Notes under the pieces: generated by a model
The model's input: only the letters and a program-made list of their open reading frames with translations
Database searches by the model: none
Told to the model about the DNA's origin: nothing
Made by a program: the position numbers and the translations under genes
In this document: positions 1 through 64,000 of the stretch, one piece after another
How the letters are laid out: each line of letters begins with the position of its first letter
Position numbering within the stretch: the stretch's first letter is position 1
Source: Deltaproteobacteria bacterium
GTDB taxonomy: Bacteria > Desulfobacterota > Binatia > UTPRO1
Length of the DNA: 64,000 nucleotides
Assembly: GCA_020848745.1 (NCBI GenBank)
Contig: JADLHM010000059.1
Location: forward strand, 1-64,000
Direction of reading: 5' to 3'

Positions 1-362
<362 letters not shown>

Positions 363-486
363 AGTTCTGGAGGACGAGAGGACATAGTCTCTCGCCATGT
401 TTGCGAACTGAAAGCTCCGCTTGCGAATTGAGTATGCGGTTCACTGTGCCACCTTTCTCGACGACGAATCGAGATAAGGTATGCTG

Positions 487-506
487 CTATTCAGTTTTCA
501 AAGACC
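487..506 (-). promoter_or_regulatory. boxA-type antitermination site in the rrn leader
   Basis: The minus strand reads GGTCTTTGAAAACTGAATAG in the leader between promoter and 16S. This matches the classic rrn boxA (CTTTGAAAACTGA) bound by NusB/NusE. Confidence 0.7.
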
Positions 507-531
507 AAACCCCGTACTGGCGTGAACGCGC

Positions 532-561
532 CTTATAGTCAGAAAGCTGTCGGACTGTCAA
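532..561 (-). promoter_or_regulatory. rRNA operon promoter (-35/-10)
   Basis: On the minus strand a perfect -35 TTGACA (556-561) is followed after 18 nt by TATAAG (532-537) and a GC-rich discriminator, as is typical of stringently controlled rRNA promoters. It starts 20 nt after the tyrS stop, with no clear terminator between. Confidence 0.8.
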
Positions 562-580
562 CAGCGCTCGCCCCACACCC

Positions 581-1819
581 TCAGCCCTCGAGAAACCTGA
601 ACTTGCGCACACGGCGCTTACCCACCTGCACCAAGAGCACGAAACCCTGCCCCCCTTCGTTAGACCCAAGGATATCGCAGCGATATCGCTCACTTGAGAC
701 CTGATTGCCGTTGATTCTCACGGCACCCTGCCCGATGAGCCGGCGGGCATCACTATTCGATTTCGCCAGCCCAGCGTCCGTCAAGAAACTCGGGAGGGCG
801 AGCTCGGTTGGCAGCGGCCCGAGACGCGTCTCTTCAGGAACGAGATCGCCTGCCAGAGACCGCTTCGAGAACCGCTCATCGAACCTCCGTCGAGCCTCGG
901 CGGCCGCCTCCGAACCGTAAAAACGCGCGACCTGCCGCTCGGCCAGTAGAGCCTTCGCATCACGTGGATGGATCCGTGCGCCCCTGAGGTCCGCGGCGAC
1001 CTCCGTCGCGATCTCCGGCTCGAGCACCGAATACCACCGTAACATGAGCGTGTCGGAAATCGACATGACCTTGCCGAAGATATCGTCAGGAGGCTCCGTC
1101 AGGCCTACATAATTGTTCAACGACTTGCTCATTTTCTGAACGCCGTCGGTACCCTCCAGAAGCGGTAGCGTCATGACGACCTGCGGTTCCAATCCGAATG
1201 CCTTCTGGATCTCCCTTCCAACCAGCAGGTTGAACCTTTGGTCCGTCCCCCCCATCTCGATATCCGCCCTCAGGGCAACCGAGTCATACCCCTGCACCAG
1301 CGGATACAGGAATTCGTGAATGCCGATGGGGCGTCCATCCTTCAGTCGCTTGCTGAAATCGTCCCGCTCGAGAATCCTCGCAACGGTATAATGCCCGCAC
1401 AGCCGGACGACGTCATCGGCGGTCATTGCGCTCATCCATTCCGAATTGAACCGAACCTCCGTACGGCTCCGATCGAGGATCCTGAACACCTGCTCCGTAT
1501 ACGTCCGGGCATTCTTCTCCACTGTCTCGGTATCCAGCGGACGCCGTGTCTCCGACCTTCCGGACGGATCGCCGATCCGTGCCGTGAAGTCCCCGATAAG
1601 AAAGATGACGACGTGCCCGAGATCCTGAAACTGCCGCAGCTTCCTCAGCACGACCGTATGACCGAGATGCAGGTCGGGCGCGCTGGGATCCGCACCGAGT
1701 TTCACCCGAAGCGGCCTCTTCTCCCGTGCGGCCGCCTCGATGCGATCGAGCAGGCCGCCCTCGGGGAGAACGTCCACAACCCCCCGCAGCAGATCCTCCA
1801 CGCCCGCCGGCGTGCTCAT
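581..1819 (-). CDS. tyrS: Tyrosyl-tRNA synthetase
   Basis: Cytoplasmic class I aminoacyl-tRNA synthetase that charges tRNA-Tyr. The 412-residue protein has the Rossmann catalytic domain with the HIGH-type motif HLGH in the [11 protein letters not shown] segment (about residues 40-50), the KMSKS loop written KMSKSLNN, and a C-terminal S4 RNA-binding domain ([14 protein letters not shown]). The frame stays open for another 99 codons upstream, but these have no family similarity. The ATG at 1819 overlaps the ymdB stop as ATGA, so translational coupling decides the start. It is last in the rny-ymdB-tyrS run and sits directly ahead of the rRNA promoter. Length and motifs are normal for the family. 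Confidence 0.97.
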
Positions 1820-2601
1820 GCCTCCACCACCTCCTGAATACGGCGAATCGAGATCGCCATGCCGCTCCGCTCGTCCACGTCGATGACGACCCCCTGCACC
1901 AGTACGCGCCCGTCCGCTACCTCGAACCGAGTCGGCATTTGCGTCAGGAATCGCCGCAAGGCTTGCTCTCGGGTGACCCCGATCACGGAATCCATAGGTC
2001 CACACATCCCCGCATCCGTCACATACGCGGTTCCGCCTGGGAGAATGCGCTCGTCCGCTGTTTGCACGTGAGTATGGCTCCCTACCACCGCAGACACTTT
2101 GCCATCCAAGTACCACCCCATCGCGACCTTCTCCGACGTTGCTTCTGCGTGCATGTCGACGACAACCACCCGGGCGCGCTCACGAACGGCTGTCAGTGCC
2201 GCATCGGCCGCACGAAACGGACACTCGTGGGCTCCCATGAACACCCGTCCGATCAAGTTGATCACGGCAACGGGCTCGGCCCCTGGTCCAGCCTTCACCG
2301 TGTAGCCCCACCCTGGGACGCCGGGGGCGAAGTTGGCCGGACGCAACAGAACGTCGCTATCGGTGAGGTACTCAATGATCTGACGTTTGGACCAAATGTG
2401 ATTGCCTGAGGTCAACACATCGAAGCCGGCGGAGAACAATTCTCGCGCGCTCCCGGGATCGACACCGACTCCACCGGCGGCGTTCTCCGCGTTCCCGATC
2501 ACGAAGTCGATGCGCTCAGCGGAGCGAAGAATCGGCAAGATCCTGCCGACGGCACGTCGGCCCGGTTTTCCCACGATGTCTCCGAAGAATGCCAGTCTCA
2601 T
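1816..2601 (-). CDS. ymdB: YmdB-type metallophosphoesterase (cyclic nucleotide phosphodiesterase)
   Basis: 261-residue protein of the YmdB/TIGR00282 family of calcineurin-like, di-metal phosphodiesterases. Bacillus YmdB cleaves 2',3'-cyclic nucleotides and affects RNase Y-dependent RNA levels. Visible metal-ligand segments are [12 protein letters not shown] (N-terminal Asp), [16 protein letters not shown] and [10 protein letters not shown]. It starts 15 nt after rny stops and its stop overlaps the tyrS start. Adjacency to rny is conserved in many bacteria and fits a joint role in RNA turnover. Confidence 0.93.
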
Positions 2602-2616
2602 GGGATCCGAAAACGA

Positions 2617-4167
2617 TCAACGCGCGTAGTCGGTCGTCCGAAGCTCGCGAATGACCGTCACCTTGATCTGCCCAGGGTAGGTGACTTCGGTCTCGATCCT
2701 GCGGGCGACGTCGCGTGCCAGGGCCGCCGCCTGGTCGTCGGAGATCTGTCCAGGCTCTACGAGGATACGGATCTCCCGACCGGCTTGAACTGCGAAGGAC
2801 TTCTCCACACCCCGAAAGGAATTGCTGATTCGTTCCAGGTCCTCAAGGCGCCTGACGTAACTTTCCAAGACCTCCCGCCTCGCTCCCGGGCGAGCGCCGG
2901 AGATCGCGTCGGCGGCGTCGACGAGGGGCGCCAAAATGGTTTCCGCCTTCACCTCCTCGTGATGCGCGGCAATGGCGTTCACGATCTTCGCCGACTCCCC
3001 GTACTTCCGGGCAAGATCCGCACCGATGATCGCATGGGATCCTTCGATCTCGTGCGTCAACGCCTTCCCGATGTCGTGCAATAGCGCCGCCCTTCTCGCC
3101 TGCTTCTCGTTGATTCCGAGCTCCGCCGCCATCATGCCACAGATGAAGGCGGCTTCCACCGAATGGCCAAGCACGTTCTGCGCATACGAATATCGGTACT
3201 TCAGCATACCCAGGAGCTTGACGAGCTCCGGATGAACGCCGTGGATGCCAACCTCGAGCAGCGCGCGCTGGCCGGCATCTCGGACACTCTCGTGAACTTC
3301 CTCCTCTGCCTTGCGCACCAACTCCTCGATGCGGCCCGGATGAATCCGCCCGTCGGAGATCAGGCGTTCGAGCGCGATGCGCGCGATCTCGCGTCGAATG
3401 GGGCTGTGACAGGAGACGATCACCGCTTCCGGCGTATCGTCGATGATGAGATCCACGCCAGTTGCCGCTTCGATGGCGCGGATGTTCCGTCCCTCTCGTC
3501 CGATGATCCGCCCCTTCATCTCGTCGCTCGGCAAATGCACGACAGACACCGTGCGCTCGGCGATGAAATCCCCGGCGAGCCGCTCGATCGCTATCGTGAT
3601 GATCTTCTTCGCCTTCCGGTCCGCCTCCTCGCGGGCCTCTTCCTCGATTCGTCGAACGCGTCTCGCCGCCTCGTGTCGTGCCTCCGATGTCACCTCCTCG
3701 ATCAACGCCAGTTTCGCTGTTTCTCGTGTCATGCCCGCCACTTCTTCGAGTGCCTCTCGGGTACGAAGGACCGAACGGGCTACCTCGGCTTCATCGGCCG
3801 TCAGTTGCTGCCTGCGCTCGATCAGGGACTGCTCTTGCTTGAGAAGATCCGCGCCTCTGGATTCCAAGGTGACGTTGCGCGCGTCGATGGCCTCCTCACG
3901 CGCCAACAACCTCTTCTCGATGGACTGCAGCTCGGCCCGCCTCCGCTGCGCCTGCTGCTCGTGCTCGGCACGGGCCTGGAGCGTCAGGTGCTCCGCTTTC
4001 AGGCGAGCCTCCTCTACGAGAGTCGAGCTTCGGCGGCGCGCCTCGTCCATGACGCGACGGGTATCTTCCTCCAGGCGCACGCTGCGCTCGCGCTCGGATG
4101 CTCGCCGCAACGACGTCGCGAGCGCGATCAAGGCCACGACGACGACAACGGCCACCATCGACGTCAT
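2617..4167 (-). CDS. rny: Ribonuclease Y
   Basis: Membrane-anchored endoribonuclease that initiates mRNA decay. The 516-residue protein shows the full architecture: a single N-terminal membrane segment (MTSMVAVVVVVALIALATS), a long charged coiled coil (about 25-200), a KH domain with GRIIGREGRNIRAIE, and a metal-dependent HD domain with LLHDIGKAL and AIAAHHEE. The ATG overlaps the preceding cyclo-ligase stop as ATGA, so the two are coupled. Length is normal for the family. Confidence 0.97.
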   Translation of the reverse strand: MTSMVAVVVVVALIALATSLRRASERERSVRLEEDTRRVMDEARRRSSTLVEEARLKAEHLTLQARAEHEQQAQRRRAELQSIEKRLLAREEAIDARNVTLESRGADLLKQEQSLIERRQQLTADEAEVARSVLRTREALEEVAGMTRETAKLALIEEVTSEARHEAARRVRRIEEEAREEADRKAKKIITIAIERLAGDFIAERTVSVVHLPSDEMKGRIIGREGRNIRAIEAATGVDLIIDDTPEAVIVSCHSPIRREIARIALERLISDGRIHPGRIEELVRKAEEEVHESVRDAGQRALLEVGIHGVHPELVKLLGMLKYRYSYAQNVLGHSVEAAFICGMMAAELGINEKQARRAALLHDIGKALTHEIEGSHAIIGADLARKYGESAKIVNAIAAHHEEVKAETILAPLVDAADAISGARPGARREVLESYVRRLEDLERISNSFRGVEKSFAVQAGREIRILVEPGQISDDQAAALARDVARRIETEVTYPGQIKVTVIRELRTTDYAR

Positions 4168-4745
4168 GGCGCCTCCCGGATGCTCCGCCTCCCTGACCTC
4201 GGGAGCACGACGCGGGCTTCCGAAACTACGATGTCGACGGCTTCGTCCCAGGCATCACGTGGCAAATCTTCGACGATCTGCAGCTCATAAGCCAATCCGA
4301 TCGCCGTGATGGCGCCGGCGGCGCGGAGATCCGCGAGTGCGCGATCGTAGAATCCCCCGCCTCTGCCGAGTCGAGTCCCCCGCCTATCGAAGCCGACACC
4401 GGGAACGATCGCGACAACGGGAAAGGTCAACTGGCGCGCGCTCAGGCCCGGTGCGTCGCGGCCCGACGGCCCGGCCGCAGGTACCCAAACCGGTGAGCCC
4501 TCCTTCGAGCGCGCCGAAGGCATGAGCAAGCGCGCTCCGGCGGGAAGCCCGCTCACGAACAGGGCCGCCGGCTGTACTTCCGTGCCGATAGCCACGTACC
4601 CGAGAACAGTTGACGCTTCCCGTAGGCACCGCAGACCTCGAAGTCGCGCGACGACAGCATCGCTGCCGAGGCGGCGCCGCTCTTCGGGAATGGCGGCCCG
4701 CAGTGCCAGGAGCCGGCGGCGCCATTCTGTCTTCGACTGTGTCAT
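4164..4745 (-). CDS. ygfA: 5-formyltetrahydrofolate cyclo-ligase
   Basis: Converts 5-formyl-THF to 5,10-methenyl-THF with ATP. The 193-residue protein has the hallmark GRGGGFYDRAL and the TFPVVAIVPGVGFD segment. The ATG at 4745 (MTQSKTEWRRR) fits the family N-terminus; an upstream in-frame ATG at 4820 would add 25 unlike residues and fall in the candidate 6S RNA. In many proteobacteria this gene follows ssrS, as it seems to here. A divergent homologue lies at 29067. Confidence 0.92.
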   Translation of the reverse strand: MTQSKTEWRRRLLALRAAIPEERRRLGSDAVVARLRGLRCLREASTVLGYVAIGTEVQPAALFVSGLPAGARLLMPSARSKEGSPVWVPAAGPSGRDAPGLSARQLTFPVVAIVPGVGFDRRGTRLGRGGGFYDRALADLRAAGAITAIGLAYELQIVEDLPRDAWDEAVDIVVSEARVVLPRSGRRSIREAP

Positions 4746-4802
4746 GTGCCCGGCTGCATTCCGTCGTTCCGGGCGGATCGTCACCGAACCTGCGCTCAGG
4801 CC

Positions 4803-4975
4803 ACTCGCACCTTCTCGCAACTAGCTCCATGACCGCCATCCGGCGGCTGGGCGGTAAGCCCATGCTTCCCGGTCACTGCTATGCGAACGACCGCACGGTC
4901 TGCGGTTCGTCACGTATCCGTCCTTGCCGCTTCGGACTTCGGCGGGAGAATGAAGCCTACCGCCCGAACGAGAGG
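4803..4975 (-). ncRNA. ssrS: Candidate 6S RNA (SsrS)
   Basis: The 260-nt gap between ftsY and the cyclo-ligase gene has a strong promoter and no credible ORF. The predicted RNA folds as a long rod. The outer ends pair (CCTCTCG near 4970 with CGAGAAGG near 4812). Inside, GGGCGGTA pairs with TACCGCCC (about 4965 with 4853), and GCTTC with GAAGC. There is a terminal hairpin around 4890-4912. A small hairpin CCGCC-GGAT-GGCGG (about 4834-4847) lies on the 3' side, where 6S RNAs often have one in the central bubble. The size of about 175 nt and the position just upstream of ygfA match ssrS elsewhere. Ends are estimated. Confirmation needs a covariance-model search. Confidence 0.6.
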
Positions 4976-4980
4976 CGTCG

Positions 4981-5010
4981 ACTCTAGGAATCGGAAGCGC
5001 CGTATGTCAA
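4981..5010 (-). promoter_or_regulatory. Promoter for the candidate 6S RNA / ygfA-rny operon
   Basis: Minus strand: perfect TTGACA (5005-5010, overlapping the ftsY stop codon), an 18-nt spacer, then TAGAGT (4981-4986). Predicted start near 4974, which coincides with the outer stem of the candidate 6S RNA. Confidence 0.7.
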
Positions 5011-6098
5011 TGCAATTCGCTGCCCTCCGCTGACGCGAGCAGGGCCGACGCGAACTCGCGGGCATCGAACTCTCGCAGGTCTTCGATGCCTTCACCGATA
5101 CCCACATAGCGGACCGGGAGGCCGAGCTCGCTGGCGATCGCGAGAACGATCCCCCCGCGAGCCGTACCGTCGAGCTTGGTCAGGATCACCCCGGTGATGT
5201 CGATCTGCTCGAGGAAGACGCGGGCTTGGGCGAGGCCGTTCTGACCGGTTACGGCGTCCAGAACCAGGAACGTCTCGTGGGGCGCCCCGGGGATCTCACG
5301 GCCGATCACACGTCGCACCTTCCGGAGCTCCTCCAAGAGATTGCTCTTCGTGTGCAGGCGTCCCGCGGTATCGACGATGACCACGTCCACCTTGCGCGCC
5401 ATCGCAGCGCGCATGCCATCGAACGCGACGGCACCGGGATCGCCGCCGTGCGCCTGACGCACGAGGTCCACCCCGCTCCGCTCCGCCCACACCGTCAGCT
5501 GCTCGATCGCAGCGGCGCGGAACGTATCCGCGGCAACCAGCAGCGTACGTTGCCCGCTACGTACGTACCGTGCCGCGAGCTTGCCGATGGACGTGGTCTT
5601 CCCCGCGCCGTTCACCCCGACGACCATGACGACGAGCGGTACCCCCTCGGCAGGCGCGGCGCGTCCAGCATCGCCTGCCTCCTTGGCGGTATCGAGAATC
5701 GCGACGATCTCCTCCTCCAGCGCGACGCGCAGCGCAGCTCCCGCATCGCCTCGTCGTTGTACCAGCTCGACGAGCCGCTTGGCCGTTCTCATTCCCACGT
5801 CGGCAGCCAGGAGGGCCGCTTCGAGTTGCTCGAGCGCCTCGGCATCCAACCGCGGCCGCCCGAGAAGCGGGAGGATCCGCTGCAACATCCCGGATCGGGT
5901 TTTCGCCAGGCCCTCGTGCAGACCTGGGCGCTGCGGCACGACCGTCTCCTCTGATGGCCCCGAGCGCGCAGCCGACAACCGACGTCGACGAGCGAGCACG
6001 GCCGCGACGACGCCCGCAAGTACGAGGACGCCCGCGAGGACACTCGCGATCGTCACCCACCCGAGAGCGTCACCGAGCTTCTGCCAAGCCTCCATCAC
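5007..6098 (-). CDS. ftsY: Signal recognition particle receptor FtsY
   Basis: SRP receptor GTPase that docks ribosome-nascent-chain complexes at the membrane. The 363-residue protein has an N-terminal membrane segment (about 15-36, followed by RRRR), a helical N domain (about 60-140), and an NG GTPase domain with P-loop GVNGAGKTTSIGKLA, DTFRAAAIEQL, DTAGRLHTK and TKLDGTARGG. The integral N-terminal segment differs from the acidic A domain of E. coli FtsY. It starts 12 nt after smc stops; smc-ftsY pairing is common. Confidence 0.97.
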   Translation of the reverse strand: MMEAWQKLGDALGWVTIASVLAGVLVLAGVVAAVLARRRRLSAARSGPSEETVVPQRPGLHEGLAKTRSGMLQRILPLLGRPRLDAEALEQLEAALLAADVGMRTAKRLVELVQRRGDAGAALRVALEEEIVAILDTAKEAGDAGRAAPAEGVPLVVMVVGVNGAGKTTSIGKLAARYVRSGQRTLLVAADTFRAAAIEQLTVWAERSGVDLVRQAHGGDPGAVAFDGMRAAMARKVDVVIVDTAGRLHTKSNLLEELRKVRRVIGREIPGAPHETFLVLDAVTGQNGLAQARVFLEQIDITGVILTKLDGTARGGIVLAIASELGLPVRYVGIGEGIEDLREFDAREFASALLASAEGSELH

Positions 6099-6110
6099 CG
6101 GCCGGCGAGC

Positions 6111-9100
6111 TTACTGAGGCAAGCGCACCGAGACCACCTTCGAGACGCCTGGCTCTTCCATCGTGACACCGTAGAGCGTCTCCGCGACCTCCATCGTCCG
6201 CTTGTTGTGGGTGATGAGGATGAACTGCGAGTGCGCGCTCATCTCCCGCACCATGCCGTTGAAGCGACCGATGTTGGCGTCGTCCAGCGGCGCATCCACC
6301 TCGTCCAGGAAACAGAACGGGCTCGGGCGGATCAAGAACAAGGCGAAGATCAGACTGACCGCCGTGAGAGCCTTCTCGCCGCCGGACAGAAGGTCGAGGG
6401 GACCGATGCGCTTGCCGGGAGGCTGCACGATCACTTCGACCCCGCTGTCGAGAATCTGCTCTTCGTTCAGGAGTCGCAGCTCTGCCCTGCCGCCCCCGAA
6501 CAACTTCGGCATGACCTGCTGGAACGTTTCGTTGACTCGATCGAAGGTCTCCCGAAAGCGCGCCTTCGAGGCGCGATTCAGACGTCCGATGGTCTTCCGC
6601 AAGTCCTCGAGCGCACGCTCGAGATCGTCCCGCTGTTGCGCCAGGAACTTCTGACGCTCCTCGAGCTCGGCGATCTCGGCGAGCGCTCCGACGTTCACCT
6701 CGCCCATGCCCGCCACGCGCTCACGCAACCGGGTCAGCTGGACCTCGTCGCCCCCGAGCTGCTCCAGAGCCGGCGCCTCGACGTCGCCAAGCTCGCGCTG
6801 GTATCGTTCCCGGATCGTTTGCTCCAGATGCGTAAGCGCCATGCGCTGCTCCGCGATCTGGAGATCCATGTTCGCCGCTCGACTCCGCGTCGCATCGATC
6901 TCGCTCTGCGACTCGCCCATGCGGCGCTCGGCCGTCTCGGTGGTCTCCCGCAGGGTCGCGAGCTCTCCCTCCGCTTCGGCGAGCGCGACGTTCGCGAACG
7001 CCTCGGCACCGTCGAGGTCGCTGATGCGCTCCGACGCTTTCGCGAGCATGGCCTCCGTCTGGTCGAGCGCGACCCGATCCGCGCGTTGCCTCTCCACCAA
7101 CGCCGTCGCGCGTCGCTCCGTGTCATCGTCCAGCCGGCCCAATCGCTCGATCGTTGAGGTCAGCGCATCGCGCCTTGCATGACGGTCCGCGAGGACGATG
7201 TGGCGCGTGGTCTGCGCATGCCGCAGCCCATCGGCGACCATCCGGCGATTCGCGACGACCCCCTCGGCTTCGGCGAGCGCAGCCTCGGAAGCGGTCCGTG
7301 ATCGACCCGCATCTTCTCGCTCGTTCTCGAACCGAGCGACATCCGCTCGCCGCGCGATCAGCTGCACGTCGACCTCGTCGATCTCTCGAGCGACCGCGTG
7401 GACTTGGTCCTGCAGCTCACGGATCTCCTGTCGCGCTCGCTGCACGTCCTTCTCGGCCCCGACGACCGAAACGGCGACTTGACCGAGCTCCGTATCGACG
7501 CCCCGGAGCGCCGCCTCCCTCTCCTCGACCACCCCGGTGAGCCCCTCGTAGCGTGCCCGAGCCGCGGCCAGCTCGGCCTGCCGCCGCCCTACCTCACCGT
7601 CCAGCGTGCGGAGCTCGCGCCGTTGGGCCAGCAGGGTCTCTTCCGAACGCTCGCTTCCCCCCGCGATCGCCCCCGCGGCGCTCACCGTCTCACCGGCCGG
7701 CGTGACCAGCGTCCACCCGTTCCGGCCGCCTCCCCAGACGGCAAGCGCGGCGTCGAGATCGTCGACGAGGCGCGCGTTACCCAGAAGAGACCGCGCAACG
7801 GCCTCGAACCCCGGCCGGACCCGCACGAGGTCGAGCAGACATCGCCCGGAAGCTTCGGTCGCCGGATGATGAGGTCCGTGCGGACCGGCGACTGTGACGC
7901 AGGTCACGCGCCCCGCTCCGGCGAGGCGCAACGCCTGCACGGCGTTGCGGGCCGCCACCGCGTCGCGCATGACGACTGCCTGGATCTGCTCCCCCAGAAC
8001 GGCCGCGACCGCCCGCTCGTGCTCGGCTGGAATCTCCAGGATCTCGGCGACGAGCCCCAACGCCTCCTCGTGAGACGACGCAGCCAAGACGGCGCGCACT
8101 CCCTCGGTATAGCCGGCACGCGTCTCCTGTAGCTCGCGCAGCGAGTCCCGACGCGACTGCGCACGCGCGAGCCCGTCTTTCATGCCGTCGACGGACTGTT
8201 CCCAGCTGGCTCGTTCGGAGAGTACCGTGCGCAGCTGCTCCGCGCGCTCGCGCTTCGTGCCCTCGAGGTGCGTCAGCCTGGCCTGCTGCTCCACCACGAG
8301 CTGCTCGGCGGCGCTCGCGCGCCCCGCCGCATCCGCCTCTCGCTCCGCGAGCGCCCGCGCGGCAGTCTCGAGCCGCTCGCGCCTCGCCTCCTGTTGCGCG
8401 CAGCGCTCCTGGCTCACGCCGAGCGAGCTCTGGATGTCCGCAAGCGCCGCGGTCGCTTGGACGAGAGCTGCGCGCGCCGCATCGAGAGCGCGCGTCTCGG
8501 CCAACAGGTCCTCACTGGCGCGACCGAGCTCATCCTCGCGCGCCGAAAGCTCCTTCTCTGCGCTCTCGATGGACTGCAGGAGCCCCTCGAGCTGGCCGGT
8601 CGTCGCCCGCCGCTCGTCCTCGACGGCCGCCCGCTGGTTGACGACCTCCTCCAGGTCGGCGGCGGTCATCGCGTCCTGTCCTCGCAATTCCTCGGCCTTG
8701 GCCCGCAAGCCCGTCACCTCGTTCCGCGACACCTCCAGGGTGGCGCGCGCCTGGTACGCAGCCGCCTGCGCATCGCGCACACGCTGCTGCGCCTGGACCT
8801 CCTGCTCGCGGGCGTTCCGCCGATCCGACTCCAAGTGCTCGAGCAGGGTCGCGAGCTCCACCTCTCGTTGGCTGAGCGCTTCGCGCTGCAACGCGAGCTC
8901 GGCGACCTCCGCGAGATGCTTCGCGCGGCCCCGCGCCGAGAGCGCAAGGTCGAGCTCGGTGATCTCCGCCATCAAGCTGCGGTATTGCTCGGCGCGCTTC
9001 GCCTGCCGGCGCAGACTACCGAGCTGGCGCTCGACCTCCCGCAAGATGTCCTGCACCCGCAGAAGATTGTCGCGAGTACGCTCCATCTTGCGCTCGGCCA

Positions 9101-9782
9101 TCTGGCGTCGGCTGCGATAGAGCGTCGTTCCCGCGGCTTCTTCGATGAAGAGGCGGAGCTCCTCGGGCTTGGCGCCGATCAACGCTTCGACACGGCCCTG
9201 CTCGATGATCGCGTAGGCCCTGCCGCCAAGCCCCGTCCCGAGGAACAGCTCGGTGATGTCACGGAGCCGGCAGGTCACTCCGTTCATCAGGTATTCCGAT
9301 TCTCCCGAGCGGAAGTACCGACGGGTCACCATGATCTCCGCCGGACCGGTCGAGACCAGGGGCGACCCGCCCGCCTTGAGGAGCGCGAACTGATCCAGCG
9401 GCAATCCGTCGGTCTCGAAGACGATCGAAACCTGCGCCATTCCGAGTGGCGCATGCCGATCGTTGCCGCCGAAGATGACGTCTTCCATGCCCTCGCCGCG
9501 GAGGCGCTTCGCGCTTTGCTCGCCGAGGACCCAGCGAATGGCGTCGACGACGTTCGACTTGCCACAGCCGTTCGGACCGACCACGCCCGTCGTACGCGAG
9601 GGGAACCGCAGGAGGGTTCGATCGCGAAACGACTTGAAGCCGACGAGCTCGATCTGTCGGATGCGCAGCGTCGGAGCGCTCACGGAAGGCGCCGGACCGA
9701 TCGACTCCTCGATCTCTGCGTCACCTTCGGACCACGAAACGAGCGCGCGTTCGGCCGACACTTCCTGCGGTGGAATCGCCAC
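6111..9782 (-). CDS. smc: Chromosome segregation ATPase SMC
   Basis: Core condensin subunit for chromosome organisation. The 1223-residue protein has an N-terminal ABC half with Walker A GPNGCGKSNVVDAIRWVLGE, two long coiled-coil arms around a hinge (roughly 540-700), and a C-terminal half with signature LLSGGEKALTAVSLI and Walker B FCFLDEVDAPLDD. The GTG at 9782 is chosen because GAGGAGGGG lies about 5 nt upstream. It gives about 40 residues ahead of the usual RIRQIELVGFKSF beginning; an internal GTG at 9683 would match the family better but lacks a Shine-Dalgarno. Confidence 0.97.
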   Translation of the reverse strand: MAIPPQEVSAERALVSWSEGDAEIEESIGPAPSVSAPTLRIRQIELVGFKSFRDRTLLRFPSRTTGVVGPNGCGKSNVVDAIRWVLGEQSAKRLRGEGMEDVIFGGNDRHAPLGMAQVSIVFETDGLPLDQFALLKAGGSPLVSTGPAEIMVTRRYFRSGESEYLMNGVTCRLRDITELFLGTGLGGRAYAIIEQGRVEALIGAKPEELRLFIEEAAGTTLYRSRRQMAERKMERTRDNLLRVQDILREVERQLGSLRRQAKRAEQYRSLMAEITELDLALSARGRAKHLAEVAELALQREALSQREVELATLLEHLESDRRNAREQEVQAQQRVRDAQAAAYQARATLEVSRNEVTGLRAKAEELRGQDAMTAADLEEVVNQRAAVEDERRATTGQLEGLLQSIESAEKELSAREDELGRASEDLLAETRALDAARAALVQATAALADIQSSLGVSQERCAQQEARRERLETAARALAEREADAAGRASAAEQLVVEQQARLTHLEGTKRERAEQLRTVLSERASWEQSVDGMKDGLARAQSRRDSLRELQETRAGYTEGVRAVLAASSHEEALGLVAEILEIPAEHERAVAAVLGEQIQAVVMRDAVAARNAVQALRLAGAGRVTCVTVAGPHGPHHPATEASGRCLLDLVRVRPGFEAVARSLLGNARLVDDLDAALAVWGGGRNGWTLVTPAGETVSAAGAIAGGSERSEETLLAQRRELRTLDGEVGRRQAELAAARARYEGLTGVVEEREAALRGVDTELGQVAVSVVGAEKDVQRARQEIRELQDQVHAVAREIDEVDVQLIARRADVARFENEREDAGRSRTASEAALAEAEGVVANRRMVADGLRHAQTTRHIVLADRHARRDALTSTIERLGRLDDDTERRATALVERQRADRVALDQTEAMLAKASERISDLDGAEAFANVALAEAEGELATLRETTETAERRMGESQSEIDATRSRAANMDLQIAEQRMALTHLEQTIRERYQRELGDVEAPALEQLGGDEVQLTRLRERVAGMGEVNVGALAEIAELEERQKFLAQQRDDLERALEDLRKTIGRLNRASKARFRETFDRVNETFQQVMPKLFGGGRAELRLLNEEQILDSGVEVIVQPPGKRIGPLDLLSGGEKALTAVSLIFALFLIRPSPFCFLDEVDAPLDDANIGRFNGMVREMSAHSQFILITHNKRTMEVAETLYGVTMEEPGVSKVVSVRLPQ

Positions 9783-9831
9783 AACCCCTCCTCACCCGAG
9801 TGCAACGGTCGAGCCGCGCGCACCGAGCCGG

Positions 9832-9861
9832 AGCATGTGCACACGACTGTCGGGCTGTCAA
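9832..9861 (-). promoter_or_regulatory. Promoter for smc-ftsY
   Basis: Minus strand: TTGACA (9856-9861), 18-nt spacer, CATGCT (9832-9837). It begins just after the upstream terminator's T-tract. Its first 15 nt match the rrn promoter except at one base. Confidence 0.55.
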
Positions 9862-9863
9862 CC

Positions 9864-9915
9864 AAAAACCCCAACATCCAGCCGACAACAAAGCCGTTGC
9901 CCCTAGATGTTGGGG
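9864..9915 (-). terminator. Rho-independent terminator after the HNH gene
   Basis: Minus strand: CCCCAACATC (9906-9915) pairs with GATGTTGGGG (9869-9878) and is followed by TTTTT (9864-9868). The 10-bp stem encloses a 27-nt loop. It lies just downstream of the HNH gene stop. Confidence 0.8.
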
Positions 9916-9925
9916 CGCCCGCCGC

Positions 9926-10528
9926 TCATGGTTCGAGTTCCGTATTCCAGTAGGACACGTCGACGGGATTCAGAAACGGGCCCCATTCCCGGTAACGGCG
10001 CAGGTTGAACGCCGCCGTGATGAACGGCGTCCAGTGCGGCCTCGTCGGACGCTTCAGCAGCCGCATTCCCGCCTGCTCCGGAGTCCGGCCACCCTTGCGT
10101 CGGTTGCAGCGATGACAGGAGCAGACCACGTTCTCCCACGAGGCGAGCCCGCCCTGCGATCGCGGAATCACGTGATCGAGATTCAAGTCGACGCGCGCGA
10201 ACCGTTGCCCGCAATACTGACAGGTGTTCTCGTCTCGCGCGTAGATGTTGTACCGGCTGAACCTCACGTGTCGTTTCGGCACCCGATCGTACGTGAGCAG
10301 CAGGATCACGCGCGGAACCCTCACCACCCGGCTGACGAGCCCGACCGAGTCGTGCTCGACGCTCACGGAGAGCTCGCTCCAACTCGCGAAATCGAACGTA
10401 CGGTATTGCTCGTCGACCGCGCGAGCGATGTCTTGGTAGAGCAGAATGAACGCGCGCCGCACCGACGTGACGTGCACGGGGAGGTACGATCGATTGAGGA
10501 CCAGGACCTTCGTGTTCAGCATCGACAT
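9926..10528 (-). CDS. HNH endonuclease family protein
   Basis: 200-residue protein with a C-terminal HNH fold. The zinc-binding CQYC and CHRC pairs flank the HNH core LDHVIPRSQGG and the Asn in WENVV; the N-terminal part (MSMLNTKVLVLNRSYLPVHV) is typical of stand-alone chromosomal HNH proteins. It is not embedded in a phage, intron or restriction system, so a housekeeping nucleic-acid role is possible but unknown. The ATG at 10528 is preferred over an in-frame ATG at 10603 because the promoter at 10550-10579 would start transcription near 10543. An ATG at 10522 is a close alternative. Divergent from the radical SAM gene. Confidence 0.85.
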   Translation of the reverse strand: MSMLNTKVLVLNRSYLPVHVTSVRRAFILLYQDIARAVDEQYRTFDFASWSELSVSVEHDSVGLVSRVVRVPRVILLLTYDRVPKRHVRFSRYNIYARDENTCQYCGQRFARVDLNLDHVIPRSQGGLASWENVVCSCHRCNRRKGGRTPEQAGMRLLKRPTRPHWTPFITAAFNLRRYREWGPFLNPVDVSYWNTELEP

Positions 10529-10549
10529 GGCGCGGCGCCGGGTCGCGCG

Positions 10550-10579
10550 ACCGTAGTACGCCAGACCGCGCGATGTCAA
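10550..10579 (-). promoter_or_regulatory. Promoter for the HNH gene
   Basis: Minus strand: perfect TTGACA (10574-10579), 18-nt spacer, TACGGT (10550-10555). Predicted start about 15 nt before the ATG at 10528. Confidence 0.55.
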
Positions 10580-10605
10580 GAATCTTCCGCTGTAAGGACG
10601 CATAC

Positions 10606-10634
10606 TTGCGCTGACACGGGCGCGCTCCTATAGA
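10606..10634 (+). promoter_or_regulatory. Promoter for the radical SAM/rng operon
   Basis: TTGCGC (10606-10611), 17-nt spacer, TATAGA (10629-10634). The predicted start near 10641 is next to the GTG at 10642, suggesting a leaderless mRNA. Confidence 0.5.
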
Positions 10635-10641
10635 GGCCCGA

Positions 10642-13449
10642 GTGCACGTCGACCACGAGGAGCTGCTGCGCTTCGTCGCGAAGCCGGGGCGGTACATCGG
10701 CAACGAGCGCGGGGCGGTGCGGAAGGATCCGGACAGGGTCGCTCTGCGTTTCGCGCTGGCGTTCCCCGAAGTCTACGAGATCGCCCAATCACATCTGGGG
10801 CTCCAGATCCTCTACGACCTCCTGAATCGTCGACCGGACGTGTATTGCGAGCGCGTCCACGCCCCGTGGGTGGACATGGAGGCGCAGCTCCGACGCCATC
10901 GCCTTCCGCTCGCATCGCTCGAAACGCGCACGCCGCTCGACCGATTCCAGATCGTCGGATTCAGCCTGCAGTACGAGCTCACCTACACGAACATCCTCAC
11001 GATGCTGGAGCTCGGCCGGGTACCGCTGTTGGCGCGCGATCGCGAGGCCGGTCACCCGCTGATCGTCGCCGGCGGCCCATGCGCATTCAATCCGGAGCCG
11101 ATCGCCGACTTCCTGGACGCCGTCGTGCTCGGCGACGGCGAAGAGGCCGTGCACGATCTCGTCGACGCGTATCTCGCGTGGGACCGCCGCGATCGCCGCG
11201 AGCTGCTCGCGCGCCTGGCGCGGCTCGAAGGCGTCTACGTACCGTCGCGGTTCACGCCCACCTATGGATCCGATGGGCGCATCGCCACCATCGTCCCCGC
11301 GGACACCGCGCAACCGAGTGTCCGCAAGCGCGTGGTCCGCGACCTCGACACGGTCCCGCTCCTCGGCCGCCAGCTCGTGCCGACGATGGACATCGTCCAC
11401 GATCGCATCGCCCTCGAAGTGATGCGTGGGTGCGTCAAGGGCTGCCGTTTCTGTCAGGCCGGCTACATCTATCGTCCGCTCCGCGAACGCGACCCGCAAG
11501 CGCTCCTCGCGCACACCGAGCGCCTCCTCAAGGAAAGCGGCTACGAAGAAGTTTCGCTGTTGTCGCTCAGCACCGGTGACTACAGCTGCATCAATCCCCT
11601 CTTGGCCGAGCTCATGGATCGCGCCGCGCCGCAGCGGATCGCGCTGTCGCTCCCGTCGACGCGCATCGACGCACTCGATCCGCATCTGCTGAACGAGATC
11701 AAGCGCGTGCGGAAAACCGGCTTCACGCTCGCACCCGAAGCCGGCACGCAGCGCCTGCGCGACGTCATCCAGAAGGAATACCGCGAGGAGGAGCTCGTAC
11801 AGGCGGCCGACCTCATCTTCAAGCTCGGCTGGCGCAGCCTGAAGCTGTATTTCATGCTGGGCCTGCCGACCGAAACGGAAGAGGACCTCCACGGCGTCGT
11901 CGCGCTCGCGCGCCGAGTCTCGGCGACCGGCGAGCACCGGCACCCGGTGACCGCGAGCGTGTCCACGTTCGTCCCGAAGCCACACACGCCGTTCCAGTGG
12001 GCTCCGCAAGTGACCGTCGCCGAGACGGAGGCCAGGCAAACGCTCCTCCGCCGCGAACTCGGACGCCATCGACTCGGGTTCAAGTGGCACGACGCGCGCC
12101 TCTCCTACCTCGAAGGCGTCTTCTCGCGCGGAGACCGTCGCCTCGGCTCGGTCCTGCTCGCAGCCCAGCGGCTCGGCTGTCGCTTCGACGGATGGAGCGA
12201 TCAGTGTCGTTGGGACCTGTGGCGCCGGGCATTCGCGGAGACGGGCACCGATCCCGACTGGTACCTGCGCCGGCGCACGCTCGACGAGACGCTTCCCTGG
12301 GATCACCTCGATAGCGGGGTCCGCAAGCCCTATCTCCGACGCGAGCTCGCCGCCGCGTTCGCGCGCACGCTGACACCGGACTGCAGCATCGAGCGTTGCA
12401 CCTACTGCGGCGCGTGCGACTTCACCGGCATCCGCAACGTGACCTTCCATCCGCGCGGCGCGAAGGGCAGCGAGAGCCGGGGGCCGTCCGTCGACGGCTG
12501 GGCGAGCGCCGCGATGCCGCACGCGGCCCCATGGCCGACCCGCAACTGGAAGCGGCTCGTCGACGGCGCCCGGCCCTGCGGATCGCTCGTCGACACGTGC
12601 GCGGACGCTCTCCCAGCCGAATCCGCCCCCGACGCGTCACCAGCCCCGCTCGAGCGCACGCACGGCGAGGGGAACGCCGAAGAGTGGCTCACGTCCGAGC
12701 GACACGGCATGGAGCCGGCGCTCGACGCCGGCGCACCACCGACGAGCCGCGTGCGGCTCGTCTACCAGAAGCTCGATCGCGCGCGCTTCCTCGGCAACCG
12801 CGAGCTCACGATCACGTTCATGCGGGCCTGCCGCCGCGCCGGCCTCCCGCTCGCGTTCTCGGCGGGCCACCACCCCCTGCCCCGGATGAGCTTCGGCCCG
12901 GCGTTGTCGCTCGGGTTCGCGAGCCACGGCGAGTACATGGATCTGGATCTCCACACCTCGCGCAGCGGCCGCGAGGTCATGGACGCCTTGAATCGCGAGC
13001 TGCCCGACGGCCTCGTGGTCATGGAGGCCGAAGCCCATGGACTGGATCTTCCGACGATCGATCGCAGCCTGGCCGCATTCACCTACACCGTCTCCCTCGA
13101 GCACCTGCCCGTCGCTCGTCTTCCGGACGACGTCGTGACGGCGCGCCTCGCCGCCTTCTCGACCGCCGCGCGATTCCCGATCACCAAGCGCATCAAGGGA
13201 CGCGACCGCTCGATCGATGCGCGTGCGACGGTGACGATGGCGAGGACCGGCGCCCGCACGTTGCACGTGCAGACGGCGATCGGCCGAGGCGGCACGCTGA
13301 AGCCCCATCACGTGGTGGCGGCGGTTCTCGGCCTCGACGAGTTCGAGACCCAGCTGCTCTCCGTCACCAAGATCGGGACGGTGCTCGCGCCGCCTCCTCC
13401 CGCGGTCCGGGAGGCTGCGCCGGCAGACGCCGCGCCGGCAACGACCTGA
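10642..13449 (+). CDS. B12-binding/radical SAM protein fused to a DUF2344 domain
   Basis: 935-residue protein matching TIGR03960 (radical SAM with an N-terminal B12-binding-like region) joined to DUF2344/TIGR03936 at its C-terminus. The radical SAM cluster motif is CVKGCRFC (about residue 270), followed by LSTGDYSCI and LPSTRID segments. A second Cys cluster, CTYCGACDF (about 590), ends the enzyme part. After a linker of about 100 residues, DUF2344 begins at RVRLVYQKLDRARFLGNRE. The substrate is not established; frequent linkage to rng and ribosomal-protein genes suggests RNA or ribosome modification. In many genomes the two parts are separate genes. The start is GTG with no Shine-Dalgarno. 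Seven nt separate it from rng. Confidence 0.88.
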   Translation: MHVDHEELLRFVAKPGRYIGNERGAVRKDPDRVALRFALAFPEVYEIAQSHLGLQILYDLLNRRPDVYCERVHAPWVDMEAQLRRHRLPLASLETRTPLDRFQIVGFSLQYELTYTNILTMLELGRVPLLARDREAGHPLIVAGGPCAFNPEPIADFLDAVVLGDGEEAVHDLVDAYLAWDRRDRRELLARLARLEGVYVPSRFTPTYGSDGRIATIVPADTAQPSVRKRVVRDLDTVPLLGRQLVPTMDIVHDRIALEVMRGCVKGCRFCQAGYIYRPLRERDPQALLAHTERLLKESGYEEVSLLSLSTGDYSCINPLLAELMDRAAPQRIALSLPSTRIDALDPHLLNEIKRVRKTGFTLAPEAGTQRLRDVIQKEYREEELVQAADLIFKLGWRSLKLYFMLGLPTETEEDLHGVVALARRVSATGEHRHPVTASVSTFVPKPHTPFQWAPQVTVAETEARQTLLRRELGRHRLGFKWHDARLSYLEGVFSRGDRRLGSVLLAAQRLGCRFDGWSDQCRWDLWRRAFAETGTDPDWYLRRRTLDETLPWDHLDSGVRKPYLRRELAAAFARTLTPDCSIERCTYCGACDFTGIRNVTFHPRGAKGSESRGPSVDGWASAAMPHAAPWPTRNWKRLVDGARPCGSLVDTCADALPAESAPDASPAPLERTHGEGNAEEWLTSERHGMEPALDAGAPPTSRVRLVYQKLDRARFLGNRELTITFMRACRRAGLPLAFSAGHHPLPRMSFGPALSLGFASHGEYMDLDLHTSRSGREVMDALNRELPDGLVVMEAEAHGLDLPTIDRSLAAFTYTVSLEHLPVARLPDDVVTARLAAFSTAARFPITKRIKGRDRSIDARATVTMARTGARTLHVQTAIGRGGTLKPHHVVAAVLGLDEFETQLLSVTKIGTVLAPPPPAVREAAPADAAPATT

Positions 13450-13456
13450 GCGACGC

Positions 13457-15031
13457 ATGTCCAAGCTCATCCTCATCAATTCGACTCCCGAGGAGACGCG
13501 CGTCGCGCTCGTGGAGAATCAGGCGCTCGCCGAGATCCACTTCGAGCGCGCCCGCGAGCGCGGCATCGTCGGCAACATCTACAAAGGCAAGGTCGTACGC
13601 GTGCTGCCCGGCATGCAAGCGGCCTTCGTCGACATCGGCCTCGCGAAAGCGGGCTTCCTCCACGTCTCCGATTTCCATCCTGGCGTCGACGAACTGCCCC
13701 TCGTCGACGCCGAGCTGCCGGAACGCGACCCGGATCCCGCCGCCGAGCCGCCTCCCCCCGCGCGCGCGACCGACACGTTCGCCGAACCCTCGCCGAACGA
13801 TGCGGGGTCGGCGTCTCCACCGCACCGTGAGCCGATCGAGAATCGCCTGAGCCGCGGCGACGAGATCCTCGTCCAGGTCGCCAAGGAGCCTCTCGGGTCG
13901 AAGGGCGCCCGCATCACCTCACACATCTCGCTCCCCGGCCGCCACCTGGTGTACCTCCCCACGACCAACCACCTCGGAGTCTCTCGCCGCATCGAGGACG
14001 AGGAGGAGCGCCAGCGCCTGCGCGACATCGTCCTCGCGATGAACCCCGCGGGCGCGGGCTTCATCATCCGCACGGTCTGCGTCGGCCTGAGCCGGAGCGA
14101 GCTCCAGGCCGACATGCGGTTCCTGATCGATCTCTGGAATCGCATCCTGAAGCGTAGCGAGGGCGTCTCGGCTCCCTGCCAGTTGCACGACGACATGGAC
14201 GTCACGCTGCGTAGCATCCGCGACCTCTTCACGCCCGACGTCGAGAAGGTCGTCGTCGACCGCCCGGTCGACCATCGACGCATTCTCGAGTTCGTGGATT
14301 CCTTCGCGCCCGCCCTCACCTCCCGCATCGAGCTGCACGATGGCGCCGAGCCCCTGTTCGACCGCTACGGCATCGAACAAGCCATCAGTCGCGCTCTCGA
14401 GCGACGAGTGTGGCTCAAGTCGGGCGGCTACATCGTGATCGATCAGACCGAGGCGCTGACCACGATCGACGTCAACACGGGACGCTACGTCGGCAAGCAC
14501 AACCACGAAGAGACGGTGCTCAAGACCAACCTCGAGGCCGCGTGCGAGATCGTCGATCAGCTCCGGCTGCGCAACATCGGCGGCATCATCATCGTCGACT
14601 TCATCGACATGATGGATCCCGTCAACCGGCAGCGGGTCATGGATGCGTTCGACGGCGCGCTCAAGCAGGACAAGATGCGCAGCAACATCCTGAAGATCTC
14701 GGAGCTGGGCCTGGTGGAGATGACGCGCAAGCGCACGCGCCCGAGCCTGCCGCAGCTCCTGACCGAGCCCTGCCCGACCTGCGACGGCCGCGGACGCATC
14801 GTGTCGGTCGCGACGATCGCCTACGAGACCATGCGACGCATCCGTGAGGTCGCCCGCGCGGCGCCCGAGGCGACCCACATCGCGGTACGCGCAAGCGCTT
14901 CCGTGGCTGCGTTCCTGTATGAAGAAGAAGGCGCCGCCATGGATCGCCTGGAGCGCGAGATCGCCCGACGCATCACCGTCGAGCCGATCGAAGGATCGGA
15001 GGTCGCGCGGTTCGACGTGCGCGCCGTCTGA
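13457..15031 (+). CDS. rng: Ribonuclease E/G family protein (RNase G)
   Basis: 524-residue endoribonuclease for rRNA maturation and mRNA decay. It has an N-terminal S1 domain (GNIYKGKVVRVLPGMQAAFVDIG) interrupted by a low-complexity Pro/Ala insert (about 90-120), the RNase E catalytic region with DQTEALTTIDVNTGRYVG, the metal-binding DFIDMMDP, and the zinc-link CPTCDGRG. It is RNase G-sized, without the long RNase E scaffold. It starts 7 nt after the DUF2344 fusion, a conserved neighbour. rplU, which often follows, is absent here. Confidence 0.94.
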   Translation: MSKLILINSTPEETRVALVENQALAEIHFERARERGIVGNIYKGKVVRVLPGMQAAFVDIGLAKAGFLHVSDFHPGVDELPLVDAELPERDPDPAAEPPPPARATDTFAEPSPNDAGSASPPHREPIENRLSRGDEILVQVAKEPLGSKGARITSHISLPGRHLVYLPTTNHLGVSRRIEDEEERQRLRDIVLAMNPAGAGFIIRTVCVGLSRSELQADMRFLIDLWNRILKRSEGVSAPCQLHDDMDVTLRSIRDLFTPDVEKVVVDRPVDHRRILEFVDSFAPALTSRIELHDGAEPLFDRYGIEQAISRALERRVWLKSGGYIVIDQTEALTTIDVNTGRYVGKHNHEETVLKTNLEAACEIVDQLRLRNIGGIIIVDFIDMMDPVNRQRVMDAFDGALKQDKMRSNILKISELGLVEMTRKRTRPSLPQLLTEPCPTCDGRGRIVSVATIAYETMRRIREVARAAPEATHIAVRASASVAAFLYEEEGAAMDRLEREIARRITVEPIEGSEVARFDVRAV

Positions 15032-15052
15032 CGACACCCGACGCACCTCGCC

Positions 15053-15081
15053 TTGACTTGCCATCTCGCGGAATTTATTCG
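15053..15081 (+). promoter_or_regulatory. Promoter for the cof (F420) operon
   Basis: TTGACT (15053-15058), 17-nt spacer, TATTCG (15076-15081). The predicted start near 15088 leaves about 5 nt before the cofG ATG, so a leaderless mRNA is likely. Confidence 0.55.
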
Positions 15082-15092
15082 GGTCTGACGCT

Positions 15093-16313
15093 ATGTCCTT
15101 CGACCAGGACCGCGGCGCCGTGGATCCGCCGTCGGTGCCATCATTCACCGGCGCGCTGATGCGCGTGGTCGAACTCGGTGCGCGGGCCGCGCTCGATGAC
15201 GCGTACGCGTTGATTCGTTGCCGCGACGACGACCTGCCGGACCTGCTGCGCGCCGCGGGCCGACTGCGCGACCGCCACAAAGGTCGCGACGTCACGTACT
15301 CGCGGAAGGTGTTCTTGCCGATCACCAACCTCTGCCGCGACCGCTGCAGCTACTGCGCATTTCGTAAGGATCCCGACGATCCCGGCGCATGGACCATGCG
15401 TCGCGAAGAGATCCTGGACTGGCTCGCGCGCGCGCGAGCCCAAGGCTGCAAGGAAGCCCTGATGTGTCTCGGCGATACGCCGGAAGCCGCGTTCCCGGCG
15501 TACCGCGCGACGCTCGCAGACCTGGGCCACGCGTCGACGATCGGCTACGTCCGCGAAGCCTGCGAGATGGCGCTTGCCGCGGGTCTCCTTCCCCACACGA
15601 ACGCCGGCGTCTTGTCGCGCGAGGAGATGGAGCACCTGCGACCGGTGAACGTGAGCCTCGGCCTGATGCTCGAAAGTCTGAGCCCGCGCCTGCGGGCCCG
15701 CGGCATGCCCCACCACCACGCCGCCGACAAGGAGCCGGCGCGTCGCCTCGCGATGATCGCCGAAGCCGGTCGGCTTCGCATTCCGTTCACGACCGGGATC
15801 CTCATCGGGATCGGCGAAACGCCCGAAGAGCGCGTCGACGCGCTGCTTGCGATTGCCGATCTGCACGCCCGTTACGGTCACGTCCAGGAGGTCATCGTCC
15901 AGAACTTCCGCGCCAAGGACGGCATCCCGATGGCGGGCGTGGCGGAGCCGAACGCCGGCGACATCGCGCGCGCCGTCGCCGTCGCCCGGCTCGTGCTCGG
16001 GGGCGCGATGAACGTACAGGCGCCCCCCAATTTGAATCCCGACGACCACCGTTTGCTGCTGCGGGCCGGCATCAACGACTGGGGCGGCATCTCGCCGGTC
16101 ACGCGCGACTACGTGAATCCCGAGGCGGCCTGGCCGCAGATCCCGGCGCTCGCGGATACGTGTCGTACCGAAGGATTCACGCTGGGTGAACGGCTCGCGA
16201 TCTACCCGGAGTACGCCTGCCCCGCCTTTCTCGATCCGGGACTCTCCGCATCCGTGGAACGACTCGCCGGCCACATCGCCAGGAAGGACAGCCATGCCGC
16301 TGCCGCGCATTGA
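15093..16313 (+). CDS. cofG: FO synthase subunit 1 (CofG), radical SAM
   Basis: With CofH it makes FO (7,8-didemethyl-8-hydroxy-5-deazariboflavin), the chromophore of coenzyme F420, from 5-amino-6-ribitylaminouracil and tyrosine. The 406-residue protein carries the radical SAM motif CRDRCSYC (NLCRDRCSYCAFRKDP), CLGDTPE, and the conserved VQAPPNLNPD and DWGGISPVT near the end. No Shine-Dalgarno precedes the ATG. First gene of the operon; its last 20 nt overlap cofH. In actinobacteria the two subunits are fused as FbiC; here they are separate, as in archaea. Confidence 0.95.
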   Translation: MSFDQDRGAVDPPSVPSFTGALMRVVELGARAALDDAYALIRCRDDDLPDLLRAAGRLRDRHKGRDVTYSRKVFLPITNLCRDRCSYCAFRKDPDDPGAWTMRREEILDWLARARAQGCKEALMCLGDTPEAAFPAYRATLADLGHASTIGYVREACEMALAAGLLPHTNAGVLSREEMEHLRPVNVSLGLMLESLSPRLRARGMPHHHAADKEPARRLAMIAEAGRLRIPFTTGILIGIGETPEERVDALLAIADLHARYGHVQEVIVQNFRAKDGIPMAGVAEPNAGDIARAVAVARLVLGGAMNVQAPPNLNPDDHRLLLRAGINDWGGISPVTRDYVNPEAAWPQIPALADTCRTEGFTLGERLAIYPEYACPAFLDPGLSASVERLAGHIARKDSHAAAAH

Positions 16314-17556
16314 AGACCTGTACGACGATCTTTCGTTGGATCGACGCATGGCGCGCGCATCCGCGCCGGTTCGCGCCCTCATCGACCGCGTTCTCGATCG
16401 CGCCGTCCTCGACGTCGACGAGTCCGTCACGCTCCTCGACAGCGACGGTGACGACCTGCTCGCGCTCATCGCGGCCGCGGACGCCGTCCGCAAGGCCGAC
16501 GTCGGGGACGACGTGACCTACGTCGTCAACCGCAACCTGAACTTCACGAACGTCTGTTTCGTCGGGTGCCGCTTCTGCGCGTTCAAGCGCCAACGGTGGG
16601 AGCCCGACGCCTACAACCAGTCGGTCGAGTCCCTCCTCGCCAAGGTCCAGGAGGCCGTCGACCTCGGAGCCACCGAGATCTGCATGCAGGGCGGCATCAA
16701 CCCGGACATGACGCCCTTCACGTACCGGGACATCCTGATCGCCATCAAGCGGGCCTTCCCCGCGATCCACATGCACGCCTTCTCGCCGATGGAGATCATG
16801 TACGGCGCGCGGCGGACGGGAATGAGCTACACCGACTACCTCGCCATGCTGAAGAGCCACGGGCTCGGAACGATTCCCGGCACGGCTGCGGAGATCCTCG
16901 ACGACGAGGTCCGCGATCTCCTGAGCCACAAGAAGGTCGACGTCCGCACCTGGATCGATATCATCACCACCGCCCATCGGCTCGGCATCCCGAGTACGGC
17001 GACGATCATGTACGGCCACGTCGAGACGTCCCGGCACGTGGCGGCGCACCTGCGCCTGATCCGGGACCTCCAAGGCGAGACGGGCGGCTTCACCGAGTTC
17101 GTGCCCCTGCGCTTCATCCACACCAACACCGACATGCATCGCGACGGGCTGGTGAACGATCCGCCGGCCAAGGGGATGTACGACCTCCGGATGTACGCCT
17201 GCAGCCGCCTCCTGCTGCGGGGCGCGATCGACAATCTCCAGACCTCCTGGGTGAAGATCAATCACGAGCTCGCGCAGCTCTCGCTGAACGCCGGATGCAA
17301 CGACTTCGGCGGTACGCTCATGGAGGAGAGCATCTCCCGCGAGGCGGGTGCGGATGCCGGGGAGTACACGCCGGCCGAGGAGATCCGTCGCCTGGTGCGT
17401 GCCGCCGGTCGCCGCCCGGTCGAACGCACGACGTTGTACCGGAAGCTCGAAGCGACGGAGGAGAGCACGACGCGTGGGAGTGCCACCGCAGCTGACGGTG
17501 CTGGCGGGCGGAGTCGGGGCTGCGAAGTTCCTGCGCGGCCTCATCCAGTCCACTGA
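16294..17556 (+). CDS. cofH: FO synthase subunit 2 (CofH), radical SAM
   Basis: Radical SAM enzyme that joins the tyrosine-derived fragment to the pyrimidine in FO synthesis. The cluster motif is CFVGCRFC (NVCFVGCRFCAFKRQ). Other conserved blocks are CMQGGINPDM, HMHAFSPMEI, GTIPGTAAEIL, EFVPLRFIHTNTD and GCNDFGGTLMEESISR. The ATG at 16294 has AGGAAGG upstream, inside the cofG end. The 420-residue frame runs about 30 residues past the usual end (near YRKL), with a Gly/Ser/Pro/Arg-rich tail that overlaps cofD by 83 nt, an unusual arrangement. Confidence 0.95.
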   Translation: MPLPRIEDLYDDLSLDRRMARASAPVRALIDRVLDRAVLDVDESVTLLDSDGDDLLALIAAADAVRKADVGDDVTYVVNRNLNFTNVCFVGCRFCAFKRQRWEPDAYNQSVESLLAKVQEAVDLGATEICMQGGINPDMTPFTYRDILIAIKRAFPAIHMHAFSPMEIMYGARRTGMSYTDYLAMLKSHGLGTIPGTAAEILDDEVRDLLSHKKVDVRTWIDIITTAHRLGIPSTATIMYGHVETSRHVAAHLRLIRDLQGETGGFTEFVPLRFIHTNTDMHRDGLVNDPPAKGMYDLRMYACSRLLLRGAIDNLQTSWVKINHELAQLSLNAGCNDFGGTLMEESISREAGADAGEYTPAEEIRRLVRAAGRRPVERTTLYRKLEATEESTTRGSATAADGAGGRSRGCEVPARPHPVH

Positions 17557-18421
17557 TCCGGCATCCCTGACCATCATCGTCAACACGGCGGATGACGATC
17601 GCTTCTTCGGCCTCGCGGTCTCGCCGGATCTCGACACCATCACCTATACCCTTGCCGGCCTGGCTCCGCGGCGCCGCGGCTGGGGTCTCGCCGGCGATCG
17701 CTTCCGGTGCCTCGAAGCGCTCGGGCGTCTCTACGACGGCGCCGGATGGTTTCGGCTCGGCGATCGGGACCTCGCGACCCACATCTACCGGACCGACCGT
17801 CTCGCCGCGGGGGCCTCGTTGAGCGTCGTGACCGCCGAGCTCGCCACCGCGTTCGGGGTCGTGTCACGCGTGCTGCCGATGACCGATCAGCCGGTCCGCA
17901 CCGTCCTCGAGACCGACCGCGGCCGCCTGTCCTTCCAGCGCTATCTCGTCGCGAACCGCGCCCGCCCGATCGTGCGCGGCATCCGTTATCGCGGCGCCGC
18001 GACGGCCAGGCCGGCGCCCGGCGTACTGCGGGCGATCCGCGACGCCCGCGCGGTGATCATCGCGCCGAGCAATCCCTTCCTCAGCATCGGTCCGATGCTC
18101 GCGCTCCCGGGGATCCGCGCCGCACTGTCGGCGCGCCGGGGCCCGGTCGCCGCGGTCTCGCCGCTCGTCCGCGGCCGTGCGGTGACCGGCCCGCTCGCGC
18201 GCCTCCTGCGCCGCTTCGGCCATCCGGTCTCGTCCGTCGGCATCGCGCGGTGCTATCGACCCTTCCTCGACGCGCTCGTCATCGATCGCGGGGATCGTCG
18301 CGACGCCGTGGCGCTCGAACGCGAGGGCTGCCGCGCGGTCGTCGCCGACACGATCTTCTCCGCCCCACGCCGCGCGGTGCGGACGTCACGGGCGCTGCTC
18401 GCCGCCTTGGAGCTCGCGTGA
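17474..18421 (+). CDS. cofD: 2-phospho-L-lactate transferase (CofD)
   Basis: Transfers the phospholactate-type moiety to FO to give F420-0 (or its dehydro form). The protein of about 315 residues begins with the diagnostic LTVLAGGVGAAKFLRGL, followed by NTADDDRFFGL and SPDLDTITYTLAG. Later blocks include IIAPSNPFLSIGPML and AVSPLVRGRAVTGP. No ATG is available at the right place; the GTG at 17474 is chosen (GGAGGAG about 12 nt upstream), with GTG 17480 as alternative. Both lie inside cofH. The stop overlaps the cofE start as GTGA. Confidence 0.93.
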   Translation: MGVPPQLTVLAGGVGAAKFLRGLIQSTDPASLTIIVNTADDDRFFGLAVSPDLDTITYTLAGLAPRRRGWGLAGDRFRCLEALGRLYDGAGWFRLGDRDLATHIYRTDRLAAGASLSVVTAELATAFGVVSRVLPMTDQPVRTVLETDRGRLSFQRYLVANRARPIVRGIRYRGAATARPAPGVLRAIRDARAVIIAPSNPFLSIGPMLALPGIRAALSARRGPVAAVSPLVRGRAVTGPLARLLRRFGHPVSSVGIARCYRPFLDALVIDRGDRRDAVALEREGCRAVVADTIFSAPRRAVRTSRALLAALELA

Positions 18422-19185
18422 GCATCCGTCGCGCGCCGCTCGAGTGCCACACGATCGAGACGCTGCCTCTCGTGCATCCCGGTGACGACCTGCCGGCGCT
18501 CCTCGCGCGAGCGATTCGATCCACGGGCCTCACGCTCGCCGCCTACGACATCGTCGCGGTCTGCCAGAAGGTCGTCTCCAAAGCCGAGGGCCGCATCGTC
18601 GACCTCGCCAACGTCACCCCCTCCGCGTTCGCAACCCGGATCGCGGAGAGCACGGGCAAGGACGCGCGCATCGTCGAGGTGATCCTGCGCGAGTCGACGC
18701 GGATCGTGAAGATGACGAGCGGCCACCTGATCTGCGAGACCGGCCCCGGGTGGATCTGCGCGAACGCCGGCGTCGACGAATCGAACGCGGAGCGTCCCGA
18801 TTCCCTCACGCTCCTCCCGCACGACGCCGATGCCTCCGCCGAGGCCCTGCGCGCACGCTTGTCGGCCGATGCGGGAGGCGCGCCGATCGGCGTGGTCGTG
18901 ACGGACACGTTCGGACGGCCGTGGCGGGACGGCCTCCTCGACGTCGCCCTCGGCGTCGCCGGCATCGGTGCCGTCCTGGACTACCGCGGCGCCACCGACC
19001 TGGGGGGCCGCGAGCTGCATCACACCGTGATCGCCCAGGCGGATGCGATCGCCGCGGCCGCGGGGCTCCTCATGGTGAAGGGGGCGGGGATCCCGGCGGT
19101 GGTGCTACGTGGCGTGTCGTGGGAACGGACGACGGGCCGCGGGCGCGACCTCATCCGACCTGCGGCGCTCGACCTCTTCCGCTGA
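18418..19185 (+). CDS. cofE: F420-0:gamma-glutamyl ligase (CofE)
   Basis: GTP-dependent ligase that adds the glutamate tail to F420-0. The 255-residue protein has VCQKVVSKAEGRIVDL, GWICANAGVDESN, VVTDTFGRPWRDGLLDVALG and MVKGAGIPAVVLRG, all typical of CofE. It has no C-terminal nitroreductase-like extension as in actinobacterial FbiB. The GTG start overlaps the cofD stop. It ends the cof operon; a CofC/FbiD guanylyltransferase gene is not in the window. Confidence 0.94.
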   Translation: MSIRRAPLECHTIETLPLVHPGDDLPALLARAIRSTGLTLAAYDIVAVCQKVVSKAEGRIVDLANVTPSAFATRIAESTGKDARIVEVILRESTRIVKMTSGHLICETGPGWICANAGVDESNAERPDSLTLLPHDADASAEALRARLSADAGGAPIGVVVTDTFGRPWRDGLLDVALGVAGIGAVLDYRGATDLGGRELHHTVIAQADAIAAAAGLLMVKGAGIPAVVLRGVSWERTTGRGRDLIRPAALDLFR

Positions 19186-19205
19186 GGCGGAAGGGCCGAG
19201 CGCCG

Positions 19206-19235
19206 GTGCGCCCCGACGACGGTGGGTCGGGCGCA
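19206..19235. terminator. Hairpin between convergent cofE and the small gene
   Basis: GTGCGCCCCGAC (19206-19217) pairs with GTCGGGCGCAC (19225-19235), leaving one C bulged. There is no T-tract on either side. It sits between two convergent genes, so it may serve both. Confidence 0.45.
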
Positions 19236-19258
19236 CTATCGCGGGCACGCGCGGAGGA

Positions 19259-19534
19259 TCAGGACGACGGCTCGCGCTCGGCGCTGACGCGCGTCGCGGC
19301 CACTTCTTCTCGATTGGCGTCGAGAACGGCCCGCAGCACCGTTTCGAGCGCGGTGATCTCGCCGTTGACGGCCACCATGCTCTCGATCAACGCCAGCCAG
19401 CGCAGCGACGCCGGCTCCCCGGGATCCATCTCCGGACAGAGTGTCGCAACGCCGGTCGCGGCGCGCAGCAGTCCTTCGGAGGCGGATTCGAGGTGCTTGG
19501 CGATGTCGGTGAACGTTTCGCGGTCGATGATCAT
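19259..19534 (-). CDS. Small hypothetical protein
   Basis: 91-residue, mostly helical acidic protein starting MIIDRETFTDIAKHLES. No family recognised and no signal peptide or membrane segment. The start is supported by GAAGGAG 7 nt upstream of the ATG at 19534; longer in-frame readings lack such a site. Convergent with cofE. The frame continues upstream in low-quality sequence that I do not include. A gene is likely from the RBS and codon use, but not certain. Confidence 0.6.
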   Translation of the reverse strand: MIIDRETFTDIAKHLESASEGLLRAATGVATLCPEMDPGEPASLRWLALIESMVAVNGEITALETVLRAVLDANREEVAATRVSAEREPSS

Positions 19535-19847
19535 GCGGAGGCTCCTTCGGAGGGGTCGGTGGACCCGCGAATGTCCAAGAAGGGTGCCACGCGTCGACTG
19601 CTCCCGCCCTCGCCGGCGCGCGGGCGCGTCACGGGAGTAACGCGCCCCTTTCGCCAGAGGGCGCGCCGAGTTGCGGCGCCTCCACCCGCCGACGACCCCG
19701 CGAAGAACCGCGCGGCCCACATAGCGCCCCGCGCCTCGGCGTCGGATCGCCGAATCATGCATTTCGGCGGCATCACTCCGTGCGATGCAATCTCGCAGGA
19801 TCGCGGCCCCGAGCGTCGAACGGATGCCGCTCCCGCGCGACCCGTCC
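19535..19847. other. Intergenic stretch, no gene recognised
   Basis: About 310 nt between the small gene and the plsB stop. It must hold the small gene's promoter, but I see no convincing one. A sigma-54-like TGGCAC half at 19584-19589 lacks the invariant -12 GC. No RNA gene or repeat is evident. Confidence 0.5.
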
Positions 19848-22547
19848 TCAGACCGGAAACGACGCCGACGGATGCTCGGACGACGAGGGCGGCATCGGCA
19901 GCGTGAGCCGACCGACGCCTTCGAGCCGTCGGCTGTCGGCAAGCCGGCGCTCGAGCCCGGCGAGGTCGCTCGCCGCCGGTCCCGCCAGGATCACGCGCTC
20001 CCGGCCGCCCCGACCACGGCGAGCCAAGGTCACGCATCCCATCTCGGCGAAGCGATTGAGCGCGTTGGCGAACGTCACCGCCGAATTCCCCTCCGCACGC
20101 CGCGTCTGCCCGAGCAACTGATGCATGATGAAGCTCTTCCGCATGCGCGCGATCGCCGCCTTCTGGAGGAGCCCGTCCGCCTCCAGGTCGAGCAGCGTCT
20201 TCGCCACGATCCAATACGCTTCGCGGAAGCTGTCGAGGATCCCGTCACCGAAGACCAGCAGCACGTGCGCCATGTTGACGTAGGCGCCCTCGATCGCGCC
20301 TCGCGCCGTGAAGTACGCCAGCGTGTCGTCGATCTCGGCCGCCACCGCCTCGCGTTCCGGCAAGGCGAACTCCCAGCGGAACAGCTCGAGCCACCACCAC
20401 ACGGTCTCGCGCAGTTCGGAGCGCGGCACGCCTCGACGGAGCGCGTGCGCGATCAGCGACGGAATCAGGAAGAAGTGGATCGTGTTGTTCTTGTAGAAAT
20501 CGAGGATCAACCGCTTCTCGGGCGGCGCGTGGATGATGTCGCCGTCACGATCCTTCATCCATTCGATCAGCTTGCCGTTCTGGAGGAAATTCAGGCTTTC
20601 GTAGAAGTTCGCGATGTTGCGCTGCAACGATGCCGTGAGCGCCACGCGCTTGTGGATGAGCAGCTCCGTCAACGCCCGTGCGGCGACCGCGAACTCCCCG
20701 TAGCGGATCGCCGCCTCCGGCGCCGCGAGCAGCACCGTCGACGATACGGAGGTCGCGCCGGCGACCGCGACGTCGTTGACCGACCGCAGGAGGCGGAATC
20801 CGAGCTTCTGGATGAAATGCCGCTTCTCCTCCTCGATCGCCGGGTCCGCGACGGCGCGTTGGAATCGCCCGCGCCGCTCCCCGAGCGCCGCGTCGAGCGA
20901 GATCGGCGCGGCGAACGTGACGTAGACCGTTCCGTACTTCTGGCGCAGGACCCTCCGGGCCTTCAGCAAGGCGCCGAAGGACTCCCGCTCCTTCTGTCCC
21001 CCCAGCAACTCCTCCTTGTACGCCTCCTCCTCCACGATGCGCCCGTAGTGAATGGAAACCGGCACGAGATAGAGATCACGGCGTACGCCGTCCACGAAGA
21101 CGTTCACGATCGCCGAGAGCATCCCGAGCTTCGGCGTGAGGATCTTGCCCGTCCGGCTGCGCCCCCCCTCGATGAAGAACTCCTGCGTATAGCCCTCGCG
21201 GATCAGGTACTCGAGGTACTTTCGAAAGACCGTCTTGTAGAGCGGGTTTCCCTCGAAGGTGCGACGGATGAAATACGCGCCCGCCCCGCGGAAGAACGGA
21301 CCCAGCGGCCAGAACGCCATGTTGATGCCCGCAGCGATGTGCGGCGGCGACAGCGCGTTCTCGTGAAAAATGTACGACAAGATCAGATAGTCGAAGTGGC
21401 TCCGGTGACACGGAACCAGCACGATCGGGTGCTGCTTGACCGTATCGACGACCCGCTCGAGTCCGCGCACCTCGAGGCCGCTGAACATCCGGTACCACGC
21501 GCGGTGGAAGAGGAACGCCAGCGCCGCGAAATAGTACCCGTGGAAGTTGGCCGCGATCTCGTCGAAGTAGCCTCGCGCCTCCTTGATCGTCTTCTCGACC
21601 GACGTCTTTCGCTCGGCGGCGATGCTGCGCACGACCTCCTGGACGTCGTCGGAATCGAGGACCATCTCCCGCACCTGACGCTTCGAGCGGAGGGTGGGTC
21701 CCCACACGAGCCGCTCTTCACGATAGAGGAAGATCTGCAGCGCGCGCGTCAGACGCCGTACGATGCGATCCTCCCCTTCATCGCGGTACTCCGTCATGAA
21801 GGCGTTCAGCGGGATCTCCGCGCCGACCGAGATGCTGAGATCGCGCGCGTTCCAGTAGTAGGTCACGAGCTTCTTCACGTCGCTCGGGGCCTCGTGCACG
21901 CTGTACACGAAGCTCGCGAGGCGCGACCCCTTCCTCCGCAATCCCGAACCTCGGAAGATGGCGAGGGGCACGAGGACCACGGGCTGCTCCTTCCCCCAGA
22001 GGCCGTGCACGATCTCGCGGAGGTAGTCGGCCCCGCGGCGCGTCTCGAGCGCCGCGCGCACGCCCCGCCCGCGTGTCCCCGCGGCGCCGCGGCTGCTGCG
22101 GATGAAGAGCAGGACCGAGCGGCCGCTCGCGGTCAGGCGCGCCGCGAGGTCGCGCTCGCGCGCCTCCCGATCCCGCGGAACGGTGCCGAGGGACCGCAAC
22201 CTCCGCCATGCCCCGCGCAGGACGTCGCTCAGCCGGCGCAGCCACACCGAGGAGATGTCGTTGGCGAAGAGCGGCAGCGGCAGGCCTTCGCGCAGCAGCA
22301 GATGGTTCACGAGGAAGTAGTCGACGAGCGACCGATACCGCATCACGTAGACGAGCGTGCCCTGCTCGGCGAGCCGGCGCAGCCGAGCGATGTCCTCGGG
22401 ATCGACCTGCACATGGCGAAAGGCCCGCCGCGCGAACAGATTCGCGAAGAACCCGAACTGCCGGCTCATCGCCGAACGATGCCGCCCCTCGTCCTCGCGG
22501 GCCGAGCTCACGGGTGCATCCTCGGGCACCGTCTGCGGTTGGCTCAT
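19848..22547 (-). CDS. plsB: Glycerol-3-phosphate 1-O-acyltransferase (PlsB)
   Basis: Membrane enzyme that acylates glycerol-3-phosphate at sn-1, the first step of phospholipid synthesis. The 899-residue protein has all acyltransferase blocks: the catalytic HX4D in PCHRSHFDYLILSY (about 380), PFFRGAGAYFIRRTF, FFIEGGRSRTGK and LVPVSIHYGRIVEE. The long flanking regions match PlsB rather than short PlsC. Start ATG at 22547, 16 nt after the preceding gene's stop. Slightly longer than E. coli PlsB (about 807). Confidence 0.93.
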   Translation of the reverse strand: MSQPQTVPEDAPVSSAREDEGRHRSAMSRQFGFFANLFARRAFRHVQVDPEDIARLRRLAEQGTLVYVMRYRSLVDYFLVNHLLLREGLPLPLFANDISSVWLRRLSDVLRGAWRRLRSLGTVPRDREARERDLAARLTASGRSVLLFIRSSRGAAGTRGRGVRAALETRRGADYLREIVHGLWGKEQPVVLVPLAIFRGSGLRRKGSRLASFVYSVHEAPSDVKKLVTYYWNARDLSISVGAEIPLNAFMTEYRDEGEDRIVRRLTRALQIFLYREERLVWGPTLRSKRQVREMVLDSDDVQEVVRSIAAERKTSVEKTIKEARGYFDEIAANFHGYYFAALAFLFHRAWYRMFSGLEVRGLERVVDTVKQHPIVLVPCHRSHFDYLILSYIFHENALSPPHIAAGINMAFWPLGPFFRGAGAYFIRRTFEGNPLYKTVFRKYLEYLIREGYTQEFFIEGGRSRTGKILTPKLGMLSAIVNVFVDGVRRDLYLVPVSIHYGRIVEEEAYKEELLGGQKERESFGALLKARRVLRQKYGTVYVTFAAPISLDAALGERRGRFQRAVADPAIEEEKRHFIQKLGFRLLRSVNDVAVAGATSVSSTVLLAAPEAAIRYGEFAVAARALTELLIHKRVALTASLQRNIANFYESLNFLQNGKLIEWMKDRDGDIIHAPPEKRLILDFYKNNTIHFFLIPSLIAHALRRGVPRSELRETVWWWLELFRWEFALPEREAVAAEIDDTLAYFTARGAIEGAYVNMAHVLLVFGDGILDSFREAYWIVAKTLLDLEADGLLQKAAIARMRKSFIMHQLLGQTRRAEGNSAVTFANALNRFAEMGCVTLARRGRGGRERVILAGPAASDLAGLERRLADSRRLEGVGRLTLPMPPSSSEHPSASFPV

Positions 22548-22563
22548 GACCCCCGCTCGATCC

Positions 22564-23646
22564 TCACGTGTAGCGTTCGAGCTTGCGGCGTTTCAGCTCG
22601 TCCACGACCCGGCGGACGTCTTGCGCGCGGTCGCGGTGACAGACCAGGATCGCGTCCGGCGTGTCGACGACGATGACGTCGTCGAGGCCGACGACGGCGA
22701 CCAACCGCCCGTTGCCGAAGACGACGGCCCGCGCAGCGTCCACGGACACGACGTGGCGCGAAGCCGCGGCACCGTCGAGCGTCGCGAGCGCCGTCCAACT
22801 CCCGACGTCGCTCCATCCGAACTCGCCCGCGACGACGAGCACGTCGCGCGCGTGCTCCATGACACCGTAGTCGATCGAGACCGCCGGCAAGCCCCCATAC
22901 GCGCGCGCCACGGCACCGGCACGCCGGGCGCCGGGTTGCGCCATCGCCGCCCGCAAGGGCCCCATCACCTCCGGCAGCAGCTCGTCCATGAGCCCGAGCA
23001 GCGTGGTCGTCCGCCACGCGAACATGCCGCTGTTCCAGAGATACCGTCGCGTCGCGACGAAGCGGCGCGCACGCGCCGCATCCGGCTTCTCGACGAAGGC
23101 GCGCACCCGCGACGTCCGCCCGCCCACCGGGTCGCCGAGCCGGATGTAGCCGTATCCCGTCTCGGGCCCCGCCGGCCGGATACCGATCGTGACCGCCACG
23201 GGCCTCGCGCTCGCCCACGCGAGCGCCTCGAGGAGCGTCGCGCGAAACGCGCGCGGGTTCGCGATCGCGTGATCGGCCGGTACCGTCACGAAGGTCGCGC
23301 CGGCGGCGCGGCTCTCGATCGCCAGCGCCGCGAGCGCGAGGCATGGCGCCGTGTTGCGCGCGATCGGCTCACTGAGCACGTTCCGACGCGGCAGCTCCGG
23401 CAGTTGCCGCACGACCGCCGCGGCATGATCACGATGCGTAACGATCAGAATCTGCGACGACGGCACGATGCCGCGCAGCCGCGCCACGGTCTCCTGGAGG
23501 AGGCTGCGGGCGCCGCGCACGGGTAGCAGCTGTTTCGGCACCAGCCGCCGGCTCCGCGGCCAGAATCGCGTCCCGCTTCCCCCGGCCATGACCACCGCCC
23601 ACCGATCGACGCGACGAGGAACCCGCGGCACCGACGATCGAGACAT
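22564..23646 (-). CDS. manC: Mannose-1-phosphate guanylyltransferase
   Basis: Makes GDP-mannose from mannose-1-phosphate and GTP for polysaccharide or glycan synthesis. The 360-residue protein begins with the nucleotidyltransferase signature VVMAGGSGTRFWPRSRR and PKQLLPV. It also shows VPADHAI, the FVEKPD block and WNSGMF, as in the ManC/RfbM group. It is GMP-domain sized, without the C-terminal isomerase domain of bifunctional ManC. No other sugar-nucleotide genes are adjacent. It is likely transcribed with plsB (16-nt gap). Confidence 0.9.
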   Translation of the reverse strand: MSRSSVPRVPRRVDRWAVVMAGGSGTRFWPRSRRLVPKQLLPVRGARSLLQETVARLRGIVPSSQILIVTHRDHAAAVVRQLPELPRRNVLSEPIARNTAPCLALAALAIESRAAGATFVTVPADHAIANPRAFRATLLEALAWASARPVAVTIGIRPAGPETGYGYIRLGDPVGGRTSRVRAFVEKPDAARARRFVATRRYLWNSGMFAWRTTTLLGLMDELLPEVMGPLRAAMAQPGARRAGAVARAYGGLPAVSIDYGVMEHARDVLVVAGEFGWSDVGSWTALATLDGAAASRHVVSVDAARAVVFGNGRLVAVVGLDDVIVVDTPDAILVCHRDRAQDVRRVVDELKRRKLERYT

Positions 23647-23709
23647 CGGATTCGTTTAGGCACCGGGTCCCGGAAAAGCAAGACAACAGGTCGCGTAGCG
23701 TACGCGCGT

Positions 23710-24858
23710 TCAGCGCGCCGCGCCGAGCGCCTCGAGACAACGCGCGATGTCGTCGTCATCGCAGTAGACGTGCGGCGAGAAACGCACCCCACCGCCGCGC
23801 GGGCTCGCGAGCACGCCGGCCGCGCGTAGCTTCCGCACGACGGCCTCCGGCGTGTCGCCGACGCCGATGGTCGTGATACCGGCGCATTCGTGCGCTCCAT
23901 CCGGACTCACCAGGCGGAACCCGCGCCCGACGAGCGCGGCACGCAAGGTCGTCGTCACCGCGAGCACCCGCCGTTCGATCGCATCGACTCCGAGCTCCAA
24001 CATCAGATCGATGGCCGCGCCGAGCGCGTGGATCGCGAGGAAGTTGGAGCTGCCGCACTCGAACTTCTGCGCGTCCGCCTTGAGCTCGAAGTGATACGGC
24101 AGGTACCGACTCGCGTCGACGACGCTCTTCCAGCCGATCCGCTGCGGCACGAGGCGATCCAGCCATCGTCGCGACACATACAGCAGGCCGCACCCCTCCG
24201 GCGCGCAGAGCCACTTGTGTCCGTCGGCCGAGAGCGCATCGATGCCGTCGCGCTCGACGTCGATCCGCACCGCCCCCAGCGCCTGGATGGCGTCGACGCA
24301 GAAGAGCACCCCGCGACGCCGGCAGAGCTCGGCGATGGCGGCCAGCGGTCGGCGATGGCCGGTCGCGAAGTCGACGGCGCTCACGCTCACGATCCGGGTC
24401 GTGCCGTCGACGAGCGCGGCGACCGCCTCGACGGTCAAGCGGCCGTCGACCGTCGGCGCGAGCCGGGTTTCCACACCGAGCCGGCGGAGCGCCCACCACG
24501 GGTAGACGTTGGCGGGAAACTCACCGTCGACCGCCACCACCGAGTCGCCGGCCCGCCAATCCAGGGCGGTCGCGATGCTGGAGAGACCGTCCGAGGTGCT
24601 GGCGACGAAGGCGACCTCCTCGGGCGACGCGCCGATCAGCCGCGCCGCCCCCGCCCGCACCGCCTCGGCGCGGGCCTCCCACGCCGGATAGTGCAGCCGA
24701 GCGAAGTCCCGAGCGTCGGCCACGAATGTCGCGACGGCGTCCGCCACGCGACGGGACACGGGCGCGACCCCCGCGTGGTCGAAGTACACGCAGGCCCCGA
24801 TCACGGGAAACTGCTCACGGCCGAGCGCGCCGCCAGTCGTCGCGGAGAAAATTGCCAT
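23710..24858 (-). CDS. Class-V (cysteine desulfurase-like) PLP aminotransferase
   Basis: 382-residue fold-type I PLP enzyme of the NifS/isopenicillin N epimerase group. The PLP lysine is in LSADGHKWLCAPEGCG (about 215), the cofactor Asp in FCVDAIQALGA, and the N-terminus is YFDHAGVAPVS. The substrate cannot be told from sequence. No Cys-loop typical of the IscS active site is obvious, so desulfurase activity is unproven. Divergent from the unknown gene at 24892. Confidence 0.85.
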   Translation of the reverse strand: MAIFSATTGGALGREQFPVIGACVYFDHAGVAPVSRRVADAVATFVADARDFARLHYPAWEARAEAVRAGAARLIGASPEEVAFVASTSDGLSSIATALDWRAGDSVVAVDGEFPANVYPWWALRRLGVETRLAPTVDGRLTVEAVAALVDGTTRIVSVSAVDFATGHRRPLAAIAELCRRRGVLFCVDAIQALGAVRIDVERDGIDALSADGHKWLCAPEGCGLLYVSRRWLDRLVPQRIGWKSVVDASRYLPYHFELKADAQKFECGSSNFLAIHALGAAIDLMLELGVDAIERRVLAVTTTLRAALVGRGFRLVSPDGAHECAGITTIGVGDTPEAVVRKLRAAGVLASPRGGGVRFSPHVYCDDDDIARCLEALGAAR

Positions 24859-24891
24859 CGCCGGCGGCGCACTATGCTACACTCTCGCGTC

Positions 24892-25452
24892 ATGGAGAAG
24901 CCGACGCCGGTCGCGAGTCCCGCCCTCCACGAGTTCTTTCTCACCACGACGCGGCACTGTTTCCACGAGCTCGCCGTCGGCGACGACACGGTGGTCGCCT
25001 ATGTCGCGGCCGTGCTGACCGAGTTCGCGCGCAGCGATCGCCTCTACACGTTGCGCACCGCCCGCGGACGCGCCGTCGATGGCGTCGTCGACATGCGGCG
25101 CGCCGCCGACTACGCCGGGGCGATGCGGGCCCGTGCCGCTCGCAAGTACGTCGGCGACTACACCCTGTTCATGACGGGCCTCTTTCGCACGCACGTCGCG
25201 AGCCGCGGCGCCCTCGACTACTACGTCGAGGAGGGGCAGCGCTCCTATCGCGCCGTCTCCGCGCTCGACCTCTCCCTCTTCCGAACCGGCTTCCTGCTCT
25301 TCGAGCAGCTCGCGAAGAACTTCGAGGACTATTCCGGCGCGCTCGACTACATGCGCAAGGCGCACTTCGCACGACAGCCGGGCCCGAGCCCCTTCGCGCA
25401 ATTCCTGAAGAACGTGGAGGGCTGGGTGCGCACGGGTCTCTCCGATAACTGA
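24892..25452 (+). CDS. Hypothetical protein, helical
   Basis: 186-residue protein beginning MEKPTPVASPALHEFF. Predicted largely alpha-helical with many aromatics and no Cys, signal peptide or membrane segment. No family recognised. The same frame is open far upstream, but that part is antisense to the aminotransferase gene. The ATG at 24892 follows a weak -10-like element, TACACT (24878-24883), only 8 nt before it, so the mRNA may be leaderless. It ends 16 nt before the pseudouridine synthase GTG, suggesting co-transcription. Confidence 0.75.
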   Translation: MEKPTPVASPALHEFFLTTTRHCFHELAVGDDTVVAYVAAVLTEFARSDRLYTLRTARGRAVDGVVDMRRAADYAGAMRARAARKYVGDYTLFMTGLFRTHVASRGALDYYVEEGQRSYRAVSALDLSLFRTGFLLFEQLAKNFEDYSGALDYMRKAHFARQPGPSPFAQFLKNVEGWVRTGLSDN

Positions 25453-25468
25453 CGCGACCCAGCTCACC

Positions 25469-26392
25469 GTGTCGGGCGACGGCCTGCGGCTCGACCGCTT
25501 CCTCGCCACGCACGGCCCCCTCGCGGGACGCGGACGGCGCGACCTCGCCGCGATCCTGGCCCGCGGTCTCGTGCGCGTGAACGGCAAGCGCGCGCGCAAA
25601 GGCACGATGCTGCGTGCCGGTGACCTCGTGACCGTCGGCGCCGCGACCGGCGACACGGAGCCCGCCGCGAGCGCCGCCGGCCCCGAGCTCGCCATCGTCC
25701 ACCTCGACGACGCGATCGTCGCCGTCGACAAGCCTCCCGGCCTACCGACGACACGCGGAGCGTCGGAGGCACCGAGCCTCGCGGCGGCGCTCTGCGTCCG
25801 CTTCCCCGAGATGGCCGCCATCGACGCACGTCACGCCGGACTGGTCCATCGACTCGACACCGGGACTTCGGGAGTCCTCGTCGCCGCGCGATCGCTCGAG
25901 CACTCCACGCGGCTGCGTGCCGCGTTCGCGGCCAAGCGCGTCGCCAAGGAGTACCTGGCGGTCGTGCGCGGTCGCATCGAGACGCCGGCGAAGATCGATC
26001 GCCCGCTCGCGCGTCATCCTCGGAGCCGCCGCCGCATGGTGATCGCCCACGCCACCGCCCGCGCCTGGTCGGCGGAGACCGCGGTCGTACCCATCGGCGG
26101 GGACGCGCGCTTCACCCTCGTCCGGCTGTCCATGCGGACCGGCGTCACCCACCAGCTGCGCGTGCACCTCGCGGCCCTCGGCCATCCGATCGTCGGCGAC
26201 ACGCGCTACGGCGGCGCGGCGGCGGCGCCGGAGCGTAGCGACCTCGGCATCGAGCCTCCGACGTGGCACTTCCTCCATGCCCGGGCGCTCGCGTTCGACG
26301 ACGACGGCCTGGCGCCGTCGCTCGCCGCGGCCTTTCCGGAGCACTGGCGCCGCCTTTTCGCGGCGCGCGGCTGGACGCCGCCGGACGCCTGA
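25469..26392 (+). CDS. RluA-family RNA pseudouridine synthase
   Basis: Isomerises uridines in rRNA or tRNA. The 307-residue protein has an N-terminal S4 domain (about 1-60), the catalytic motif HRLDTGTSGVLV with the nucleophilic Asp, and the C-terminal THQLRVHLAALGHPIVGDTRYGG. GTG start, 16 nt after the upstream gene, with no strong Shine-Dalgarno. RluC/RluD-type overall; the target position cannot be assigned. Confidence 0.93.
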   Translation: MSGDGLRLDRFLATHGPLAGRGRRDLAAILARGLVRVNGKRARKGTMLRAGDLVTVGAATGDTEPAASAAGPELAIVHLDDAIVAVDKPPGLPTTRGASEAPSLAAALCVRFPEMAAIDARHAGLVHRLDTGTSGVLVAARSLEHSTRLRAAFAAKRVAKEYLAVVRGRIETPAKIDRPLARHPRSRRRMVIAHATARAWSAETAVVPIGGDARFTLVRLSMRTGVTHQLRVHLAALGHPIVGDTRYGGAAAAPERSDLGIEPPTWHFLHARALAFDDDGLAPSLAAAFPEHWRRLFAARGWTPPDA

Positions 26393-26395
26393 GGC

Positions 26396-26417
26396 GCGGC
26401 GGCCCTCAGGCCGCCGC
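26396..26417. terminator. Perfect GC hairpin between convergent genes
   Basis: GCGGCGGCC (26396-26404), loop CTCA, GGCCGCCGC (26409-26417). A 9-bp perfect stem whose loop holds the stop codon of the minus-strand zinc-ribbon gene and which lies 3 nt after the pseudouridine synthase stop. No T-tract. Confidence 0.5.
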
Positions 26418-26789
26418 TTGGCGGCCCTTGGGGCTCTTGTCCTTGCCGTCCTTGTTCGTCGGCGGCTTGGTGCTGCAGGGGCCGCACAGGTTGCGGACGT
26501 TGTCGGGATCTTCGAGCAATCCGTCGTCCACGTTGTGGCAGACCTTCGCGCACTCCGCGCAGATGAAATAGATGCCTTCGATCGTCTTGTTGATGCGCTC
26601 CCGATTCAGGATGCGGCCGCGCAGCTTCTGAATACGGATGCCGAGGAGATCTTCGTACTGCCGCTTGATCTTGCGTCGGCCCGCTTCGTCCTTGGGAAGC
26701 TCTTCTTCGCTGGACGCGACCGCGCTTTCGTCCTCGTCGAAGATGTTGAAGCCCTTCTTCGACTTCTCCTTCTTGACCTTCTTGGCCAT
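26406..26789 (-). CDS. Small putative zinc-ribbon protein
   Basis: 127-residue basic protein with a Lys-rich start (MAKKVKKEKSKKGFNIFDED), a charged middle and two CxxC pairs (FICAECAKVC and LCGPC) that could bind one zinc. No family recognised. The start ATG at 26789 has CGGAGGG about 10 nt upstream, and a promoter lies at 26875-26903. Divergent from the ttuB-ttuA-trmI operon and convergent with an RNA pseudouridine synthase, so an RNA-linked role is conceivable but not shown. Confidence 0.75.
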   Translation of the reverse strand: MAKKVKKEKSKKGFNIFDEDESAVASSEEELPKDEAGRRKIKRQYEDLLGIRIQKLRGRILNRERINKTIEGIYFICAECAKVCHNVDDGLLEDPDNVRNLCGPCSTKPPTNKDGKDKSPKGRQAAA

Positions 26790-26874
26790 GGCCCGTTTAC
26801 CCTCCGGGACGCCAACAAAAAATCCGGCGACAGCGGCGCTATCAGCCGGACCCGTGGCGCGTTCTCCTCGACCC

Positions 26875-26903
26875 GAAGTACACCAGCGTCCCAGCATGGT
26901 CAA
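26875..26903 (-). promoter_or_regulatory. Promoter for the zinc-ribbon gene
   Basis: Minus strand: TTGACC (26898-26903), 17-nt spacer, TACTTC (26875-26880). Leader of about 80 nt. Confidence 0.45.
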
Positions 26904-26952
26904 TGCAGCGTCGCCGTTTCGCGCGCAGGCCGCGGCTCCCGGCGGGCGCGGC

Positions 26953-26981
26953 TTGTCGCTCTCGCGACCCGGTGGTAGCGT
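26953..26981 (+). promoter_or_regulatory. Promoter for ttuB-ttuA-trmI
   Basis: TTGTCG (26953-26958), 17-nt spacer, TAGCGT (26976-26981). The same -10 hexamer occurs at 29024. Predicted start about 19 nt before the ttuB ATG. Confidence 0.5.
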
Positions 26982-27006
26982 CCCGCGGTTTCGAGCACCC
27001 GCCGCG

Positions 27007-27207
27007 ATGCACGTCCGTCTCGAACCGCAAGGCAAGCAGCTCACCCTCGCCGGGCGCCGGCGCGTCGGCGATCTCGTCCAGTCGCTCGGCATCGTCGCGG
27101 GGACCGTCCTGGTCATCCGCGGCGACGAACTCCTGACCGACGACGAGTTCGTCGACGACGCCGACTCGATCGAGCTGCGTGCCGTCATCTCCGGAGGTGC
27201 CGCGTGA
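27007..27207 (+). CDS. ttuB: ThiS/MoaD/TtuB-like sulfur-carrier protein
   Basis: 66-residue beta-grasp protein (MHVRLEPQGKQLTLAGRRRVGDLV, then a ...ELRAVISGGAA end). In this family a C-terminal Gly-Gly is activated to a thiocarboxylate and delivers sulfur. Here Gly-Gly is followed by Ala-Ala, so trimming would be needed or the tail is tolerated. The assignment to TtuB rather than ThiS rests on the overlapping TtuA-like gene: its stop overlaps the next GTG as GTGA, and the Gly-Gly codons form that gene's Shine-Dalgarno. No thiazole or molybdopterin genes are near. Confidence 0.78.
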   Translation: MHVRLEPQGKQLTLAGRRRVGDLVQSLGIVAGTVLVIRGDELLTDDEFVDDADSIELRAVISGGAA

Positions 27208-28133
27208 AGTGCAAGCGGTGCGCCGAGAAGGCGATCGTCCAGCTCCGCAGCCACAATACGGCCTTCTGCAAACCGTGCTTCGTCTTCTTCTTCCAGCGCG
27301 GAGTCGAGCGTGCGATCACGCGCGAAGCGATGTTCAGCCACGAGGAGCGCATCCTCGTCGCCGTCTCCGGCGGCAAGGACAGCCTGGCGCTCTGGGACGC
27401 GCTGGTGAACCTCGGCTACGAGACCGAGGGCCTGTATCTGGGCCTCGGCATCGGCGACTATTCGAGCGCCTCCGAACGCAAGACGCGCGCGTTCGCCGAA
27501 CGGCGCGGCCTCCGGCTGCGGGTCGTCGCGCTCGACGAGACCGAGGACGGTCTCGGCATCCCGTCGGTCGCGGCGGCGACCCGCCGCCCGCCCTGCTCGG
27601 CCTGCGGAACCTTCAAGCGCCACCACTTCGACCGTGCCGCCCTGGCGGGAGGCTTCGCCGTGCTGGCGACCGGCCACAACCTCGACGACGAAGCCGCACG
27701 CCTCCTCGGCAACGTCATGCATTGGCAGCTCCCCTATCTCGCCAAGCAGCGACCGGTACTGACGCCGACCCACCCCCGCTTCGTGCGCAAAGTACGTCCG
27801 CTCTATCGGACGAGCGAGCTCGAGAGCGCGACCTACGCCTTCCTGCGCGGTATCGACTACGTCGTCGAGGAATGCCCGAACAGCCGCGGCGCGACCCAGC
27901 TCGTCTACAAGGACCTGCTGAACCGCCTCGAGCACACGATGCCGGGAAGCAAGCTCGCCTTCCTCGCCGATTTCCTGAGCCGCGGATCGCCGCTCTTCGC
28001 GACCGCGCCGGAAGCGGCGGACCTCGGCGAGTGCGAGCGCTGCGGCATGCCGTCGGCGGGCGAGATCTGTGGCTACTGCCGCCTGGTCGCCGAGGTCGGG
28101 CGCAGGCGCGCGCAGGCGGTGGCGCATTCCTGA
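27204..28133 (+). CDS. ttuA: TtuA-like tRNA 2-thiolation enzyme (TtcA/Ncs6 family)
   Basis: 309-residue PP-loop ATPase of the TIGR00269 group. Zinc-finger pairs at both ends (CKRCAEKA...CKPC and CERCGMPSAGEICGYC) frame the PP-loop VSGGKDSLALWD. Cysteines CSAC (about 131-134) and the later C in VEECPNS sit where TtuA binds its catalytic [4Fe-4S] cluster, and ATGHNLDDEA is present. In Thermus, TtuA makes 2-thiothymidine at tRNA position 54 using TtuB sulfur. GTG start with GGAGGT 5 nt upstream. Could also act like Ncs6 on U34. Confidence 0.85.
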   Translation: MKCKRCAEKAIVQLRSHNTAFCKPCFVFFFQRGVERAITREAMFSHEERILVAVSGGKDSLALWDALVNLGYETEGLYLGLGIGDYSSASERKTRAFAERRGLRLRVVALDETEDGLGIPSVAAATRRPPCSACGTFKRHHFDRAALAGGFAVLATGHNLDDEAARLLGNVMHWQLPYLAKQRPVLTPTHPRFVRKVRPLYRTSELESATYAFLRGIDYVVEECPNSRGATQLVYKDLLNRLEHTMPGSKLAFLADFLSRGSPLFATAPEAADLGECERCGMPSAGEICGYCRLVAEVGRRRAQAVAHS

Positions 28134-28140
28134 GCCGATC

Positions 28141-28986
28141 GTGACGCCGCAGGAGGAGTCGGCCCCGGACGCGAGCCGTGCGCTCTTGCGCGCAGGGGAC
28201 TCCGTCCTCTTCATCGACCGCAAAGCACGGCAGTATCTCCGTACGCTCCGTCCCGGCAAGCGCGTCAACGTCCGCGGGGCGACTTTCGCAGCCGAGGATC
28301 TGATCGGGCTGCCGGAGGGCACGGTCCTCCGGAGCTCCACCGGCGAGTACCTCCAGATTTTCCGACCGACCTACGCGCAGCTGATCCCGAACCTGCCGCG
28401 CCAGGCCCAGGTCATCTACCCGAAGGACGTCGGCACGATCGTGATGTGGGGCGACATCCATCCGGGCGCGCACGTCATCGAGGTCGGCGCCGGCCCCGGG
28501 GCGACCGCGATCGCGCTCCTGCGCGCCATCGGACCGACCGGGACGCTCACGACCTACGAGCTCCGCGAGGAGTTCGCGACGATGGCGCGGGACAACGTCA
28601 CGCGTTTCCACGGTCCGGCGCCGCAATGGACGATCAAGCTCCGCGATGCCTACGAAGGCTTCGACGAAACCGAGGTCGACCGCATGGTGATCGATCTCTC
28701 CGAGCCGTGGCGCGTGGTGCCGCACGCCGCACGCGCGCTCCGACCGGGCGGCGTCTTCATCGGATTCACCCCGACCGTGCTGCAACTGAAGCAGCTCGTC
28801 GACGAGCTGCGGGCGGGACCGTTCGCGGCCATCGAGGCGCTCGAGTCGCTCCAGCGCGGATGGCACGTGAAAGATCGCAGCGTCCGGCCCGAGCATCGCA
28901 TGGTCGCGCACAGCGGCTTCCTCGTCTTCGCGCGCCGTCTCGCCGCCATGCCGTCGTCCTCGACCGACGTCGCGCCGGGCGCCTGA
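28141..28986 (+). CDS. trmI: tRNA (adenine-N1)-methyltransferase TrmI
   Basis: Class I SAM methyltransferase that makes m1A58 in the tRNA T loop. The 281-residue protein has the N-terminal domain typical of TrmI, motif I HVIEVGAGPGATAIALL, the acidic TYELREEFA, and the motif IV-like VIDLSEPWR. The GTG at 28141 is chosen, 7 nt after the ttuA stop; the open frame upstream overlaps ttuA. Operon position suggests joint action on the T loop, where m1A58 promotes s2T54 formation in Thermus. Confidence 0.92.
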   Translation: MTPQEESAPDASRALLRAGDSVLFIDRKARQYLRTLRPGKRVNVRGATFAAEDLIGLPEGTVLRSSTGEYLQIFRPTYAQLIPNLPRQAQVIYPKDVGTIVMWGDIHPGAHVIEVGAGPGATAIALLRAIGPTGTLTTYELREEFATMARDNVTRFHGPAPQWTIKLRDAYEGFDETEVDRMVIDLSEPWRVVPHAARALRPGGVFIGFTPTVLQLKQLVDELRAGPFAAIEALESLQRGWHVKDRSVRPEHRMVAHSGFLVFARRLAAMPSSSTDVAPGA

Positions 28987-28999
28987 CGCCCCGATTTCG

Positions 29000-29029
29000 T
29001 TGACATCATTTCGCGCGCTGGTGTAGCGT
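29000..29029 (+). promoter_or_regulatory. Promoter for the second cyclo-ligase homologue
   Basis: Perfect TTGACA (29000-29005), 18-nt spacer, TAGCGT (29024-29029), 38 nt before the ATG at 29067. Confidence 0.6.
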
Positions 29030-29066
29030 CCGCCGTTAGTCGCGATGCACGCGTGAGGTCGACGGG

Positions 29067-29804
29067 ATGACCAAGGAAGATCTTCGCCGGAAGGTCTGGC
29101 AGCTGCTGGAGCACCATGCGGCGCAGCGTTTCCCGGGCGCCCGCGGACGCATTCCCAACTTCGTCGGCTCGGAGCGCGCAGCCACCCGCCTCGCCGAGCT
29201 CGCCGTCTGGAAGAAGGCGCGCACCATCAAGATGAGCCCCGACGCTCCGCAACTCGCGGTGCGCCGTCGCGCGCTCCTCGACGGCAAGGTCGTCTATCTC
29301 GCCGTTCCCGCCCTGCGCGCCGAGAAGTGCTTCATCGAGCTCGATCCGAAGCGTCTCGGCCGACGGGCATCGATGGCTGCGAGCCTGCTCGGCGCCGCGA
29401 AATACGGCCGCGCCGTCAGCGCCCGCGAGATCCGCGCCATCGATCTCGTGGTCTGCGGATCGGTCGCCGTCCGGCGCGACGGCACGCGTGTCGGCAAGGG
29501 CGGCGGCTTCGTCGACCTCGAGTACGCGCTGCTCCGCGAGGAGGGCAAGCTCAAGGAGACGACCCCGATCGTCACCACGGTCCATCCGCTGCAGATCGTC
29601 ACCGAGAAGGTCGCCATGCTGGCGCACGACATCCCGCTCGACTTCCTCGTGACGCCCTTCGAGGTGGTGGCGACACGCCCCGCCTTCCCGCGGCCGCGCG
29701 GCGTCTACTGGGACCTCCTCAAAGCCGCGCGCATCGAAGCCATCCCGTCGCTCCGCAAACGTCTGAAGCAGAGCTCGCCGGACCTTCCCTCCCGCCGGCT
29801 GTAG
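29067..29804 (+). CDS. 5-formyltetrahydrofolate cyclo-ligase homologue (divergent)
   Basis: 245-residue protein of the 5-FCL superfamily, distinct from the enzyme at 4164-4745. It has GKGGGFVDLEYALL in place of GxGxGxYD, and an N-terminal TKEDLRRKVWQLLEHH typical of the archaeal/MTHFSD-like branch. Folate activity is possible but not certain, because the usual Tyr of the motif is replaced by Val. Own promoter at 29000-29029; convergent with the membrane protein gene downstream. Confidence 0.8.
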   Translation: MTKEDLRRKVWQLLEHHAAQRFPGARGRIPNFVGSERAATRLAELAVWKKARTIKMSPDAPQLAVRRRALLDGKVVYLAVPALRAEKCFIELDPKRLGRRASMAASLLGAAKYGRAVSAREIRAIDLVVCGSVAVRRDGTRVGKGGGFVDLEYALLREEGKLKETTPIVTTVHPLQIVTEKVAMLAHDIPLDFLVTPFEVVATRPAFPRPRGVYWDLLKAARIEAIPSLRKRLKQSSPDLPSRRL

Positions 29805-29810
29805 CGCGGC

Positions 29811-29828
29811 GAGCGGCGGCTCCCGCTC
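29811..29828. terminator. Short hairpin between convergent genes
   Basis: GAGCGG (29811-29816) pairs with CCGCTC (29823-29828) around a 6-nt loop, overlapping the stop of the minus-strand gene. No T-tract. Confidence 0.3.
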
Positions 29829-30321
29829 AGCGTTCGCCCGGCCAGCGCACCGCGATCGCGGTCCCGATCACGGTCGCGAACCCCAAGAGCAGGACGAGGC
29901 CGTTCAGCTGTACCGCACGACGGTGCAATCGATCGAACTCGTCCCGGATCGCCGGATCGCCGGGCGCGCGGTGGAGCGCGGGACGGAGCACGCGGGCGCG
30001 CGGGCTCACCACGGCACCGGCATACGCGGTCGCGGCCAGCATCACGACCAGCATCGGCACGACCGCGCGCCACAGTGGCGCGCCCGCCGAACGCCGCCGC
30101 ATCCAGATCGCGACCACGAGCGCCACGGCACCGACCACCGTCGTGAACGCGTAGTAGAATGGGAACACCTGCCCCATCACCGTACCGGCCGTCTCGCTCG
30201 GCACGGAGCGGAACACGGCCGGTGCGACCAGGAACGACACCGCGACCAGGGCGCCGAGCCAGAGCGAGAGCGCCAGCTGGAAGGCGATCTTCGCGAACGT
30301 CGGCATCGGCATCGGCGTCAC
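29827..30321 (-). CDS. DUF4149-like integral membrane protein
   Basis: About 164 residues with four hydrophobic helices: IAFQLALSLWLGALVAVSFLVAPAVF, FPFYYAFTTVVGAVALVVAIW, VVPMLVVMLAATAYAGAVV and LNGLVLLLGFATVIGTAIAV. The pattern, with Arg/His-rich loops between helices 3 and 4, resembles DUF4149/TMEM205-like proteins; function unknown. The GTG at 30321 overlaps the upstream stop as GTGA and is preferred; ATGs at 30312 and 30306 are close alternatives. Confidence 0.75.
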   Translation of the reverse strand: MTPMPMPTFAKIAFQLALSLWLGALVAVSFLVAPAVFRSVPSETAGTVMGQVFPFYYAFTTVVGAVALVVAIWMRRRSAGAPLWRAVVPMLVVMLAATAYAGAVVSPRARVLRPALHRAPGDPAIRDEFDRLHRRAVQLNGLVLLLGFATVIGTAIAVRWPGER

Positions 30322-30722
30322 TGCAACGAGGGCGTCGTACCCGACGCGAGGGCGCGGCGGCCGGCGAATCCTTCGTCGGGCGCATGCCAGAAGCCGATGG
30401 ACTTCTCCCCATATTGCCAACAGAGGAGCGCCGGGCGTCCCTCGACCTCCGCCGGGAAATCCACCAGGCCGAAGTCGATGCCCTTGAACTCGCAACCGAG
30501 CTTCTCGATCTCCGCGATGCCGCGCTCGATCTCCGACACGTACGGCCCGAGATCCGGGCGGACGCGCAACACGTCGACCGTCGTCCGCACGGCGGGCTCC
30601 GACTCCGCCTCGCTCACCGCCCTCCGCACCACGAGCGCCGTGCGCTGGAGTCGCTCCATGAGCATCTCGAGGCGCGGGATCAACGCGTTCGCCTCGTCGA
30701 CCGTGAACCGGCGCATCGACAC
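30318..30722 (-). CDS. DUF2203 family protein
   Basis: 134-residue soluble protein starting MSMRRFTVDEANALIPRLE, with a helical N-terminal half and the C-terminal GIDFGLVDFPAEVEGRPALLCWQYGEKSIGFWHAPDEGFAGR. These are hallmarks of DUF2203, whose role is unknown. The short C-terminal tail ends in the GTGA overlap with the membrane protein gene. Divergent from lon. Confidence 0.85.
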   Translation of the reverse strand: MSMRRFTVDEANALIPRLEMLMERLQRTALVVRRAVSEAESEPAVRTTVDVLRVRPDLGPYVSEIERGIAEIEKLGCEFKGIDFGLVDFPAEVEGRPALLCWQYGEKSIGFWHAPDEGFAGRRALASGTTPSLQ

Positions 30723-30753
30723 GCCCGTCCTCTAGACCAGTTTCGCGAACGCG

Positions 30754-30768
30754 TCGAGATTATCTCGA
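30754..30768. promoter_or_regulatory. 15-bp palindrome in the DUF2203/lon gap
   Basis: TCGAGAT-T-ATCTCGA is a perfect inverted repeat around one central base, 20 nt upstream of the likely lon -35. A repressor operator is plausible; it does not match CIRCE. Confidence 0.45.
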
Positions 30769-30787
30769 TGTTCCGCACGGTTCGGGG

Positions 30788-30816
30788 TTGTCCGGGTGGA
30801 GGCCGTGTACTACTCT
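30788..30816 (+). promoter_or_regulatory. Candidate lon promoter
   Basis: TTGTCC (30788-30793), 17-nt spacer, TACTCT (30811-30816), about 45 nt before the chosen lon ATG. Confidence 0.4.
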
Positions 30817-30861
30817 GCCCGCTCGACCGCAGCGGGTGCGCTCGGAATCGAGGTGGCGGCA

Positions 30862-33306
30862 ATGGCGAGCGGCGAAGAGTTCGATCCCGAAAAGTCGGCG
30901 CAGGAACCGGGAGAGCAGAAGTTCTTCGGGTTCGAGGAGGACGTGAGCGGTATTCACGTCCCGAGCGAGCTCCCGATCCTTCCCTTGCGCGGCGTCGTGG
31001 TCTTTCCGTCGGCGATCGCCCCGCTCCTGATATCGCGCGGCGCCTCGCTCAAGCTCGTCGAGGACGCGCTGAACGGCGACCGCATCCTCGGCCTCGCCGC
31101 GCAGAAAAACGCCGAGAGCGAGAACCCGGGCACCGACGCCCTGTATTCGCGCGGCACCGCCGGCCGCATCCTCAAGATGTTGAAGTATCCCGACGGCAGC
31201 GTCCGCATCCTCGTCCAGGGGCTCCGTCGCATCGAGATCCAGCACTACACGCGCCGCGAGCCCTACTTCGTGGCGCAGGTCCGGCTTCTGAGCGAGATCC
31301 CCGAGGCGTCCGCGGAGATCGAGACCGCGCAGGGACACATGGTCCAGCAGTTCTCGAAGTTCGTCTCGATGATCCCCTACCTGCCCGACGAGCTGCAGGT
31401 GGTCGTCAACAACATCAAGGATCCGAGCAAGGTCACGGACCTGATCGCGTCGAACCTCAACATCTCGCTCGAGGAGAAGCAGGATCTCCTCAACACGCTC
31501 GAGCTGCGCGCACGGGTCGAGAAGCTCGGGGCGATCCTCAATCGCGAGATCGAGCTTCTCGAGCTCGGACACAAGATCCAGTCGCAGGTGCAGACCGAGC
31601 TCAACAAGAACCAGAAAGAGTTCTATCTGCGCCAGCAGATGAAGGCGATCCAGCGCGAGCTCGGCGAGGGCGACTCGCGGAGCGCGGAGATCGACGAGCT
31701 GCGCCAGAAGATCGCCGACGCCAACATGCCGGAGGAGGCGCGCAAGGCCGCCGAGAACGAGCTCGAGCGCCTGCGCATCATCCCACCGGAGTCGGCGGAG
31801 CACACCGTCGTCCGCACCTACCTCGAGTGGCTCGTGAACATGCCGTGGGCGACCTCCACCGAGGACAACCTCGACATCCCCCACGCCCGCAGCGTCCTCG
31901 ACGAGGACCACTTCGACCTCGAGAAAGTGAAGGACCGCATCCTCGAGTACCTCGCGGTGCGGAAACTGCGGAAGGATCCGAAGGGACCGATCCTCTGCTT
32001 CGCCGGGCCGCCCGGCGTCGGCAAGACCTCGCTCGGGCGGTCGATCGCGAAGGCCATGGAGCGGAAGTTCATCCGTCTCTCGCTCGGCGGCGTGCGCGAC
32101 GAGGCGGAGATCCGCGGCCACCGCCGGACCTACATCGGCTCGCTGCCCGGCCGCATCATCCAAAGCCTCCGCACGGCAGGCTCGAACAACCCGATGATCA
32201 TGCTCGACGAGATCGACAAGCTCGGCGGCGACTTCCGCGGCGATCCCGCCTCGGCGCTCCTCGAGGTGCTCGACCCCGAACAGAATCACGCCTTCGTCGA
32301 TCACTATCTCGACGTGCCGGTGGACCTCTCGAAGGTCATGTGGGTGACCACCGCCAACTACCTGGATCCGATCCCGCCCGCGCTCCTCGACCGCATGGAG
32401 GTGCTCGAGCTCTCCGGCTACATCGAAGAGGAGAAGCTGCAGATCTCCTGGCGCCACCTGATCCCGAAGCAGATCCGCGAGAACGGCCTCACCGACGCCA
32501 ACATCGCGTTCACCGAGGACGGGCTCCTCAAGATCATCCGCAGCTACACCCGCGAGGCCGGCCTGCGGAACCTGGAGCGCGAGATCGGCCGCGTCTGCCG
32601 CAAGGTCGCGCGCGCGGTGACCGAAGGGCAGTCCGAGCGCGTCACGATCTCGCCCGAGAAGGTCCGGGAGTTCCTCGGGCCCGAGCGCTTCTTCGCCGAG
32701 GTCGCCGAGCGCAGCGGCGAACCCGGCGTCGCGACCGGCCTCGCGTACACGCCGAACGGCGGCGACATCCTCTTCATCGAGTCGACCAAGATGGGCGGCA
32801 AGAAGGGGCTCACCCTGACCGGCCACCTCGGCGAGGTGATGAAGGAGTCGGCCCAGGCCGCGTTGAGCTACATCCGCGCCCGTGCCGATCGCCTCGGCAT
32901 CGCGCCCGACTTCTTCGAGAACTGCGACCTCCATATCCACGTGCCGGCCGGGGCCGTGCCGAAGGACGGCCCGTCGGCGGGGGTCACGATCGCGACCTCG
33001 CTCGCCTCGCTGCTCACCGGACGGCCGGTGAAACACGCGCTCGCGATGACGGGCGAAATCACCCTCCGCGGCAAGGTCATGCCCGTCGGCGGCATCAAGG
33101 AGAAGGTGCTCGCCGCCAAGCGCGCCGGGATCACCACGGTCGTCCTGCCGCGGTTGAACCACAAGGACCTCGAGGACATCCCGGAGACCGTGCGGCAGGA
33201 GATGCAGTTCCAGTTCGTCGACACGATCGCGGAGGCGCTGGACTTCGCCCTCGAGCCGGCCGGCACAGTCGACGACGCCGAGCCCGCGCGCGCGGCGAAT
33301 CTCTGA
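30862..33306 (+). CDS. lon: ATP-dependent protease Lon
   Basis: Cytoplasmic AAA+ serine protease that degrades misfolded and regulatory proteins. The 814-residue protein has the N-terminal substrate domain ([13 protein letters not shown]), a coiled region, Walker [14 protein letters not shown], Walker [12 protein letters not shown], and the proteolytic domain with the Ser in [13 protein letters not shown] and the Lys in [14 protein letters not shown]. The ATG at 30862 is preferred (GAGGTGG 8 nt upstream) over a GTG at 30796. Its stop overlaps the glgA reading start. Confidence 0.97.
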
Positions 33307-34754
33307 CGTCGACGCCGCGCATCCTGATGGCGGCGTCCGAGATGACGCCGTTCGCCGCGACCGGCGGACTCGGCGACGTACTCGCCGCGCTGCCGCCCGC
33401 GCTCGCCGCGCTCGGCGCGCGGGTCCACGTCGTCCTGCCGGCGTATCGCACGGCGACGATCGCCGGCGCCGACACGTCGACCTATGCCAGCCTCCTGGTG
33501 CCGCACCCCGACGGCGTGCGCGAGATCGGCCTCCGCACGCTCCGCCACCGCGATGTTGCCGTCTCCTTCGTCGTCGCCGACGACCATTTCGCGCGTGACG
33601 GCCTCTACGGCGACGCCCACGGCGACTACGGCGACAACGCGGCGCGCTTTGCGTTCTACGCGCACGCCGTGGCCGCCCTCGCGGCGCGGCTCGACCCGCC
33701 GCCCGACGTCGTGCACTGCCACGACTGGCAGGCCGGGCTCGTCCCCGCCCTCCTGCGCACCGCGGATGAGCCGCGGCTCGCCGGGCTGCCGACCGTCTTC
33801 ACCATCCACAACCTCGGGTACCAGGGGATCTTCGGCGCCGAGGTGTGGCCGACCCTCGGCCTCGATCGCCGCTTCTTCGATACGGCGCATCTCGAGTTCC
33901 ACGGTTTCGTCAATTTCCTGAAGGCGGGCCTCGTCTTCGCCGATCGCCTCACGACCGTGAGCCCGCGCTACGCGCAGGAGATCCGGACTCCCGAACACGG
34001 TCACGGGCTCGACGGAGTGCTGCGCGAGCGCCGCGGCGTCCTGCGCGGCATCCTGAACGGCATCGACACGACCCGCTGGGATCCCGCGCACGATTCCTTC
34101 CTGGCGGCGGCCTACGACGCGGACGATCTCGCGGGCAAGGCCGAATGCAAGGCGCGCCTGCAGCGCGATTTCGACCTGCCGATCCGCGCCCGCGTGCCGC
34201 TCATCGGCATGGTCACCCGCCTCGCCGAGCAGAAGGGGCTCGACATCCTCGCCGCCGCCCTGCCCGTCCTCCTCGCCGAGGATCTCCAGATCATCGTGCT
34301 CGGGCGCGGCGACGAGCGCTACGAGCGCTGGCTCGCCGACGCCGGTCGGCGCAACCCGACGCGCCTCGCCGTGCGCCTGGCGTTCGACGAAGGGCTCTCG
34401 CATCACGTGGAGGCCGGCGCCGACGCCTTCCTCATGCCCTCCCGCTACGAGCCTTGCGGCCTGAACCAGATGTACAGCCTGCGATACGGCACGGTGCCCA
34501 TCGTGCGCGCGACCGGCGGCCTCGACGACACGATCGACGACGTCGACGCCGCCCCCGAGCGGGGCACCGGCTTCAAGTTCGTCGAGTACTCTCCCGATGC
34601 GCTGATCGGCGCGGTGCGCCGTGCCCTCGCCCGCTATGCCGACGCCGCCGCCTGGCGGCGCATCATGCGCGAAGGCATGCGACGTGATCACTCGTGGCGG
34701 CGGGCCGCCCTCGCCTATCTCGACCTCTACCGCGACGCCATCGCGGGCCGTTGA
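33303..34754 (+). CDS. glgA: Glycogen synthase (ADP-glucose type, GT5)
   Basis: Elongates alpha-1,4-glucan from ADP-glucose. The protein of about 483 residues has the GT5 layout: RILMAASEMTPFAATGGLGDVLAALP at the start, DVVHCHDWQAGLVPALL, FTIHNLGYQG, GILNGIDTTRWDP, MVTRLAEQKGLDIL, and the C-terminal PSRYEPCGLNQMYSLRYG. The N-terminal motif normally reads KTGGL; here it is ATGGL, replacing the substrate-contacting Lys. No ATG, GTG or TTG gives a complete N-terminus: CTG at 33303 overlaps the lon stop as CTGA, while the first ATG (33328) cuts the first strand. The start is therefore uncertain. Confidence 0.88.
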   Translation: MTSTPRILMAASEMTPFAATGGLGDVLAALPPALAALGARVHVVLPAYRTATIAGADTSTYASLLVPHPDGVREIGLRTLRHRDVAVSFVVADDHFARDGLYGDAHGDYGDNAARFAFYAHAVAALAARLDPPPDVVHCHDWQAGLVPALLRTADEPRLAGLPTVFTIHNLGYQGIFGAEVWPTLGLDRRFFDTAHLEFHGFVNFLKAGLVFADRLTTVSPRYAQEIRTPEHGHGLDGVLRERRGVLRGILNGIDTTRWDPAHDSFLAAAYDADDLAGKAECKARLQRDFDLPIRARVPLIGMVTRLAEQKGLDILAAALPVLLAEDLQIIVLGRGDERYERWLADAGRRNPTRLAVRLAFDEGLSHHVEAGADAFLMPSRYEPCGLNQMYSLRYGTVPIVRATGGLDDTIDDVDAAPERGTGFKFVEYSPDALIGAVRRALARYADAAAWRRIMREGMRRDHSWRRAALAYLDLYRDAIAGR

Positions 34755-34775
34755 CCCTCCCGGAGGTCGGATCGA

Positions 34776-34791
34776 CCCGGAAATTTCTGCC
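34776..34791 (+). promoter_or_regulatory. Shared upstream activator element (orphan gene)
   Basis: Complement reads GGCAGAAATTTCCGGG. It is 14/16 identical to the element at 49271-49286, in the same orientation relative to its sigma-54 promoter and separated from it by the same 41 nt. Likely enhancer for the sigma-54 activator. Confidence 0.6.
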
Positions 34792-34832
34792 ACATGCCGC
34801 CCCGACGCGCGGCCGTACGCCGACTTGGCGAG

Positions 34833-34848
34833 CGGCACCGGCCTTGCT
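34833..34848 (+). promoter_or_regulatory. Sigma-54 promoter of the orphan gene
   Basis: CGGCACCGGCCTTGCT: GG (34834-34835), 10 nt, GC (34846-34847), close to TGGCAC(G)N4TTGCW. Predicted start near 34859, then GGGAGGA and the GTG at 34876. Confidence 0.75.
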
Positions 34849-34875
34849 TCCGTAGGTCCCTGGGAGGAATCGATC

Positions 34876-35448
34876 GTGCGCATTGGATCAAATCATTCGT
34901 GCTCGTCCGCGACCGAGACCCGTCGTCGCGTCGTCTCACCGCAGACCGACAGCGGCTTCGCCGGCGCCCTCGCGTCCGCAGTGGAAAGCGGCGACGGCGA
35001 GAGCGGCGGCGGCACCGGCCGGAAGCCCGAGCTCTCGGCGGCGACGTATCGCCTCTTCGCGGCCGTCGCGATCGAACGCGGCGACACGGTGCATGCCGAC
35101 CATTTTCGGGCTCGCGCCGCGGACGCGCGCGAAGCGGGGATCCCTCTGCATCCGTCCGGCGTGCTCTCCGACACCGGACGATGGGACTACACCGAAGACG
35201 CCGCCGCGATCCCAGAGACCGGGCACTTCGACACGGCGACAGGGCAAGGCGTCCGGACCTTCATCCCGTACAACACCACGCGCGACCGCAACGCGGAGGC
35301 CCCGAGCGGCGCCGAAGCGCCGCACGATTGCCCGCCGGCGGCCGCGAGGTCGACCGGACTCGCGAGCAGCGGGCTCCGCGGCGCGCAGACGACGCGCGCA
35401 ACCGCCCACCCCGAGCTCGACGCCCTCCTCGCCACGCTCGCGAGCTAG
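34876..35448 (+). CDS. Orphan unknown protein under sigma-54 control
   Basis: 190-residue protein with no family recognised. The N-terminal about 60 residues are Ser/Gly-rich and probably disordered (SGFAGALASAVESGDGESGGG). A helical segment follows (AATYRLFAAVAIERGDTVHADHFRARAADAREAG), then a Thr/Asp/Tyr-rich middle (DTGRWDYTEDAAAIPETGHFDTATGQGV) and a low-complexity tail. No signal peptide or membrane segment; secretion through the flagellar apparatus would need none. Start GTG with GGGAGGA 7-8 nt upstream, right after a near-consensus sigma-54 promoter and the element shared with flgF. This links it to flagella by regulation only. Confidence 0.8.
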   Translation: MRIGSNHSCSSATETRRRVVSPQTDSGFAGALASAVESGDGESGGGTGRKPELSAATYRLFAAVAIERGDTVHADHFRARAADAREAGIPLHPSGVLSDTGRWDYTEDAAAIPETGHFDTATGQGVRTFIPYNTTRDRNAEAPSGAEAPHDCPPAAARSTGLASSGLRGAQTTRATAHPELDALLATLAS

Positions 35449-35470
35449 GGCGGGCGCCGGGCTCCAGAGT

Positions 35471-36241
35471 CTAGGAGACGAACGCCCGCTCGATCACGTA
35501 GTGTCCGGCTCCGCCGCTCGAGCCCTCGCGAAAGCCGCGCGCCTCGAGGATGTCCGCCGTGTCGCGCAGCATCGGCGTGCTGCCGCAGATCATCACCCGG
35601 TCGTCGTCGGGAGCGAGCGCCGGCATCCCGAGATCGGCGGCGAGCTGCCCGGTCTCGATGAGGTGCGTGATCCGACCCCGGTGCTCGAACGCCTCGCGGG
35701 TGACCGTCGGGTAGTACCGCAGCTTGGCGCGCACCTCCTCGCCGATCAGCTCGTTTGCCGGGAGCTCCCGGCGAATGTAGTCGGAGTATCCGAGCTCCGA
35801 GACCGTACGGACGCCGTGCACCACGACGACCTCCTCGAAGCGCCCGTACACCTCGGGGTCGCGGATCAGACTCATGAAGGGCGCGAGCCCGGTGCCGGTA
35901 CCGAGCAGATAGAGGCGCCGACCAGGCAAGAGGTTCGTCAGCACGAGCGTACCGGTCGGCTTGCGACTCACGTAGACGGCGTCACCGGGGCGGATGCGCG
36001 CCAGCCGTGAGGTCAGCGGTCCGTTCGGTACCTTGATGCTGTAGAACTCGAGATGGTCCTCGTAGTGCGCGCTCGCCACGCTGTACGCGCGCAGCAGCGG
36101 GCGGCCCTCCACCTCGAGGCCCATCATGAGGAAATGGCCGCTCCGGAACCGGAGGCCGGGGTCGCGGGTGGTCGTGAAGCTGAACAGCCGGTCGTTCCAG
36201 TGATGCACGCTCAGGACGCGTTCCTGACTCAGATGGCTCAT
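35471..36241 (-). CDS. fpr: Ferredoxin/flavodoxin-NADP+ reductase
   Basis: 256-residue FAD enzyme that exchanges electrons between NADPH and ferredoxin or flavodoxin. It has the FAD-binding RAYSVAS, the NADP-binding LLGTGTGLAPFMSLIRD, and MICGSTPML near the end, as in bacterial subclass I/II FprA. The C-terminus ends GHYVIERAFVS, as expected for this group. Divergently transcribed from a LysR regulator, an arrangement known for fprA-finR, where the regulator activates fpr under oxidative stress. Confidence 0.94.
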   Translation of the reverse strand: MSHLSQERVLSVHHWNDRLFSFTTTRDPGLRFRSGHFLMMGLEVEGRPLLRAYSVASAHYEDHLEFYSIKVPNGPLTSRLARIRPGDAVYVSRKPTGTLVLTNLLPGRRLYLLGTGTGLAPFMSLIRDPEVYGRFEEVVVVHGVRTVSELGYSDYIRRELPANELIGEEVRAKLRYYPTVTREAFEHRGRITHLIETGQLAADLGMPALAPDDDRVMICGSTPMLRDTADILEARGFREGSSGGAGHYVIERAFVS

Positions 36242-36265
36242 GGAGCGACCGTACGCGACTGTACT

Positions 36266-36293
36266 TCATCGGTAAAACGGGATATTCCGATGA
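36266..36293. promoter_or_regulatory. Candidate LysR operator between fpr and the regulator
   Basis: Inverted repeat TCATCGG (36266-36272) and CCGATGA (36287-36293), 14 nt apart, in the divergent promoter region. A GTACGCGACTGTAC element lies just to its left (36251-36264). The spacing fits a LysR-type site. Confidence 0.5.
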
Positions 36294-36313
36294 TACTCTT
36301 CGGGTCCGCCGAT

Positions 36314-37267
36314 ATGCGCTTCACCCTGCGCCAGCTCGAGGTCTTCCTCGCGATCGCCCGCGCCGGCAGCGTCAGCCGGGCGGGCGACGAGCTCGCGATG
36401 TCGCAGTCGGCCGTGAGCGGCGCGCTCGCCGACCTGGAGCGTCAATTCGACGTCCGGCTCTTCGACCGGATCGGCAAGCGCCTCCGCCTGAGCGACGTCG
36501 GCCGCGCGCTCCGCGCCCGCGCCGAGGGCCTCTGGGACGAGGCGCGCGAGCTCGAGACCGCGCTCGTCCGCCACGCCGACGGCGCGTGCCTGCGCGTCGG
36601 CGCCACCCTCACCATCGGGAACTACGTGGCGGTCCCGCTCATGGCGCGCTTCATGCGCGAGAAGGCCGGATCGCTCGTCCGGCTCGACCTCGCCAACACC
36701 GAGGAGATCGCCCGCCGCGTAGCGAACTTCGAGATCGACGTCGGCCTGATCGAGGGCGAACTCGTCCATCCGGAGCTGGTGGTCACGCCGTTCCGCGACG
36801 ACGAGCTGGTCGTCTTCTCCGCCCCGACCCATCCGCTCGCGAAGAGGCGCGTCCTCGGCGACGCCGACCTCGTACGCGCGGCCTGGATCGTCCGCGAGCA
36901 CGGCTCCGGCACGCGGCAGACCTTCGATCGCGCCATGACCGGCATCCTCCCCGAGCTCCGCATCACCCTCGAGCTGCCGCACACCGAGGTCATCAAGCGG
37001 GCCGTCGAAGCCGGGCTCGGACTCGGCTGCGTGGCGCGGCTCGCGCTCGAGGACGCCTTCCGCGCGAAGACGTTGAAGCCGCGCCCGGTCCCGCATCGTG
37101 ACTTCCGGCGCCGCTTCTACACCGTCCTCCACCGCCAGAAGCACGTCGGCACCGAGCTCCGGCGGTGGCTCGCCCTCCTGCGCTCGGACGCCGTCGTCGA
37201 GAGCGCGAGCGCCCCCGCCCCACGGACCGACGCCGACGCGGCGCCGGACGACGGCGCGCGTCGCTAG
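36314..37267 (+). CDS. LysR-family transcriptional regulator, FinR-like
   Basis: 317-residue regulator with an N-terminal winged HTH (MRFTLRQLEVFLAIARAGSVSRAGDELAMSQSAVSGALADLE in outline), a linker helix and a periplasmic-binding-like effector domain. Start ATG 36314; ATG 36290 would add eight residues but lies inside the candidate operator. Divergence from fpr suggests it controls that gene, as FinR does in pseudomonads; its ligand is unknown. The C-terminal about 20 residues are low-complexity Ala/Asp. Confidence 0.88.
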   Translation: MRFTLRQLEVFLAIARAGSVSRAGDELAMSQSAVSGALADLERQFDVRLFDRIGKRLRLSDVGRALRARAEGLWDEARELETALVRHADGACLRVGATLTIGNYVAVPLMARFMREKAGSLVRLDLANTEEIARRVANFEIDVGLIEGELVHPELVVTPFRDDELVVFSAPTHPLAKRRVLGDADLVRAAWIVREHGSGTRQTFDRAMTGILPELRITLELPHTEVIKRAVEAGLGLGCVARLALEDAFRAKTLKPRPVPHRDFRRRFYTVLHRQKHVGTELRRWLALLRSDAVVESASAPAPRTDADAAPDDGARR

Positions 37268-37272
37268 TGAAC

Positions 37273-37303
37273 CTCTGCGCAGATGGTTCCCGGCTGCGTA
37301 GAG
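37273..37303. terminator. Hairpin between convergent LysR and gph genes
   Basis: CTCTGCGCAG (37273-37282) pairs with CTGCGTAGAG (37294-37303), 10 bp with one wobble, loop of 11 nt. Lies within the 39-nt gap between two convergent stops. No T-tract. Confidence 0.5.
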
Positions 37304-37306
37304 CTT

Positions 37307-37978
37307 CTAGGCGCGGAGGCCGGCGCGGCAGACGGCGGCGAGCTCCGCGGGGGTCGCGATCTCGACGTCGGCGCCGGCACCGCGAACCGCCGCGCCGTTG
37401 AAGCCCCACAACACCGCGCAGGTGGCGATCGCGGCGTTCCGCCCGGTCGCGACGTCGACGGCGGAGTCGCCGACCATGAGGGTCGCCGCCGGCGCCACGC
37501 CGACCGCCTCGACGAGCTGCCGGAGGCCCGTGGGATCGGGCTTGCGGACCGGCAGCGTGTCGCCACCGATCAGCCGCGGGCAGAGCGCCTCGAGATCGAG
37601 CCCGGCCAGGATCTTCGCGCTCATGTCGGCCGGCTTGTTCGTGAGCACCGAAAAGACCGCTCCCTCCCCAGCCAACCGTTCGAGCACGGCGCGGAGCCCC
37701 GGGTAGACGTCGGCGTGATCGAGGAGGTGCTCGCGGTACCACGGCATGAAGATATCGAGGCCCGCTTCGACGCGGTCGCCGTGCGCCGCGCCAAGCGCGC
37801 GCTCGAGCAGCACGCGTGCCCCGTTACCGACGTAGCCGAGGAGCGTCCGCGGGTCCTCGGGCGGGAGCCCGAGCGCGCCGAGCGCCACGTTCACCCCCGC
37901 CGCCAGGTCGTCCTTGGTGTCGACGAGCGTGCCGTCGAGATCGAGGACGACGTGGCGGAACGCCAACGTCGACGCCAC
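37307..37978 (-). CDS. gph: HAD hydrolase, phosphoglycolate phosphatase-like
   Basis: 223-residue HAD phosphatase. Motif I is VVLDLDGTLVDTKDD with the nucleophilic Asp, motif II VLTNKP, and motif IV VGDSAVDVATGRNA; a helical cap lies between motifs I and II. This is the Gph group, which removes phosphate from 2-phosphoglycolate. The true substrate could be another small phosphate ester. Confidence 0.88.
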   Translation of the reverse strand: MASTLAFRHVVLDLDGTLVDTKDDLAAGVNVALGALGLPPEDPRTLLGYVGNGARVLLERALGAAHGDRVEAGLDIFMPWYREHLLDHADVYPGLRAVLERLAGEGAVFSVLTNKPADMSAKILAGLDLEALCPRLIGGDTLPVRKPDPTGLRQLVEAVGVAPAATLMVGDSAVDVATGRNAAIATCAVLWGFNGAAVRGAGADVEIATPAELAAVCRAGLRA

Positions 37979-38019
37979 GCCGGCTCAGCCGTCGCCGCGA
38001 GCGGTCCGCGGCACCGCGC

Positions 38020-38367
38020 TCAGGCCGAGAAGGACGACCCGCAACCGCAGGTCCGCGTCGCCTTCGGGTTCTCGAACTTGAACCCCGAGCCGTGCAGCCC
38101 GGTCACGTAGTCGATGATGGTGCCGTCCAGGTACTCGCGAGACGCCGGATCGATCACCACCCGCACATCCTCGAAGGTGAAGATCGCGTCGTCGTCCTTC
38201 GGTTCGTCGAAGCCCATCGTGTAGGAGAAGCCGGAGCAGCCCCCTCCCACGACGCCGAGCCGGAGCGCCTTCCCGGGGCCCGCGCCTTCCTTCTGCATGG
38301 CGGCGCGCACCTTCTGGACGGCGTGCTCGGTCAGGACGATCGGCTCGAACGTGGTCGTTTCGCTCAT
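38020..38367 (-). CDS. erpA: A-type iron-sulfur carrier (ErpA/IscA)
   Basis: 115-residue protein that carries Fe-S clusters to target enzymes. It has the three family cysteines: GGGCSGF and the C-terminal CGCGSSF. The ATG at 38367 (MSETTTFEP) is chosen; upstream in-frame residues are unlike the family. No other isc/suf genes are adjacent. Radical SAM proteins elsewhere in the window are possible clients. Confidence 0.92.
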   Translation of the reverse strand: MSETTTFEPIVLTEHAVQKVRAAMQKEGAGPGKALRLGVVGGGCSGFSYTMGFDEPKDDDAIFTFEDVRVVIDPASREYLDGTIIDYVTGLHGSGFKFENPKATRTCGCGSSFSA

Positions 38368-38451
38368 GGCAGGCACCGTAAACGCGACCTCGGGGCGAGT
38401 CAATTCGACGGGCGGGGACGCCCGTGCGTCCCCGCCCGCCCACACCACCGT

Positions 38452-39621
38452 TCAGGCGCGAAGCGCCTGCCCCCCCGCCAGCCCCAGGAAGTCGCCGACC
38501 GGCGGCACCTGCGCCTCCGCCGCCATCGGGATGGGCCCGAGACGCTCGCCGCCCTCGCCGAGCGTGAGATTGGCCCGCGACTCGCGCTTGCGCTTCAGCT
38601 TCTCGAGAAGCGTCGTGCGGTTCAGCTGCAGCAGCCGCGCCGCCTCCTTCTTGTTGCCGCGGCTGATGTCGAGCGCGCGGGCGATGATGCGGTCCTCGAT
38701 CGACTCCATCTCGCGGTAGAAGTCGATGCCGCGACCGTCGAAGTCCCAGGGCGGCGGCGTCCAGCCGCTCGTCGCGCCGTCGCCCGCCATGCGGCCGTGG
38801 AGCTTCGGCGGCAGATGCTCCGGGCGGATGACGCCGTCGGTCGGCCCGAGGACCACGAGCTGCTCGAGCAGGTTCTTGAGCTCGCGCACGTTGCCGGGCC
38901 ACTGGTAGGCCGCGAGCACCTCCATCGCCTCCGGCGAGACCTCGAAGCGTGGCAGACCCTTCGCCGTGTGGAGCTGGTTCAGGAACCAGTCGACGAGGAG
39001 CGGAATGTCCTCGCGCCGCGCGCGCAGCGGCGGCACCTCGATCGGCACGACGCGCAGGCGATAGTAGAGGTCCTCGCGGAACTGTCGGTCCGCGACCGCC
39101 TCCTCGAGGTTCCGGTTCGTCGCCGCGACGACCCGCACGTCGACCTGCTGGGTGCTCACGCCGCCGACCGCCTCGAACTGGCCGTTCTCGAGGACGCGCA
39201 GGAGCTTGACCTGCAGCTTCGTGCTCATGTCGCCGACCTCGTCGAGGAAGATGGTCCCGCCGTCGGCGAGCTTGAAGCGTCCGACCCGCGAAGTCACCGC
39301 GCCCGTGAAGGCGCCGCGCTCGTGGCCGAACATCTCGCTCTCGAGGAGGTCCTCGGGGATCGCGCCGCAGTGCACGGGGACGAGGCGCTGCGCGTGGCGG
39401 CGGCTCTGCGAGTGGATCGCCTGCGCGACGAGCTCCTTGCCGGTCCCACTCTCGCCGGTGATGAGCACGGTCACTCCGGTCGGCGCCACGCGCCGAATCA
39501 CCTCGAAGATCGCCTGCATCCGTGGATGCCTGCCGATGATGCCGGCGAACCCGGTCACCGCGTCGGCTTCGTCTCGCACTTCGTCCTCCGCCACCGTCTG
39601 CTCCCCGTCCCGTGCGTCCAT
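38452..39621 (-). CDS. Sigma-54-dependent activator, no receiver domain
   Basis: 389-residue bacterial enhancer-binding protein. After a short N-terminus (about 35 residues) comes an AAA+ domain with Walker A GESGTGKE, the sigma-54-contacting GAFTGA, Walker B GGTIFLDEVGD and the arginine-finger region. It ends with a Fis-type HTH (MESIEDRIIARALDISRGNKKEAARLLQLNRTT in outline). A receiver or GAF sensor is absent, so activity is probably set by level or by a partner. It ends the flagellar island, and its own promoter is a sigma-54 type (39681-39696). Likely master activator of the flagellar genes, comparable to FleQ/FlrA/FlgR. Confidence 0.92.
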   Translation of the reverse strand: MDARDGEQTVAEDEVRDEADAVTGFAGIIGRHPRMQAIFEVIRRVAPTGVTVLITGESGTGKELVAQAIHSQSRRHAQRLVPVHCGAIPEDLLESEMFGHERGAFTGAVTSRVGRFKLADGGTIFLDEVGDMSTKLQVKLLRVLENGQFEAVGGVSTQQVDVRVVAATNRNLEEAVADRQFREDLYYRLRVVPIEVPPLRARREDIPLLVDWFLNQLHTAKGLPRFEVSPEAMEVLAAYQWPGNVRELKNLLEQLVVLGPTDGVIRPEHLPPKLHGRMAGDGATSGWTPPPWDFDGRGIDFYREMESIEDRIIARALDISRGNKKEAARLLQLNRTTLLEKLKRKRESRANLTLGEGGERLGPIPMAAEAQVPPVGDFLGLAGGQALRA

Positions 39622-39680
39622 GTGCCCTCCCAGGCTTTGCGAGTTGTCGGCGCGACCGCGTGCGCGCGGTCAGACGCTTG

Positions 39681-39696
39681 AGCAAGCCTGGTGCCA
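39681..39696 (-). promoter_or_regulatory. Sigma-54 promoter of the activator gene
   Basis: Minus strand TGGCACCAGGCTTGCT: GG, 10 nt, GC; one departure from TGGCACGN4TTGCW. It ends 60 nt before the ATG at 39621. Confidence 0.75.
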
Positions 39697-39872
39697 GAAT
39701 CTTGAACCGACCGTTCCGGAGGCGAAGAGTCACGCGAGGATGCCGGAATCACAGCGAAAAGGAGACGGAACCCTGACACCTCCGCGATGGAGCGATGGAG
39801 AGGAGGACGAGTCGAACGCGTACAGTTTTGTCGCGCTCCGTTCGATTTTCGGCGGTCGAGAGGTCCGGCGGG

Positions 39873-40379
39873 TCAGCTTTCCGCCGCGGCGGAGGGAGGC
39901 GGCGCGCAGACGCGGTAGGAAGGGTCGCAGCGTCCGTCTTCGAGGACCAGCTGGCGCGACCGGCGCGTGCGGACGTCCACCACGACCGGTGCCATCAGAT
40001 TGACGGTCATGCCGAGCGGGTCCGGCGGAATGGTGACGATGACGAATAGGGCGACGTCCGCCGCATCGGTTCCAAGGACGCGCGCCGCGAGATCCAGCGG
40101 AGCCCGGTAGTCCGGCACGAGGCGCGCCGGCTCGGCGACGGCGAACGCGACGTCCGGATCGTCGAGGCAGAGCATCCACTTGAACGGCGAGCCCGGCCGG
40201 TGGTCCAGGATCACGAAGCGGCGCGCCTTCGGGAAGCCGATCAGCCCTTGCGGGAACTGCAACACCCGATCGACGGGCACGTCGAGCTCGCCGAACCGCG
40301 AGGACCGGACGTGGACCACCTCGGGCTCGGACACGCGCCGCACTGACACCATCTCCTCAGCCACGCTTGCCATCAGCAT
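39873..40379 (-). CDS. fliW: Flagellar assembly factor FliW
   Basis: Protein of up to 168 residues that binds and inhibits CsrA and is itself displaced by flagellin, coupling flagellin synthesis to export. Family blocks are SRFGELDVPVDRVLQFPQGLIGF, PFKWMLCLDDPDVAF, and VTIPPDPLGMTVNLMAPVV. The longest start (ATG 40379) overlaps csrA by 23 nt; GTG 40343, 9 nt after a GAGGAG, fits better and would give about 156 residues. Directly follows csrA, its usual partner. Confidence 0.93.
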   Translation of the reverse strand: MLMASVAEEMVSVRRVSEPEVVHVRSSRFGELDVPVDRVLQFPQGLIGFPKARRFVILDHRPGSPFKWMLCLDDPDVAFAVAEPARLVPDYRAPLDLAARVLGTDAADVALFVIVTIPPDPLGMTVNLMAPVVVDVRTRRSRQLVLEDGRCDPSYRVCAPPPSAAAES

Positions 40380-40605
40380 ACGCCTCCCATGCCCGTACCG
40401 CGTCGGTGAGCCGATCCGGATCCGCGAGCCGCGCTTCGCGGTTGCGACCCTCGATGGCGAGGAAGACCTCCTCGCGAAAGATCCGGACGTCCGGCGGCGC
40501 CGCGAGGCCGAGGCGCACCTGACCGCCGCGCACCTCCAGCACCTGCAACGTCACCTCGTCGCCGATCCGGATACGTTCGCCGACCTTCCGTGTCAGGACC
40601 AGCAT
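40357..40605 (-). CDS. csrA: Carbon storage regulator CsrA
   Basis: 82-residue RNA-binding protein (MLVLTRKVGERIRIGDEVTLQVLEV in outline) that blocks translation of target mRNAs at GGA sites, flagellin mRNA being the usual target in FliW-containing bacteria. The start is fixed by AAGGAGGG 5 nt upstream of the ATG at 40605. The C-terminal extension (about 20 residues past VFLAIEGRN) is a little longer than E. coli CsrA (61). Lies between flgL and fliW. Confidence 0.96.
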   Translation of the reverse strand: MLVLTRKVGERIRIGDEVTLQVLEVRGGQVRLGLAAPPDVRIFREEVFLAIEGRNREARLADPDRLTDAVRAWEAYADGKRG

Positions 40606-40642
40606 GGCGCCCTCCTTGGCCCATTCCCATCCGCCGCCCGGC

Positions 40643-41536
40643 CTACAACCGCAGGAAGTCGAGAATCGACGTCTGCAGCAGCGAGGTGCCCGCGGTGAGC
40701 GTCGCCTGCAACGCGTTCTGCACCTGCGCGAGCTCGGTGATCGTCTCGGTGAGATCCGCATCCTCCACGGCGCCTATCAACGCCTTGTTGGTGCTGATCG
40801 CGCCCGCGATCTCGGCGTTGCGCGTCTGCAGCCGCGCCAGCCGTCCGCCGACGCTCGCGCGCTCCTGGCGGATGTCCTCGGCCGCGCTCTCGAGCGCGGT
40901 GAGATGCGCGCTCGGCTCGGTCCCGGATTCGAGCGTCTGCCGCAGGTCGTCGAGCGCCGCGAGCGCGGAGCCGAACACGTCGCCTCCGTTCGTGGTGACG
41001 CGCACCGTCTCGTCGCGCGCCGTCCGCACCACGAACGGCTCGGTCGCGCCCGTGTACGCCGTCGCCGGCGAGAACCCCGGCGCGTCGAAGCTCGCGAAGG
41101 GCGGTCCGGAGCTCGCGAGGCCCCCGAAGACGTACCGCCCGGCGACCGTCGTGTTGCCGAGCGAGAGGAGTCCGCGCTCGAGCTCCTGCACCTCCTCGGC
41201 GGCCGTCTGCCGGGTCTCCGGCGTGACGAGGCTGCTGCTCAACCCGACCGCGATCTCGCGCGCGCGGACCAGAATGTCGTGGACCTGCCCGAGGACGCCG
41301 TCCTCGGCGCCGAGCGTCGTCGTCGCGAGCGCGACGCTGCCGCGATAGGCGTCGAGCTCCTTCGCCTCGCCGCGCAAGCTCGTCGAGCGGGCGGCGCCGA
41401 CCGGGTCGTCGCTGGCCTCGCGGAGCCGCTTCTGCGAGCTCAGCGCGTTCTGCGCGTCCGCCTGCTGCCGGCGCAGCCGGCTCACGGAGTACGTGAAATC
41501 GGCGATCAGCGTGCGCTCGGTGACCCGTCCGACCAT
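40643..41536 (-). CDS. flgL: Flagellar hook-filament junction protein FlgL
   Basis: 297-residue hook-associated protein 3. N-terminal helix MVGRVTERTLIADFTYSVSRLRRQQADAQN and the flagellin-like YVFGGLASSGPPF motif, with a C-terminal helical domain (LTETITELAQVQNALQATLTAGTSLL in outline). Its ATG overlaps the flgK stop as TGATG. Exported through the flagellar type III apparatus. Confidence 0.95.
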   Translation of the reverse strand: MVGRVTERTLIADFTYSVSRLRRQQADAQNALSSQKRLREASDDPVGAARSTSLRGEAKELDAYRGSVALATTTLGAEDGVLGQVHDILVRAREIAVGLSSSLVTPETRQTAAEEVQELERGLLSLGNTTVAGRYVFGGLASSGPPFASFDAPGFSPATAYTGATEPFVVRTARDETVRVTTNGGDVFGSALAALDDLRQTLESGTEPSAHLTALESAAEDIRQERASVGGRLARLQTRNAEIAGAISTNKALIGAVEDADLTETITELAQVQNALQATLTAGTSLLQTSILDFLRL

Positions 41537-42921
41537 CAGGACACCAGCCCGAGGAGATCGTCGAGCATCTGATTGCTGACGCTGATGAGCTGCGCCGACG
41601 CCTGGTAGCCGCGCTGGAAGCGGATGAGGTTGGTGAACTCCTCGTCGAGGCTCACGCCCGAAACCGCCTCGCGCTGCGCGCCGAGCGCCGCGGAGACGTT
41701 CTGCTCGATGGTCGCCTGCTGCTCGGCGCGCCGCGCGTCCTGCCCGACCCGCGCATGCAGGGTTCCGAAGTACGCGCCGAGCGTGCTGCCGCCGAGCGCG
41801 GGGAACGTCTGTTGCGCGATCGCGCCGAAGGCGAGCGCGTTGGTGTTGTCGGCGGGGTTGGCGCCCTGCGCCGCCGCGATCGCACGCGGATCCGAGAGCG
41901 CGACCCGCAGGTCGGCGGCGCCGGTGCCCGAAAAGAACGCCGTGCCGACGTTGCCGTCGAGATCGCGGCCGGCCGCGTTCGTCTGCACCGCGTTCACGGC
42001 GTCGCGGAGCGTCGTCGCGAGCAGGTCGAGTCGTCCCGCGTCGTCCGCGATCGTCTGATCGCGGAGGGCGAGCGCCGTGCCGATCGTGCCGCCGATGTCG
42101 CCCGCAAGGCTGATCACACTGCCGTCGCGGGCCATGATGCCGATCCGCGAGAGCGGGTTGCCGTCGAGACCGAGCGCCGCGAGATCGCGCTCCGTCGTGA
42201 GCGTCGCCGCGTCGGCGCCGATCACGAGCCCCTGGCCCGACGCGGCAAAGACGTTCACGCCGCCGTTCTCGACCTCGACGACCTGGACGGAAAGCTGCTT
42301 GGCGAGCTCCCCGAGCGCCGCCTGCCGCTGGTCGCGGAGGTCGTTGCTCTCGCGACCCGCGCAGTCGGCCGCGACGATCTCGCGGTTCAGCTGCGCGATG
42401 GTCTGCAGGGTCCCGTTGGCATCCGACGCCGCCTGGCCGAGCCGGTCGTCGGCCTCGCGCTGCAGCACCTGAAGGCCGCCGGCCGCGTTACGAAGCTGTC
42501 CGGCGAGCGTCGCCCCCGCCTCGATGAGCTCGTTGCGGGCGGCGAGATCCTGCGGACTGTCCGCGACCGCGTTGGCCGTCGCGAAGAACTCCGCGAGCGC
42601 GTCGCCGATGCCTTCGTCGCCGACCGGGAAGAGCGCCTGGACCCGGTCGAGCAACTCCCGTCCCGTCGTGGCGCCGCCGAGCGCGGACGCCGCCGAGAGC
42701 ATGCGGGCGTCGAGGAGCCCGTCGACGGACCGCAGCACCGACTCGACCACCACCCCCGTGCCGAAGCCGCGATCGTCCGGACGGCTGGCGTGCAGCACCG
42801 GCGTCTGCCGGCTGTAGCCGGGCGTGTTGACGTTCGCGATGTTGTGACCGGTGACGCCGAGGGCGCGCTGGTTGGCGAGCAGGCCCTGCTTCCCGATCGT
42901 GAGCGGCGCGAAGATCGACAC
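41536..42921 (-). CDS. flgK: Flagellar hook-associated protein FlgK
   Basis: 461-residue HAP1 that caps the hook and joins it to FlgL. It has the hook-type N-terminus (LANQRALGVTGHNIANVNTPGYSRQ) and the C-terminal GVSLDEEFTNLIRFQRGYQASAQLISVSNQMLDDLLGLV in outline. GTG start at 42921, one base after the flgN stop; the frame is open further upstream but overlaps flgN and flgM. Somewhat shorter than E. coli FlgK (547). Confidence 0.95.
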   Translation of the reverse strand: MSIFAPLTIGKQGLLANQRALGVTGHNIANVNTPGYSRQTPVLHASRPDDRGFGTGVVVESVLRSVDGLLDARMLSAASALGGATTGRELLDRVQALFPVGDEGIGDALAEFFATANAVADSPQDLAARNELIEAGATLAGQLRNAAGGLQVLQREADDRLGQAASDANGTLQTIAQLNREIVAADCAGRESNDLRDQRQAALGELAKQLSVQVVEVENGGVNVFAASGQGLVIGADAATLTTERDLAALGLDGNPLSRIGIMARDGSVISLAGDIGGTIGTALALRDQTIADDAGRLDLLATTLRDAVNAVQTNAAGRDLDGNVGTAFFSGTGAADLRVALSDPRAIAAAQGANPADNTNALAFGAIAQQTFPALGGSTLGAYFGTLHARVGQDARRAEQQATIEQNVSAALGAQREAVSGVSLDEEFTNLIRFQRGYQASAQLISVSNQMLDDLLGLVS

Positions 42922-42922
42922 G

Positions 42923-43381
42923 TCAGGCGCTCCACCGCGCGCCGGCCGACGAAAGGGCCTGGCCCGTGAGCGCGGCGCGGCCGTCGTAGCGGCTGTCGGA
43001 GCGCTCGCGCCGCATGACGGCGAGCAGGTCCGTGACCTGCGCGAGCGCCGCGCGGACGACGCCCTCGTTGATGTGCTGCGCGCGCCGCACCGCCTCGGCG
43101 TCGCGCGCCGTCTCCGCGATCTCGCGGCCGAGCGCCGGATCCCCGGCCGCGAGCTCGGCGAGCGAGCGCCCCGCCTCCGCGAGGTGGCGGCGGCGCAGCT
43201 TCGCGACGCGCTCCCACTCCGCCTGCAGGATCTCGCGCTCGCGCAGGCACGCGAGCAGCGCGGCGTGGTCGTAGGTCGCGGCCGCCGTCCGCTCCGCTTC
43301 GAGGAGCGGCGCCAGCCGGCCGCAGCATGCGCGCTCGGCGGCGAGGAGGCTCGCGACGGTCGACGAGACGGCGTCAGGCAT
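42923..43381 (-). CDS. flgN: Export chaperone FlgN
   Basis: 152-residue all-helical protein of the FlgN family, the cytoplasmic chaperone of FlgK and FlgL. Segments such as LREREILQAEWERVAKLRRRHLAEAG match the coiled-coil layout. Placed between flgM and flgK, as usual. Similarity is mainly structural, so position strengthens the call. Confidence 0.85.
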   Translation of the reverse strand: MPDAVSSTVASLLAAERACCGRLAPLLEAERTAAATYDHAALLACLREREILQAEWERVAKLRRRHLAEAGRSLAELAAGDPALGREIAETARDAEAVRRAQHINEGVVRAALAQVTDLLAVMRRERSDSRYDGRAALTGQALSSAGARWSA

Positions 43382-43384
43382 GGC

Positions 43385-43684
43385 TCACCCGAGGAGGTCG
43401 CGCGCGAGCTCCCCGAGGAGACGCTCGGCCACGGCCCGGGGATCCGGCGCGTACGTCCCGGTCGCGATCCGGTCGCGCAGCGCCGCCACGTTGTCCACGT
43501 CGACCACCGACGCATCGCCGATCTCGGCCTTGAGGCGTTGCCGCAGGCGCGCCGCCTCCGACAGCTGCACGCGGTCGGCGATCCTGCCGCCGGCCGCGGG
43601 CGTCGCCGACTCGGCACCCTCGGCCGGTCCGGAGATCTCGCCCGCCCCGGGAATCGTCGTCGTCGGTCTGCGCGTGACTCTCAT
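43385..43684 (-). CDS. flgM: Anti-sigma-28 factor FlgM
   Basis: 99-residue protein that holds FliA inactive until it is exported after hook completion. The C-terminal half (IADRVQLSEAARLRQRLKAEIGDASVVDVDNVAALRDRIATGTY in outline) carries the FliA-binding helices. The N-terminus is disordered. A hairpin covering its Shine-Dalgarno lies upstream (43693-43717). First gene of flgM-N-K-L-csrA-fliW. Confidence 0.9.
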   Translation of the reverse strand: MRVTRRPTTTIPGAGEISGPAEGAESATPAAGGRIADRVQLSEAARLRQRLKAEIGDASVVDVDNVAALRDRIATGTYAPDPRAVAERLLGELARDLLG

Positions 43685-43692
43685 CGGATCTC

Positions 43693-43717
43693 CCGAGCCC
43701 CGTTCGAGCGGGCTCGG
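43693..43717 (-). promoter_or_regulatory. Hairpin overlapping the flgM ribosome-binding site
   Basis: CCGAGCCC (43710-43717), 9-nt loop, GGGCTCGG (43693-43700) on the minus strand. The 3' arm runs into GGGAG, the flgM Shine-Dalgarno, 5-9 nt before the ATG, and could mask it. Confidence 0.45.
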
Positions 43718-43722
43718 TCAGG

Positions 43723-43750
43723 ATATCGTCCGGGGATCGGCGGGACTTGA
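43723..43750 (-). promoter_or_regulatory. Possible sigma-28 promoter of flgM
   Basis: Minus strand TCAAGTCC (43743-43750), 12 nt, GACGATAT (43723-43730); compare TAAAGTTT-N11-GCCGATAA. Spacer one base long and both boxes imperfect. Confidence 0.3.
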
Positions 43751-43778
43751 ATCCCGGATGCCCGTCGGTCGCCCGGCC

Positions 43779-44648
43779 TCACGTCGTCCCCGCGGACGGC
43801 GCCGCGGCCCCGAGCACGGTCGTCCCCTCACCGAGAAGCGCCGTCGGATCGACGGCTTGCCCGCCACGGCTCGCGGCGAAGTGGAGGTGCGGTCCGCTTG
43901 CCCGGCCGCTCGAGCCCACCGTCGCGACCACCTCGCCGGCGACAACATGTTGACCCGCACGGACGAGCGTTCGTTCCGCATGCGCATAGCTGGTGACCAG
44001 ACCATCCGCATGGCGCACCTCGACCATCCGCCCGGCGCCGCCGCGCCGCCAGCCGCTGAAGACCACCTCGCCGTCGGCCACGGTGCGGATCTCGGTGCCC
44101 CGTGGCGCCGCGACGTCGATCCCGGCGTGGAACTTGGGCTTCCCGGTGAACGGATCGCTCCGCATGCCGAACGGCGAGCTGATCGCGCCCGCCGCCGGCG
44201 CCGCCGCCGCCGTGTTCGGCGCAGCCGCGGCCGCGCGGACGCTCCCCACGGTGGACGCGGTCCGCCCGAGCGTCCGCGCCGCGACCGGATCGGCGCCCGT
44301 CCCGGCCGAAGCCGCCGACCCACCCGCCTGCGCGGTGGTCGTCCCGGGATGCTGCCGCTCGATCTGCGCGACGATCTGCTCCGCGATCCCGAGTCCGCCC
44401 TTCGCCGCCAGACTCCGCGCCACCTCCTGGTCGAACGCGCCGTCGAGCATCTTCCGGTTCGTCGACGCCTCCAGCATCCCCGATTCCGGCACGGTCTTCC
44501 GCATCGCGCTGATCACCTGCGCGAGCAGCACCGCCTCGAACTCCTTCGCCACCGCCTCCGGAGACTTCCCGGAAAGCCGCCGCCGCGTCTCGTCCCCCGG
44601 CGGCGACGTCGGCACGAACACCGCAGCCGCAGAGATCGGATCACCCAT
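43779..44648 (-). CDS. flgJ: FlgJ rod-binding protein fused to an M23 peptidase
   Basis: 289-residue protein. The N-terminal FlgJ domain (SPEAVAKEFEAVLLAQVISAMRKTVPES in outline, MLDGAFDQEVARSLA) caps the growing rod. After an Ala/Gly/Thr linker comes a LytM/M23 endopeptidase domain with metal ligands in KFHAGIDVAAPRGTEI and the HLHFA (HxH) motif intact. In E. coli and Salmonella the C-terminal domain is instead a glucosaminidase. The active-site His and Asp suggest it opens peptide cross-links for the rod. Start ATG 44648 (MGDPIS); ATG 44696 is an alternative in repeat-like sequence. Confidence 0.92.
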   Translation of the reverse strand: MGDPISAAAVFVPTSPPGDETRRRLSGKSPEAVAKEFEAVLLAQVISAMRKTVPESGMLEASTNRKMLDGAFDQEVARSLAAKGGLGIAEQIVAQIERQHPGTTTAQAGGSAASAGTGADPVAARTLGRTASTVGSVRAAAAAPNTAAAAPAAGAISSPFGMRSDPFTGKPKFHAGIDVAAPRGTEIRTVADGEVVFSGWRRGGAGRMVEVRHADGLVTSYAHAERTLVRAGQHVVAGEVVATVGSSGRASGPHLHFAASRGGQAVDPTALLGEGTTVLGAAAPSAGTT

Positions 44649-44831
44649 GACGGCACCGGCCTTCTTCGGATTCGGTACCGACCTCGGATTCGGCACCGCC
44701 CGCGGGACGCGTGAGACGTGTCCAGCTGCAAGGCGCGAGGAAGCGAGGGCGGAGGCGTAGCGGAGCTACGCCGCACAACCGAGCGCCCGAGCAACGCAGC
44801 AGATGGGCACGTATCGCGTGTCCCGCACGCG
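44649..44831. repeat. Intergenic repeat-like element between flgI and flgJ
   Basis: About 180 nt that break an otherwise tightly packed operon. It holds the perfect hairpin GGCGTAGC-GGA-GCTACGCC (44754-44772), flanked by GC-rich sequence with related half-sites (ACGTGTCC near 44716-44723; GCGTGTCC near 44816-44823). No ORF of quality. The look is that of a dispersed palindromic element, but only one copy is in this window, so repeat status is unproven. Confidence 0.45.
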
Positions 44832-45953
44832 TCACATGATCTCCAGGTCGGCGTCGAGCGCGCCCGCGCTCTTGATCGCCTGCAGCACCGCGATCAGATC
44901 CTGCGGCGTGACCCCCAGCGCATTCAGCCCGTTCACGAGGTCGCGCAGGCTGACGCCGCCGCGGAAGAGATTCAGGCGCTCGGCGGCGCCTTCCTGCACC
45001 TGCACCGTGCTGTCGGGCACGACGACCGTCCGGCCTTCGGAGAACGGTGCCGGCTGCGAGACGCCGAGGTCGACCTTCACGGTCACCTGCAGCGCGCCGT
45101 GCGCGATGCCGACCGGCGCGATGCGGACGTCTTCGCCCATGATCACCGTACCGGTTCGCTCGTTCACGATGACGCGCGCCCGCCGATCCGGCTGCACGTT
45201 CAACGTCTCGATGCCGGCGAGGAGCGCCATCACCTGCTCCTGGCTCGCGGTCGGCTCGAGGCGGACCTCCACGGTGCCCGGATCGCGCGTGCTGGCGGCG
45301 CCGGTCCCGAGGAAGCCGTTCACCACCGACGCGACCCGCGTCGCCGTCGTGAAGTCGGCCTCGTGGAGGCTCAAGCGGACGAGGCCGTCGGCGCCGAGCA
45401 GCACGGGCACCTCGCGCTCGACGAGGGCGCCGCCCGTGATGACGCCGACCGTCGGATGCCCGCTCTGCGCCTCGGCCCCGGGGGCCGACGCGCTGTAGCC
45501 GCCGCCGAGCGACACGCCGCCCTGCGCGACCGCGTACACCTGCTGATCGCCGCCGAAGAGCGGCGTCATGACCAGCGTACCGCCGCGCAGCGACTTGGCG
45601 TCGCCGATCGACGAGATCTGCACGTCGACGCGGCTTCCGGAGCGCGCGAACGGCGGCAGGGTCGCCGTCACCACGACCGCCGCCGCGTTCTTCACGCGGA
45701 CCTGGCGGGGATCGATCGTGACCTGGACGCCGCGCCGGCGCAGCATGCTCAGGATGCTCTGCACCGTGAAGATCGACTGCTGACCGTCGCCGGTGCCGTC
45801 GAGGCCGACGACCACGCCGTAGCCGGTGAGCTGGTTCCCGCGCACGCCTTCGACGCTCGCGATGTCCTTGATGCGCGCCGCCGCGGCGGGACGCGCCGCG
45901 ACGAGCCCGGCGACCAGCGCCACGAGGACCGAGATGTGGACGCGGCGACGCAT
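44832..45953 (-). CDS. flgI: Flagellar P-ring protein FlgI
   Basis: 373-residue periplasmic protein forming the ring in the peptidoglycan layer. Sec signal peptide MRRRVHISVLVALVAGLVAARPAAA, then RIKDIASVEGVRGNQLTGYGVVVGLDGTGD. The ATG overlaps the flgH stop as TGATG. Full length and ends with the usual LNALGVTPQDLIAVLQAIKSAGAL block. Confidence 0.97.
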   Translation of the reverse strand: MRRRVHISVLVALVAGLVAARPAAAARIKDIASVEGVRGNQLTGYGVVVGLDGTGDGQQSIFTVQSILSMLRRRGVQVTIDPRQVRVKNAAAVVVTATLPPFARSGSRVDVQISSIGDAKSLRGGTLVMTPLFGGDQQVYAVAQGGVSLGGGYSASAPGAEAQSGHPTVGVITGGALVEREVPVLLGADGLVRLSLHEADFTTATRVASVVNGFLGTGAASTRDPGTVEVRLEPTASQEQVMALLAGIETLNVQPDRRARVIVNERTGTVIMGEDVRIAPVGIAHGALQVTVKVDLGVSQPAPFSEGRTVVVPDSTVQVQEGAAERLNLFRGGVSLRDLVNGLNALGVTPQDLIAVLQAIKSAGALDADLEIM

Positions 45954-46702
45954 CAGAATGGCCACACGACGTCGAGCAGCCAGTACCCCCAGCCCGGGCT
46001 CTGCTTCACGCCGAGCGTCCCGACGCCGTAGTAGTCGACGCGCGCGTCGGCGAGGCGGGTCGACAACACCTGGTTCTGCGAGTCGATGTCCTCGGGGCGG
46101 ACCCAGCCCTGGACGACGATGTGCTGGTCCTCCTTGTTGACCGACACGATCTTGTCCCCCTGCACCCACAGATTCCCGTTCGGCGACACCGCCTTCACGA
46201 CCGCGGTCATGCGCGCTTTGAGCCGGCCCTTGCGGTTCGTCGATCCCTCGCCGTCGAAGGTGCGCGCCGTCGACGCCTTGATGAGCTGCGTCGGATCGAT
46301 GCTCGGGTTGTTCTCCTGCAGCGCCTGGGGAAACCCGAAGAACTGCTCGAAGTTCGCGAAGACCTCGCTCTCCGTGGAGGTCGAGGTCTCGGCCTCCTTG
46401 GAGCCGTCGGCGTCCTCCGTGATGACGATCGTGAGGAGATCGCCCGCGAACCGCGCCTTCACGTCGGCGAACAGATAGTTCGCGCTCACCTCGTCGCGCC
46501 AGAGCGAGCCGGTCGTCCGTTGCAGCGGCGACGGCACCGCCGGGGGCGGCGGCTCGGTCGGGAGCGGATCCCTCTTGAGGTACATCTGCACGCAGCCGCT
46601 CGCGAGGCATGCCGTGGCCGCGGCCAGCGCGGCCGCCGCACGGCGGCCCCACGCCGCCCGTCGAGCGACGCGCCGCTCAGCGTACGACCAGGACGACGCC
46701 AT
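45953..46702 (-). CDS. flgH: Flagellar L-ring lipoprotein FlgH
   Basis: 249-residue outer-membrane lipoprotein forming the L ring. Lipobox LASGC near residue 37 after an Ala/Arg-rich leader. Core blocks SLWRDEVSANYLFADVKARFAGDLLTIVI and GWVRPEDIDSQNQVLSTRLADARVDYYGVG are typical. The ATG at 46702 overlaps flgA by 26 nt; a GTG at 46669 after the flgA stop is an alternative that keeps the signal peptide. Confirms a Gram-negative envelope. Confidence 0.96.
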   Translation of the reverse strand: MASSWSYAERRVARRAAWGRRAAAALAAATACLASGCVQMYLKRDPLPTEPPPPAVPSPLQRTTGSLWRDEVSANYLFADVKARFAGDLLTIVITEDADGSKEAETSTSTESEVFANFEQFFGFPQALQENNPSIDPTQLIKASTARTFDGEGSTNRKGRLKARMTAVVKAVSPNGNLWVQGDKIVSVNKEDQHIVVQGWVRPEDIDSQNQVLSTRLADARVDYYGVGTLGVKQSPGWGYWLLDVVWPF

Positions 46703-47651
46703 GCTCGATCACCTTTCCCGCCACCGTCTGCCTCGACGCGCGATTCATCACCTTGATGCCGGCGCCGACGGCGCCCGGCTCGAGCGCCTCGCCGGCGACC
46801 GTCAGCTTCATCGCCGCGGTCTCCACGATCATCGTCACCAGATCGCCCTTCTTCACCACGACCGGCGGCGCGAGCGCCGTCCGCGGCAGGGGTGCGTCGG
46901 CGGCGAGCGCCACCTTCGTCTCCATCCCGATCGCCTCCTCCACCTCGGTGAGCGCGTCGTCCGGCACGTCGTGCCGGTCGCGCTCGACGACCGCGAGGTC
47001 GCCCGGGCCGAGCACCGTGCCGCGCGGCAGCGGCTGCTTGGCCACGACCACGCTCCCGCGCGCGTCGGTGCGCGCCGTCACCGGCACGGTCGCCAGCACG
47101 GCCCCGTCGTTCACGAGCTGCACGTCGAAGCGTCGGCGCCCCGCGCGCCCGTGCGACGAGGTCGACACCCGCGCCTCGTAGCCCCCGGCCGGAATGCGCA
47201 CCGGCCCCGCGACCTCGAGGTCGCGGATCGTCTCGCCGGCCGGCAGCGCGTCGCGCGCGACGTTCATCACCGCCGTGCGGATCTCGTCGACGCTCACCTC
47301 GCGCGCCTCGCGCTCGACGCGCACCGTGGCGGGAATGACGTAGCGCGTGGCGCTGGCGTCCATGCCGGCCTCTTCGAGCCGGCGCAGGATCGCCTCGCCG
47401 TCGAGGCGGCGCGGCGCGCTCGCCGTCGGCGCCGGGCCGAGATCGACGTCCGCGAGCGCGACGGCGCCGCCCTCGAGCGCGGCCAGATCCGCGAGCTTGA
47501 TGGTCGGGCCGGACACGACCGCGGTGCGCTTCACCGTGATCCGCCCCGGCTCGCCGCCGCGCGCCACGCCGGGAGCGATCACGGCGAGCCCGAGCAGGAG
47601 CCCGCCGGTGGCGATCGCCGCCCTGTGCCTCAGCCGCGCCGTCACGATCAC
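46677..47651 (-). CDS. flgA: P-ring assembly chaperone FlgA
   Basis: 324-residue periplasmic protein needed for FlgI assembly. N-terminal signal peptide ([20 protein letters not shown]) and a C-terminal SAF domain ([21 protein letters not shown]). C-terminal block [28 protein letters not shown] matches FlgA. GTG start overlaps the flgG stop as GTGA. Longer N-terminal half than E. coli FlgA (219). Confidence 0.93.
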
Positions 47652-48436
47652 CGTCCGATCGACGCCGCGGTCCGCAGCATCTCGTCGGCGGCCGAGATGG
47701 CGCGCGAGTTGATCTCGTAGGCGCGCTGACCGGAGATCATCGCCACGAGCTCCTCCACGACGCTCACGTTCGAGCCTTCGAGGAAGCCCTGCGTCAGCTG
47801 GCCGAGGCCGTCCTGGCCGGGCGTGCCGAGCTGGGGCGGACCGGAGCTGTCGGTTTCCTTGAAGATGTTGGCGCCTTCGGCGCGCAGACCGGACGGATTC
47901 GCGAAGCGCGCGGTCTGGATCTGGCCGACCTGGCTCGGCGCCGACTGCCCGGCGAGCGTCACGCTCACGGTGCCGTCGTCGCCGACCGCGATCGACTCGG
48001 CGCCGTCCGGGATGTTGATCTGCGGCGAGAGCGGGTCGCCCGACGACGTCACGACCGAACCCGTCGAGTCGAGCTTGAACGCGCCGGCGCGGGTGAAGGC
48101 GGTGGCGCCGTCGGGCAGCGTCACCTGGAAGTAGCCGTCGCCGCCGATCGCCACGTCGAGCGGATTGGTCGTCTGATTGAAGTCGCCCTGCGCGTTGATC
48201 CGCTGCACGGCGGCCGGCCGCACGCCGAGGCCGACCTGGATGCCGGTCGACGTCTGCGTGGTGCTGGTGGCCGGACCGCCCGGCTCGCGCGAGGTCTGGT
48301 ACAGCAGGTCCTGGAAGTCCGCCCGGCTCTTCTTGAAGCCGCTCGTGCTGACGTTCGCGAGATTGTTCGCGATGACGTCGATGTTGAGCTGCTGGGCTTC
48401 GAGGCCCGTGGCAGCGGTGTAGAGCGCTCGGATCAT
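47648..48436 (-). CDS. flgG: Flagellar distal rod protein FlgG
   Basis: 262-residue rod protein ([47 protein letters not shown] in outline). C-terminus [32 protein letters not shown] is diagnostic for FlgG. 25 nt after flgF. Confidence 0.97.
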
Positions 48437-48461
48437 GCTCGCCTCTCCCTCGCCCGCGCCC

Positions 48462-49187
48462 CTAGACGCGGCCCACGTCGTTGATCGCCTTCGACGTCAT
48501 CTGGTCGAGCCGCTCGGCGGCCCGCATGTAGGTCTCGAATCCCCGCACCGTCTCGATCATCGCGACCAGCCCCTCGACCGGCGACAGGTTCGCGCTCTCG
48601 GTGGCGCCCTGGACGATCTGCACGCTGCCGCGCGCCGCGTCCGTGAGCGCCAGGTCGCCTGCCGCGAAGCGCGTGCCGCTCTCGCGCACGAGCTTCCCGG
48701 GGTTCTCGACGGTGACGATGCGCAGCTGTCCGACGCTCTGGTCGCCGGCGCGCACGCTGCCGTCGGCGCCGAACACGACGGGCCCCTTCGGGATGCTGAT
48801 GTCGCCGCTCGTCCCCTGCACCCGGCTGCCGTCGCTCGTCGCGAGGTAGCCCGCGGCATCGATCGCGAAGTCGCCGCTGCGCGTGAGCCGGTCGCCGCGC
48901 TCGGTCTTCACGACGAAGAAGCCCTCGCCCGCGAGGGCCACGTCGAGCGGGTTGCCGCTCTTGTTGATCGAGCCCTGACCGAAGTCGGTCTCCACCCAGT
49001 CGCGGGTGACCGGTGTCGGCACCGCCGTCGGCGGCGGCACGACATCGCCCGCCCTCTCCGCGCGTTGCAGCACGCGCTCGGCCTTGAATCCGACGGTGTT
49101 GGCGTTCGCGAGGTTGTTGGCGAGCGCGTCGAGCCGCGTCTGCGCCGCCAGGCTGCCCGACATCGCCGAGAAGATTCCCGCGTCCAT
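48462..49187 (-). CDS. flgF: Flagellar proximal rod protein FlgF
   Basis: 241-residue rod protein with the N-terminal [35 protein letters not shown] (in outline) and C-terminal [33 protein letters not shown] lies 7 nt before the ATG. First gene of flgF-G-A-H-I-J, driven by the sigma-54 promoter at 49214-49229. Confidence 0.95.
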
Positions 49188-49213
49188 TCATGCCCCTCGC
49201 GTCGTCGGAAACG

Positions 49214-49229
49214 AGCAACGCCCGTGCCA
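49214..49229 (-). promoter_or_regulatory. Sigma-54 promoter of the flgF operon
   Basis: Minus strand TGGCACGGGCGTTGCT, an exact match to TGGCACG-N4-TTGCW. Predicted start near 49203, about 15 nt before the flgF ATG. Confidence 0.9.
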
Positions 49230-49270
49230 GGCGCCGGACGCACGGTCCGCCGCGGCAGCCGTTGCCGACC

Positions 49271-49286
49271 GGCAGAATCTTCCGGG
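49271..49286 (-). promoter_or_regulatory. Shared upstream activator element (flgF)
   Basis: Forward strand GGCAGAATCTTCCGGG, 41 nt upstream of the -24 box; 14/16 identical to the element at 34776-34791 with identical spacing and orientation. Confidence 0.6.
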
Positions 49287-49305
49287 CCGCTCTTGCCGCC
49301 CGTCC

Positions 49306-49857
49306 TCACGCATGCGCGCCGGCCTCCGGCGTCACCGTCCGCCGGCGCGCCGCGCGCGCCGCCTTGAGGCCGATCACGAGCCGCACCTCCGCGGGCGCGA
49401 CCCCGACCCGACGCGCGATCTCCTCCACCGCCGTGCCGGCTTCCGCGAGCACCTCGATGCGTTCCGCGGTCTCCTCGGTGTCGCCCGCGGCCGCCGGCGC
49501 CGCGACCGGCGCCGCCGACCCCGTGGCGGGCGCCGCACGCACGGCCGCGTCCCGGCGCTCGCCGCGCGCCGCGCGCGCCGCCCCGGGCTCGACGCCCCCG
49601 AACGCCTCCTGCGCCTCCCCGAGGAGCGCCCGCAGGCGCGCCTCGCGACCCGCGAGCTTCTCGTCGAGATCGCGCGCGAGCCCTTCACTCTGCGCCACGA
49701 GCGCGCGCAGCTCGTCGAAAATCACCTGCAGGCGCGCCTCGCGTTCCCGCCACGCGGCGCCGGGATCGCGCCCGAGGCGCCAGAGCAGCGCTCCCAGGAG
49801 GACGACGACCGCACCGTCCAGACCCGGACCCACCCACGTCACGACCGTCTCCATCAT
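49306..49857 (-). CDS. DUF2802-like membrane-anchored protein
   Basis: 183-residue protein with one N-terminal membrane helix (LDGAVVVLLGALLWRLG), a charged coiled region, an Ala-rich linker, and a C-terminal HTH-like segment (AERIEVLAEAGTAVEEIARRVGVAPAEVRLVIGLK). This layout resembles DUF2802 proteins found in flagellar/chemotaxis clusters. Function unknown. ATG overlaps the fliA stop as ATGA, making it the last gene of the fliL operon. Confidence 0.75.
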   Translation of the reverse strand: MMETVVTWVGPGLDGAVVVLLGALLWRLGRDPGAAWREREARLQVIFDELRALVAQSEGLARDLDEKLAGREARLRALLGEAQEAFGGVEPGAARAARGERRDAAVRAAPATGSAAPVAAPAAAGDTEETAERIEVLAEAGTAVEEIARRVGVAPAEVRLVIGLKAARAARRRTVTPEAGAHA

Positions 49858-50663
49858 CGTTCCTCCGCCGCGGCGCCGTCCGCCGCGCCGCCGAAGTGCT
49901 CGTGCAGGAGCCCGCGCAGCCGCAGCAGCGCCTGGGCGTGGAGCTGCGAGACACGCGACTCGGTGAGCCCGAGGACCGCGCCCGCCTCCTTCATGGTGAT
50001 GCCCTCGTGGTAGTAGAGCGCGATCACCGTCCGCTCCTTCTCGGGCAGGGTCGTGATCGCCTCCGCCACGAGGTCGGCGCGCTCGCGCGACAGCATCGCC
50101 TGCATCGGATCGGTGCCGTCGCCGTCGAGGAGCTTCTCGATCTGCCAGCGGTCCGGTCCCGCGTCGACGCCGAGGTCCTCCAAGCTGAAGAGCGACATCT
50201 GTCCCACCTCGGACAACAGCGCGTGGAGCTCCGGCAGCGACAGGCCGAGCGCGTCGGCGACCTCCTCCTCGGTCGCGGGCCGGCCGAGCTGCCCCTCGAG
50301 CTTGTGGTACGTCTTCTCGAGGACGCTCGCCTTCTGGCGCACGCTCCGCGACACCCAGTCCATGCCGCGCAGGCGGTCGAGGATCGCTCCGCGGATGCGG
50401 AACTGGGCGTAGGTCGCGAAGGCCGCCTGCTTCGTCGGGTCGTACTTCTTCATGGCGTCGAGGAGGCCCTCGATGCCCCAGCTCACCATCTCGTCGAGCT
50501 CCACCTGCGGAGGCTTGCGCACGGCGAGCCGCTGCACCAGCCAGCGCACGAGCGGCAGGTAGGCGCGCACCGCCTCGTCGGACGGCGGCGTCCCGTCGGC
50601 GTGCGCGGGCGGCGCGACGCGGGGACGCGGCGCCGACCGCGATGTGCCTGCGACCGTCGGCAT
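49854..50663 (-). CDS. fliA: Flagellar sigma factor FliA (sigma-28)
   Basis: 269-residue sigma-70-family factor for late flagellar genes. Region 2 includes VELDEMVSWGIEGLLDAMKKYDP and TYAQFRIRGAILDRLR; region 4 has ITTLPEKERTVIALYYHEGITMKEAGAVLGLTESRVSQLH. The ATG at 50663 gives a disordered 25-residue N-terminus. Its inhibitor flgM is at 43385. Confidence 0.96.
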   Translation of the reverse strand: MPTVAGTSRSAPRPRVAPPAHADGTPPSDEAVRAYLPLVRWLVQRLAVRKPPQVELDEMVSWGIEGLLDAMKKYDPTKQAAFATYAQFRIRGAILDRLRGMDWVSRSVRQKASVLEKTYHKLEGQLGRPATEEEVADALGLSLPELHALLSEVGQMSLFSLEDLGVDAGPDRWQIEKLLDGDGTDPMQAMLSRERADLVAEAITTLPEKERTVIALYYHEGITMKEAGAVLGLTESRVSQLHAQALLRLRGLLHEHFGGAADGAAAEER

Positions 50664-50665
50664 CG

Positions 50666-51544
50666 TCAGCGCGCGGCTCCCATCGCCGGTCGCCCCCCGT
50701 CGGACGCGAGCAGGCGGCGAAAGAAGAACTGCAATCCGCCCTTCGCCTTGGCATGCGCCGGCGTCGCGCAGAGGCGCTCGGCGAGCCCGTCGATCGCGCG
50801 CGTCGCCGGCGTCGCCGGGGCGTGGTCGACCACCGCCTGCTGGCGCCGCACCGCCTCGGGCACCTCGCTGTCCCACGGCACCCAGCCCGCGAAGCGCAGG
50901 CTGACGTGCAGGAAACGCTCGGTCACGCGCGTCAGCTGCGTGAAGGTCTTGCGGGCCTCGAGCTCGCTCCGCGCCATGTTCACGAGCACGGCGAAGCTGT
51001 CCTCCGCGTAGCGCGTCGCCAGGATCTTGATGAGCGCGTAGGCGTCGGTGAGCGCGGTCGGCTCGGGCGTCACCACGACCAGGGTCTCCTGCGCCGCCGT
51101 CGCGAAGAACGTGACGTTCGCCGAGATCCCGGCGCCGGTGTCGATGAGCAGCACGTCGAACTTCCCGTCGAGGCTGTCGACCTGCTCGAGGAGCGTCAGG
51201 CGCTGGCCGTCGGACAGCTGCGTGAGATCCTCGTATCCGCTCGACGCCGGCACGATGAGGATCCCCGACGGTCCGTCGACGAGCACGTCGCGGATCGCGC
51301 ACTCGCCGCGCAGCACCTGGCGGAGGGTGGCGTGCGGGTTCAGGCCGAGCAGCGTGTCGAGGTTCGCGAGGCCGAGATCGGCGTCGATCACCACCACGCG
51401 CTTGCCGCGCCGCTGGAGCGCGATCGCGAGATTGGCGACCACGTTCGTCTTGCCGACCCCGCCCTTGCCGCTCGCGACCGCGATCACCTGCATCCCCGTG
51501 TCCCCGTCCGCCGCTTCCATCGTCACGCCTTCCCCCTGCTCCAC
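50666..51544 (-). CDS. flhG: MinD-like ATPase FlhG (FleN)
   Basis: About 292-residue ParA/MinD ATPase that limits flagellar number. Deviant Walker A is VASGKGGVGKTNVV, then VVIDADLGLANLDTLLG and LLIDTGAGIS. GTG 51544 is chosen (CGGAGGA upstream); GTG 51571 overlaps flhF and ATG 51520 (GGGGAAGG upstream) is also possible. Next to flhF, its usual partner. In pseudomonads FleN inhibits FleQ, so it may restrain the activator here. Confidence 0.95.
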   Translation of the reverse strand: MEQGEGVTMEAADGDTGMQVIAVASGKGGVGKTNVVANLAIALQRRGKRVVVIDADLGLANLDTLLGLNPHATLRQVLRGECAIRDVLVDGPSGILIVPASSGYEDLTQLSDGQRLTLLEQVDSLDGKFDVLLIDTGAGISANVTFFATAAQETLVVVTPEPTALTDAYALIKILATRYAEDSFAVLVNMARSELEARKTFTQLTRVTERFLHVSLRFAGWVPWDSEVPEAVRRQQAVVDHAPATPATRAIDGLAERLCATPAHAKAKGGLQFFFRRLLASDGGRPAMGAAR

Positions 51545-51560
51545 GATCGTCCTCCGTCCG

Positions 51561-52610
51561 TCAGGCCGCACTGAGCCACGCGGCGACCGCCCGCCCGTCC
51601 GCCGTCACGAGGTCGTCGGGCACCCGCGTGCCCGTCCCGAGCCAATCGAGCGGCACGCCGACCTCGGCGAGCCACCCGCACGCCGTGCCGAGCCCGCCCC
51701 CTTCGTCCACCTTCGTCACCACGGCCGTCGCCGGCTCGAGCGCCGCGAGCCGTCGCCACGCGGCGCGCAGCGCCGGCTCCGACGTGCCGGCCGCGACGAC
51801 CGCCGCCGTCACGACGCCCGTCCGCACCGGCGCGAGCAGGCGCGCCACCTCGGCGGCGCTCTCCTCGTCGCCGGCGAGACCCGCCGTGTCGACGTACACG
51901 ACGTCGCAGCGCTCGAAGCCGGCGAGGGCGCGGACCAGCTCGTCGGCGCCCGTCGCCGAGGCCGCCGGCACGCCGAGGAGACGCGCGTAGCGGCCGAGCT
52001 GCTCCGCCGCGCCGATCCGCCGCGTATCCGCCACGACGAGCCCGACCGACGCGCCGCGCGCGACGGCGCGCGCGGCGCGCTTCGCGATGGTCGTCGTCTT
52101 GCCGGCCCCGGTCGGGCCGACGAAGGCCGTGACGGATGGCTCCGGCGCCCCCGGCACCGCCACCAGGAGGTGCCGCTCGATGCTGGCGGCGAGGGCCGCC
52201 GCCGCCGGCACGCCCTCCGCCCGCAGCCGCGCGAAGCTCCGGGCCACGGTCTCCGCCAGCACGGGCGCCGTGCCCTGGAGCGCCAACCGCTCCGCGATCT
52301 CCTGCGCCTCCTCGTCGAGCCCGCCGACCACGCCGCGTCCGGGCCGCAACGCCCGGTCTACCCGCGCGACCCGGCTCGCGAGCGCGCCGAGCTCGCGCCG
52401 GAGGGCGGCGAGCGCCGCATCCCCCGCCGAGTGCGGCGCCGCCGGCGCCTCCGCGCCCACCGCCGGATCGAGGTCGACGGCCGCCGTGATCTCGACGCCG
52501 CCGTCCGGGAGCGGACGGGTGGCGAGGATCACCGCCTCGGGGCCGAGCGCCGCCTTCAGCGCGGCGAGCGCCTCGCGCGACGAGGACGCCGTGAATCGCC
52601 GGAGGCGCAT
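51561..52610 (-). CDS. flhF: SRP-like GTPase FlhF
   Basis: 349-residue GTPase that sets polar flagellar placement. N-terminal MRLRRFTASSSREALAALKAALGPEAVILATR, then the NG domain with VGPTGAGKTTTIAKRAAR, DTRRIGAAEQL, VDTAGLAGDEE and TKVDEGGGLG. ATG overlaps the flhA stop as TGATG. With flhG it predicts polar flagellation. Confidence 0.95.
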   Translation of the reverse strand: MRLRRFTASSSREALAALKAALGPEAVILATRPLPDGGVEITAAVDLDPAVGAEAPAAPHSAGDAALAALRRELGALASRVARVDRALRPGRGVVGGLDEEAQEIAERLALQGTAPVLAETVARSFARLRAEGVPAAAALAASIERHLLVAVPGAPEPSVTAFVGPTGAGKTTTIAKRAARAVARGASVGLVVADTRRIGAAEQLGRYARLLGVPAASATGADELVRALAGFERCDVVYVDTAGLAGDEESAAEVARLLAPVRTGVVTAAVVAAGTSEPALRAAWRRLAALEPATAVVTKVDEGGGLGTACGWLAEVGVPLDWLGTGTRVPDDLVTADGRAVAAWLSAA

Positions 52611-54781
52611 CAGGCGGCCGCCCCCGCCGGCGCGACCGTGGCGGTCGCGGTGGGACGCGGCACCTGGAGCCGCGCCGCCGACTCGTGCTCGTCGTCCAAG
52701 CTCACGACGCCGAGCGAATGGATCTTCACGTTGGCCGGGATCTCGCCCGGCGCCACGACGGAGAGGCTCGGCAGGAACCGCTCCGCGAGCCGCCGGAGAT
52801 GGCCGCGCACGTTGGTCGAGCAGAGCACGAGCGGCTGGTGCCCGTGGAGCGCGAACTGCTCCGCCCACGTCGCGAGCTTCCCGAGCAGCCGCTGCGCCGT
52901 CGCCGGCTCGAGCGCGAGATAGGTCCCGTCCTCGTTGCGGTGCACCGATTCGGCGATCGTCCGCTCCAGGCGCGGCGCCAGGGTCACGAGCGGCAGCGTC
53001 CGATCGGGCGTGAGGAAGCGGTTCACGATCGCGCGCGACAGCGCGGCGCGCACGTGCTCGGTGAGCTGGTGCGCGTCCTTGGTCTGGGGCGCGTAGTCCG
53101 CGAGGGTCTCGATGATCGAGAGGAAGTCGCGGATGCCGACGTGCTCGCGCAGCAGGTTCTGCAGCACCTTCTGCACCTGCCCGAGCGAGAGCTGCTGCGG
53201 CACGAGCTCCTCGACGACCTTCGGGTGCGTCTTCGCGAGCGCATCGAGCAGCCCCTGGATCTCCTGTCGCCCCAGCAGCTCGTGGGCGTGGCGGCGGATG
53301 ATCTCGGTCAGGTGCGTCACCACCACGGTCGCCGCGTCGACGACCGTGTAGCCGGCGAGCTGCGCCTGCTCACGGTCGCCCGCCAGCACCCAGAGCGCGT
53401 CGAGTCCGAAGGCCGGCTCCTTGGTCGGCACGCCCCGGAAGCCGGGATCGGCGCCGCCCGGATTGATCGCCAGATACTGCCCGATGCGGATCTCGGCGCG
53501 CTGAATCTCGACCCCCTTCAGGAGGATCGCGTACTCGCCGGGCTTGAGCTGCAGGTTGTCGCGGATGTGGACGGGCGGCACCACGAAGCCCATCTCCTCG
53601 GCGAGCTGCCGCCGGAGCGTCTTGATGCGCTCGATGAGCTCGCCGCGCTGGGCGGCGTCGACCAGCGGGACGAGCTCGTAGCCGACCTCGAGCTCGAGGA
53701 GGTCGAGGGGCGCCGGAACGTCGGACTTCTCCTCCTTCGGCGCGTCGGCGCGCGCCTCGAGCGCCGCGCGGGCGATCTCGGCCGCCTTGTGCTCGCGTCC
53801 GGCATAGGAGAGTCCGCCGAGCGCACCCGCGAGCGCCACGAACGGAAGGAACGGTAGGCCAGGCAGGAGCGCCAGCGCCGCGAGGATGCCGCTCACCATC
53901 GCGAGCACGCGCGGGTTGAGCAGCATCTGCGACGTGACCTCGCTGCCGAGGTCGGTGCCCGAGGCGGCCCGCGTGACGACGATGCCCGCGGCCGTCGAGA
54001 TCAGGAGCGCGGGGAGCTGCGACACGAGCCCGTCACCGATGGTGAGGATCGTGTAGATCTCGGCCGCGCTCTTCACGTCGAGGCCGCCCTGCACGACGCC
54101 GATGAACAGGCCGCCGACGATGTTGATGCCGGCGATCATGAGGCCGGCGACCGCGTCGCCGCGAACGAACTTCGACGCGCCGTCCATCGCGCCGTAGAAG
54201 TCCGCCTCCGCCTCGATCGCCCGCCGGCGCTCGCGCGCCTCGCGCTCGGTGATGCCGCCCGCGTTGAGCTCCGCGTCGACGGCGAGCTGCTTGCCGGGCA
54301 TGGCGTCCAGGGTGAAGCGGGCCGCGACCTCGGCGATGCGGCCCGCGCCCTTGGTGATGACGACGAAGTTGATGACGACCAGGATCAGGAAGATCACGAA
54401 GCCGACGACGTAGCTGCCGCCGACCACGAAGCTGCCGAACGCCTGGATGACGTGTCCGGCCGCCGACGCGCCGTCCTTCCCGTGCAGCAGGATGAGCCGG
54501 GTCGAGGCGACGTTCAGCGAGAGCCGCAGCAGCGTCGTGACCAGCAGCACCGACGGGAACGTCGAGAACTCGAGCGGCTTGAGCGTGTACATCGCCACCA
54601 GCAGGATGATCAGCGACACCGCGATGTTCACCGTGAGCAGCAGGTCGAGCAGCATCGTCGGCAGCGGGATGATCATGACGATCACCACCACCACGAACGT
54701 GAGCGGGATCACGAGCTCGCCGCCGGCGAGCACGCGCCCCATGAAGCCCTGCGCGGCCGGCTGCTGGGGGGCCGCCGCCAT
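52610..54781 (-). CDS. flhA: Flagellar export gate protein FlhA
   Basis: 723-residue core of the flagellar type III export gate. About eight membrane helices up to residue 345, the FHIPEP-type cytoplasmic loop (here GKQLAVDAELNAGGITEREARERRRAIEAEADFYGAMDGASKFVRGD in outline), and a large cytoplasmic domain that binds chaperones. ATG overlaps the flhB stop as TGATG. Confidence 0.97.
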   Translation of the reverse strand: MAAAPQQPAAQGFMGRVLAGGELVIPLTFVVVVIVMIIPLPTMLLDLLLTVNIAVSLIILLVAMYTLKPLEFSTFPSVLLVTTLLRLSLNVASTRLILLHGKDGASAAGHVIQAFGSFVVGGSYVVGFVIFLILVVINFVVITKGAGRIAEVAARFTLDAMPGKQLAVDAELNAGGITEREARERRRAIEAEADFYGAMDGASKFVRGDAVAGLMIAGINIVGGLFIGVVQGGLDVKSAAEIYTILTIGDGLVSQLPALLISTAAGIVVTRAASGTDLGSEVTSQMLLNPRVLAMVSGILAALALLPGLPFLPFVALAGALGGLSYAGREHKAAEIARAALEARADAPKEEKSDVPAPLDLLELEVGYELVPLVDAAQRGELIERIKTLRRQLAEEMGFVVPPVHIRDNLQLKPGEYAILLKGVEIQRAEIRIGQYLAINPGGADPGFRGVPTKEPAFGLDALWVLAGDREQAQLAGYTVVDAATVVVTHLTEIIRRHAHELLGRQEIQGLLDALAKTHPKVVEELVPQQLSLGQVQKVLQNLLREHVGIRDFLSIIETLADYAPQTKDAHQLTEHVRAALSRAIVNRFLTPDRTLPLVTLAPRLERTIAESVHRNEDGTYLALEPATAQRLLGKLATWAEQFALHGHQPLVLCSTNVRGHLRRLAERFLPSLSVVAPGEIPANVKIHSLGVVSLDDEHESAARLQVPRPTATATVAPAGAAA

Positions 54782-55863
54782 CAGCCGACGCCTTCGCCGG
54801 CCACGCGGCGCTGCCTCAGGCCGTAGACGTAGGCCAGGATCTCCGCGATCGCGCGGTACAGCGTGACCGGGATCTCGCCGCCGACCGGCACGCTGCGGAA
54901 GAGCGCGCGGGCGAGCGAGCGGCGCTCCATGATCGGCACGCCGTGCTGGCGGGCGACCTCCTTGATCCGCTGCGCCATGCCCTCGGCGCCCTTGGCGACG
55001 ACCTTCGGCGCGCCCATCTGCCCCGGCAGGTACTTGAGCGCGACCGCCAGGTGGACGGGATTGGTGATCACCACGTCGGCCGTCGGCACGTCGGCGACGC
55101 TGCGCGCCTTCACGATCTCCTGGTAGGCGCGCTTCAGGCGGCCCTTGATCTTGGGATCGCCTTCCGCCTGCCGCGTCTCGTCCTTGACCTCGCTCCGGGT
55201 CATGCGGAGGCTCTGGTGGTGCTGGCGGCGCTGCCAGGCGTAGTCGGCGGCGGCGAGCACCACCAGGATGCCGGTCGCCCAGCCGACCAGCCGCGCCATC
55301 TCGAGACCCACGATCGACAGGATCTCGCGGGGCGCCGCCCCCGAAAGCGCCACGATCTTGCCCTCGGCCGCGCGGATCAGCTTCCACGCGAGCCAGCCGA
55401 TCAGGGCGATCTTCACGATCGCCTTCGCGAGGTCGAAGAACCCCTTGGACGAGACGATGCGTTGGAAGCCGCTCGCGGGCGAGATCTTGCTCGCGTCCGG
55501 CAGGAGCCGCTTGCCGTGGAGCTGGAACCCGATCTGCGCGACCGTCGCCGCGACACCCGCGAGCGCGGTCGCCGTCAGGATCGGAATCACCACCGCCGTG
55601 ACGTCCTGCAGCATGCCGTGCAGCAGGTCGCCGAGCTGCGCCGGGGTCAGATCGAGCTTGGTCACCGCGACGAGGCTCCGGCGCATCGCCTCGCGCAGGC
55701 TCCCGATCGCCGCGTCGCCGCTCTGCCAGGCGGCGAGCAACGCCGCGAGCAGCACCGTCGCCGCGGTGATCTCGGCGGACTGCGGGATGCGCCCGTCGGC
55801 GCGCGCCTCCTCACGGCGTTTGGGTGTGGGCTCTTCGGTGCGATTCGCGGCGTCCTCGGCCAT
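54781..55863 (-). CDS. flhB: Flagellar export switch protein FlhB
   Basis: 360-residue protein that switches export from rod/hook to filament substrates. Four membrane helices and the autocleavage site NPVH in VVITNPVHLAVALKYLPG (usual NPTH). N-terminal EEPTPKRREEARADGRIPQSAE is typical. Confidence 0.97.
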   Translation of the reverse strand: MAEDAANRTEEPTPKRREEARADGRIPQSAEITAATVLLAALLAAWQSGDAAIGSLREAMRRSLVAVTKLDLTPAQLGDLLHGMLQDVTAVVIPILTATALAGVAATVAQIGFQLHGKRLLPDASKISPASGFQRIVSSKGFFDLAKAIVKIALIGWLAWKLIRAAEGKIVALSGAAPREILSIVGLEMARLVGWATGILVVLAAADYAWQRRQHHQSLRMTRSEVKDETRQAEGDPKIKGRLKRAYQEIVKARSVADVPTADVVITNPVHLAVALKYLPGQMGAPKVVAKGAEGMAQRIKEVARQHGVPIMERRSLARALFRSVPVGGEIPVTLYRAIAEILAYVYGLRQRRVAGEGVG

Positions 55864-55875
55864 GGCCGCGCCCGC

Positions 55876-56673
55876 CTATCCGAGCGCCCGCACGAGGTGC
55901 GCGAGCGAGCCCTGGATCTCGCCGAAGCTCGCTTCCAGCAATCGCACCGTGAAGGGCTGCGACGCCGCGAGCACGAAGAGCCCGGCCGCGACGTTCAGTG
56001 GAAAGCCGACGATGAAGACGTTCAGCTGCGGAATGAGCTTGGCGAGCACGCCCATCGCCGCGTTCACCAGGAGGAGGAGCACGAGGACCGGCGCCGCGAT
56101 CTTGAGCGCGACCACGAAGAGCCCGCCCGCGAGGTCCATGACGATGCCGAAGCCCGCCGCCGCCGGCAGCCCGCCGCCGAGCGGCAGCACCGTGAAGCTG
56201 TCCGCGACCGCACGGATCAACACGTGGTGGCCGTCGATCGAGAGGAAGAGGAGGAGCGCCACCAGGTTCTGCCATTGGGCGAGCGAGGTGATGTGCTCCT
56301 GGGTCTGCGGGTCGATCAGGTTGGCGAGCCCGATGCCCATCTGGATGCCGGCGAGCTGCCCCGCCATCTGCACCGCCCCGAAGGTGAGCTGGGCGACGAG
56401 GCCGAGGACGAAGCCGATCATCGTCTCGAACGCGAGCATGCCGAGGACGACCGCCGCCCCCGCGTCGGCGGCGAGCGCCGGCGGCGTGTGTCCGAGGATC
56501 GGCATCATCGCCAGAGTCACGAAGAACACCATGGCGGCCCGCACGCGCAGCGGCGCGGTCCGGGAGGCGAAGATCGGCGCCATGAGGAAGAGACCCGCGA
56601 CCCGCGCGAGCGCGAGCACCAGCACCACGACGCGGTCCTGGCCGAGCGAGAGGAGGTCGCCGACGACGCCCAT
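55876..56673 (-). CDS. fliR: Flagellar export protein FliR
   Basis: 265-residue polytopic membrane protein of the export gate, with about six hydrophobic helices and ARVAGLFLMAPIFASRTAPLRVRAAM near the start. Between fliQ and flhB; no frameshift. Confidence 0.95.
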   Translation of the reverse strand: MGVVGDLLSLGQDRVVVLVLALARVAGLFLMAPIFASRTAPLRVRAAMVFFVTLAMMPILGHTPPALAADAGAAVVLGMLAFETMIGFVLGLVAQLTFGAVQMAGQLAGIQMGIGLANLIDPQTQEHITSLAQWQNLVALLLFLSIDGHHVLIRAVADSFTVLPLGGGLPAAAGFGIVMDLAGGLFVVALKIAAPVLVLLLLVNAAMGVLAKLIPQLNVFIVGFPLNVAAGLFVLAASQPFTVRLLEASFGEIQGSLAHLVRALG

Positions 56674-56676
56674 GGC

Positions 56677-56946
56677 TCAGCGCACCAGTCCCGGAACCGC
56701 CTCGAAGAGCGCGATCGTGTAGTTGAGCATCTTCTGGAGCATCCACGGCCCGAAGAGCACGAGCGCCAGGATGGTCGCGCCGATCTTCGGAATGAACGTG
56801 AGCGTCATCTCGTGGATCTGGGTCAGCGCCTGGAAGACGGCGACGACGAGGCCCGCCACGAGCCCGAACACGAGCACCGGCCCCGAGAGGATCAGGCTCA
56901 TCTCGAGCGCGTTCCGCCCGAGCTGGAGCACGGTCTCCTGGGTCAC
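56677..56946 (-). CDS. fliQ: Flagellar export protein FliQ
   Basis: 89-residue protein with two membrane helices (SLILSGPVLVFGLVAGLVVAVFQALTQI and ILALVLFGPWML). The GTG at 56946 overlaps the fliP stop as GTGA; the open frame further upstream lies within fliP. Confidence 0.95.
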   Translation of the reverse strand: MTQETVLQLGRNALEMSLILSGPVLVFGLVAGLVVAVFQALTQIHEMTLTFIPKIGATILALVLFGPWMLQKMLNYTIALFEAVPGLVR

Positions 56947-57686
56947 TGGAAGCTCCGTACGAGAGAGCTGATGAGCAGGTTCCAGCCGTCCACCAGCACG
57001 AAGATCATCAGCTTGAACGGCAGCGAGATCAGGACCGGCGGCAGCGTGATCATGCCCATCGACGTCAGGATCGACGCGACGACCATGTCGAGCACGAGGA
57101 ACGGGATGTAGATCATGAAGCTGATCGTGAACGCGGTCTTGAGCTCGGAGATCATGAACGCCGGCACCACCACCTCGGGTGGGACGTCGGCGGGCGTCTC
57201 GGGCCGCGGCCGGCCGCTGATGCCGAGGAAGAGCGCCAGGTCCTTCTCGCGCGTCTGCCGCAGCATGAAGGCGCGGAGCGGCTGGAAGCCGCGCTCGAGC
57301 GTGTCCATCGCCGCCGCGTCCTCCTTCAGGTACGGCTGCACGGCGTGCTCGTTCACCTCCCGGATGGTCGGCATCATCACGAAGAAGGTGAGGAAGAGCG
57401 CGAGCGCGACGATCACCTGATTGGGAGGCATCTGTTGCGTGCCGACCGCCTGGCGCATGAAGGCGAGCACGATCACGATGCGCACGAAGGCCGTCACGCC
57501 GATCATGATCGCCGGGGCGAACGAGAGCAGCGTGAAGAGCACCAGGAGCTGCAGGCTCGTGGAGAGCCCGTCCTGCGCGTTGCCGCCCACCTCGAGTGAG
57601 AGCGCGGGCGCCGCCAGCGCCGCGGCTGGCCACAGGGCGGCGCCGACGCCCAGGGCGACCCCCGCCAGCCGCCGATACGGCCCCAT
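56943..57686 (-). CDS. fliP: Flagellar export protein FliP
   Basis: 247-residue export-gate protein with a cleavable signal sequence (LAGVALGVGAALWPAAALAA), then ILLxF-type helix LVLFTLLSFAPAIMIGVTAFVRIVIVLAFMR and MMPTIREVNEHAVQPY. ATG 57686 has GGAG upstream; GTG 57701 overlapping the fliO stop is an alternative. Confidence 0.96.
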   Translation of the reverse strand: MGPYRRLAGVALGVGAALWPAAALAAPALSLEVGGNAQDGLSTSLQLLVLFTLLSFAPAIMIGVTAFVRIVIVLAFMRQAVGTQQMPPNQVIVALALFLTFFVMMPTIREVNEHAVQPYLKEDAAAMDTLERGFQPLRAFMLRQTREKDLALFLGISGRPRPETPADVPPEVVVPAFMISELKTAFTISFMIYIPFLVLDMVVASILTSMGMITLPPVLISLPFKLMIFVLVDGWNLLISSLVRSFQ

Positions 57687-57697
57687 CTGCGACTCCG

Positions 57698-58021
57698 TCA
57701 CCGTCGGGCTCCGGCGGGAAGCGCGACGACCGTACCGCTCGCGGGCGCCTTCGCTTCGCCCGGCAATTGGCTCAGCAGCGAAACTGCGTCGTCCGTCAGG
57801 CCCAAGAGGAAGCGTTGCGCTTCCACCTCCACCACCGCGACCGCCTTCTTGCCGCCGAGCGAGCGCATGGCGACGACGCGGATCGGGTTCGCGGCGGTCG
57901 GCAGGAGGCCGCGGCCCTTGAGCCACCAGTGTACGAGCGTCGCCGCGGCCGTCAGCAGGAGGACGGCGGCGATCACGGGCCAGGCGATCTCGGGCGATCC
58001 CGATGGCGTGAGGGGACTCAT
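57698..58021 (-). CDS. fliO: Flagellar biosynthesis protein FliO
   Basis: 107-residue protein with one membrane helix (IAWPVIAAVLLLTAAATLVHWWL) and a small cytoplasmic beta domain (RVVAMRSLGGKKAVAVVEVEAQRFLLGLTDDAVSLL in outline), the FliO pattern. Needed for stable FliP assembly. ATG overlaps the fliN stop as ATGA. Confidence 0.9.
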   Translation of the reverse strand: MSPLTPSGSPEIAWPVIAAVLLLTAAATLVHWWLKGRGLLPTAANPIRVVAMRSLGGKKAVAVVEVEAQRFLLGLTDDAVSLLSQLPGEAKAPASGTVVALPAGARR

Positions 58022-58326
58022 CGCATCCGCTCGACCCGCTCGCTCTGGCTCACGATCTCGGTGAGGCGGACGCCGAACTTGTCGTTCACCATGACGGCCT
58101 CGCCGCGCGCGACCGCCCGGCCGTTGATGAGCACGTCGAGCGGCTCGCCGGCGAGCTTCGCGAGCTCGATCACCGACCCGGCCGTCAGCGACAGCAGCTG
58201 CCGCACCGGCATCCGCACGCGGCCGAGCTCGACGCTCACCCCGAGCGGCACGTCGAGGATGAGCTCGAGATTGCCGTTCTCGACCTCCCCCGCCGCCTGC
58301 GCCACCACCTGTCCTTCGTCCGCCAT
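58018..58326 (-). CDS. fliN: Flagellar motor switch protein FliN
   Basis: 102-residue SpoA-fold C-ring protein: LDVPLGVSVELGRVRMPVRQLLSL and GEPLDVLINGRAVARGEAVMVNDKFGVRLTEIV. Length is close to family minimum, with no CheC-like extension. 30 nt after fliM. Confidence 0.96.
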   Translation of the reverse strand: MADEGQVVAQAAGEVENGNLELILDVPLGVSVELGRVRMPVRQLLSLTAGSVIELAKLAGEPLDVLINGRAVARGEAVMVNDKFGVRLTEIVSQSERVERMR

Positions 58327-58356
58327 CGCTCCGCTCCTTCTCTCCGCTCCGCCGCC

Positions 58357-59322
58357 TCAGGCCGCCTTCGCGACCACGCGGACGGCGTTGTTGCCCCGAC
58401 TCACCCCCGGCACGCCGGTGAGCAATCGGATGCCTTCCACCGACACCGCGAGCGGGTCGTCGGCCCGGGTCTCGATCGTGACGAGGTCCCCCACCTTGAG
58501 GCGCAGGATCTCGCGCGCGGTGAGATCGGCGATGCCGAGCTCCACGCTCATCGTGACGTCGGTCGCCTCGATCACCGTCCGCAGCGCCGCGAGCCAGGTC
58601 GCGTCCGGCCCGCGCTCCGCCGCTTCCGGCTCGCCGAGCTTCGTGCGGATCGGCTCCAGCATCGCGAACGGAATCGCGAACGTGAGCGGCGTCGGCCCGC
58701 TGCCGAGATCGCAATGGAACGGCAGCAGGAGGATCTGGTCGGTCGGCGCGCAGATCGCGACCGAGATCGGGTTGGTCTCCGAGCGCGTGAACGCGCAGGC
58801 GATCGGATGGACCGAGGCCAGCGCGTCGGCGAAGTCCGCGAGCGCCAGCGCGACGACCCGCTGCACGGTCTGCATCTCGATCGCCGAGCACTCGCGGCGC
58901 GCCCCGCTCGTCGGCACGCGCCCGAGCCCGCCGAACACCTTGTCCACCAGGCCGTAGGCGAGGTTCGACGAGACGACGACCAGCGCCTGCCCGCGCAGCG
59001 GCGCCATCGTGAAGAGGTGGAGATTGGCGGGCGTCTCCAGTCGGTTCCGGAAGGTCGCGAACTTGATGAGCTCGAGCGGCTTCGCCTCCACCTCGGGCGG
59101 CGTGCCGAGCACCCCCGCGAGCGAGGGCTTCAGGCGGCGCACCAGGCGCTCGCGCACGAGGTCGAGCGCCTGGAAGCGGCGACCGACGATGCGCTCCTCG
59201 CCGAGGAGGTCGTAGTCCCGCGTCGTGCCGGGCTCGGGAACCGCCTCTTCGGCGGGCACGTCGCCGTCGGCGAGGCCGCGGAGCAACGCGCTCACTTCGT
59301 CCTGGGAGAGGGTCTCGCTCAT
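58357..59322 (-). CDS. fliM: Flagellar motor switch protein FliM
   Basis: 321-residue C-ring protein. The N-terminal CheY-P binding motif LSQDEVSALLRG is intact, implying chemotactic control; a CheC-like middle domain and SpoA C-terminal domain follow. Between fliL and fliN. Confidence 0.96.
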   Translation of the reverse strand: MSETLSQDEVSALLRGLADGDVPAEEAVPEPGTTRDYDLLGEERIVGRRFQALDLVRERLVRRLKPSLAGVLGTPPEVEAKPLELIKFATFRNRLETPANLHLFTMAPLRGQALVVVSSNLAYGLVDKVFGGLGRVPTSGARRECSAIEMQTVQRVVALALADFADALASVHPIACAFTRSETNPISVAICAPTDQILLLPFHCDLGSGPTPLTFAIPFAMLEPIRTKLGEPEAAERGPDATWLAALRTVIEATDVTMSVELGIADLTAREILRLKVGDLVTIETRADDPLAVSVEGIRLLTGVPGVSRGNNAVRVVAKAA

Positions 59323-59353
59323 GCCGGTCGTGGCTCCGTCGTCGGGCGCGCGC

Positions 59354-59905
59354 TCACTGGACGATGAACTCGGTGAAGTAGACGGCCTTCACCAGATCGC
59401 GGTCGAGCACCTGGTTCACCCGGGCGATGATCTCCTCGCGGAGCTGCTGCTTGCCCTCGGGCGTGCGGATATCGTCGAAGGTCTTGCTGGTGAAGAGCGT
59501 CAGCAGGAGGTCGCGAGTCTGCGGCAGACGGGCCTGCATCGCCGGCGGGATCTCGGCGTTGCCGAAGTCGATCTGAAAGGTGGCCTTCAGGTAGCGCCGC
59601 CCGCCGTCGTCGGCGAGGTTGGCGATGAACGGATCGAGCGAGAGGAGGCTGCCCTTCCCCGCTCCGGCGCCGCCATGGCCCGCCGCGGCCGGCTCGCCAT
59701 GGCCGTCACCCCCGTGGCCCCCCTCCTCGACGGCCGCGGTCGCCTCGGCGTGCTTCGGCGCGCCGCCCGCGAACGGACCGATCCCGAGGTACCAGAGCGC
59801 GGCGACGGCGCCCGCGAGCACCACGACCCCGCTCCCGATCATCGGGACGAGCTTCGACTTCTTCTTCTCCGCTCCTTCGGCTGGCTTCTCGGCTTCTTCC
59901 GACAT
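59354..59905 (-). CDS. fliL: Flagellar basal-body protein FliL
   Basis: 183-residue protein with a single membrane helix (VPMIGSGVVVLAGAVAALWYLG), a Gly/His-rich linker (EEGGHGGDGHGEPAAAGHGGAGAG in outline) and a periplasmic stomatin-like domain (LKATFQIDF...MQARLPQTRDLLLTLFTSKTFDDIRTPEGKQQLREEI). Supports stator function. First gene of the export/switch operon; sigma-54 promoter at 59974-59989. Confidence 0.93.
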   Translation of the reverse strand: MSEEAEKPAEGAEKKKSKLVPMIGSGVVVLAGAVAALWYLGIGPFAGGAPKHAEATAAVEEGGHGGDGHGEPAAAGHGGAGAGKGSLLSLDPFIANLADDGGRRYLKATFQIDFGNAEIPPAMQARLPQTRDLLLTLFTSKTFDDIRTPEGKQQLREEIIARVNQVLDRDLVKAVYFTEFIVQ

Positions 59906-60232
59906 GGGCGCTCCTTGCGATGTGACGGTCCGCTTGCCGCCTCCGGGACAGACCCGGAGTCGCGGACCGAAATTGCAAGGCCCATGCCCCGCCCGTGCCG
60001 CCGCGGAGAACGCGGAACAGCACGCCGCATCGAGGGTTTTCGTGGAGCGCCGGCGCCCGCGGCTCCGGCGGGGTCAGATTTCTGGCGAGCGCCGTGTCGG
60101 GGAAGCCGTCATGGGGCGCGGCCGACCGGACGCCGACTGGCGGCGCGTACCGCCCCGTGGACGGACGAAAGCGGGGCGCGCACCGCGGGAGGGCTCCGGG
60201 CGGTCCGCGCCCCGGCCGAGCGTCCGGCGGGT
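59906..60232. other. Intergenic stretch between flgE and fliL
   Basis: About 330 nt without a gene. It holds the fliL sigma-54 promoter at 59974-59989. A half-match to the shared activator element, GCCAGAAATCT (reverse strand, about 60076-60086), lies in inverted orientation. No clear terminator for flgE or RNA gene seen. Confidence 0.6.
59974..59989 (-). promoter_or_regulatory. Sigma-54 promoter of the fliL operon
   Basis: Minus strand GGGCATGGGCCTTGCA: GG-N10-GC with a perfect TTGCA -12 box; two departures in the -24 half from TGGCACG. 69 nt before the fliL ATG. Confidence 0.75.
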
Positions 60233-61531
60233 TTACCGGACGATGTTGATGAGGTCGTTCAGGAGGGTGTCGCTCGACGTGATGACGCGGGCGTTCGCCT
60301 GGAAGCTCCGCTGGGTCGAGATGAGGTCGATGAACTCCTGCGCGATGGCGACGTTCGAGAGCTCGACGGCGCCCGCCACGATCGCGCCGAGTCCGCCGGA
60401 TCCCGGGGTGCCGATCGCGGGCGAGCCCGAGTCGACGGACTCGCGATAGAGCCCGTTGCCGAGCGGCGTGAGCGCGTCGGGCGCGGTGAAGTTGGCGAGC
60501 GCCAGCTGGAAGAGCGGACGGGTCTGGCCGTTGTCGAAGACGCCGGTCACGATGCCCGCCTCGCTGAACTCGAGCGAGAGCAGCTGACCCGCGCCGTAGC
60601 CGTTCTGCGACTGGAAGCCGACGGCGGAAGGCCCGGCGAACTGGGTGATGCCGTCGATGCCCTGGCCGGGATTGGCGACCGGGTCGGTGTTCGGCGTCCC
60701 GAAATCGAGGTCGATCGTCTGCGCCGATGCGCCCGTGAACGTCACGCTGACGGTCGCCGGCGACGGCGCAGAGTTCAGCGAGCCGTCCGGGTTGAACACG
60801 AGCTGGCCGTTGCCGAGCGCGCTCAGCTCGCCCGCAGTACCGCCCGTGTCCCCGGCGTCGACCCCGACGTTGTAGTCCCAGGTGTTCGCGCCCGTCCGGG
60901 TGAAGAACAGGTTCAGCGTGTGCTTCGCGCCGAGCGAGTCGAACACGTTGATCGACGTCGTGAAGTTCGAGGTCGCGTAGGCGGTGTCGAAGGTCGTGCC
61001 GTCGAAGCCGCTCGGAATCAGCTCGACGTCGGCGCGCAGATTCGCCTTCATCTCGATCGCGGTGGTGGGCACCGGCTGGCTGCTGGAGCCGGTCACGGTG
61101 ATGTTGGTCGGCGCCCCGACGGGCGCCTCGAGGGCGTTCAGCGCAAACCCCTGCACCGGCAGTCCCTGGCTGGTGACGAGGTTGCCGTCCGAGTCGAGCC
61201 GGAAGTTGCCGGCGCGCGTGAAGAGGTTGCCGTCGCGGGTGCCGACCACGAAGAAGCCGTTGCCCTCGATGGCGAGGTCGGTCGGCCGGCCGGTGCTCTC
61301 GATGTTGCCCTGCGTGAACGAGGCGCTGATGCGCCCGATGCGGGTGCCGAGGCCGATCTTGCCCGCGCTGCCGCCGCCGCCCTGCGCCGACAGCAGATCG
61401 GCGAAGTCGGTGCGACTGCCCTTGAAACCGATGGTGTTGACGTTCGCGATGTTGTTGCCGATCACGCTGAGCGCGGCGCCCGTCGCGACGAGACCGCTGC
61501 GTGCCGTACCGAGTGCTCCGAAAATGGCCAT
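60233..61531 (-). CDS. flgE: Flagellar hook protein FlgE
   Basis: 432-residue hook subunit. N-terminal LGTARSGLVATGAALSVIGNNIANVNTIGFKGSRTDFADLL (in outline) and C-terminal VELSNVAIAQEFIDLISTQRSFQANARVITSSDTLLNDLINIVR (in outline). AAGGAGA lies about 5 nt before the ATG. Third gene of fliK-flgD-flgE. Confidence 0.97.
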   Translation of the reverse strand: MAIFGALGTARSGLVATGAALSVIGNNIANVNTIGFKGSRTDFADLLSAQGGGGSAGKIGLGTRIGRISASFTQGNIESTGRPTDLAIEGNGFFVVGTRDGNLFTRAGNFRLDSDGNLVTSQGLPVQGFALNALEAPVGAPTNITVTGSSSQPVPTTAIEMKANLRADVELIPSGFDGTTFDTAYATSNFTTSINVFDSLGAKHTLNLFFTRTGANTWDYNVGVDAGDTGGTAGELSALGNGQLVFNPDGSLNSAPSPATVSVTFTGASAQTIDLDFGTPNTDPVANPGQGIDGITQFAGPSAVGFQSQNGYGAGQLLSLEFSEAGIVTGVFDNGQTRPLFQLALANFTAPDALTPLGNGLYRESVDSGSPAIGTPGSGGLGAIVAGAVELSNVAIAQEFIDLISTQRSFQANARVITSSDTLLNDLINIVR

Positions 61532-61544
61532 GACTTCTCCTTCC

Positions 61545-62342
61545 CTACTCCGTCGCTGCTTCCTGGATTTCCGTGACGTCCGCGAGCACGAGCCTGCGCT
61601 CCCCGAGGAGGAGCGTCGGCGCGCTGCCGGTGAGGTCGACGCCGGTGACCTTGCCGGTGACGAACGTGGCGATCTGCCGCGGCGCGCCGCCGGCCGGATC
61701 GGCCTGCGACAGCACCACCGCGTAGCTGCCGTCGTCGAGGCGCGGCGCGCCGCTCACCGCCGAGAGGTCGAACGTCTGCGTGCCCGCGCCAAGCCCCTGG
61801 AGGTCGACCGCCGCGACCTGCCGGCCGCTCGCGTCCACGATCTTCGCCTGCACGGTGCCGCCGCTCTGGAGCGTGAAGTCGAGCGTCGTCGCGACGCCGT
61901 CCTGCACCGCGATGCCCGCGCTCGGCCCCGTCACCTCGCGGCCGATGAAGCCGACCGCGTCGAACTTGCCGACCCTGTCGCCACCGAGCCCGGCGAGCTT
62001 GTCGTTGATCTGCGTCAGCTGCTCGAGGCTCGAGAACTGCGCGAGCTGCGCCGAGAAGTTGGCGCTGTCGAGGGGGTTCAGCGGGTCCTGGTTCTGCAGC
62101 TGCGCGATCAGGAGCTTCATGAACTCCGCCTGGTTCACGACGTCGTTCTCGCGTCCCCTGGACGCGCTCGCGCCGGACGTGCCGCTCGCACCGCTCGCGC
62201 CGCCCGTACCGCTCGCGCCGCCCGTGCCGCTCGCGCCGCTGCTCGCCGTGCTGCCGGTGTTGGCAGTCGCCTTCGACGCGATCGACGAGATGAGGCCGTA
62301 CGCCGAGGTCGCGGCCGAGATCGCCAGGGAGGGAGGGATCAT
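61545..62342 (-). CDS. flgD: Hook-capping protein FlgD
   Basis: 265-residue hook scaffold cap. Core block NQAEFMKLLIAQLQNQDPLNPLDSANFSAQLAQFSSLEQL (in outline), a FLN-like middle (FIGREVTGPS) and a beta-rich C-terminus. Its N-terminal linker has a Gly/Thr/Ala/Ser repeat encoded by 62182-62244. 5 nt after fliK. Confidence 0.94.
   Translation of the reverse strand: MIPPSLAISAATSAYGLISSIASKATANTGSTASSGASGTGGASGTGGASGASGTSGASASRGRENDVVNQAEFMKLLIAQLQNQDPLNPLDSANFSAQLAQFSSLEQLTQINDKLAGLGGDRVGKFDAVGFIGREVTGPSAGIAVQDGVATTLDFTLQSGGTVQAKIVDASGRQVAAVDLQGLGAGTQTFDLSAVSGAPRLDDGSYAVVLSQADPAGGAPRQIATFVTGKVTGVDLTGSAPTLLLGERRLVLADVTEIQEAATE
62182..62244. repeat. 18-bp tandem repeat inside flgD
   Basis: Three near-identical copies of an 18-mer starting CCGCTCGCGCCG at 62191, 62209 and 62227, with a partial copy before. 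In frame, giving Gly-Thr-Gly-Gly-Ala-Ser hexapeptides in the FlgD linker; such a repeat could change copy number. Confidence 0.7.
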
Positions 62343-62346
62343 CGCC

Positions 62347-63792
62347 TCAGACCCTCACGCTCACGCGCCCGTTCGCGAGCGACGCGGCCGTGGCGTCGGC
62401 GTCCGCCGGCGCGGTGGTGGTGACGGTCGCCGACGGCGGCCCGCCCGGCGCGCCGCCGCCCCGACCCTGGTCCTCCGAGCGGGCGAAGCTCGCCGCCCCG
62501 CCGCCCGACCCGACATCGACCGAAAAGTCGGAGAGGCGGAGATCGCTCCGCTGCAGCGCCTCGTGCAGGACCTGCTGCTGGCTCGTGAGGAGCGCGCGCG
62601 TCGACTCGTGCTCGGCCACGATCACCGCTCGCACGCCGTCGCCCTGCACGTGCAGGCGGACGTCGATGTGACCGAGGCCTTCGGGCTCGAGTTGGAGGCG
62701 GATCTCGCCGCCGCCGCGAACGGCCGACAGCCGGACCGCGTCGGCGACACGCTCGCCCCAGCGCGGCTCGATCCCACCGGGATGGTGCGCGGCGTGCTCC
62801 GCGCGCGCGACGCCGGTGTCGTGACTGGTCGCCGGCGTCGAGCCGACCGCGGTGGTCGTCACCGTCGACGCGGATCCGCCGTCGGCCGGCTGGACGGAGA
62901 GCGTCGTCGCGACCTCGGGGACGGCCGGCGCCCCCGCCGACGATGCCGCTTGCGGCGTCGCTTTCTCGTGCACGACCGTCGCGCCGTGGCGATCCGACGA
63001 GCCGAGATCGAGTCCCTGGTGCTCGGGCGCGCCGCTCGCGAAGGACGACGCCTGCGCGTGCGCGATCCCCGCCCCGGCGCCGTGCTCGGCCGGCGCGCCG
63101 GCGGTCGGCTTTCCGGCGGGCGGCGCATCCCCGGCGCGCGAAAGCCGCGGCACGCCCGCGTGCGCCCGATCGGCGATCGCCGCCGAGGCCGGCGCCGTGT
63201 CGATCGCCGTCGTCGCCGAACCGTCGCCGAGCGGCGCAGCGTCCTTGTCCGCGTCCGCCTCTGCCGCCTCGACGGCCGTGGCCGCGACGGCCTCCACCTG
63301 CGGCGCGGAGTCCGCGGACATCGAGCCTGCCGCCGCGACGGTTACGGTCGCAGACCCGGCCGTCGCGAGCGTCGCGGCGATCGCGCCGCCGCTCGCCTGC
63401 CCGCCGGACGCGAGCACTGCCGCGGCGTCGCTCACCGCACCGGTCGCGCTCACCGCCGCGCCGTTCGCCGCGCCTCCGTCCGCCATCGCGCTCGCCGTGG
63501 CCACGGTCCCCGCCGGCGTCGCGCCGAGGGAGAGCGCCGCCGCCAGCGCGAGGTCGATCGTCCCCGTCGCGCCGCCGCCCGCGTCGGTCCCCCCGCCGTC
63601 CGCGTCGCCGGCGGCGAGCGGCTCCTCCCCGAGGTCGTCGCCGGCGAGCGCCGCTTCGAGCGTCGCCGGAAACGCGGACGCGGCCGTCGCGTTCCCTCCG
63701 AGCAGGAGCGCCAGGAGATCGGCGTCTCCACCGGTCGCCGCGGCCCCCGTCGTCTGCTCCGGTCCTCCGCCCCTGACGCGTGTGAGCTCCAT
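62347..63792 (-). CDS. fliK: Flagellar hook-length control protein FliK
   Basis: About 481-residue, Ala/Gly-rich exported ruler. The conserved C-terminal switch domain is RLQLEPEGLGHIDVRLHVQGDGVRAVIVAEHESTRALLTSQQQVLHEAL in outline. The ATG at 63792 (MELTRVRGG) is chosen; the longer frame to 63852 would contain the sigma-54 promoter at 63809-63824. With that promoter the leader is only about 7 nt. Heads fliK-flgD-flgE. Confidence 0.88.
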   Translation of the reverse strand: MELTRVRGGGPEQTTGAAATGGDADLLALLLGGNATAASAFPATLEAALAGDDLGEEPLAAGDADGGGTDAGGGATGTIDLALAAALSLGATPAGTVATASAMADGGAANGAAVSATGAVSDAAAVLASGGQASGGAIAATLATAGSATVTVAAAGSMSADSAPQVEAVAATAVEAAEADADKDAAPLGDGSATTAIDTAPASAAIADRAHAGVPRLSRAGDAPPAGKPTAGAPAEHGAGAGIAHAQASSFASGAPEHQGLDLGSSDRHGATVVHEKATPQAASSAGAPAVPEVATTLSVQPADGGSASTVTTTAVGSTPATSHDTGVARAEHAAHHPGGIEPRWGERVADAVRLSAVRGGGEIRLQLEPEGLGHIDVRLHVQGDGVRAVIVAEHESTRALLTSQQQVLHEALQRSDLRLSDFSVDVGSGGGAASFARSEDQGRGGGAPGGPPSATVTTTAPADADATAASLANGRVSVRV

Positions 63793-63808
63793 GTCGAGGG
63801 AGCGCTTC

Positions 63809-63824
63809 AGCAATGGCGGTGCCA
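63809..63824 (-). promoter_or_regulatory. Sigma-54 promoter of fliK-flgD-flgE
   Basis: Minus strand TGGCACCGCCATTGCT: GG-N10-GC; one departure from TGGCACGN4TTGCW. Predicted start near 63799. Confidence 0.78.
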
Positions 63825-64000
63825 GCAACGAAGGGCCTCGGCTTTCGCGCACCGCGCAGGTCGCCGAGGAAGAATCCGCCCCGGGTCTCGGCAGAAACTG
63901 CCGCGGGCCGCCGGGTTCGCCCCGTCGGCGGAAGTACGCTCCGCCCCCGGCGCTCCGATGCGAGCTATCGCCGTCGCCGAGGATGCAGCTAGTTGTTCGG
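63825..64000. other. Upstream region of fliK to window edge
   Basis: Apart from the palindrome at 63889-63903, no gene or RNA is recognised. The genes expected before fliK in many genomes (fliI, fliJ) are not seen. Confidence 0.5.
63889..63903. promoter_or_regulatory. Candidate activator palindrome upstream of fliK
   Basis: CGGCAG-AAA-CTGCCG, a perfect 6-bp inverted repeat 65 nt upstream of the fliK -24 box. GGCAGAAACTGCCG matches the flgF/orphan element at most positions, consistent with the same activator. Confidence 0.45.

Follow-up and report, generated by a model that had tools for sequence, protein, structure and literature searches.

The window, i.e., the whole stretch of 64,000 nucleotides that was analysed, contains at 27007–28986 three genes for which sequence comparison confirms the products as a sulfur carrier resembling TtuB together with TtuA and TrmI, and which are predicted to form one compact operon preceded by a conserved promoter-like element (Table 1).

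Table 1. Genes and signals of the ttuB-ttuA-trmI locus (positions in the window)
Feature	Position	Strand	Remarks
Promoter-like element TTGTCG-17-TAGCGT	26953..26981	+	25 nt 5' of ttuB start; conserved in family alignment
ttuB-like sulfur carrier, beta-grasp, 66 aa, ending ISGG-AA	27007..27207	+	Best solved relative T. thermophilus TtuB 5ztb_E, E=6e-8
GGAGGT, Gly63-Gly64 codons and likely Shine-Dalgarno of ttuA	27193..27198	+	6 nt 5' of ttuA start
Tail codons Ala65-Ala66	27199..27204	+	Two residues past Gly63-Gly64
Overlap of ttuA start and ttuB stop, GTGA	27204..27207	+	4 nt
ttuA, predicted tRNA-m5U54 2-sulfurtransferase, 309 aa	27204..28133	+	E=1e-87 to T. thermophilus TtuA 5gha, along its length
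trmI, predicted tRNA m1A58 methyltransferase	28141..28986	+	E=5e-57 to Rv2118c; also matches other TrmI structures
Weak terminator-like hairpin	28977..28991	+	At trmI end

Position 26953, at which the preliminary description had the unit begin, is the first base of the -35-like TTGTCG, TAGCGT lying 17 nt further. The element is off consensus, as a standard sigma-70 scan gave no match; a -35/-10-like element is found at the equivalent place in 19 of the 27 Binatia loci having enough upstream DNA (L024 and L026 were left out), compared to a mean of 1.0 (maximum 5) in shuffled sequences and to none of 30 ttuA interiors. Together with the stop-start overlap and with the gap of only 7 nt between ttuA and trmI, this upholds the earlier proposal of one operon with one promoter. 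The gene downstream of trmI, at 29067, encodes a 5-formyltetrahydrofolate cyclo-ligase family protein and has a promoter-like element of its own (TTGACA-18-TAGCGT, 29000-29029); TAGCGT thus precedes both ttuB and this gene, and may be the usual -10 of the lineage.

The enzyme identities originally assigned, i.e., sulfur carrier, thiolation enzyme and m1A58 methyltransferase, are borne out by homology to the structures of Thermus thermophilus TtuB and TtuA and of TrmI. The product of ttuA resembles TtuA over its full length, rather than NcsA or TtcA, being closer to T. thermophilus TtuA (298 bits) than to NcsA-type chains (100 bits), and reaches 276 bits with the NCBIfam model of Pyrococcus-type TtuA, under the strict cut-off of 450. 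It possesses the N- and C-terminal CxxC zinc pairs, the PP-loop SGGKDS, the cluster cysteines C131/C134/C224 and the active-site lysine K138 (K137 in T. thermophilus), and these cluster, PP-loop, CxxC and lysine residues are invariant across 30 aligned Binatia sequences; the predicted activity is very probably 2-thiolation at tRNA position 54. The trmI product, for which the GTG at 28141 was adopted as an uncertain start, contains the TrmI domains GCD14 (109 bits) and TrmI-like_N (44 bits), both above the Pfam cut-offs, and m1A58 methylation is very probably its predicted activity.

Full-length ttuA is present in 36 of the 78 genomes searched (that of the organism itself and its relatives) and in fragments in 2 more, a first tally of 48 genomes having included weak PP-loop matches; from these 36 genomes 30 Binatia loci were read, with the carrier readable in 29. 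The gene trmI lies directly 3' of ttuA in all 30 Binatia loci, in all 32 Actinomycetota loci with enough sequence to be testable and in 9 of the 43 remaining named loci, the 80 named loci being the best 80 of 580 confirmed ttuA loci, so that the sample leans to close relatives. L054-L056, which duplicate class genomes, were dropped from the tail, codon, gene-order and tree counts. In Thermus composti (L126) ttuB adjoins ttuA and trmI is absent within 4 kb, and on a quick TtuA tree with long branches the ttuA-trmI arrangement requires at least 5 changes. The ttuA-trmI order is old and has been kept in two distant lineages, Binatia and Actinomycetota.

The tail of the carrier and the likely ribosome-binding site of ttuA

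With Pfam ThiS the carrier scores only below the cut-off, and its assignment as TtuB comes from homology and from its place, a carrier gene being found within 100 nt 5' of ttuA in 29 of the 30 Binatia loci. Solved TtuB and SAMP2-like chains align ending at the second glycine (5gha being a C-terminal mutant); the present gene product ends GGAA and would end in Gly-Gly only after trimming, and of these two additional residues the preliminary description had made no mention.

The presence of a tail follows the overlap with ttuA. Indeed, all 17 Binatia carriers with a stop-start overlap bear 1–2 extra residues, as compared to 4 of the 12 without overlap, with one extra residue each, and in other phyla a tail is present in 34/34 overlapping versus 9/27 non-overlapping carriers (L058, ending SGGGG, was counted as tailed though its Gly-Gly is still terminal). 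Tree-independent pairs keep this direction (on average 3.8 versus 0, median p 0.125). A conserved signal in the tail letters was considered and rejected, as these vary freely.

The overlap is likewise associated with the choice of the first glycine codon, which in the 17 overlapping Binatia is invariably GGA (12) or GGG (5), the resulting GGAGG or GGGGG being located 3 or 6 bases 5' of the ttuA start, whereas the 12 non-overlapping Binatia have GGC or GGT and never GGA or GGG (Fisher p=2e-8, a value that, like the other raw p-values of the codon and tail contrasts, is inflated because the sequences are related). The background share of GGA plus GGG among glycine codons is 0.289. Over all phyla the first-codon contrast by spacing is 46/15 versus 5/22, L084 and L102, two of 90 rows giving tail data, having been omitted for an unclear ttuA start codon, and in tree-independent pairs it keeps the same direction (mean 5.5 versus 0.7, median p 0.125); of the 22 close-spaced cases in Actinomycetota, 11 do not obey the rule. 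Among 43 overlaps with a short tail, 35 have a spacer of 6 nt, and tailless carriers with a close ttuA, such as that of T. composti, also have GGAGG, located there 5 bases from the start. In the simplest reading of these data, ttuA has its ribosome-binding site in the Gly-Gly codons, and wherever the two genes overlap the required spacing comes from the tail. Shine-Dalgarno sites within upstream genes are described as a general occurrence (PMC2784483); the predicted site likewise lies at the 3' end of the preceding gene, but is here at the same time the codon pair of the reactive glycines.

C-terminal extensions are found also on other carriers of the class: in a survey of 20 Binatia genomes, in which 52 of the listed carrier matches were read (without L218), they are present in 16/19 MoaD, 14/20 CysO-like and 0/10 ThiS proteins. 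In the genome under study (G000), the MoaD protein terminates in SGG-NQ, the moaD stop overlapping the start of moaE in ATGA (L039:1492-1815, contig C77), a tail-with-overlap repeated in G001 and G002. On contig C13 (L040:8737-10727) a ThiF gene accompanies those for a CysO-like carrier ending AGG-AAARTRDE and for a CysM-type cysteine synthase; the carrier is tailed, its stop overlaps the cysM start (GTGA), and its glycine codons are GGCGGC. MoaD-MoaE fusions joined just past the Gly-Gly, which would need cleavage, occur in two Binatia (L174 and L227) and in T. composti (L189).

Proposed removal of the tail

The C-terminus of sulfur carriers is described as being adenylated and thiocarboxylated (PMC3980101, PMC8584467), and in the TtuA-TtuB structure it binds the unique Fe (PMC7138817). 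Since it is the C-terminus that is activated and that binds the unique iron of TtuA, the two extra residues must be lost. The genome contains the gene of a JAMM peptidase (L042:11044-11529, contig C77; Prok-JAB, 72 bits) at ~4.3 kb from moaD, and its product bears HSHP...SPTD, which we take to be the JAMM signature motif. In T. thermophilus, mutation of the JAMM gene reportedly lowers thiouridine to about half (PMC3980101), and the Deinococcus enzyme DRJAMM is described as cutting a MoaD-MoaE fusion after Gly-Gly (PMC8832034). The C77 JAMM protein is most likely the candidate enzyme that would trim pro-TtuB after Gly-Gly.

The distribution of JAMM does not follow that of the tails, a match of at least 50 bits being found in 36/47 tailed and 20/24 untailed cases (p=0.76) across 71 genomes, a set that excludes 7 ttuA genomes lacking tail data. 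Within Binatia, JAMM is present in 33 of the 36 genomes with full-length ttuA and in 39 of the 42 without, and its candidacy as a ttu-specific partner was rejected, as it is equally common without ttuA. The free variation of tail letters and lengths, and the 11 tailed draft genomes in which no JAMM match of at least 50 bits was found, would be compatible with removal of the tail by an unspecific carboxypeptidase instead of JAMM; we consider this possible but doubtful, because MoaD-MoaE fusions, found in this class too (L174, L227), require cleavage by an endopeptidase past the Gly-Gly, such as that attributed to DRJAMM in Deinococcus (PMC8832034), and because the tails of TtuB are 8–21 residues long at some loci.

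A different cluster of the same genome (L043:7281-12926, contig C89) comprises genes for a ThiF-like E1, a protein of 179 aa, another with a JAB domain and an AAA ATPase of proteasome type (250 bits with TIGR03689, under its cut-off), and possibly represents a ubiquitin-like conjugation or proteasome system.

Partner genes and the probable target nucleotide

Both accessory functions for which the preliminary description had suggested searching, namely a TrmFO or TrmA and an activating E1 enzyme, have a gene in the genome: TrmFO is present with 629 bits, as is a rhodanese-domain E1 (L041:8417-9616) that scores 575 bits with NCBIfam MoeB against a cut-off of 449, further ThiF-family genes being located on contigs C13 and C89. 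The T-loop determinants U54, C56 and A58 occur in all 29 distinct tRNAs (30 loci read from 46 matches), with U at position 60 in 21 of them, and the earlier statement that m1A58 promotes s2T54 in Thermus agrees with the coupling published for this genus (PMC6418473, PMC7912444). On the other hand, to call the cassette "dedicated" is too narrow, as the E1 and probably also the trimming peptidase would likely be common to other sulfur carriers.

The enzyme normally thiolating U34, MnmA, was not found in the draft genome, and NcsA is a relative of TtuA (NCBIfam, 102 bits), so that an NcsA-like TtuA acting on U34 rather than U54 had to be weighed. However, MnmA passes the cut-off in 72 of the 78 Binatia and in 31 of the 36 that bear ttuA, including the congeners G001 and G002; for this reason its lack in the draft is probably an assembly gap and U34, having a separate thiolase, an unlikely target of TtuA. 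Furthermore, TtuA models and chains yield 276–298 bits as opposed to about 100 for NcsA, and ttuA adjoins trmI, the gene of a T-loop enzyme. Following the class-wide MnmA survey, U34 thiolation was mostly rejected, and we hold it to be very improbable.

Proposed pathway, growth temperature and known systems

In the scheme that we propose, a single mRNA would encode pro-TtuB, TtuA and TrmI, and the ribosome ending ttuB would restart on ttuA, the GGAGG of the glycine codons acting as ribosome-binding site in this presumed coupling. The Shine-Dalgarno spacing and the overlapping stop and start would oblige the carrier to bear its two extra residues, which a peptidase, most likely the C77 JAMM protein, would strip to expose Gly64. 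The MoeB-rhodanese E1 would then adenylate Gly64, leading to the thiocarboxylate; m5U54 would be the product of TrmFO and m1A58 that of TrmI, and the [4Fe-4S] enzyme TtuA would move the sulfur to C2 of m5U54. The genes and their homology, the operon, the tail, the codon pattern and the presence of TrmFO, E1 and JAMM genes are observed; the scheme as a whole, with pro-TtuB trimmed and the T-loop thiolated at 54 by TtuA and methylated by TrmI, is in our judgement quite probable.

The best-known counterpart is the TtuA/TtuB/TtuC/TtuD pathway of s2T54 in T. thermophilus, with TrmFO and TrmI, with which the present system shares orthologous TtuA and TrmI, a homologous carrier, E1 and TrmFO, and the cluster and PP-loop residues. 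The differences are that trmI lies here inside the operon (in T. composti there is none within 4 kb), that the carrier is tailed and that many relatives are of non-thermal origin. Carriers matured by JAMM peptidases are also QbsE/QbsD and HcyS/HcyD, and CysO/Mec is a further pair for comparison. In the Deinococcus MoaD-MoaE protein (DR2607/DR0402) there are likewise residues past Gly-Gly described as needing removal before thiocarboxylation (PMC8832034), but the carrier here is one for tRNA thiolation, its tail is apparently tied to the downstream overlap and its peptidase is putative. No description of a ttuB-ttuA-trmI operon, of a tailed TtuB or of a Gly-Gly ribosome-binding site was found among open-access titles and abstracts. 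The pathway is therefore a known one, of which the gene arrangement and the pro-form carrier constitute a variant.

The view that the organism is a thermophile and for this reason has retained the cassette, as an adaptation to heat, is suggested by reviews in which m5s2U54 and TtuA are described in thermophiles (PMC8584467, PMC7912444), and by reports that genomes of the order UTPRO1 come from hydrothermal settings as well as from soil and that two other Binatota orders are thermal (PMC8262859). Against this, the genome of UTPRO1, the namesake of the genus, is described as originating from an anammox reactor kept at room temperature (PMC5460018). This genome carries the ttuB-ttuA-trmI operon (L054), and ttuA is also found in Nitrospira moscoviensis, in many Acidimicrobiia and in MAGs that by title are from soil and groundwater. 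The F_IVYWREL of the organism's own proteins (0.409–0.411) is intermediate, not clearly low in a class whose members range over 0.373 (G001), 0.419 (G002) and 0.433 (G010), but near the values of N. moscoviensis (0.403) and of three Acidimicrobiia loci (0.399) as against 0.454 for T. composti, this thermometer being weak because the gene calls are heuristic, the sets small and the class values spread. Partial 16S sequences of three ttuA-bearing class members have a GC content of 56.4% (L163), 57.8% (L164) and 59.9% (L165), which is low for a strong thermophile and speaks against a heat adaptation; as a general thermometer 16S GC was dropped, since of 26 genomes searched only 3 yielded the gene, in pieces, and the organism's own yielded none. 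Overall, a heat adaptation seems improbable. The association with high temperature made in the preliminary description is thus weak, and the growth temperature of relatives, to which it had drawn attention, gives a divided answer, the room-temperature source of UTPRO1 speaking against it and the hydrothermal sources within the order for it. The operon is a trait not restricted to hot organisms, and its origin may be thermal.

Reviews treat the s2T54 pathway as a trait of thermophiles; the present data place it in a unit of three genes that both Binatia and Actinomycetota have retained, and many of these bacteria come from ordinary habitats. As a tentative generalisation, which we regard as more speculative than the scheme itself, the Gly-Gly codons of carriers might double in many bacteria as the ribosome-binding site of the partner enzyme, forcing the synthesis of inactive pro-proteins (TtuB and perhaps some MoaD), so that a peptidase would gate T-loop thiolation at moderate temperature. 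For carriers that continue past their Gly-Gly, the overlap with the partner gene and the use of the glycine codons as ribosome-binding site would offer a simple cause.

Follow-up and report, generated by a model that had tools for sequence, protein, structure and literature searches.

The window analysed here is a 64,000-nucleotide stretch (positions 1 to 64,000 of contig JADLHM010000059.1) of a genome from the order UTPRO1, which has been placed in Binatota (PMC8262859). Within it, gene X is flanked by glgA and by the ferredoxin-NADP reductase gene fpr; as fpr is convergent, gene X looks like a single-gene unit (Table 1). The nearest gene of the flagellar island starts at 38452, about 3 kb away, so that the coordinates agree with an earlier note on this DNA, made without database searches, which had put the gene between glgA and fpr and outside the island. 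Two congeners have orthologues at the corresponding locus (80% and 67% identity), with dN/dS of about 0.29 and 0.24. Gene X is thus a real, conserved gene under purifying selection; its rate of evolution exceeds that of the neighbouring GlgA and Fpr and falls between the rates of FlgD and FliK.

Table 1. Features at the gene X locus and at the promoters that share its upstream element (window positions unless marked otherwise)
Feature	Position	Strand	Remarks
glgA	33327-34754		flanks gene X
Element at X, CGGAAATTTCTGCC	34778-34791	+	enhancer-like, palindrome-like; 54 bp above the -24 box
Sigma-54 promoter of X, CGGCACCGGCCTTGCT	34833-34848	+	CGGCAC-CGGCC-TTGCT (-24/-12); one mismatch to TGGCACN5TTGCW
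Ribosome-binding site of X, GGGAGGA	34862-34868	+	kept in congeners
Gene X (protein-coding)	34876-35448	+	GTG start; 190 aa; outside known families
fpr	35471-36241		convergent with gene X
Sigma-54 activator without receiver domain	38452-39621	-	AAA+ and Fis HTH domains; position FleQ-like; sigma-54 box of its own at 39696-39681, no element
flgJ	43779-44648		rod-binding domain fused to M23 peptidase domain
Element at flgF, CGGAAGATTCTGCC	49271-49284	-	upstream of flgF sigma-54 promoter 49229-49214
Element at fliK, CGGCAGTTTCTGCC	63890-63903	-	upstream of fliK-flgD-flgE sigma-54 promoter 63824-63809
Element at flgB	73667 (contig)		outside the window

Profile searches of X against Pfam and NCBIfam at the curated cut-off matched no family, FliX, FlgM, FlgN, and FlgJ included, in line with the earlier description of a 190-residue protein of no recognised family, and a PDB search returned no credible match. 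Conservation is concentrated in the N-terminus (MRI...GFA.AL.S) and in a core (PLHPSGV...GRWDYT...IPETG) beyond which lies a C-terminal helix. A helical hairpin is predicted at about residues 55–86; the AlphaFold2 model is poor (mean pLDDT 46.7), with moderate confidence only for the helices around 55–86. The protein is rich in Ala, Ser, Thr, Gly, and Pro and has neither a signal peptide nor a strongly hydrophobic stretch.

The near-consensus sigma-54 promoter and the ribosome-binding site reported earlier are both present. The box has the GG-N10-GC spacing and its position is conserved in six genomes; its first base is C instead of T in all six, which may make it weaker. When the sigma-54 consensus was searched alone (≤ 2 mismatches), the window gave 16 matches against 13 expected, no more than chance would provide. 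In a window this rich in G+C, a sigma-54 match by itself lacks significance; the promoter question is decided by the upstream element.

The strict form of this element, CGGMARWTTCTGCC, has four matches in the whole 4.88-Mb genome, before X, flgF, fliK, and flgB only, and all four stand above sigma-54 boxes. Distances from the start of the 13-mer to the start of the box are 54 bp at both X and flgF, 78 bp at fliK, and 102 bp at flgB, so the element that had previously been noticed at X and flgF is indeed the same one, equally placed. Simulated 120-kb sequences (n = 60) yielded no element and box pair, compared with four observed, and the combination is far from chance. The three distances rise in steps of 24 bp and are nearly constant in congeners, a regularity that may reflect helical phasing.

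The same four sites are the only strict matches genome-wide in congener G001, with matching spacings save for 77 instead of 78 bp at fliK. Congener G002 has strict matches only at flgF and fliK, with near-matches at X and flgB; on its contig C35 that layout, 77 bp at fliK included, recurs for X, flgF, and fliK, and at flgB, which is on a different contig, the element has one mismatch. Across the six genomes of the family, all of which have a gene at the X position with the same promoter architecture, the distance between element and box at X is 54, 54, 54, 54, 64, and 56 bp. Genome G005 of a sister genus has GGCAGAGTTTGCC at X and GGCAAAGTTTGCC at flgF, similar changes having occurred at both.

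When a looser element and box pattern was applied to 17 genomes with flagellar genes, 10 gave real matches and the controls gave none. Many of these precede flgF; some stand before other genes, among them one of PII type in G031 and one for a histidine kinase in G003, so the loose core GGCA-N5-TGCC is not specific to flagella. The strict form is flagellum-specific in this genus. The histidine-kinase gene (L077:1593-2930, G003:C99, in a sister genus) combines the loose element with a perfect sigma-54 box, and is possibly a further member of the regulon or part of another NtrC-type regulon. On contig C59 beyond the window, a 607-aa gene that looks Maf-like by eye and a 505-aa gene are separated by a pair of divergent sigma-54 boxes, both perfect, at 83381 (-) and 83563 (+). 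A single imperfect element, reading GGAAAAATGTGCC on one of the strands, is common to both boxes, and this arrangement is conserved in G001.

Genes for RpoN and for an enhancer-binding protein linked to the flagellum are present in the genome. Directly upstream of flgB lie genes for a histidine kinase and for an NtrC-type regulator (73712-75061 of the contig) in which a receiver domain is joined to AAA+ and Fis domains, and FlgM and an FlgN-like protein are encoded in the flagellar island. Taken together, the conserved promoter anatomy and a strict element common only to X, flgF, fliK, and flgB make membership of X in the sigma-54 rod and hook regulon of the flagellum well supported computationally, and the tie to flagellar control proposed in the earlier note holds on the same grounds, the anatomy recurring in six genomes. 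By analogy with the FlgSR, FleSR, and FlrBC systems (PMC7064773), the receiver-AAA+-Fis regulator should bind the element, and the enhancer-binding protein of X would most likely be this FlgR-type regulator beside flgB. The likeness to those regulons, in which sigma-54 drives the rod and hook genes of polar flagellates, lies in the box and upstream element common to X, flgB, flgF, and fliK and in the two-component enhancer-binding pair of this cluster. X differs as an unlinked single gene of no known family whose dependence on the activator is predicted.

Beyond the family, neither 148 genomes of the class nor a sample of 395 from the phylum yielded a credible homologue of X, so its description as lineage-specific stands. 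Weak matches in G032, G061/G030, and G113/G053/G093 were rejected as short, with marginal E-values and some with internal stops. FlgE/F/G-type genes and RpoN are encoded in all six carriers. The former are absent from 40 of 58 sampled genomes, and none of those 40 carries X; homologues are therefore not found mainly in non-flagellated relatives, a pattern that would have spoken against a flagellar role. This distribution is consistent with flagellar function and represents one lineage, not six independent cases, since all carriers belong to one family.

Whole-protein searches of the two sister genera recovered no X orthologue. At the position of X, each of these genera has an element-bearing, sigma-54-driven gene, preceded by lon or glgA and followed by the FleQ-like regulator, with products of 270–315 aa that are 47–59% identical to the first of them. 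When X was compared with these longer proteins using hhalign, only residues 1–39 aligned (P = 0.007), and shuffled N-termini equalled the observed score 0–15 times in 300. A core motif, PL[HN]PSGV...YT...IP, is also shared, with a shuffle p of about 0.03–0.04 in the best pairs only. Given that motif value and an alignment confined to residues 1–39, homology between the X core and the longer core was rejected. The sister-genus genes are treated here as putative positional homologues with a diverged core, of which only the N-terminus is securely shared.

We consider X probably a rod/hook-stage accessory protein, fast-evolving and lineage-specific, assigned to this stage by its co-regulation. No domain or fold of X points to a flagellar role, and its placement as a hook-stage protein is a reasonable inference from co-regulation only. 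Within the flagellar regulon, X would belong to the sigma-54 'rod and hook' class as a unit of one gene. Completion of the basal export platform would activate the flagellum-linked two-component system, that is, the kinase and NtrC-type regulator encoded upstream of flgB. The regulator would then bind the CGG(C/A)A..TTCTGCC element and bring sigma-54 polymerase into play at flgB, flgF, fliK, and X together, so that X would be made alongside the rod, hook, and hook-length proteins as an accessory factor of that assembly stage. The binding regulator, the timing, and the action of X on the flagellum are what we infer from a gene, a conserved promoter, and an exclusively shared strict element that are observed directly. 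Tentatively, X may be a hitherto undescribed part of the rod/hook stage or one of its export substrates, belonging to one Binatota-type family with a core barely recognisable between genera.

Whether X is itself exported bears on the nearest alternative, a rod/hook-type export substrate (an exported accessory, cap, or length-control-like protein) docking via F28xxxL32, which we regard as rather doubtful. An export-gate recognition motif has been described (PMC8983047), and FxxxL is kept in the six homologues, starting at residue 25–28, as it is in the same cell's FlgB, FlgE, FlgG, FlgJ, FliE, and FliK. X is co-regulated with export substrates, and its composition and freedom from a signal peptide or strongly hydrophobic stretch suit this role. 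Against it, FxxxPhi at positions 20–50 also occurs in 9 of 43 non-flagellar proteins, and a profile made from early export substrates of the same cell ranked X only 27th on the contig (shuffle p = 0.14, not significant). With the motif no better than background, the earlier suggestion that the N-terminus is compatible with flagellar export went unsupported. X resembles the early substrates FliK, FlgD, and FliE in being Ala/Ser/Thr-rich and fast evolving, in its FxxxL near the N-terminus, and in sharing the element of the fliK operon, but has no sequence homology to them, and its export motif does not rise above background.

That X acts in the cytoplasm, as a chaperone or, in the manner of Caulobacter FliX, as a partner of the sigma-54 activator in regulation or in an assembly checkpoint, seems improbable. 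A small, soluble protein with a predicted hairpin, a promoter of the rod/hook operon class, and a neighbourhood shared with the FleQ-like activator in six genomes would fit such a function, but X matches no Pfam family, FliX, FlgN, and FlgM included, and the island already encodes FlgM and an FlgN-like protein. It is equally unlikely that X is not a flagellar gene at all and, having been captured by a promoter of flagellar type, serves a separate role during motility, for example in the envelope or at the surface. Its location outside the island among metabolic genes, its want of a flagellar domain, and a core that differs between genera would agree with capture, whereas promoter and position are kept in all six family members and the strict element is common only to rod/hook operons.

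As a probable rod/hook-stage accessory protein, X illustrates how, where homology fails, a promoter signature can tie an unknown, fast-evolving gene to one precise stage in the building of the flagellum. The four promoters form a short, testable regulon for an uncultured lineage, and X is a specific candidate for a flagellar part confined to that lineage.

A comparable promoter occurs in genus g15 (G017, G024, and G044), where an element and sigma-54 box drive a gene with a C-terminal SLT lytic transglycosylase domain (L082:1603-2349; L074, reverse strand, 1585-2331; L072:1429-2169). Its product resembles that of X in an N-terminal FxxxL stretch and differs in having an enzyme domain, which X lacks; the gene lies on a different contig from flgF and is a candidate flagellar transglycosylase.
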